21,866 nt of DNA from a virus. A model generated the notes under the pieces. It was not told where the DNA came from, did not search any database, and saw only the letters and a list, made by a program, of their open reading frames with translations. The position numbers and the translations under genes are program-made. Shown here piece after piece: positions 1 to 21,866 of the stretch. Position 1 is the first letter of the stretch. The number at the start of each line of letters is the position of its first letter. The stretch is taken from IMG/VR virus record IMGVR_UViG_3300028553_000190, positions 1 to 21,866 of that record. The stretch is one strand, 5' to 3'.

Positions 1-2
1 AT

Positions 3-3000
3 TGTTATACAACTTTAGTGCCAAAAAATATATATGATAGTTCCACATTTAGTGATTATTGTGAGGATGTTAACTTTAGTTTAACATCAAAATATTATAT
101 TTTGCCATCAACAAATAATAATATTACTGATAATAATTTTTTTAAAAATAGTTTAGATAGTTATTATACTTCTTTGGATGAATTATTGGATGTTGCGCAT
201 AATGGTGCAGTTAATGTTACAATGCAAGATACATTTAATTCATTTACATTTAAAAATTTGAAGAAACCTTTACCAACAGAATATTTGAATAGAAAGAAAG
301 ATATTAATTCATTTTCAATATTAAGTTTTGGAGAGTATGCCTCAATTGAGGATATGTTTTCTGTTTTTGATTATGATACATTAAATTTATTTGAGAATGA
401 GTTTTTGGATTTTAGCAAATCAATTTATGACATAAATGAGAATAAGGATCAGATAAATTTGGTTGGATTGGAATATGGCAATCCTGTGGCAGCATATAGA
501 AATTTTCAACTATTATATAGAAATTTGATGGAAGTCCCATCCAATTATCTTAATTTGAATGACACCGACTTTTACAACAAAACAGCAGATTATCAATCTC
601 AAAACATTAGAGAGTTTTTGGATGGATTTTTGAGTTATGATGTTTTGTTTAAATATGGGAATCCAACACAATATAATAGATATGAATATAATTCATTGGT
701 AAGTCATTTAGGTGGAAATTCAACCATACAGAACCAAAAGAGGTTCAAAGGATATGTTGCAAACACTTTACCAAATAACATATCACTTCAATCATCAGAA
801 TTATCAAATGCCCCTGCTTGGGAAACATTAAAATTACATGTTGGGTTCTCCACCATTGAATCTTTGACTTATAAGAATACTGGCTCATATATTACAGATT
901 TCTTTATTGATAATAATATTGAATTTTCATCAGAGAATATCATTGCACTTGCAAAACCAATAAAGATATATGCAACACAAAAGTTAAAAAATCCAAACAT
1001 TACAAGAGAAAATTTCTTGATATTGATGGATAATAACCAAAAAGCATTGGATACATTCTTGGAAGACAATGTAAACCAAACATTATCTTTATTAGAAAAA
1101 GAAATCAATAATATTGATATTGTTGAAATTAATGAGATTTATTCAGGATTGGATAGTAAGTTTTCAAAATATGATTTATATGAAACATTTAAAGCCATAA
1201 ATGATAAATGGATATCTGGTAGTGAATATACAACTCGTACATTATTTGAAGATGTGATATTCTTGGATAGAGGTAATAGGAACATAGGTGATTTGTATTA
1301 TGTTGATATTTTTGATTTAAAGAAGATTTTTATTGGGACAAGAACAAACTTGAAAACCCCTGTCTTTAATTTTATTGGTGGAATCTTGGTTAAGAATAAT
1401 TTTAATGTTTTACCAATGCCATCTTATGTTAATTTTTATGGGGCATTATCTGCAAATGATGATATTAATGATGTTATTGGAACAGCAACAGAAATAGCAA
1501 ATGATGTTTGGGGAAATTATTCTGATGTTGATTATAGGAAATCAGGACCAAAACTTGTTTGCATCTATTCTGGTAGGGGGTCAACAACCCCATCTGGACC
1601 AAAAGATTTTAGATATGGGGATGATGCTATTGATATGTTAAAACCATCAAAGATACCTTTCTTGGAAGACCAGACAAATAAAAAAGATTGGTCACAGTCA
1701 AATAAATGTGTTAGTTTCTTGGTTGATGCAGGAATTAGAAATCAAGCCATATTCTATGGCATTCAAGTGGATCAGAATAGCGGCACAGCAACTCTTGAAT
1801 CATTAATTCAACAGGAGGCTTTAAGAAATTCTGCATCAAATAGGGGTGTAGCAACACAAAGTGTGTCATTATTTAACTTGTATAAGAACTTGAGTTACAA
1901 GTCAACAATTAACTGTATGGGTAATGCATTGATACAACCAACAATGTATTTCAATTTGGAACATGTTCCTATGTTTGGGGGGCCTTATTTTATTACAGAA
2001 GTTTCACATAATATAGCACCAGGTTCATTTGAAACAACATTCACAGGGGTTAGACAAAGTATTTATTCACCCCCAAGCACAGATACATATCTTACAAGTA
2101 TTAATGAAAATTTATTAACAAAGATTGAAAGCAATTTTGCAAAATCTATTGTTAATGAAAAAGATGAAGAGGCAACAGCAACAAATAACACACAAACACA
2201 AGGTTCAAAACAAACAAATTCAAGTAAGTGTGGTAAATATTTATATTCAGGTTATTCTGAATATGAACAAACTACAGAAGAATTAATAGTTTATTCATCA
2301 GCTACACAAATTCATACAGCAATAAATTCAAAATTTCCAGGGAATTCAAAAATGGTAGATTATATATATCTTATTAGTTATTTGGCATCTTATGAAAAAG
2401 ATGGATTTAAGGCAAATCACAATAATTTTGGAAATGTTTGGTTAACCTATTATAGGGGTGATATGGTTGATTACAATTCAGGAGAACCATTACACTTTTG
2501 TGCAAAAATGGATAAAAAGGAGAGCATACAAACACCTTTTGCAGTTTTTGGTTCATTTGATTTATATTTGCTTTATATGGAAAGAGCTTTGATTGGTTTT
2601 ATGGCTCGTTTTTCTAATTTGGAAGGGAGTAATGAGGATAATTTTATTAAATTTTATATTATAGACTGGTTATATGGGCAGAATCCAGGTACTAACACAG
2701 CCTTAGATGCAAACAAGAATTTTGAAAGATTACAGAAGAACAAATTTTATGATGAATTAAATAAGAAATATGCAGATGCAAATATATCATTAAAATCTTT
2801 AAGACCTATAGTAACAGAAGAGCAAAAGGAATTATATGTTAGTGCAAGAAATAAATTAACAGGACCAAAATTAAATAAAGTGTGTGAATATACCTATAAT
2901 AATATTAGGATTTATAGAACACCAGCAGAACCAGAATATACTTTACCATATTATCTTGATATGTTTTTTGAGGCAAAGAATCCAAAAGAATTGTTATATT

Positions 3001-3395
3001 TGGATGCAATGAATAAAACCATAGAAGATACCTTGGTAAGATTATATATACTAGATAGTGCACCATTTATTTCATTTTTTGATGTTAAGGTTAATTCAGG
3101 AGCAACATATAGCATAGCAGTTAGTTTAAAGATAGATAAGCAACCTAATAATATTCCATATACTGGGTTTAAGTTTGGTGCCGAATCTGGGGATACAGCA
3201 ACAAGCGGTTTTGTTGTAACAAATGATATGTTTATAGGTTCGATTACTAGTAATCCTAATTTTAGCAAGGGAAACCAAAAAAAGGAAGAAGATGATATAA
3301 TTGGGGATATAATTTCACATAAAGATAATTTGTTGAACATTAATTATATTGCTGTAAATTATACAAAATTAATTTTATACCCAAAATTGGAGTAA
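3..3395 (+). CDS. Tail/baseplate hub-like structural protein with possible cell-wall-hydrolase segment (5' partial)
   Basis: The reading frame is open from the left edge, with no stop before the first possible start (a GTG at 18), so the gene very likely begins outside the window; at least 1125 residues are inside. The stretch around nt 1900-2070 contains GNALIQPTMYFNLEH, then GGPYFITEVSHNI and FETTFTGVR. This resembles the end of tail-hub domains of the gp27/late-control-D type, which trimerise at the tail tip (inference from pattern). A Gln/Thr/Asn-rich linker near nt 2170-2230 separates this from a second region. There (nt ~2240-2620) YEKDGFKANHNNFGNV is followed by PFAVFGSFDLYLLYM, recalling the NNLFG...F..Y.S layout of glucosaminidase/FlgJ-type muramidases. 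A third region (nt ~2650-3395) is unassigned. The downstream gene starts 52 nt after its stop. A hub carrying a lytic domain would fit piercing of the cell wall, but both domain calls are tentative. It could also be another large baseplate component. Confidence 0.55.
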   Translation, partial: CYTTLVPKNIYDSSTFSDYCEDVNFSLTSKYYILPSTNNNITDNNFFKNSLDSYYTSLDELLDVAHNGAVNVTMQDTFNSFTFKNLKKPLPTEYLNRKKDINSFSILSFGEYASIEDMFSVFDYDTLNLFENEFLDFSKSIYDINENKDQINLVGLEYGNPVAAYRNFQLLYRNLMEVPSNYLNLNDTDFYNKTADYQSQNIREFLDGFLSYDVLFKYGNPTQYNRYEYNSLVSHLGGNSTIQNQKRFKGYVANTLPNNISLQSSELSNAPAWETLKLHVGFSTIESLTYKNTGSYITDFFIDNNIEFSSENIIALAKPIKIYATQKLKNPNITRENFLILMDNNQKALDTFLEDNVNQTLSLLEKEINNIDIVEINEIYSGLDSKFSKYDLYETFKAINDKWISGSEYTTRTLFEDVIFLDRGNRNIGDLYYVDIFDLKKIFIGTRTNLKTPVFNFIGGILVKNNFNVLPMPSYVNFYGALSANDDINDVIGTATEIANDVWGNYSDVDYRKSGPKLVCIYSGRGSTTPSGPKDFRYGDDAIDMLKPSKIPFLEDQTNKKDWSQSNKCVSFLVDAGIRNQAIFYGIQVDQNSGTATLESLIQQEALRNSASNRGVATQSVSLFNLYKNLSYKSTINCMGNALIQPTMYFNLEHVPMFGGPYFITEVSHNIAPGSFETTFTGVRQSIYSPPSTDTYLTSINENLLTKIESNFAKSIVNEKDEEATATNNTQTQGSKQTNSSKCGKYLYSGYSEYEQTTEELIVYSSATQIHTAINSKFPGNSKMVDYIYLISYLASYEKDGFKANHNNFGNVWLTYYRGDMVDYNSGEPLHFCAKMDKKESIQTPFAVFGSFDLYLLYMERALIGFMARFSNLEGSNEDNFIKFYIIDWLYGQNPGTNTALDANKNFERLQKNKFYDELNKKYADANISLKSLRPIVTEEQKELYVSARNKLTGPKLNKVCEYTYNNIRIYRTPAEPEYTLPYYLDMFFEAKNPKELLYLDAMNKTIEDTLVRLYILDSAPFISFFDVKVNSGATYSIAVSLKIDKQPNNIPYTGFKFGAESGDTATSGFVVTNDMFIGSITSNPNFSKGNQKKEEDDIIGDIISHKDNLLNINYIAVNYTKLILYPKLE

Positions 3396-3421
3396 ATTAT
3401 TTTGATAATTCAAAATATTGA

Positions 3422-3431
3422 TATATTTATA
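3422..3431 (+). promoter_or_regulatory. Candidate late promoter element TATATTTATA
   Basis: An exact copy of TATATTTATA ends 16 nt before the ATG at 3448. The same 10-mer precedes two other presumed late genes in this window, and a near match precedes a fourth. By position it could be a -10-type element giving a very short leader, comparable in role to the T4 late TATAAATA box. That role is inference. The region is AT-rich, so a single copy would mean little; the shared spacing is the argument. Confidence 0.4.
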
Positions 3432-3447
3432 TGTAAAATAAATTGAC

Positions 3448-3654
3448 ATGATTGAAAATTTGAATAACTACTTAAAATCAACAACACAACAAACATTGGA
3501 TGATGGTTCAAAAGAAGTTTGTGACTTAATTACAGGAGAATGCTATGTTGTTAAGGAAAAAGATGGTTTAATAGAAAGAACTGAAAATAAAACAGTAAAT
3601 AGACAGGTTAAGGTTAAAACTCATGGGGGTATAAAAGAATTATTAAATGACTAA
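3448..3654 (+). CDS. Small hypothetical protein (68 aa) with CDLITGEC motif
   Basis: I do not recognise a family. The product is a small, charged, soluble 68-residue protein with no signal peptide or membrane segment. It has two cysteines in the pattern C-x6-C (CDLITGEC), followed by a charged stretch KEKDGLIER and a basic/polar C-terminal half. Two cysteines alone do not make a recognisable zinc site, although pairing in a dimer is possible. The ATG at 3448 has no Shine-Dalgarno sequence but has the TATATTTATA element 16 nt upstream. Its stop overlaps the next gene's start by 8 nt (ATGACTAA), so the two are probably translationally coupled and may act in the same structure. Context suggests a virion or virion-assembly role. 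That it is a real gene is likely from the tight coupling and codon pattern. Confidence 0.7.
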   Translation: MIENLNNYLKSTTQQTLDDGSKEVCDLITGECYVVKEKDGLIERTENKTVNRQVKVKTHGGIKELLND

Positions 3655-4378
3655 TAAAATGAAAATAGATCAGAAAATATTAAATGAAATTAATAGATAC
3701 CACAATATAAATAGGTATATTACAGAACAAGATGCACCTCCACCACCACCTTTAGGTGATCCTATGTCAAATCCCAATGCTGCACCAATGCCTAATGCAC
3801 CTATGACACCCCCAGGCGAAGTTTCACCAATACCTCCAGGTGGGGGTGAAGACCCTTTAAGTGCTGCAAATCCCCAACCAATAGATGTTGAAAATGATGA
3901 TGATGTTACAGTTATTGATGATGAGGGTGATAGCAAAGAAGGTGATGAAGATTCAGAAGAATTGGATATTACAGATTTGGTTTCAAGCCAGAAGAATATG
4001 GAAACAAAGCAGAATGAGTATTTTGATAATTTGTTTGCACAGATTGATAAATTGGAACAGAAGTTGGCAACAATGGATGGTATTTTTGATAAATTAAATG
4101 CCATAGATTCCAAGGTGGAGAAGTATAGAGAAAAAACTCCGGAGGAAAAACTTGAATTAAGGACATATGATTCTTATCCTTTTAACCAAAAGTTATCCCA
4201 ATTTTTTGATGACAAACAAGTTGAAATGGAAAAGAGTGGAAAAAATGATTATGTTTTGACATCTGATGATGTTACAAACATAAACCCAAATGAGATTAAA
4301 GATACTTTTTTCCCAACAGGTGATGAAGGTGAAGATGATGATTTTAACAATAATCAGGGATATAAAAATAGATTTTAA
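3647..4378 (+). CDS. Proline-rich, acidic, coiled-coil phage protein (243 aa), possible virion/scaffold-type protein
   Basis: No family is recognised with certainty. The N-terminus (after a possible internal start at 3659) carries LNEINRYHNINRYITEQ, an amphipathic tag-like helix. It is followed by a Pro/Met/Asn/Gly-rich disordered stretch (residues ~27-75) and a strongly acidic stretch (residues ~78-108, many D and E). Next come a predicted coiled coil (residues ~115-160, with repeats such as DNLFAQIDKLEQKLATMDGIF), a mixed globular segment, and an acidic tail rich in D, E and N. No cysteine or membrane helix is seen. The start at 3647 overlaps the stop of the 68-aa gene, and a strong terminator follows 20 nt after the stop, so it ends the left structural unit. 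Low complexity, acidity and a coiled coil suit a scaffold-like, chaperone-like or internal virion protein (inference). The minus-strand open frame over its proline-rich part is a compositional shadow. Confidence 0.72.
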   Translation: MTNKMKIDQKILNEINRYHNINRYITEQDAPPPPPLGDPMSNPNAAPMPNAPMTPPGEVSPIPPGGGEDPLSAANPQPIDVENDDDVTVIDDEGDSKEGDEDSEELDITDLVSSQKNMETKQNEYFDNLFAQIDKLEQKLATMDGIFDKLNAIDSKVEKYREKTPEEKLELRTYDSYPFNQKLSQFFDDKQVEMEKSGKNDYVLTSDDVTNINPNEIKDTFFPTGDEGEDDDFNNNQGYKNRF

Positions 4379-4398
4379 GTAATTAATATTTTTTTTAG

Positions 4399-4426
4399 AA
4401 AAAGGGGGTAACACCCCTTTTTTTTT
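4399..4426 (+). terminator. Rho-independent terminator
   Basis: A stem of AAAAA-GGGGGT pairs with ACCCC-TTTTTT around the 3-nt loop AAC (one G-T pair), followed immediately by a T run (4418-4426). It lies 20 nt after the 243-aa gene and before the gp32-like gene, separating the structural block from the replication block. The outer A/T arms make it partly able to work from the other strand as well. Confidence 0.9.
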
Positions 4427-4443
4427 CCTTTAAACTCACCTAT

Positions 4444-4466
4444 CATTGTAGAGTTAAAGCATTGTA
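4444..4466 (+). repeat. Direct repeat CATTGTA x2 in the gp32-like gene leader
   Basis: CATTGTA occurs at 4444-4450 and 4460-4466, a 16-bp period, in the 57-nt gap between the terminator and the ATG at 4484. T4 gp32 represses its own translation by binding its leader, so a repeated site here could be an operator or a pair of promoter -35-like boxes. Neither role is shown by sequence, and I cannot fold a convincing pseudoknot from it by eye. Confidence 0.3.
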
Positions 4467-4483
4467 AACAAAAACTATATAAT

Positions 4484-5341
4484 ATGTCGAATTTAGATGC
4501 CATAATGGCGCAGTATGAAAAAAACCAAAAAGGGGAGTCCCAAAAATTATCACAGGAAGACAGAATGAAACGTTATTTTATATTACTGTTAAATGACAAA
4601 GAAAGTACAGGGCAAAGAAGGATTAGAATTTTACCAACAACAGATGGTTCATCTGTGTTTAAGGAAGCATGGTTTCATGAATTACAAGTTGGTGGCTACT
4701 ACCAGAAGATTTATGACCCAGCAGGAAACGACAATGAGGCATCCCCATTGGCTGATGTGTATAATGCGCTTAAAGCAACAAAGAGAAAAGATGATGACGA
4801 ATTGGCAAAAGATTACAAAGCCAAATTATTCTATGTTGTTAAGGTGATTGACCGTGACAATGAACAAGATGGACCAAAATATTGGAGGTTCAAACACAAT
4901 TACAAGAAAGATGGCATTCTTGATAAGATTATTCCAATCTTTAGAAACAAGGGGGATATATCTGATATGGATGCAGGAAGAGATTTGATTATTGAATTAG
5001 TTAAATCAAAAAGTCCAAAAGGTAAGGAATACACAACTGTTTCAACAATCATGTATGATGACCCAACCCCATTATCTGCAGATGAAAATCTTGCAAAGAA
5101 ATGGGCAAATGATGAATCAACATGGAGAGATGTTTATAGCAGGAAACCATTAGAATATCTTGAAGCAATTTCAAGAGGTGAATCCCCAAGATGGGATGAT
5201 TCCCAAGGTAAATATGTTTATCTAAATAGTTCAAATTCAGAGGCATCATTTGGCGGTTCAGTTGTTGCAAAAAACGCAACAACTCAGCAAACAAGTGTTA
5301 TTGTTGAAGAGGAGTATAGTGATGATGAATTACCATTTTAA
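4484..5341 (+). CDS. 32: gp32-like single-stranded DNA-binding protein
   Basis: Coats ssDNA during replication and recombination and recruits partner proteins. The 285-residue product follows the T4 gp32 plan: an N-terminal segment, RIRILPTTDGSS (residues ~46-57) matching the gp32 'IRFLP' strand, a core with KLFYVVKVIDRD and KYWRFKHNYKKDGILDKI (residues ~114-149), and an acidic C-terminal tail. Two features are odd. The region aligned with the T4 zinc-binding His/Cys cluster reads YDPAGNDNEASPLADVY (residues ~77-93), and the whole protein has no cysteine, so the zinc site is gone. The final residues are DDELPF, like the DDDIPF tip of bacterial SSB. It is the first gene after a terminator and is followed by a large hairpin and then uvsX, the classic gp32-UvsX partnership. 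The start at 4484 has no Shine-Dalgarno sequence. The family call is by pattern rather than search but is well supported by neighbours. Confidence 0.85.
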   Translation: MSNLDAIMAQYEKNQKGESQKLSQEDRMKRYFILLLNDKESTGQRRIRILPTTDGSSVFKEAWFHELQVGGYYQKIYDPAGNDNEASPLADVYNALKATKRKDDDELAKDYKAKLFYVVKVIDRDNEQDGPKYWRFKHNYKKDGILDKIIPIFRNKGDISDMDAGRDLIIELVKSKSPKGKEYTTVSTIMYDDPTPLSADENLAKKWANDESTWRDVYSRKPLEYLEAISRGESPRWDDSQGKYVYLNSSNSEASFGGSVVAKNATTQQTSVIVEEEYSDDELPF

Positions 5342-5348
5342 TTAACCT

Positions 5349-5408
5349 AAAAGAGATTTTTTGCAAAAAGTACCATAAAACAATACTTTGTGCAAAAAAT
5401 CTCTCTTT
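5349..5408 (+). promoter_or_regulatory. Large stem-loop between the ssDNA-binding protein gene and uvsX
   Basis: Positions 5352-5372 are the reverse complement of 5384-5404 at 20 of 21 positions (the only mismatch is A5366 opposite G5390), around an 11-nt loop (5373-5383). Three more A-T pairs follow past a one-base bulge. The stem is AU-rich and ends in a short pyrimidine/T stretch (CTCTTTT). Possible roles are partial termination giving more ssDNA-binding protein than UvsX, an RNase-processing site, or a protein-binding DNA palindrome. The hairpin is seen directly; its role is inference. Confidence 0.7.
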
Positions 5409-5425
5409 TAAAATCAAAAAAATAT

Positions 5426-6430
5426 ATGGCAGGAATAAAGAAAAAGGTAGCAAAAACCAGTGTTGATGCTATCAAGGAGAAGTTTTCGACAAAAACAAAG
5501 TATAAACCAGAGGATTATTATTCATGTGGTGATGCTTTTTACAATGCTTGTGGTGTTCCTGGTCCAGTAATGGGTGGCATTAGTATGTTCTTGGGACATT
5601 CCAATACAAGCAAGACAACAGCAATGATATTGGCAGCAGCCGATGCACAAAAGAAAGGTCATTTACCTATATTCATTATCACTGAAAAGAAGTGGAATTG
5701 GGCACATGCTGTTGAATTGGGATTGAATGCTGAACTTAATGATGAGGGTGAATGGGATGGTGATTTTATCTTTAATGATTCATTTGATTATATTGAACAG
5801 ATGACAGATTTCATCAATGAGATTCTGGATGCTCAAGAAAAGGGTGATTTACCATATTCTGTTTTATTCTTAATTGATAGTATTGGATCAATACCTTGTA
5901 AGATGACTTATGATGGCAAAGGTGGTAAGATGCACAATGCGGCTGTTCTTGCTGATAAGGTTGGAATGGGTTTACATTCAAGAATTTCAAAATCAAAGAA
6001 AGAAGAATACCCCTACCACAACACAATGGTGGTAATCAATCAACCTTGGGTAGAATTACCAGATTCACCATTTGGACAACCAACAATCAAGGCAAAAGGT
6101 GGTGAGGCATTATGGTTGGCATCTTCATTAATATTCTTATTTGGAAATCAGAAGAATGCTGGTATTAACCATATAACAGCAACAAAGAATGGTAGGACTG
6201 TTTCCTATGCAATTAGGACAAAAGTATCCATATTGAAGAACCATGTCACTGGTATAGCATATAAAGATGGAAAGATATTGGCGGTTCCTCAAGGTTATTT
6301 GCCAGACACAAAAGAATCCATTGAGAAGTATAAGAAAGAATATTCTCAATACTGGAATGGTATTTTATCTGGGGATGGGGATATTACTTTTTCTGAAAAG
6401 GAAGAAGAGGAAACTATAATTTTTGAATAA
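5426..6430 (+). CDS. uvsX: UvsX-like RecA-family recombinase
   Basis: ATP-dependent strand-exchange protein that forms filaments on ssDNA for recombination-dependent replication and repair. The 334-residue product starts at the ATG at 5426. A GTG at 5390 in the same frame lies inside the right arm of the upstream hairpin and would add 12 residues without support. A degenerate P-loop GHSNTSKTT (residues 57-65) replaces GxxxxGK[ST], much as T4 UvsX departs from consensus. The Walker B strand is VLFLIDSIGS, with Asp151. Further RecA-core pieces are IIFIITEKKW-like strand 3 and the region TMVVINQPW...KAKGGEALWLASS, equivalent to the L2/DNA-binding loop area. The C-terminus is acidic. Length is somewhat below T4 UvsX (~390 aa). 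It follows the gp32-like gene and is separated from the RNase H gene by a single base, giving TAATATG, so the two are probably co-translated. Confidence 0.92.
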   Translation: MAGIKKKVAKTSVDAIKEKFSTKTKYKPEDYYSCGDAFYNACGVPGPVMGGISMFLGHSNTSKTTAMILAAADAQKKGHLPIFIITEKKWNWAHAVELGLNAELNDEGEWDGDFIFNDSFDYIEQMTDFINEILDAQEKGDLPYSVLFLIDSIGSIPCKMTYDGKGGKMHNAAVLADKVGMGLHSRISKSKKEEYPYHNTMVVINQPWVELPDSPFGQPTIKAKGGEALWLASSLIFLFGNQKNAGINHITATKNGRTVSYAIRTKVSILKNHVTGIAYKDGKILAVPQGYLPDTKESIEKYKKEYSQYWNGILSGDGDITFSEKEEEETIIFE

Positions 6431-6431
6431 T

Positions 6432-7421
6432 ATGAAGAAAACCCTACTAATAGATGGAAACAATTTGTTTACAATTGGTTTTCATGGCGTTCGTGAATTT
6501 TATTCTGAAGGCAAACATATTGGTGGGGTTTTCCATTTTCTAAATACAATTAGATTATTTCTTGAGAAACATAATCATGATAAAGTTGTTGTATTCTGGG
6601 ATGGAAATGAAAACTCACTAATAAGAAAAAATATCTATCCAAGATACAAGGAAAACCGTAGAATTTCTTTGGATGAGCATAAGTATGAGTCTTATCTATA
6701 CCAAAGGGAGAGGGTTAAGGATTATCTTGAAGAAGTTTTTGTAAGACAATGCCAAGTTAATCAAAACGAGGCAGATGATTTAATTGCCAATTATGTGCAA
6801 GTTGCAAAGGATGAAAATATTATTATTTTTTCTGGGGACAAGGATTTAACCCAGTTAATTGGTGAGAATGTTATGTTATATTCCCCTGTGTCAAAAACAT
6901 ATTCCAAAAAAGGGGATTTAATTCATTTCAAAAACATTGATATTCCGCATAATAATGTTTATGTTTATAAAGTATTGATTGGTGATACATCTGATAACAT
7001 CTATGGTATCACAAATTTTGGTGAGAAGAAATTAAAGACATTTTTTCCTAATTTTGATAAGAGAGATTATACCTTACAAGAGGTTTTAGATGAGGCAAAA
7101 GCATTGTTTGAACAAAACAAGAGCAAGACATTGAGCAATTTATTATCTGGTATTAGCAAATCTGGTTTGGTTGGGGATGAGTTTTTTGAGAAGACAGGAA
7201 AAATAATTGATTTAAGAAATCCGTTAATCACAGATGAAGGCAAGACAATGGTCTATGAAATTTATAGTGAGAGATTGGATCCAACAGACAGGAGTTATAC
7301 AAACTTATTGAAGTTAATGAGAGATGATGGGTTCTTTAAGTTTTTACCAAAAAGAGATGATGCTTGGGTTGATTTTGTTAAGCCATTTATGAAATTAAGT
7401 AGAAAAGAGAAAAAATTTTAA
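6432..7421 (+). CDS. rnh: RNase H / FEN-type 5'-3' nuclease (T4 Rnh-like)
   Basis: Removes RNA primers and adjoining DNA from lagging-strand fragments. The 329-residue product has the 5'-nuclease (FEN/PIN) acid set in order: Asp8 in LLIDGNNL, Asp57 in VVFWDGNE, Glu113/Asp115/Asp116 in NEADDLIA, Asp136/Asp138 in FSGDKDLT, and Asp185/Asp188 in IGDTSDNI. The last is followed by a helix-hairpin-helix-like GITNFGEKKLKTFF. Length is close to T4 RNase H (305 aa), and all catalytic positions look intact. The start at 6432 lies one base after the uvsX stop; an in-frame TTG nine bases earlier would overlap uvsX and is less likely. Basic residues (SRKEKKF) end the protein. It could equally be called a flap endonuclease; neighbours favour the T4 RNase H role. 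Confidence 0.9.
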   Translation: MKKTLLIDGNNLFTIGFHGVREFYSEGKHIGGVFHFLNTIRLFLEKHNHDKVVVFWDGNENSLIRKNIYPRYKENRRISLDEHKYESYLYQRERVKDYLEEVFVRQCQVNQNEADDLIANYVQVAKDENIIIFSGDKDLTQLIGENVMLYSPVSKTYSKKGDLIHFKNIDIPHNNVYVYKVLIGDTSDNIYGITNFGEKKLKTFFPNFDKRDYTLQEVLDEAKALFEQNKSKTLSNLLSGISKSGLVGDEFFEKTGKIIDLRNPLITDEGKTMVYEIYSERLDPTDRSYTNLLKLMRDDGFFKFLPKRDDAWVDFVKPFMKLSRKEKKF

Positions 7422-7438
7422 CAACAAAAAAAACTATT

Positions 7439-7897
7439 ATGAGACAGAGTGAAACAACAAAGGTGGAGTTTTTGCTAACATTGAACAACAACATTATTGT
7501 TCAGAGGTTTTTAAACATTAAGGGTATCAATCCTGATGCCAAGGATTCTTTTGAACTCTATGAGTTTGTCAAGTATTTTTCAGAAGATTTGGCACAGTAT
7601 TTGAAAATGAAATCAATTGGTTATCTTATTGAAAATAAGGATAGCATTTTGTATAACCCTTCAATTATGGAGACCTCATCAACAGATGAAGCAGAGTTAT
7701 TCAACATTTATGTAAAAATTGGAGACCAAGTTGTATCCCATAGAGTAGTTGATGGGAAGTTATATCCCCCAAAGGTTAGATATACTGTTGATATTCGCTA
7801 CTTCATTAAAGATTCATTAAAGGACTTGACAAATATCTTAATAAACCAAAACTTAACACACCAGTATTTAGAGAAAAATTTATTATCTAACCATTAA
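7439..7897 (+). CDS. Unknown 152-aa protein in the replication cluster
   Basis: I do not recognise the family. The soluble 152-residue protein has alternating strands and helices: KVEFLLTLNNNIIVQRFLNIKG at the start, a helical middle (FVKYFSEDLAQYLKMKSIGYL), a hydrophilic centre, then VRYTVDIRYFIKDSLKDLTNILI. There are no cysteines, no signal peptide and no membrane helix. It sits 17 nt after the RNase H gene and 11 nt before the helicase gene, so it is almost certainly co-expressed with the replisome genes. In T4 the helicase needs a loader (gp59) that also contacts gp32. A small unassigned gene directly before the helicase is a candidate for such a role, but no sequence evidence for this was found. 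The start ATG is preceded by an A-rich stretch and no Shine-Dalgarno sequence. Confidence 0.8.
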   Translation: MRQSETTKVEFLLTLNNNIIVQRFLNIKGINPDAKDSFELYEFVKYFSEDLAQYLKMKSIGYLIENKDSILYNPSIMETSSTDEAELFNIYVKIGDQVVSHRVVDGKLYPPKVRYTVDIRYFIKDSLKDLTNILINQNLTHQYLEKNLLSNH

Positions 7898-7908
7898 TCT
7901 TTATTTTT

Positions 7909-9282
7909 ATGTCAAAGAATTTTGATTACCTGGGTCAGACGTTCCAGTTGCAATTAATCAATCAGATTATTTTAGATAAGGAATTTGCAAGAGCCATATT
8001 AGATTTTATTAAAATATCTTATTTTGAGAATAAGTATTTTAAGTTAATCATACAAATGATTAAGGAGTATCATAAGAAATATGATGCTGCCCCAAACTTT
8101 GAAACACTAAATATGATTGCCAAATCTGAAATATCACAAGAATTGGCATTAAAGATTGTCATTGATACTATTGCAAAAGTAAGTTCAGCACCATTAGATG
8201 GTGTTGAGCTTGTCCAAGAAAAAGCACTTAAATTCTGCAAACAAGAAGAAGTTAAGATTGTTTTGGAAAAAGCACAGAAAGTCATTAATGAAGGTGATTT
8301 TGAATCTTATGATCAACTTGAGGAGTTGTTAAGATATGCTTTGCAAGTTGGTGTTAAGGAATCAAACGGTTTTGAGGTTTTTAATGATTTGGTGGGTGTG
8401 TTGGATGAGGATTATAGACACCCCATACCAATGGGTGTGAAGGGCATAGACGTTCTCTTAAAGGGGGGTTTAGCCAAAGGTGAGGTTGGTATTATATTTG
8501 CAGGTCCAGGTATTGGTAAATCAACCCTATTGACCTTGGTTGCAAATACAGCATTCAATAACAATTATAATGTTCTACATATATTTTTTGAAGATAATCC
8601 AAAAATTATTCAGAGAAAGCATATTACACTTTGGACAAAAATATCCCCAGATGAATTACCAAATAATAAGGATATTGTTTTTGATACAGTTAACAAAATA
8701 AAAGAAACTCATACAAATAAATTAATATTAAAGAAATTACCATCTGACACATTGACAATGAACCAAATAAAGAATCAAATCAGAAAGGTTATTGCTGATG
8801 GTATTAAACTTGATTTGGTTGTTTTGGATTATATTGATTGTGTTGTTCCAGATAGACAAGGTAATGATGAGTGGAAAAACGAGGGATCTGTTATTAGACA
8901 TTTTGAGGCTATGTGCCATGAATTGAATATTGCCGGATGGCTTGGTACGCAAGGAAATCGGAGTAGTATTTCTGCAAATGTGGTGACAAATGACCAGATG
9001 GGGGGGTCAATAAAGAAAGCCCAGGTTGGTCATGTCATTATTAGTATTGCAAAAAGTTTGCAACAGAAAGAGATGAATTTGGCAACTGTGGCAATAACCA
9101 AGTCAAGGATTGGTAAAGATGGTATTGTATTTGAGAATTGCAAGTTTGATAATGAAATGCTTGAAATTGATACTGATACAACAGCAACATTCCTGGGATT
9201 TGAGGAACAACAAGTGGAACGTAAGAAAGAAAGGATTAAGGAGTTATTGGTTAAGAAAAATAGCAATGATAATTTTTTGTGA
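7909..9282 (+). CDS. 41: gp41-like replicative DNA helicase (DnaB family)
   Basis: Hexameric 5'-3' helicase that unwinds the fork. The 457-residue product has an N-terminal helical domain (residues ~1-150, ARAILDFIKISYFENKYF onward), matching the DnaB N-terminal hairpin domain in place. A RecA-like motor follows: PMGVKGIDVLLKGGLAKGE leads into the Walker A GPGIGKSTLL (residues 199-208, Lys204), and Walker B is LVVLDYID with Asp307. Later motifs include GWLGTQGNR, MGGSIKKAQVGHVIISI and ITKSRIGKDG, which fits the DnaB motif 4 / arginine-finger region. Length is near T4 gp41 (475 aa). A basic C-terminal tail (ERKKERIKELLVKKN) ends it. It lies 11 nt after the unknown 152-aa gene and 78 nt before nrdB. 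The start at 7909 has a T-rich leader without a Shine-Dalgarno sequence. Confidence 0.92.
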   Translation: MSKNFDYLGQTFQLQLINQIILDKEFARAILDFIKISYFENKYFKLIIQMIKEYHKKYDAAPNFETLNMIAKSEISQELALKIVIDTIAKVSSAPLDGVELVQEKALKFCKQEEVKIVLEKAQKVINEGDFESYDQLEELLRYALQVGVKESNGFEVFNDLVGVLDEDYRHPIPMGVKGIDVLLKGGLAKGEVGIIFAGPGIGKSTLLTLVANTAFNNNYNVLHIFFEDNPKIIQRKHITLWTKISPDELPNNKDIVFDTVNKIKETHTNKLILKKLPSDTLTMNQIKNQIRKVIADGIKLDLVVLDYIDCVVPDRQGNDEWKNEGSVIRHFEAMCHELNIAGWLGTQGNRSSISANVVTNDQMGGSIKKAQVGHVIISIAKSLQQKEMNLATVAITKSRIGKDGIVFENCKFDNEMLEIDTDTTATFLGFEEQQVERKKERIKELLVKKNSNDNFL

Positions 9283-9360
9283 AAAATTGATTTTATAATC
9301 AAAATTGAATACTTTTATTTTTTGGTTTCATATTTATCTTAACCATAATAAAAAAAATAT

Positions 9361-11067
9361 ATGAAGAACATTTTTGAAAAGAGGGTAAATATTTTACCTT
9401 ATGAATATCCATCCTTATTAGCGTATAAGGATGCTATTAGGCACTCATACTGGATTGCAACTGAATTCAATTTCACAACTGACATTGATGATTATAGGAC
9501 AAAAATAAGTCATGAGGAGCGTGAAGTTATTAAAAGAACTATGTTGGCAATTGCACAAATTGAGGTGAATGTGAAAACATTTTGGGCTGACTTATATAAG
9601 AGAATGCCCATAACTGAAATTGGTGATGTTGGTATGACATTTGCAGAATGCCATGGTGAGGGAACTGAAATACTAACACCCAAAGGTTGGGTTAACTTTA
9701 AGGATATTGATACTAATACAGAGGTTATTCAATATGATTTAGAAACCAACACAATGACATCTGTTTTACCAAGTAATGTTATCAATGAACCTTACAAGGG
9801 AAAGATGCATAGGATTGAGAACCAAACATACAATGCATTACTAACCCCCAACCATAACATTTACTACAAAAATAGGAGTGGTGATATTGTTAAGAAGGCT
9901 ATTAAAGATATTAATGCTTTTAGTAGTGATATGGAACTACCTTTTTCTGGTAAATTTGTTAATGAGGGTGTTGATGAGTTGAGTTTGGAGGATAAAATTA
10001 ATATTGGAAACTTTGATTGGGTTGATTTATCAGATAAGTCTGAAAAGTGGTGCAATTCTTTTATTTATGAATTAACAAAATTGGAGGGGTCTAAACTTGA
10101 TAGTGAGACTCAGAATGGTGATTATATTATTAAACACCAAACTATTAGTAAATTGTTTGCAGATAAGTTGCAAGTTATAGGTATTTTTGCTGGGTATGTA
10201 GTTGATATAACTAATGATAAAGATGTTTACAATGTAAGTTTTGTAAAAACTAACACCTTTTCTTCTATAACTGATAAACCTACTATTGAAGATTATGATG
10301 GTAACATCTATTGTGTTACAGTTCCTACTGGATGTATTGTGACTAGATATAATGACAAAGTTTTAATTTCAGGAAACTCGGAAGTTCGTCATAAGGATGC
10401 TTATGCTCAATTATTAAGAATTCTTGGATTGGAGAATGAATTCCAGACTGTTATTGAAATTCCAGCTATAAAGAATAGAATTAGTTATTTGGCAAAATAT
10501 TTAGATGGGACAAGGAGTAGGGAGAATAAAATGTACACAAAGTCTGTATTATTATTTTCATTATTTATTGAACATGTGAGTTTGTTTAGCCAGTTCTTGA
10601 TTATGATGTCCTTCAACAAGGAGAAAAATCTATTCAAAGGTATTTCAAATGTTGTTGAGGCTACCTCAAAGGAGGAAGAAATCCATGGTAATTTTGGATC
10701 AGAACTTATCAACATTATCAAAGAAGAAAATCCAGAATGGTTTGACGAAGAATTTGAGGCATTGATTGTGTCAGCTTGTCATAAAGCATATGCCGCTGAA
10801 TGTGGAATATTGGATTGGATATTTGAGAACGGTGAATTAAGTTTCTTGTCAAAAGATACAATTAAACATTTCATTCAAAACAGATTTAACAATTCATTAA
10901 ATAGAATTGGAATGAAGTCAGTATTTGAAGTTGATTTTACAGAGATTGAGAAGACATTATGGTTTGATGTGGAGATTTTATCAACAAAGGAGGGGGATTT
11001 CTTCTATAAAAAATCGGTGGATTATAATAAAAAGAGCAAGAGTATAACAGAGGATGACTTATTTTAA
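9361..11067 (+). CDS. nrdB: Class I ribonucleotide reductase small subunit (NrdB), interrupted by an intein
   Basis: Holds the di-metal/tyrosyl radical cofactor that starts reduction of ribonucleotides in NrdA. The 568-residue precursor becomes a 325-residue NrdB when the 243-residue intein (Cys97-Asn339) is removed, a normal length for compact NrdB. The joined sequence FAE-SEVRHKDAY restores the ligand helix: Glu341 and His344 are metal ligands and Tyr348 is the radical tyrosine, matching E. coli SETIHSRSY. Further ligands by pattern are Glu68 (in AQIEVNVKTFW), Glu404 (FIEHVSLF) and Glu439/His442 (KEEEIH). All six ligand positions therefore look filled, with Glu rather than Asp at the first. 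The C-terminal tail, SITEDDLF, is acidic/hydrophobic as needed to dock on NrdA. nrdA follows after 12 nt; the order nrdB-nrdA is the reverse of T4. Activity depends on intein splicing. Confidence 0.93.
   Translation: MKNIFEKRVNILPYEYPSLLAYKDAIRHSYWIATEFNFTTDIDDYRTKISHEEREVIKRTMLAIAQIEVNVKTFWADLYKRMPITEIGDVGMTFAECHGEGTEILTPKGWVNFKDIDTNTEVIQYDLETNTMTSVLPSNVINEPYKGKMHRIENQTYNALLTPNHNIYYKNRSGDIVKKAIKDINAFSSDMELPFSGKFVNEGVDELSLEDKINIGNFDWVDLSDKSEKWCNSFIYELTKLEGSKLDSETQNGDYIIKHQTISKLFADKLQVIGIFAGYVVDITNDKDVYNVSFVKTNTFSSITDKPTIEDYDGNIYCVTVPTGCIVTRYNDKVLISGNSEVRHKDAYAQLLRILGLENEFQTVIEIPAIKNRISYLAKYLDGTRSRENKMYTKSVLLFSLFIEHVSLFSQFLIMMSFNKEKNLFKGISNVVEATSKEEEIHGNFGSELINIIKEENPEWFDEEFEALIVSACHKAYAAECGILDWIFENGELSFLSKDTIKHFIQNRFNNSLNRIGMKSVFEVDFTEIEKTLWFDVEILSTKEGDFFYKKSVDYNKKSKSITEDDLF
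9649..10377 (+). mobile_element. Intein in NrdB (243 aa, Cys97-Asn339)
   Basis: An in-frame protein intron. Block A is CHGEGTEILTPKGW with nucleophile Cys97. Block B is LTPNH (Thr162...His165). Block F is YCVTVPTGCIVTRYNDKVL, and block G is ISGN with Asn339, followed by Ser340 as the +1 residue. The penultimate residue is Gly rather than the usual His. Between blocks B and F are about 130 residues with no LAGLIDADG motif. However, ISKLFADKLQVIGIFAGYVVDIT...YNVSFVKTN resembles the C-terminal end of a LAGLIDADG-type endonuclease domain, so this looks like a decayed homing intein. The insertion site, just before SEVRH, abuts the metal-ligand helix. Removal gives an unbroken NrdB alignment, which strongly supports splicing ends. 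Confidence 0.92.
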
Positions 11068-11079
11068 AAAACAAACAAA

Positions 11080-13422
11080 ATGAATAAAGAAAAATATTAT
11101 TGGTTAAATGATGAGAGTAGGCTTTTCTTATCAAGGGGATATATTAGTGAAACCCCCGAGCAAAGGATTAAAGATATTGCAAATAAAGCAGAGGAATATT
11201 TAAAAATTGATGGGTTTGCTGTTAAGTTTGAGGATTATATGGCAAGGGGTTTTTATAGCCTATCAACACCTGTATGGATTAATTTTGGCAAGGAGAAGGG
11301 ATTACCAATTTCCTGCTATGGTTCCAATATTGACGATACTTTAGACAGTATTCTAAATGCTGGAAGGGAGATTGGAATGATGTCAAAATATGGTGGTGGA
11401 ACAAGTGCCTATCTTGGTAATATTAGGGCTAGGGGTAGCAAGATATCAACAGGTGGAACAGCAGATGGTCCAGTTCATTATGCAAGAATTTATGATACAG
11501 TAGTTGATGTATGTAAGCAATCAGAGGCAAGAAGGGGTGCATGTGCAGTTTGGCTACCAATTGAACATGATGATATTTTGGAGTTCTTGGATATTGGAAC
11601 AGAAGGCAATCCTATCCAAAATTTACAATATGGAATTACAGTTACAGATAATTGGATTAATGACATGAAGGGGGGTAATCCAACCAAGAGAAAGATATGG
11701 GCAAAAATAATTCAAAGGCGCAATGAGTTTGGGTTTCCATATATTATGTTTAAGGATAATTCAAATAACAATTCCCCCTACAAAGAATTGGGTATGGAGA
11801 TAACTGCAAGTAACCTTTGTTTAACAGAAGACCAAAGAGTTGTCACATCAAAAGGTTATTTGACTGTTAAAGAGTTATATGAGAGTGGTGAGGAATTGGT
11901 TTTATTTAGTGGAAATGAAGCGGTTAAATCATCTCCTATGTTATTGAGAAATGAAGATGCTGAAATATTGAAAATAACATATTCAAATAGAATGACACAA
12001 AAGGTGACATTTAATCATGGGATACCAGTTTTTAATGATACTACAAAAGATATTGTAAGAGTTGAAGCAAAAGATTTGAAAATTGGTGACTACGTTGCTT
12101 TGCAAACAGAAAAAGGTTTGTTTGGTGATTTGGATATGCAAGATGAGGCTTATTTGTTGGGTGCGGCAAATAGTCTTTTGAGTGAAGATAAACCTAAAAA
12201 TATTATTCCATCATATATCTGGAAAGCAAATGAAGAGACAGTAAAGGCTTATTTACATGGTTTGTTTAACATATCGAGTTATAATGATGATGGTTTATAT
12301 ATTGGGGATAATAAATTCATTTCTGATTTGCAAATATTATTTAGTAATTTAGGAATTAATTGTAATGTTGAAACTTTGAATAGTAATACATCAAAAATTA
12401 CAATAAAAAAACATAATGGTGAGTTGGGGGTTAAGGTTGTTGCAATTGAGCAATTAGAAAATGAGCCAGTATATTGTCCAACAGTTGATAATGATGAACA
12501 TATCTTTGTATCAAATGGTTTGAGAACATTTAACTGTTCAGAAATTCAATTACCAACAGATTCATTAAATTCTTTTGTTTGTTGTTTGGGTTCATTGAAT
12601 TTACTTCATTGGGATGAGATAGTTGAGACTGATGCAATTGAGGTTTACACAATGTTCTTAAATGCTGTTATGGATGAATTTATATTGAAGTCAGGTAAAA
12701 TGGCTGGGATGAAAAGGGCTAATAGGTTTGCATCACAACATAGAGCAATTGGCTTGGGGGTTTTAGGGTATCATTCATTATTCCAATCCAAATTAATTCA
12801 ATTTGAATCTTTGATGGCAAAGCAATTAAATCATCAAATATTTAAAATAATTAAAGAGAAATCAGAATTGGCTTCAAAATATTTATATGAAGAGAATGGA
12901 TATAGATGTTTAAGAGAGGGATATGCCAATACAACACTAATAGCTATTGCCCCGACCAAATCAAGTTCATTTATTCTAGGACAGGTAAGTATGGGTATTG
13001 AGCCAATCAAATCAAATTATTTTATTAAAGATTTGGCAAAATCAAAAACAATTTATAAGAATCCATTTTTGGAGATTGAATTGGATAAATATGGTTTAAA
13101 TACCCCAGATACTTGGGAGAGCATTTTGAAGAAGGATGGATCAGTGCAGCACTTGGATTTCCCAACCAAGGAGGTTTTCAAATCATTCATTGAAATATCA
13201 CCAAAAGAACTTATATTACAAGCAGCACAGAGGCAGAAATATATTGACCAATCACAATCACTTAATTTGATGATACATCCATCAGTTCCAGCAAAAGATA
13301 TAAATCAATTATATTTGTATGCACATGAGGAGGGGGTTAAGACGCTTTACTATCAGTTTAGCCAGAGTTCAGCACAATCATTTGCAAGGAATATTAATGA
13401 GTGTGTGAGTTGTGAATCATAG
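11080..13422 (+). CDS. nrdA: Class I ribonucleotide reductase large subunit (NrdA), interrupted by an intein
   Basis: Reduces ribonucleoside diphosphates to deoxy forms using the radical delivered by NrdB. The 780-residue precursor becomes 541 residues after loss of the 239-residue intein (Cys247-Asn485). That is short for NrdA: the first catalytic motif begins about 60 residues in (STPVWINFG...PISCYGSN, Cys79 = E. coli Cys225), so there is no room for an N-terminal ATP-cone. GGGTSAYLGNIR and SEARRGACAVWLP follow. The split motif SNL-CSEI (Asn245; Cys486 = thiyl-radical Cys439; Glu488) is restored by splicing. Cys501 (FVCCLGSLNL) is the second redox-active Cys. KTLYYQ (Tyr757, Tyr758) carries the radical-transfer tyrosines, and CVSC (Cys775, Cys778) is the C-terminal redox pair. 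Every residue of the mechanism appears to be present. It lies 12 nt after nrdB and is closed by a bidirectional terminator. It is the only + strand gene here that ends in TAG. Confidence 0.93.
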   Translation: MNKEKYYWLNDESRLFLSRGYISETPEQRIKDIANKAEEYLKIDGFAVKFEDYMARGFYSLSTPVWINFGKEKGLPISCYGSNIDDTLDSILNAGREIGMMSKYGGGTSAYLGNIRARGSKISTGGTADGPVHYARIYDTVVDVCKQSEARRGACAVWLPIEHDDILEFLDIGTEGNPIQNLQYGITVTDNWINDMKGGNPTKRKIWAKIIQRRNEFGFPYIMFKDNSNNNSPYKELGMEITASNLCLTEDQRVVTSKGYLTVKELYESGEELVLFSGNEAVKSSPMLLRNEDAEILKITYSNRMTQKVTFNHGIPVFNDTTKDIVRVEAKDLKIGDYVALQTEKGLFGDLDMQDEAYLLGAANSLLSEDKPKNIIPSYIWKANEETVKAYLHGLFNISSYNDDGLYIGDNKFISDLQILFSNLGINCNVETLNSNTSKITIKKHNGELGVKVVAIEQLENEPVYCPTVDNDEHIFVSNGLRTFNCSEIQLPTDSLNSFVCCLGSLNLLHWDEIVETDAIEVYTMFLNAVMDEFILKSGKMAGMKRANRFASQHRAIGLGVLGYHSLFQSKLIQFESLMAKQLNHQIFKIIKEKSELASKYLYEENGYRCLREGYANTTLIAIAPTKSSSFILGQVSMGIEPIKSNYFIKDLAKSKTIYKNPFLEIELDKYGLNTPDTWESILKKDGSVQHLDFPTKEVFKSFIEISPKELILQAAQRQKYIDQSQSLNLMIHPSVPAKDINQLYLYAHEEGVKTLYYQFSQSSAQSFARNINECVSCES
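11818..12534 (+). mobile_element. Intein in NrdA (239 aa, Cys247-Asn485)
   Basis: Block A begins CLTEDQRVVTSKGYLTV with Cys247. Block B is VTFNHGIPVF (Thr310, His313). The last residues are IFVSNGLRTFN with Asn485, then Cys486 as the +1 residue. The penultimate residue is Phe, not His. A LAGLIDADG endonuclease remnant is visible: AYLLGAANSLLSED (residues 357-370) where a motif such as AYLLGLxxGDG is expected, and AYLHGLFNISSY (residues 390-401) where GLFDADG is expected. Both catalytic acidic positions are lost, so DNA cleavage is unlikely. The +1 Cys needed for splicing is the same residue as the thiyl-radical cysteine of NrdA. Removing the segment gives the canonical NLCSEI motif. Confidence 0.93.
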
Positions 13423-13440
13423 ATTTGATACAATTTGTTA

Positions 13441-13485
13441 AATAAAAAGCCCCCAGTCTATTAATTTAGATTTGGGGGTTTTTAT
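13441..13485 (+). terminator. Bidirectional intrinsic terminator between nrdA and the minus-strand gene
   Basis: AAAAAGCCCCCAG pairs with TTGGGGGTTTTT (one bulged G), with an inner TCTA/TAGA pairing around a short AT loop. The A run on the left and T run on the right let it end transcription from both sides. It sits between the convergent stops of nrdA (13422) and the small minus-strand gene (13505). Confidence 0.88.
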
Positions 13486-13504
13486 TACTAATTTTGCTCA
13501 AAAA

Positions 13505-13765
13505 TTATTTACCACTTAGGGTATCATAAATTTGCTCAAGTTTTTTTACATCAGATTCACTAAATGCAAAATTGCTATTATCAAATTTATCTTTCATTGT
13601 TGAAAGTTTATCTGTGATTTTTTTAATCATAGATAGTGCTTTTTTACCAGTCTTTGCTTTACCAGCAGCATGATAGTCCATAAAGTGACCTTCACTTCCT
13701 TTTTCTTCAACAATTTTTTTGACTAATTTAGATAAATCATTTTCTGATAATCTTACTGTTTTCAT
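13505..13765 (-). CDS. Small lysine-rich phage protein (86 aa) with N-terminal tag-like helix
   Basis: Family not firmly recognised. The 86-residue product begins MKTVRLSENDLSKLVKKIVEEK, an amphipathic helix of a type that recurs at the start of many unrelated phage proteins. GSEGHFMDYHAAGKAKTGKKALSM-like polar sequence follows, and then two helices (KITDKLSTMKDKF and SESDVKKLEQIYDTLSG). No cysteine or membrane helix is present. The start chosen is the ATG ending at 13765; a start 24 nt earlier would add MYIYIKKT from leader sequence that contains the TATATTTATA element. On the minus strand that element ends 12 nt before this ATG. It is the only minus-strand gene here, convergent with nrdA and divergent from gene 25. 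A capsid-targeted internal protein or small virion protein is possible (inference, by comparison with the T4 internal-protein leader MKTYQEFIAEA). Confidence 0.8.
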   Translation of the reverse strand: MKTVRLSENDLSKLVKKIVEEKGSEGHFMDYHAAGKAKTGKKALSMIKKITDKLSTMKDKFDNSNFAFSESDVKKLEQIYDTLSGK

Positions 13766-13776
13766 AGTTTTTTTTA

Positions 13777-13786
13777 TATAAATATA
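13777..13786 (-). promoter_or_regulatory. Candidate late promoter element TATATTTATA (minus strand)
   Basis: On the minus strand the exact 10-mer ends 12 nt before the ATG of the 86-aa gene. Read on the plus strand the same site contains TATAAATA, the T4 late promoter box, but at 64 nt from gene 25. The shared spacing of the minus-strand reading with other copies makes that orientation preferable. The role is inferred. Confidence 0.4.
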
Positions 13787-13823
13787 CAATAAAGTAAAAT
13801 AGTTTACAAATTTATAAAAGGCA

Positions 13824-13833
13824 TATATTTATA
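13824..13833 (+). promoter_or_regulatory. Candidate late promoter element TATATTTATA (plus strand)
   Basis: The exact 10-mer ends 15 nt before the ATG of the gp25-like gene at 13849. With the minus-strand copy at 13777-13786 it makes an outward-facing pair in the 83-nt divergent gap, each copy next to its own gene. Confidence 0.42.
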
Positions 13834-13848
13834 ACTAAATAAGATATA

Positions 13849-14325
13849 ATGGCTGAAGGTTTTACATATGGTGTTGAATTTCCTTTTGACACTTCACTTC
13901 GTGGGGATGCCTTAAAGATGACAGAAACTGCTTCAGATGAGATTAGAGCATCATTATTACATTTGTTATTAACAAGAAAGGGAAGTAGGTATTACCTTCC
14001 AGATTTTGGAACAAGATTATATGAATTTCTATTTGAACCATTGGATGTTGTATCATTTGATGTTATTGAGACAGATATTAGAGAGTCTGTTGCAAAGTAT
14101 ATACCAAATTTGGTTATAAACAAGATAATTATTGAACCTTTGGATCAGAATGAGGAGGTGCAAGGGGATAGGTTAAGTGTTGATGATGTTGGATTATCAT
14201 CCAGGGATAAGGTTTATCGTTCACCTGGTAATGGTACATATCAGAATACTGCAAAAATAAAAATAGAATACACTACAAACAATAATAGTTTTTCAGGTAG
14301 TGAAGTTGTTGTAATAAATATATAA
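13849..14325 (+). CDS. 25: gp25-like baseplate wedge protein
   Basis: A small wedge component that helps start sheath assembly on the baseplate. The 158-residue product matches the GPW/gp25 family: FPFDTSLRGDALKMTETASDEIRASLLHLLLTRKG leads into GSRYYLPDFGTRLYEFLFEP (residues ~45-65), the family's most conserved segment (GxR...P.FG..L...LFEP). IRESVAKYIPNLVINKIIIEP follows, then a C-terminal strand pair (AKIKIEYTTNNNS...EVVVINI). The family is usually 110-140 residues; the extra length is a loop around residues 95-130 (DQNEEVQGDRLSVDDVGLSS region). It is the first gene right of the divergent gap and is separated by one base from the gp6-like gene (TAATATG junction). gp25 and gp6 meet in the wedge core, so the gene order fits. 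Confidence 0.92.
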   Translation: MAEGFTYGVEFPFDTSLRGDALKMTETASDEIRASLLHLLLTRKGSRYYLPDFGTRLYEFLFEPLDVVSFDVIETDIRESVAKYIPNLVINKIIIEPLDQNEEVQGDRLSVDDVGLSSRDKVYRSPGNGTYQNTAKIKIEYTTNNNSFSGSEVVVINI

Positions 14326-14326
14326 T

Positions 14327-16162
14327 ATGTCAGATAGAAAGATATCATATGGTGTTAGGGATTTTCAGAGTATAAGAACTGAATTGTTAAATTATGTTAG
14401 GACATATTATCCTGATTTAATAAATGATTTTAATGATGCTTCAATATTCTCTGTATTCCTTGATTTGAATGCAGCCGTTGCAGATAATTTACATTATCAT
14501 ATAGATAGGAGTTTGCAAGAAACAGTTTTGCAATATGCCCAACAAAAGTCTTCTATATATAATATAGCAAGAACTTATGGTTTAAAAATACCAGGACAAA
14601 GACCTTCATTAACCCTATGTGATTTTTCAATAACTGTTCCCCCATTTGGAGATAAGCCTGATGCAAGTTATGCTGGGGTTCTTGAAAGGGGTGCACAAGT
14701 CTTGGGTAATGGTGTTATTTTTGAAAGCATAAATGATATTGATTTTTCATCAGATTATGATGGTCAAGGTCTTCCAAATAGAACAGTTATACCAAACTTC
14801 TTAAATAGTATCCTTATCAACTATACCTTAACAAAACGTGAACCAGTTATTAATGGTGTTACAAAAGTTTTTAAGAGAGTTATTACAGCATCTGATGTTA
14901 GGCCATTTTTTGAATTGTTCTTACCAGACAAAAATGTTTTGGGAATTACAAGTGTGTTATTAAAAGATGGCCAAATAAATACAATTCCTCCATCATCAGA
15001 GTTCATTGGGGATACAAATAAATGGTATGAGGTTGATTCATTGGCAGAGGATAGGGTTTTCATCATTGATCCAACAAAAGACACAGGAAATGCAGGTATA
15101 AAGGTTGGAAAGTATATTCAAACAGACAATCGGTTTATAAGTGAATTTACATCAGAGGGTTTTAAGAAGATTACATTTGGGAATGGGGTTAATACAGCAA
15201 TGGAGCAGTTAAACCAATTCACAACAACAGGTCAATTGCCAACATTACAGAATTATTTGAATAATTTCTCATTGGGTAGAACATTGAAACCAAATAGCAC
15301 CTTATTTGTTCAATATAGAGTTGGGGGTGGGTTGAATACAAATCTTGGTCCAAATACAATTAACCAGATTGGTGTTAATTCATTTAGGTTGAATGCTGGA
15401 AATCCGGCACAAGAGTCAGCTGTAATTAATTCATTAAGGGTTAATAATTTATTTCCGGCTATTGGTGGGGCAGGATTGCCAAGTACAGAAGAGGTAAGGA
15501 ATTTTGTATCATTTAATTTTGCGGCACAGAAAAGAGCAGTTACCATAAATGATTATGAATCAATTATACGTAATATGCCACCACAATTTGGGGCACCAGC
15601 AAAGGTATCAGTTCAAGAGGTGGATAACAAGATACAAGTTCTTGTTTTATCTTATGATGCAAATGGGAAATTGATTAGTGATAATTCAAGATTTTTGACA
15701 GACAATATTGCAAATTACTTATCAAATTATAGAATGATAAATGATTATATTGTTGTTTCATCAGCAAAAGTTATAGATGTTGGCGTTGAGGCTGCTGTTA
15801 CCATATCAGCAGGGTTTACATCAAAAGATATTGTTAATAATATAATTTCAACAATAAATAATTATTTCATACCACAGAACATTCAGTTGGGTAAAGATAT
15901 AAATATATCTGAAATAAAGAGCAGCATTCAGAATTTGAATGGAGTGATTACTGTATCAAATATTTTATTCAAAAATTTGGTTGGGGGTAACTATTCTGGT
16001 GGTGAGCCAGTTGTTGGGTTTTTTCCACCAGCATCAAATAGAATTATACGTGCAACTGATGAAACTATCTATGCTGATTCAAATGAGATATATCATATAA
16101 GATATCCAGAAAGAGATATTACAGTTAAGGTGAAGACAAATAATGGATTGACCATTATTTAA
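14327..16162 (+). CDS. 6: gp6-like baseplate wedge protein
   Basis: The core wedge protein whose dimers form the inner ring of the T4-type baseplate. The 611-residue product starts DFQSIRTELLNYVRTYYPDLINDFNDASIFSVFLDLNAAVADNLHYHIDRSLQE. This matches the gp6/Baseplate_J opening, in which a helical segment ends in a 'S....LLD..A...N..Y' pattern (residues ~13-70). Then come QQKSSIYNIARTYG, a long beta-rich middle, and VRNFVSFNFAAQKRAVTINDYESIIRNMP (residues ~395-425), the usual 'A.T..DYE.ii' motif of J-like proteins. The C-terminal third (IVVSSAKVIDVGVEAAVTISAGF...INNYF...ISEIKSSIQNLNGVITVSNI) fits the gp6 C-terminal dimer region. Length is close to T4 gp6 (660 aa). It lies between gp25 and the giant gene, as expected for a baseplate cassette. 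Confidence 0.9.
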   Translation: MSDRKISYGVRDFQSIRTELLNYVRTYYPDLINDFNDASIFSVFLDLNAAVADNLHYHIDRSLQETVLQYAQQKSSIYNIARTYGLKIPGQRPSLTLCDFSITVPPFGDKPDASYAGVLERGAQVLGNGVIFESINDIDFSSDYDGQGLPNRTVIPNFLNSILINYTLTKREPVINGVTKVFKRVITASDVRPFFELFLPDKNVLGITSVLLKDGQINTIPPSSEFIGDTNKWYEVDSLAEDRVFIIDPTKDTGNAGIKVGKYIQTDNRFISEFTSEGFKKITFGNGVNTAMEQLNQFTTTGQLPTLQNYLNNFSLGRTLKPNSTLFVQYRVGGGLNTNLGPNTINQIGVNSFRLNAGNPAQESAVINSLRVNNLFPAIGGAGLPSTEEVRNFVSFNFAAQKRAVTINDYESIIRNMPPQFGAPAKVSVQEVDNKIQVLVLSYDANGKLISDNSRFLTDNIANYLSNYRMINDYIVVSSAKVIDVGVEAAVTISAGFTSKDIVNNIISTINNYFIPQNIQLGKDINISEIKSSIQNLNGVITVSNILFKNLVGGNYSGGEPVVGFFPPASNRIIRATDETIYADSNEIYHIRYPERDITVKVKTNNGLTII

Positions 16163-16215
16163 ATTATTTATTTTGTTGGGATATTCTTTATTATTTTATA
16201 AATAACACTTAATAA

Positions 16216-16225
16216 AATATTTATG
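16216..16225 (+). promoter_or_regulatory. Candidate late promoter element (AATATTTATG variant)
   Basis: This is an 8 of 10 match to the TATATTTATA motif, with the ATATTTAT core intact and ending 17 nt before the ATG at 16242. A separate TATAAATA lies at 16197-16204, 37 nt before the ATG, and is an alternative box of the T4 late type. The 79-nt gap between the gp6-like and giant genes holds nothing else I can name. Confidence 0.33.
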
Positions 16226-16241
16226 AATAATAAAGAGAAAA

Positions 16242-19200
16242 ATGCAAAATAGTTTTAGAATTAGGACTGAAATTGGACGAGATAAAGTTGTTAATTTTCA
16301 GTTAGACCAAAATATTGAATTCCTTGAAATTTTATCTTTCAAAATAAGACAATCAGATGTTTATACATTGGATTGTGCAAACTATGGAGTTGTTACAGGG
16401 AGGGTTACAGCAAATAATGGTTTTGGTATTCCAAATGCTAGAGTTTCAATTTTTATTCCATTAAGTGAAGAGGATGAGAACAATGAGTTAATTACCTCCA
16501 TATATCCATATAAGACAATAAATGATAAGAATGAGGATGGTTATAGGTATAATTTATTACCATATGAACCATCATATCCTGGGCATGTTGCAACAGGAAC
16601 ATTTCCTTCATTGAATGATGTTATGTTTGATGGTCAAGCTATTGAGGTATATGAGAAGTATTACAAATATACAGTAAAGACAAATTCAAGTGGGGATTAT
16701 ATGATATTTGGCATTCCTGTTGGAAGTTATACCATATTAATGGATCTTGATTTGTCAAATATGGGTGAGTATTCATTGACCCCCCAAGATTTGATTAGAA
16801 TGGGGATGGCAACAGAAGGGCAGTTTGATAATAATCAATATCAAAAATCAACTGATTTAAATTCATTACCACAAATTGTATCCATATCAAAAGGTTTGAA
16901 CATTTCACCATTGTGGGGGAATATTGAAACTTGTGATTCATCCATAAATAGGGTTGATTTTGATTTAAGGGATGATGTTAATATTGATATACAGCCCACA
17001 GCAATATTTATGGGGTCAATATTTAGCACAGCATCAAGTAAAAGAATACGTTCAAACTGTAAACCAAAAGATGATTTTGGTAATTTATGTGGGTTAGAGA
17101 GTGGTCCAGGTGAGATATTGGCAATAAGACAATCATTTAATAAAGATAATAAAGGTTTACCAGTTTTGGAAACATTTAGGGTTGGTAAAGTTATAGATGA
17201 AAATGGTGCATGGGTTGTTGAATTGCCTATGAATTTGGAGTATGTCATAACAAATGAAAATGGGGATAAGATAATAACAAATGACCCAACCATAGGAATA
17301 CCAACAAAAGCAAAATATAGATTTAAAGTAAAGTGGGAGCAATCAGAAAAAATAAGTGAGCAAACAAAACGTGCATATTTCCTTGTTCCAAATATAAGGG
17401 AATATGGGTGGGATTCTAATGGTACATTTAATTCAAATTCTCAAAATAAATTAGATTTAGCAAAATCTTATTATTTTGGATTGGATTGGGATGGATATGC
17501 AAATGTTGATGCAGCAATAAAGTGTGAGGATACATTTTATGAATTTAAATCAAACAAGGTATATACTGTATCAAGTTTGATTGACCAATATAGAGGGGGT
17601 TCAAATAAGGGTAGTTTTATTGGTATTAAAGAAATTGCAGATACATCTTGTGATTCAACAACAAATAAATATCCAGTTAATGATGGGGTTAGGAATTTTG
17701 ATTTTCTTTATTTTGTGTTTTCAATCTTGTTACTTTTGTTTTCAACTACGGGTAGGGTATTAGTAATAGTTTATCACTTTGTCAAATTTTTATGGAACTT
17801 ATTTGCGGTGCCATTAGTTTATGCTGTTTCAATTGCATTACCTATTGTTACAGCCTTTTTATTTCTTCAAGCAGCAACATCTTTCCCATCAGTTGGATTG
17901 ATATTAGGTTTTGCGGCTTTGGGTGCTTTAGCAACAAAAGCAACAATAGAATGGTTTAAGGTTTTTAAAGATGTTAAGAATTTTAGATTTCAAGCATTAA
18001 CTTTACCTATGATAACTTATCCTGACTGTGAACTTTGTGATTGCAGTGGGGGTGATATGGAGCGGTCTGATAGTGGTATTCCAACTGGGGGTTTAATATC
18101 CCAATTGGCTAACCCTGCTTTGTATAAGGAAGGTATTACAGCTAAAGTTGAAACTTTAATAAAGAGTAATAAGTATAGTAATAGTAGGGAGGAGGAAATG
18201 TTACTTGATTCTGATAATATGGTTTCATTAGCAACAGAAGCATATGTAGGACAAATATATGATGCAAATAAGCCAAATAGATTTAGAGCATTATTTTCCA
18301 ATATTTATTTAATGCCTTCAAATAGGACGCAAGTTTCAGCAGCAAGTTTAGGTTTATCCCCTGCTGAAAGAATTAACAAATTTAATCATAGGGAAAATTA
18401 TTTCAAGGGGAATACAAGGATTGGGGTTACTTTTGCTAGTAAATTTAATTTAAACCAACATAATGATAATGTTTTAATTGTTATTACAAGTGAAAATAGA
18501 GAATCTGGAACATTATTAACTTTTTTGAATTTTGACAAATCAAAGGATATTAATTACATATCAGGTTATACAGCCACAACAAAAATCTCAGCAGAAACAA
18601 AGAACCAAACAATAAATGTATCTTATGCAAATCCATCAAATCCAAAATCTTCATTAACTAAACAGTATAAATTACCATATGGTGTTGACATTGATAAGTA
18701 TTTATTTCCTGCTGATATTGAGTTTTATCAAGTATTAACTGGTATGACTATATCTGAATTCAAAAATAAAAATAAAAATAAGTCTATTAACCCAGGAAAT
18801 GATGTTTCATTTATGTGGGAATGTTTAAAACCAAGAAGTACACAATTATTTATTGATTATGCAGAGGGGAAGGATCCAAATACTTTCCAATGGCAAAATG
18901 AGATTTTTTCAAAAATATCATCTGGTGATGATGGTGTTATAAATTATTTTAATGAGTTTGAAAATCAGTATGTTTTAATTTTACAGAGAGGGGTTGATCC
19001 ATATTCTCCATTATATGAGAATACATATAGTTTGGGAAATATTTTTGGGTTTTCTGATATTAATTCTATTAAAATAACAACAAATGCAAGATTAAATATA
19101 CCAATACAATCAACACAAAACTATTCAATACAAGAAATTTCCAATGCTAATGAAGTTTTATTTGATTCTTATTTTTTGAAACCTATAAATACTAGCATTG

Positions 19201-21164
19201 GATTTGGGTCAAATCAAGCATATCCTTTTCCTACGGATGCAAATGGGTATTATTCAAGCACAGTATTAACTGGGAATGCTTCAAAACCAAAAGGGTTTAA
19301 GTTTTTTAGTTTTACTGGTAATTTACAGGGATTGCAAGTTGATTCAAATAACTTATTCACAAGAGGTAGTTTCTTAAAAATAGATGGACTTAATTTTAGA
19401 GTATCAAATGGTTATGATTTATCAGATAATTTACTTGGGCTATCAACCTACTATGTAAGTAATGATATGATTGCAAATAAGAAAAAAAGTAATTTTTTGA
19501 AGCGGTTGTTAAGAGGGGAGGAAGTGTATTCAAATACTTATACAACACAAACATCTTTTTCAGAAAGTATAACAAATGAGAATCAATTGTATGTTAATAA
19601 TAAGACAATATTTAGGACAGATAGGTTGCCGACATCAGATTATTTAGATGGTGCATCTTGGTCATCAACAACAGTTAATGGTTTTTATATTAATAAAGGG
19701 CAAGCAGCAGCATTACAACAAAATTTAGGATTTGCAACTTATGAAATTGTTGGGTCAGAACAATTTGCGGATAACCCAATACCATCAACAGATACAGGAT
19801 ATTCGCCACAAGATTTTTCAGGATATACTATGTCGGAAAATTTATTAACAACTTTGAATAGTTGCAATAATATGGTTAGTTTAAGTTGTTATACTGGCAA
19901 AGGAGTTGATTTTAAAGTGGATGAAACTTGTTCAGATAAAGATTCTGTTGAAAATGGATGCTATACTTTTGCAAAGAGAACTTTACTTGATATACCAAAA
20001 GATTTGAGAACATACACAGAATGGATTAATAGACTTAGATTTTTCTATGCTTTATGTAGAGGAGTGGTTTCAGAGGTCTTTGTAAATAACTGGGTAAATG
20101 GATCATTATTTGCCTTTCCAATCCAAACAAAAATTAAATATGATAACAATAATCAAGCTATTCTTGATGAGGAATCTTATTGTGATGATTTAATATATTT
20201 TGATAAAAGTACAAGTAATTTCTATTACCGTAGTTCCCCCTACAACAGGAGTAAAGATAGTTTTGTTGGTAGGACAGTAACCAAATTTGAGGAGAATAAA
20301 AAAAATTTACTGTTCCCAACTACAATAATGGATTTAGGTTATAAGAATTCATTATATGGTTTTAATAGTGATAATTTTGAATATTATTCATTTGTTATGA
20401 ATAATTTAGAGCCAACAAGTTATGGAGATAATTCTGACATTCTTAATCTATTTGCAATTAGTAGGATTACAAATGGTAATTTCATAAAGAATTTAAAAAA
20501 TATAAATGATTTATTTTCAAGAGACTACAAAAAAACAGATGGTGATTATAGTCAATTACTATCCATAAATTCTGAATTTGGTGTGGATAAATTTTCTACT
20601 GAATTTTATAGTATGACAAATAGTGCTAATTCAGAAATATCTATTCAATATGATAAAAAGGGTAATCCTGTTATTGGTGTTTTTTATTCATCATCACAAG
20701 ATGATTTGCAATTGAAAGATTATTTAACGCCAGGCAGAGTTAATTTTAGAACACAGACTAATGAGTTAAAACCAAAATATTTTGGAATTAAATCTCAAAA
20801 AGTTCCATTCTATCAATGGGAAGTAAAAGGGTCTAATGTTTTTTTTGGAGATGAAACAAATACATGGTACACAGCAACAATTATATCTGATGAGTATCAA
20901 AATTTAGATAGAATTAAACCAGATTTGGCAACACTAAAAAAGTCTTTTAACCCAAAGAATACTGAAAAATATTTCTATAATGATGAAAGTCTTTTGAGTT
21001 ATAACAATGATAGGGGTTATTTATACAATAGTAAAAATCAAGCAACTAAATATAATAATAGAAAAAACATATTTGCAGTTGGTGCACCATTTTATTTTTA
21101 TTTTGGTATAAAAAAAGGGGCTTCGGCTTTGGATGTCTTTAAAACAAAATATTTAAATGAATAA
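16242..21164 (+). CDS. Giant baseplate-cluster protein (1640 aa) with carboxypeptidase-regulatory-like domain and hydrophobic membrane-like segment
   Basis: No full-length family is recognised. It occupies the place of T4 gene 7 (after 6) but is longer (1640 versus 1032 aa) and not obviously similar. Residues ~1-45 (SFRIRTEIGRDKVVNFQLDQN) look like a docking segment. Residues ~47-170 (GVVTGRVTANNGFGIPNARVSIFIP...SSGDYMIFGIPVGSYTILMDL) fit a carboxypeptidase-regulatory-like beta fold with an insertion. Residues ~486-575 are strongly hydrophobic (FLYFVFSILLLLF, AVPLVYAVSIALPIVTAFLFLQ, VGLILGFAALGAL), enough for three or four membrane helices. Immediately after, Cys596, Cys599 and Cys601 form CELCDC. 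The remaining ~1000 residues are beta-rich, polar and Asn/Ser-rich; around residues 1206-1240 they contain a second Cys-rich stretch (NSCNNMVSLSCYTG, CSDKD, NGCYTF). The next gene starts inside its stop (ATGAATAA). It is probably a virion protein; a role in contacting or crossing the host envelope is inference. Confidence 0.75.
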   Translation: MQNSFRIRTEIGRDKVVNFQLDQNIEFLEILSFKIRQSDVYTLDCANYGVVTGRVTANNGFGIPNARVSIFIPLSEEDENNELITSIYPYKTINDKNEDGYRYNLLPYEPSYPGHVATGTFPSLNDVMFDGQAIEVYEKYYKYTVKTNSSGDYMIFGIPVGSYTILMDLDLSNMGEYSLTPQDLIRMGMATEGQFDNNQYQKSTDLNSLPQIVSISKGLNISPLWGNIETCDSSINRVDFDLRDDVNIDIQPTAIFMGSIFSTASSKRIRSNCKPKDDFGNLCGLESGPGEILAIRQSFNKDNKGLPVLETFRVGKVIDENGAWVVELPMNLEYVITNENGDKIITNDPTIGIPTKAKYRFKVKWEQSEKISEQTKRAYFLVPNIREYGWDSNGTFNSNSQNKLDLAKSYYFGLDWDGYANVDAAIKCEDTFYEFKSNKVYTVSSLIDQYRGGSNKGSFIGIKEIADTSCDSTTNKYPVNDGVRNFDFLYFVFSILLLLFSTTGRVLVIVYHFVKFLWNLFAVPLVYAVSIALPIVTAFLFLQAATSFPSVGLILGFAALGALATKATIEWFKVFKDVKNFRFQALTLPMITYPDCELCDCSGGDMERSDSGIPTGGLISQLANPALYKEGITAKVETLIKSNKYSNSREEEMLLDSDNMVSLATEAYVGQIYDANKPNRFRALFSNIYLMPSNRTQVSAASLGLSPAERINKFNHRENYFKGNTRIGVTFASKFNLNQHNDNVLIVITSENRESGTLLTFLNFDKSKDINYISGYTATTKISAETKNQTINVSYANPSNPKSSLTKQYKLPYGVDIDKYLFPADIEFYQVLTGMTISEFKNKNKNKSINPGNDVSFMWECLKPRSTQLFIDYAEGKDPNTFQWQNEIFSKISSGDDGVINYFNEFENQYVLILQRGVDPYSPLYENTYSLGNIFGFSDINSIKITTNARLNIPIQSTQNYSIQEISNANEVLFDSYFLKPINTSIGFGSNQAYPFPTDANGYYSSTVLTGNASKPKGFKFFSFTGNLQGLQVDSNNLFTRGSFLKIDGLNFRVSNGYDLSDNLLGLSTYYVSNDMIANKKKSNFLKRLLRGEEVYSNTYTTQTSFSESITNENQLYVNNKTIFRTDRLPTSDYLDGASWSSTTVNGFYINKGQAAALQQNLGFATYEIVGSEQFADNPIPSTDTGYSPQDFSGYTMSENLLTTLNSCNNMVSLSCYTGKGVDFKVDETCSDKDSVENGCYTFAKRTLLDIPKDLRTYTEWINRLRFFYALCRGVVSEVFVNNWVNGSLFAFPIQTKIKYDNNNQAILDEESYCDDLIYFDKSTSNFYYRSSPYNRSKDSFVGRTVTKFEENKKNLLFPTTIMDLGYKNSLYGFNSDNFEYYSFVMNNLEPTSYGDNSDILNLFAISRITNGNFIKNLKNINDLFSRDYKKTDGDYSQLLSINSEFGVDKFSTEFYSMTNSANSEISIQYDKKGNPVIGVFYSSSQDDLQLKDYLTPGRVNFRTQTNELKPKYFGIKSQKVPFYQWEVKGSNVFFGDETNTWYTATIISDEYQNLDRIKPDLATLKKSFNPKNTEKYFYNDESLLSYNNDRGYLYNSKNQATKYNNRKNIFAVGAPFYFYFGIKKGASALDVFKTKYLNE
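18762..18779 (+). repeat. Short tandem repeat (AAAAAT)x3
   Basis: Three perfect hexamers within the giant gene encode a KNKNKNK run. The repeat is in frame and harmless to the reading frame, and may be a slippage-prone spot. Confidence 0.7.
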
Positions 21165-21866
21165 GTTTCATATTGTACCAAATGTATTTAAGAATAAACT
21201 TGGGGATGATAATAACTCACAGGTATCTATAAATTTTGATACCACAAGGAAAGAACTTATTGAGTTTGATAGGGATGTTGTTGTAGATTTAAAGAAATTA
21301 TATAGCCAAGAGAAAACAAATTCATTTAAAGTAAGACCAACATTTAAAATTAATTACTTATATGATAACTTTTATTCTGGAACAACTAGCAGCAAATATA
21401 AGTCACAGTTGATATATAACATAAATAATAAAACATCCACCTCTATATCAAATGTGGATAAAGGGTTTTTGCCATCATATGAATTTGATTTCTTTAGACC
21501 AAATGTGGCAAATTCTTTTGGTTATGAAACAATTAATGCTTTTAAATATAATTGGGATTATTATGTTACCTATCCTTATACTGGGGATAGTAAACAAAAT
21601 TTAAATGTTAAAATAGGGAATAGATTTTATGATTGGGTTGCAGAAGATGGGATACCATTTGTAACTGATTTGATTGTTGAGAATGGGTTTAATATTGTTA
21701 GAATTAATTGTGCATTACCCCATAATGTAAATGAAGGTGAATCTATAATTATTAAAATAGATTCAATTAGTAGGGCTTATGAAATATTTTCATTTGGTGA
21801 TGGTACTTTTGGTTCAGAGAATTTCATTTTAAATATATTAAATGTTGATAATGGTATTTCAGACAA
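21157..21866 (+). CDS. Structural protein following the giant baseplate gene (3' partial, 236 aa seen)
   Basis: The frame opens with ATG at 21157, overlapping the giant gene's stop by 8 nt (ATGAATAA), and stays open to the right edge. The product begins MNKFHIVPNVFKNKLGDDNN and continues for 236 complete codons, ending in NVDNGISD. Visible character: soluble, aromatic-rich and beta-rich (VTYPYTGDSKQNLNVKIGNRFYDW; VRINCALPHNVNEGESIIIKI), one cysteine, no signal peptide or membrane helix. I recognise no family. Position suggests another baseplate/tail-fibre-network protein, loosely equivalent to T4 gene 8 by order only. The tight overlap implies translational coupling with, and possibly physical association to, the giant protein. 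Its beta-strand-rich composition fits a wedge or adhesin-type domain. Confidence 0.8.
   Translation, partial: MNKFHIVPNVFKNKLGDDNNSQVSINFDTTRKELIEFDRDVVVDLKKLYSQEKTNSFKVRPTFKINYLYDNFYSGTTSSKYKSQLIYNINNKTSTSISNVDKGFLPSYEFDFFRPNVANSFGYETINAFKYNWDYYVTYPYTGDSKQNLNVKIGNRFYDWVAEDGIPFVTDLIVENGFNIVRINCALPHNVNEGESIIIKIDSISRAYEIFSFGDGTFGSENFILNILNVDNGISD

Follow-up and report, generated by a model that had tools for sequence, protein, structure and literature searches.

A putative mini-intein at the radical cysteine of a viral ribonucleotide reductase

Genes and inserts at the nrdB and nrdA locus

The window, that is the whole 21,866-nucleotide stretch of DNA analysed here (virus record IMGVR_UViG_3300028553_000190), carries genes for both the small and the large subunit of a ribonucleotide reductase (RNR), and each of these appears to hold a short intein (Table 1). 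The NrdA frame matches the NrdE-prime family TIGR02510 at 650 bits (cut-off 602) and Pfam Ribonuc_red_lgC at 299 bits, and removal of its in-frame insert leaves a joined protein of 541 aa in which the conserved SNLCSEIQL is restored, as it stands in 61 empty-site loci. Calculated masses are 88 kDa for the precursor, 61 kDa for joined NrdA and 27 kDa for the intein. On alignment the residue following the insert falls on E. coli NrdA C439, the thiyl-radical cysteine, flanked by N437 and E441; counterparts of E. coli Y730/Y731 and C754/C759 are also found, and all nine RNR residues checked are kept. The closest solved structures align as two blocks meeting at this cysteine, with window NrdA residues 5-248 and 486-779 for 6dqx and 5-247 and 486-780 for 6dqw.

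Table 1. Features of the nrdB and nrdA region, in window coordinates
Feature	Position	Strand	Basis
nrdB, RNR small subunit precursor, 568 aa	9361..11067	+	Pfam Ribonuc_red_sm 172.7 bits
Putative NrdB mini-intein, 243 aa, CHGEGTEI...VLISGN, penultimate Gly	9649..10377	+	boundaries from empty homologues
Predicted +1 Ser of NrdB intein, then Glu (E. coli E115 metal ligand)	10378..10383	+	E. coli NrdB alignment
nrdA, class I RNR large subunit precursor, 780 aa	11080..13422	+	single open frame
N-extein, end ...MEITASNL	11080..11817	+	alignment to homologues, E. coli, T4
Cys79 of joined protein (E. coli C225), site empty in window	11314..11316	+	alignment
Putative NrdA mini-intein, 239 aa, CLTEDQRV...GLRTFN, precursor residues 247-485	11818..12534	+	Intein_splicing, empty-site homologues, modelled Hint fold
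N-terminal splicing domain, Cys1, block B TFNH (T64/H67 of intein)	11818..12159	+	alignments A2, A3
Endonuclease remnant, shrunken, both LAGLIDADG motifs lost	12160..12435	+	alignment with full-length relatives
C-terminal splicing domain, block F VYCPTVDNDEH, block G NGLRTFN	12436..12534	+	motif reading, alignments
Cys486 of precursor, Cys247 of joined protein, predicted +1 residue	12535..12537	+	E. coli MG1655 and T4 NrdA alignment
C-extein, start CSEIQLP	12535..13419	+	alignment to homologues, E. coli, T4
Cys262 of joined protein (E. coli C462)	12580..12582	+	alignment

A preliminary description of this DNA had already called an intein in NrdA, with Cys486 as both its +1 residue and the radical cysteine and with SNL-CSEI as the joined extein sequence, and these points are borne out by the Intein_splicing match and the empty-site homologues, by the alignment to E. 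coli and T4 NrdA that it proposed and by the frame as read after removal of the insert. The span it gave, 11818-12537, is right at its start and not at its end, as the insert stops at 12534 and 12535-12537 is the codon of the +1 cysteine; it also missed the loss of the endonuclease, the penultimate Phe and the pairing with an intein in NrdB. The stretch 11818-12534 reads, on sequence grounds, as an intein whose +1 residue is the RNR radical cysteine, and with 239 aa inserted beside that cysteine the anatomy suggests that NrdA would be inactive before splicing.

Cys1 of the insert is invariant in alignments A1-A3, T64 and H67 (block B Thr-x-x-His) are likewise invariant in A2 and A3, and the insert ends on Asn239 followed by the +1 Cys, as class 1 requires. 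The penultimate His, an assisting residue of class 1 inteins that is usual and not required, is replaced by Phe238; this Phe recurs in every one of the 20 fully read inteins of the window family, the full-length forms among them, and the His is retained in the relative L173. The unusual block F Cys and penultimate Phe have precedent in two papers: Cys follows Asp as the commonest residue at block F position 4 (PMC4031507), and mycobacteriophage inteins show poor conservation of the penultimate His (PMC5050341).

Pfam Intein_splicing scores 37.3 bits on the insert alone (cut-off 35.8) and 33.5 bits, below cut-off, within the whole NrdA precursor; NCBIfam intein_Nterm reaches 22.8 bits at best, below its 24.5; and intein_Cterm gives 17.2 bits on the whole protein, above its 15.6, and 13.1 bits, below it, on the insert by itself, where the +1 Cys is absent. 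Intein_splicing on the NrdB insert scores 21.3 bits, below the same 35.8. A modest-confidence model of the NrdA intein (pLDDT 62) has 5o9j as its best structure match (Z 11.7 over 138 residues) and matches 8ubs (NrdJ-1) at Z 9.6, and the 50 matches listed for it are all inteins or other Hint domains (Z 11.7-7.8). A PDB sequence profile search with alignment A3 gave no significant match, the best being the KlbA intein at E 0.036. Overall the insert is best described as a class 1, Cys-initiated mini-intein, which would be expected to splice. A split gene in the window is excluded by the single 780-aa frame, and a group I intron by the fact that the whole insert is coding, in frame and without a break, and bears intein motifs.

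The radical-cysteine codon in homologues

A survey of homologues at this codon classified 94 distinct loci. The site is empty in 61, holds an intein that could be followed over its full length in 22, counting the window, and is truncated, split or unparsed in the other 11 (L020, L024, L025, L026, L072, L085, L086, L087, L095, L104 and L107); these locus counts are not population frequencies. Fourteen loci had been set aside beforehand (11 repeats of counted contigs and three pieces of the window); the C-extein scan took the best 80 of 591 confirmed stretches, and the intein scan finds carriers by design. Relatives whose NrdA is 93-97% identical to that of the window lack the intein cleanly. 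The earlier view that the element cannot be lost is fair where tied, as it was, to changes that spoil the cysteine, and is overstated beyond that, given these intein-free relatives. What the preliminary description had named as evidence against itself, residues 247-485 as a normal NrdA domain, was seen in no homologue read. That the insert is a domain normal for this NrdA subfamily and not an intein has next to no probability; nothing was found in support of it, and it is already refuted by the empty-site homologues, NrdA being otherwise collinear in the loci without the insert, and opposed by the Intein_splicing match and by the variation of insert length and type at one codon, which runs through empty, mini, full-length and split forms. 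Of the 20 window-family inteins with both ends read, 15 are of 375-376 aa.

The NrdA frames examined carry inserts at two positions only, both with a catalytic cysteine as +1 residue: in L006, L007, L048 and L106 the C225-equivalent Cys is the +1 residue of another intein, and at the C462 equivalent no insert was seen in these frames. The inteins of L104, L105, L106 and L107 sit at the NLC site, as in the window, and the RNR intein of the virus L026 sits at the equivalent NPC. L104 is the bnrdE gene of SPbeta, L105 Silviavirus V1SA22, L106 phage LR756511 and L107 a Staphylococcus SPbeta-like nrdE2. Among 49 stretches from a scan of cellular contigs (alignment A1) there was one confirmed relative, L173, at the same site and 56% identical, whose 4.2 kb contig is listed under a Neisseriaceae MAG; no cellular reservoir of the intein was seen at the sensitivity of this single scan.

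Inteins at RNR active sites are known as a class. That inteins insert ahead of a Cys, Ser or Thr, at conserved and often catalytic positions, is set out in PMC2814812, PMC7765530 and PMC5874633, and PMC4071816 gives the rir1-b, -g, -k, -l and -m alleles at several RNR large-subunit insertion sites and includes both mini and large forms among the intein alleles surveyed. The literature searched yielded no statement that equates the radical cysteine with the +1 residue of an RNR intein; the likeliest papers lie outside that search and novelty is unclaimed. The bnrdE intein of Bacillus phage SPbeta was reportedly described by Lazarevic et al. in 1998. As in the window, it lies in a phage RNR large subunit at the same radical cysteine (SPBc2, NC_001884; FSNL/C...N/CSEV), but it is longer (385 aa), is 28% identical to the window intein and sits in what is, by annotation of related records, a class Ib NrdE, whereas in the window the interrupted protein is a NrdA of NrdE-prime type and the mini-intein has no endonuclease. 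With the site shared by L104-L107 and, as NPC, by L026, placement at this cysteine is not special to the phage of the window. The uncultured phage LR756511 (595 kb) has a radical-cysteine intein 37% identical to that of the window and, unlike the window, an intein at the C225-equivalent Cys as well; both are longer (367 and 382 aa), and its NrdB aligns without an insert, in contrast to window NrdB. A fractured nrdA in which a split intein occupies the same radical-cysteine codon is an arrangement said to have been described by Dassa et al. in 2009, and is seen in six contigs of related phage NrdA (L085, L086, L087, L095, L148 and L150). Here nrdA is divided into two ORFs; in L087 and L095, the two with ORFs listed, an endonuclease gene separates the parts. 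The intein, different in sequence from that of the window, would splice in trans. For the NrdB intein the nearest comparison is the Aquifex aeolicus NrdB (R2) intein, also at the small-subunit metal site, which according to PMC8772380 is placed between the ligands E228 and H231 and includes a LAGLIDADG domain, whereas that of the window is short and precedes the E115 equivalent.

Endonuclease loss, selection and mobility

Compared with full-length relatives the LAGLIDADG motifs of the window NrdA intein have decayed from LLGLYQSDG to LLGAANSLL and from GLLYADG to GLFNISS; no LAGLIDADG Pfam match is found in it, and both full-length relatives scanned (L008 and L014) match LAGLIDADG_3, at 45 and 51 bits. 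The window element is a stripped-down, endonuclease-less form of a mobile intein of related phages. Purifying selection acts on the NrdA mini-intein: between the window and L006 dN/dS is 0.25 overall (Fisher p 3.6e-7) and 0.28 for the endonuclease remnant (p 8.6e-4), and across the seven pairs computed for the NrdA and NrdB mini-inteins it is 0.08-0.26. It is improbable that the intein has decayed beyond splicing and left nrdA a dead gene, with the phage dependent on host RNR. The lost endonuclease and replaced penultimate His would fit such decay, and nrdA genes of Campylobacter phages are described as degenerating with inteins in PMC3653736, but against this the frame is intact over 780 codons with the checked RNR residues present, the dN/dS values are low and the penultimate Phe is shared throughout the family.

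The window intein family is mobile and has spread horizontally, inteins being similar where exteins diverge: between the window and L012 the exteins are 71% and 75% identical in amino acids, yet the N-terminal splicing domain, with the 3' boundary of Table 1 used for this comparison by region, is 96% identical. The window intein is also a mosaic, its splicing halves tracking a full-length allele and its centre a mini allele. Precise gain or loss of the intein does occur, as indicated by the intein-free NrdA at 93-97% identity and by the 10 parsimony changes in presence over 33 tips of the window's clade (close to the mean of 11.1 with shuffled labels). Across these 33 unique tips, which are related metagenomic contigs and not independent, the link between codons and presence of the intein is strongest at the insertion site. 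The five highest of 541 five-codon windows all start at codons -5 to -1, and over a 10-codon span with the junction at its centre the observed association was reached by none of 1000 label shuffles (after thinning, by 1 of 1000 at 25 tips and 0 of 1000 at 20 tips); some individual codons elsewhere, such as -162, -160 and +192, likewise associate with presence.

Such a footprint could come from co-conversion of donor flanks or, as a less likely explanation that still merits some weight, from target-site resistance, in which empty alleles evade homing by synonymous recoding around the invariant cysteine; this bears on the footprint only and not on the identity of the intein. In this clade TCA-AAT-(TTA or CTT)-TGT-TCA, a pattern picked post hoc, flanks the site in 10 of the 15 alleles with an intein and in none of the 18 without one, and identity among empty alleles is 85.6-87.1% in the 10 codons each side against 90.8-93.0% in bins at least 20 codons away. 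However, several six-fold Ser/Leu codons at the site raise diversity regardless, the window and L004 combine the intein with an AGT-AAC flank found in many empty alleles, and co-conversion accounts for the association equally well. At the NrdB site, which in relatives holds an intein of 325-327 aa or is empty, the footprint test, run on 25 unique close NrdB sequences of which 17 carry an intein and 8 lack it, gave no peak unique to the site, far codons scoring equal to or above site codons, and so lends homing there no support.

Maturation of the enzyme and the intein life cycle

The putative mini-inteins lie at catalytic positions of both subunits, and a mini NrdA goes with a mini NrdB in all four contigs readable for both. 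For the full-length NrdA intein, 12 contigs with the NrdB state read have 6 empty, 4 full-length, 2 partial and 0 mini NrdB (one further such contig falls outside this count), and a mini NrdB lies beside an empty NrdA site in four contigs. Correlated decay of the two inteins was rejected, with too few lineages and mini NrdB also found with empty NrdA. It would be surprising if the pair formed a regulated maturation switch, locking both subunits at catalytic residues and releasing them together by timing, redox or metal loading, with the remnants kept for this. The pairing, the selection still acting on the endonuclease remnant and the higher iron and activity of the spliced Aquifex R2 protein, whose intein lies between metal ligands (PMC8772380), would be in keeping with a switch; but the four contigs represent two lineages on the NrdA tree, folding and splicing alone can explain selection on the remnant, and empty alleles are common among the closest relatives, and therefore the switch is dispensable. 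Similarly unlikely is a two-key lock, with the NrdA radical-cysteine site and the NrdB metal site each completed by its own splicing and the remnants selected to tune maturation, examples during infection being NrdB metal loading and redox-gated release of the radical cysteine. Were it true, a single enzyme would have domesticated a mobile element in each of its subunits.

The anatomy, site, homology, endonuclease loss, purifying selection, horizontal spread and mosaic structure found in this analysis are very probably those of a class 1 mini-intein that arose from a LAGLIDADG homing intein specialised on the radical-cysteine codon of phage nrdA, and in which the endonuclease decayed and splicing was kept. 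The order of splicing steps is established for class 1 inteins. From this we infer for the window intein that after translation Cys1 would form the N-terminal thioester, the +1 radical cysteine would attack it and the terminal Asn would cyclise, so joining the NrdA halves via the same cysteine that later holds the thiyl radical. Full-length relatives presumably cut DNA and spread into empty alleles by homing, while in the window lineage the endonuclease would have decayed and splicing been held by selection, because NrdA forms only if splicing works. NrdB would carry a second such element at its metal site.

One cysteine would then have to work both in the acyl transfer of splicing and in the hydrogen abstraction of ribonucleotide reduction. 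Ser can take the splicing role in some inteins but is unable to carry the radical. At this single codon the relatives offer a natural series of alleles, some empty, some with and some without the endonuclease, in NrdA proteins differing by down to 3%, and the series extends to a split form in more distant relatives. This series makes the intein life cycle testable within one gene, including whether a protein-invariant target can evade homing through synonymous recoding.

The NrdA intein at the radical cysteine

The window NrdA is a single 780-residue frame, and the 6dqx sequence matches it (phmmer, PDB sequences) as two blocks covering residues 5-248 and 486-779, whose junction falls at one Cys. 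With the insert removed and the joined protein (541 residues) aligned with NrdA of E. coli MG1655 and T4, this residue, joined Cys247, lies on E. coli C439, and Asn245, Glu249, Cys79 and Cys262 lie on N437, E441, C225 and C462. C439 is the thiyl-radical cysteine of E. coli ribonucleotide reductase (RNR). The preliminary description had proposed an intein whose +1 residue is the NrdA radical Cys and had suggested this insert-free alignment as its check, and the radical Cys is indeed at the junction. Its reading of the chemistry, that one residue would serve both splicing and the radical, stands as far as sequence can tell, but the claim that the element could not be lost was overstated, since presence or absence changes ten times within a clade of 33 tips.

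The insert alone matches Pfam Intein_splicing at 37.3 bits (cut-off 35.8) and carries Cys1, a TFNH block B, a terminal Asn239 and the +1 Cys. Less usual are a Phe at the penultimate His position and a Cys at block F position 4; a review gives Asp and then Cys as the commonest residues at the latter (PMC4031507), and the penultimate His is described as weakly conserved in mycobacteriophage inteins (PMC5050341). Modelled with modest confidence (mean pLDDT 62), the insert has solved inteins as its best structural matches, 5o9j first (Z 11.7, rmsd 3.1, 138 residues), with the NrdJ-1 split intein 8ubs at Z 9.6.

A second mini-intein interrupts NrdB, its +1 Ser directly before the E115-equivalent metal ligand, and among relatives this site is empty or holds 243 or 325-327 residues. 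The window spans an entire IMG/VR virus record of 21,866 bases, and its + strand carries a T4-like gene set. For the larger wedge protein the nearest named phage is Flavobacterium phage immuto (28.9% identity), and a Microcystis phage reaches 28.8%; a Bacteroidota host would be no more than a guess. The two very long frames gave no PHROGs match at E 0.001.

Features of the window and of related loci
Record	Feature	Position	Strand	Length or remark
Window	Single-strand DNA binding protein, UvsX-like recombinase, exonuclease, DnaB-like helicase		+	T4-like set
Window	Two baseplate wedge subunits		+	T4-like set
Window	nrdB	9361-11067	+	T4-like set
Window	NrdB mini-intein	9649-10377	+	243 aa, between FAE and SEVRH
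Window	nrdA	11080-13422	+	T4-like set
Window	NrdA mini-intein	11818-12534	+	239 aa
Window	Intein centre (remnant)	12160-12435	+	
Window	Very long frame	18-3395		1125 aa
Window	Very long frame	16242-21164		1640 aa
L105 (V1SA22)	Same-site NrdA intein	2236-3234		
L173	Full-length NrdA intein, same site	1152-2285		
L006	Three-intein RNR operon	2417-3493 and 4001-4717		
L016	Free-standing HNH-type ORF	2415-3263		283 aa

Insertions in the RNR genes of relatives

Among 94 distinct loci classified at the radical-Cys site, 61 are empty, 22 have an intein read end to end (the window, Silviavirus V1SA22 and phage LR756511 included) and 11 are cut off, split or unparsed, counts which depend on how the scans gathered loci (an intein scan, 23 loci, and a C-extein scan, best 80 of 591 confirmed stretches) and are not population frequencies. 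The 20 window-family inteins have 239 residues in five records (the window and L004-L007), 375 in seven and 376 in eight. L004 is almost identical to the window, and L006 and L007 group on the tree, so these five mini-form records represent few lineages. Both full-length copies scanned match LAGLIDADG_3 (L008, 45.4 bits; L014, 51.1 bits), and Pfam finds no such match in the window intein; aligned against the full-length form, the mini form is missing four stretches, and both LAGLIDADG motifs are lost.

The intein of Staphylococcus phage V1SA22 ends in Gly-Gln, without the terminal Asn; the CIV RNR intein is described in the same review as splicing with a C-terminal Gln (PMC4031507). The intein of L173, 56% identical, has the penultimate His; this 4.2 kb contig, with an nrdB end upstream, was binned to a Neisseriaceae MAG and may be a phage contig.

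A separate intein precedes joined Cys79, the C225 equivalent, in L006, L007, L048 and L106, the LR756511 phage (359 residues in L006 and L048, 382 in L106). In L085, L086, L087 and L095 NrdA is instead split at the radical Cys, N-extein and N-intein being followed by C-intein and C-extein; this intein differs from the window type and uses the same radical-Cys codon. Searching again with the split N-intein raised the number of such contigs to six (adding L148 and L150). An endonuclease-type ORF of 314 residues lies between the halves in L087 and L095, that of L087 matching a PHROGs homing endonuclease family, with Pfam HNH slightly below cut-off. Across the NrdA frames compared, inserts occur at only 2 of 541 positions, both catalytic Cys, in a joined protein with 78 Cys, Ser or Thr beyond the first residue (9 C, 46 S, 23 T). 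The L006 operon has inteins at the C225- and C439-equivalent cysteines of NrdA and before the E115 equivalent of NrdB. The L016 ORF, between nrdB and nrdA, has an HNH match slightly below the Pfam cut-off and is absent from the window.

Mosaic structure and a probable homing footprint

Compared with full-length L008, the window intein has 99% DNA identity in its N-splicing domain (dS 0.03) and 100% in its C-splicing domain, with 35% amino acid identity in the centre (dS about 1) and extein dS of 0.48 and 0.31. Six of the sites at which mini L005 and L008 differ fall in the final 102 nt of the intein and six in its initial 342 nt; the window sides with L008 at all of the former and at five of the latter. 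Its centre is only 2 nt away from that of L005, and the exteins are mixed (L005 : L008, 28 : 33 in the C-extein and 15 : 8 in part of the N-extein). Recombination of mini and full-length alleles within the splicing domains would explain this mosaic best.

In keeping with a mobile family, the N-splicing domain is more alike than the exteins around it: amino acid identity of N- and C-exteins and of the N-splicing domain is 71%, 75% and 96% (window and L012), 68%, 72% and 97% (L022 and L014), and 65%, 70% and 89% (L012 and L022). In a tree built from 73 unique joined nrdA sequences, the 33-tip clade spanning the window and L006 has 15 tips with the intein and 18 without; the 10 changes compare with 11.1 on average when labels are shuffled (10 or fewer in 333 of 1000 shuffles), and therefore there is no sign in this clade that presence follows descent.

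Association of codons with presence is highest within five codons of the junction, where mean z is 5.4 on one side and 3.7 on the other, lower at +10 to +20 (mean z 2.1) and near zero on average in bins more than 20 codons away, with isolated far codons such as −162, −160 and +192 also standing out. Scanned in windows of five codons, the whole gene scores highest at the five starts from −5 to −1. A window of 10 codons centred on the junction comes second of 536, and its value is reached by 0 of 1000 shuffles (by 1 of 1000 when the tips are thinned to 25, and by 0 of 1000 when thinned to 20). Such a site-centred association would be the trace expected of homing, and either co-conversion of the flanks or survival of recoded empty sites could have produced it. 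When NrdB was tested in this way, no peak was unique to its insertion site.

Known inteins and constraint on the mini form

Published accounts have inteins favouring sites that are conserved, often catalytic, and followed by C, S or T, where removal needs precision (PMC2814812), RNR as a frequent host and mini-inteins as probable endonuclease-loss forms (PMC7765530), a survey of introns and inteins in the RNR genes of phages (PMC3653736), and R2 inteins close to metal-ligating residues, that of Aquifex being associated with improved iron loading (PMC8772380). The SPbeta bnrdE intein occupies the same radical Cys as the window intein, and so, with these site preferences, the placement is of a known kind; added here are the window record, its pairing of endonuclease-less inteins across the two subunits, the mosaic and a footprint centred on the site.

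Between the window and L006, dN/dS is 0.25 for the NrdA mini-intein as a whole, 0.21 for its splicing parts and 0.28 for the remnant (Fisher p 3.6e-7, 9.9e-5 and 8.6e-4). Against L005 the ratio is 0.08 overall (p 2.5e-6), that of the remnant (0.24, p 0.35) resting on one change of each kind and being uninformative, and NrdB mini-inteins give 0.14-0.26 against four relatives. The remnant is under relaxed but not absent constraint, because full-length centres give lower ratios (about 0.09-0.17, four pairs), and the simplest reason for selection on it would be a constraint linked to splicing.
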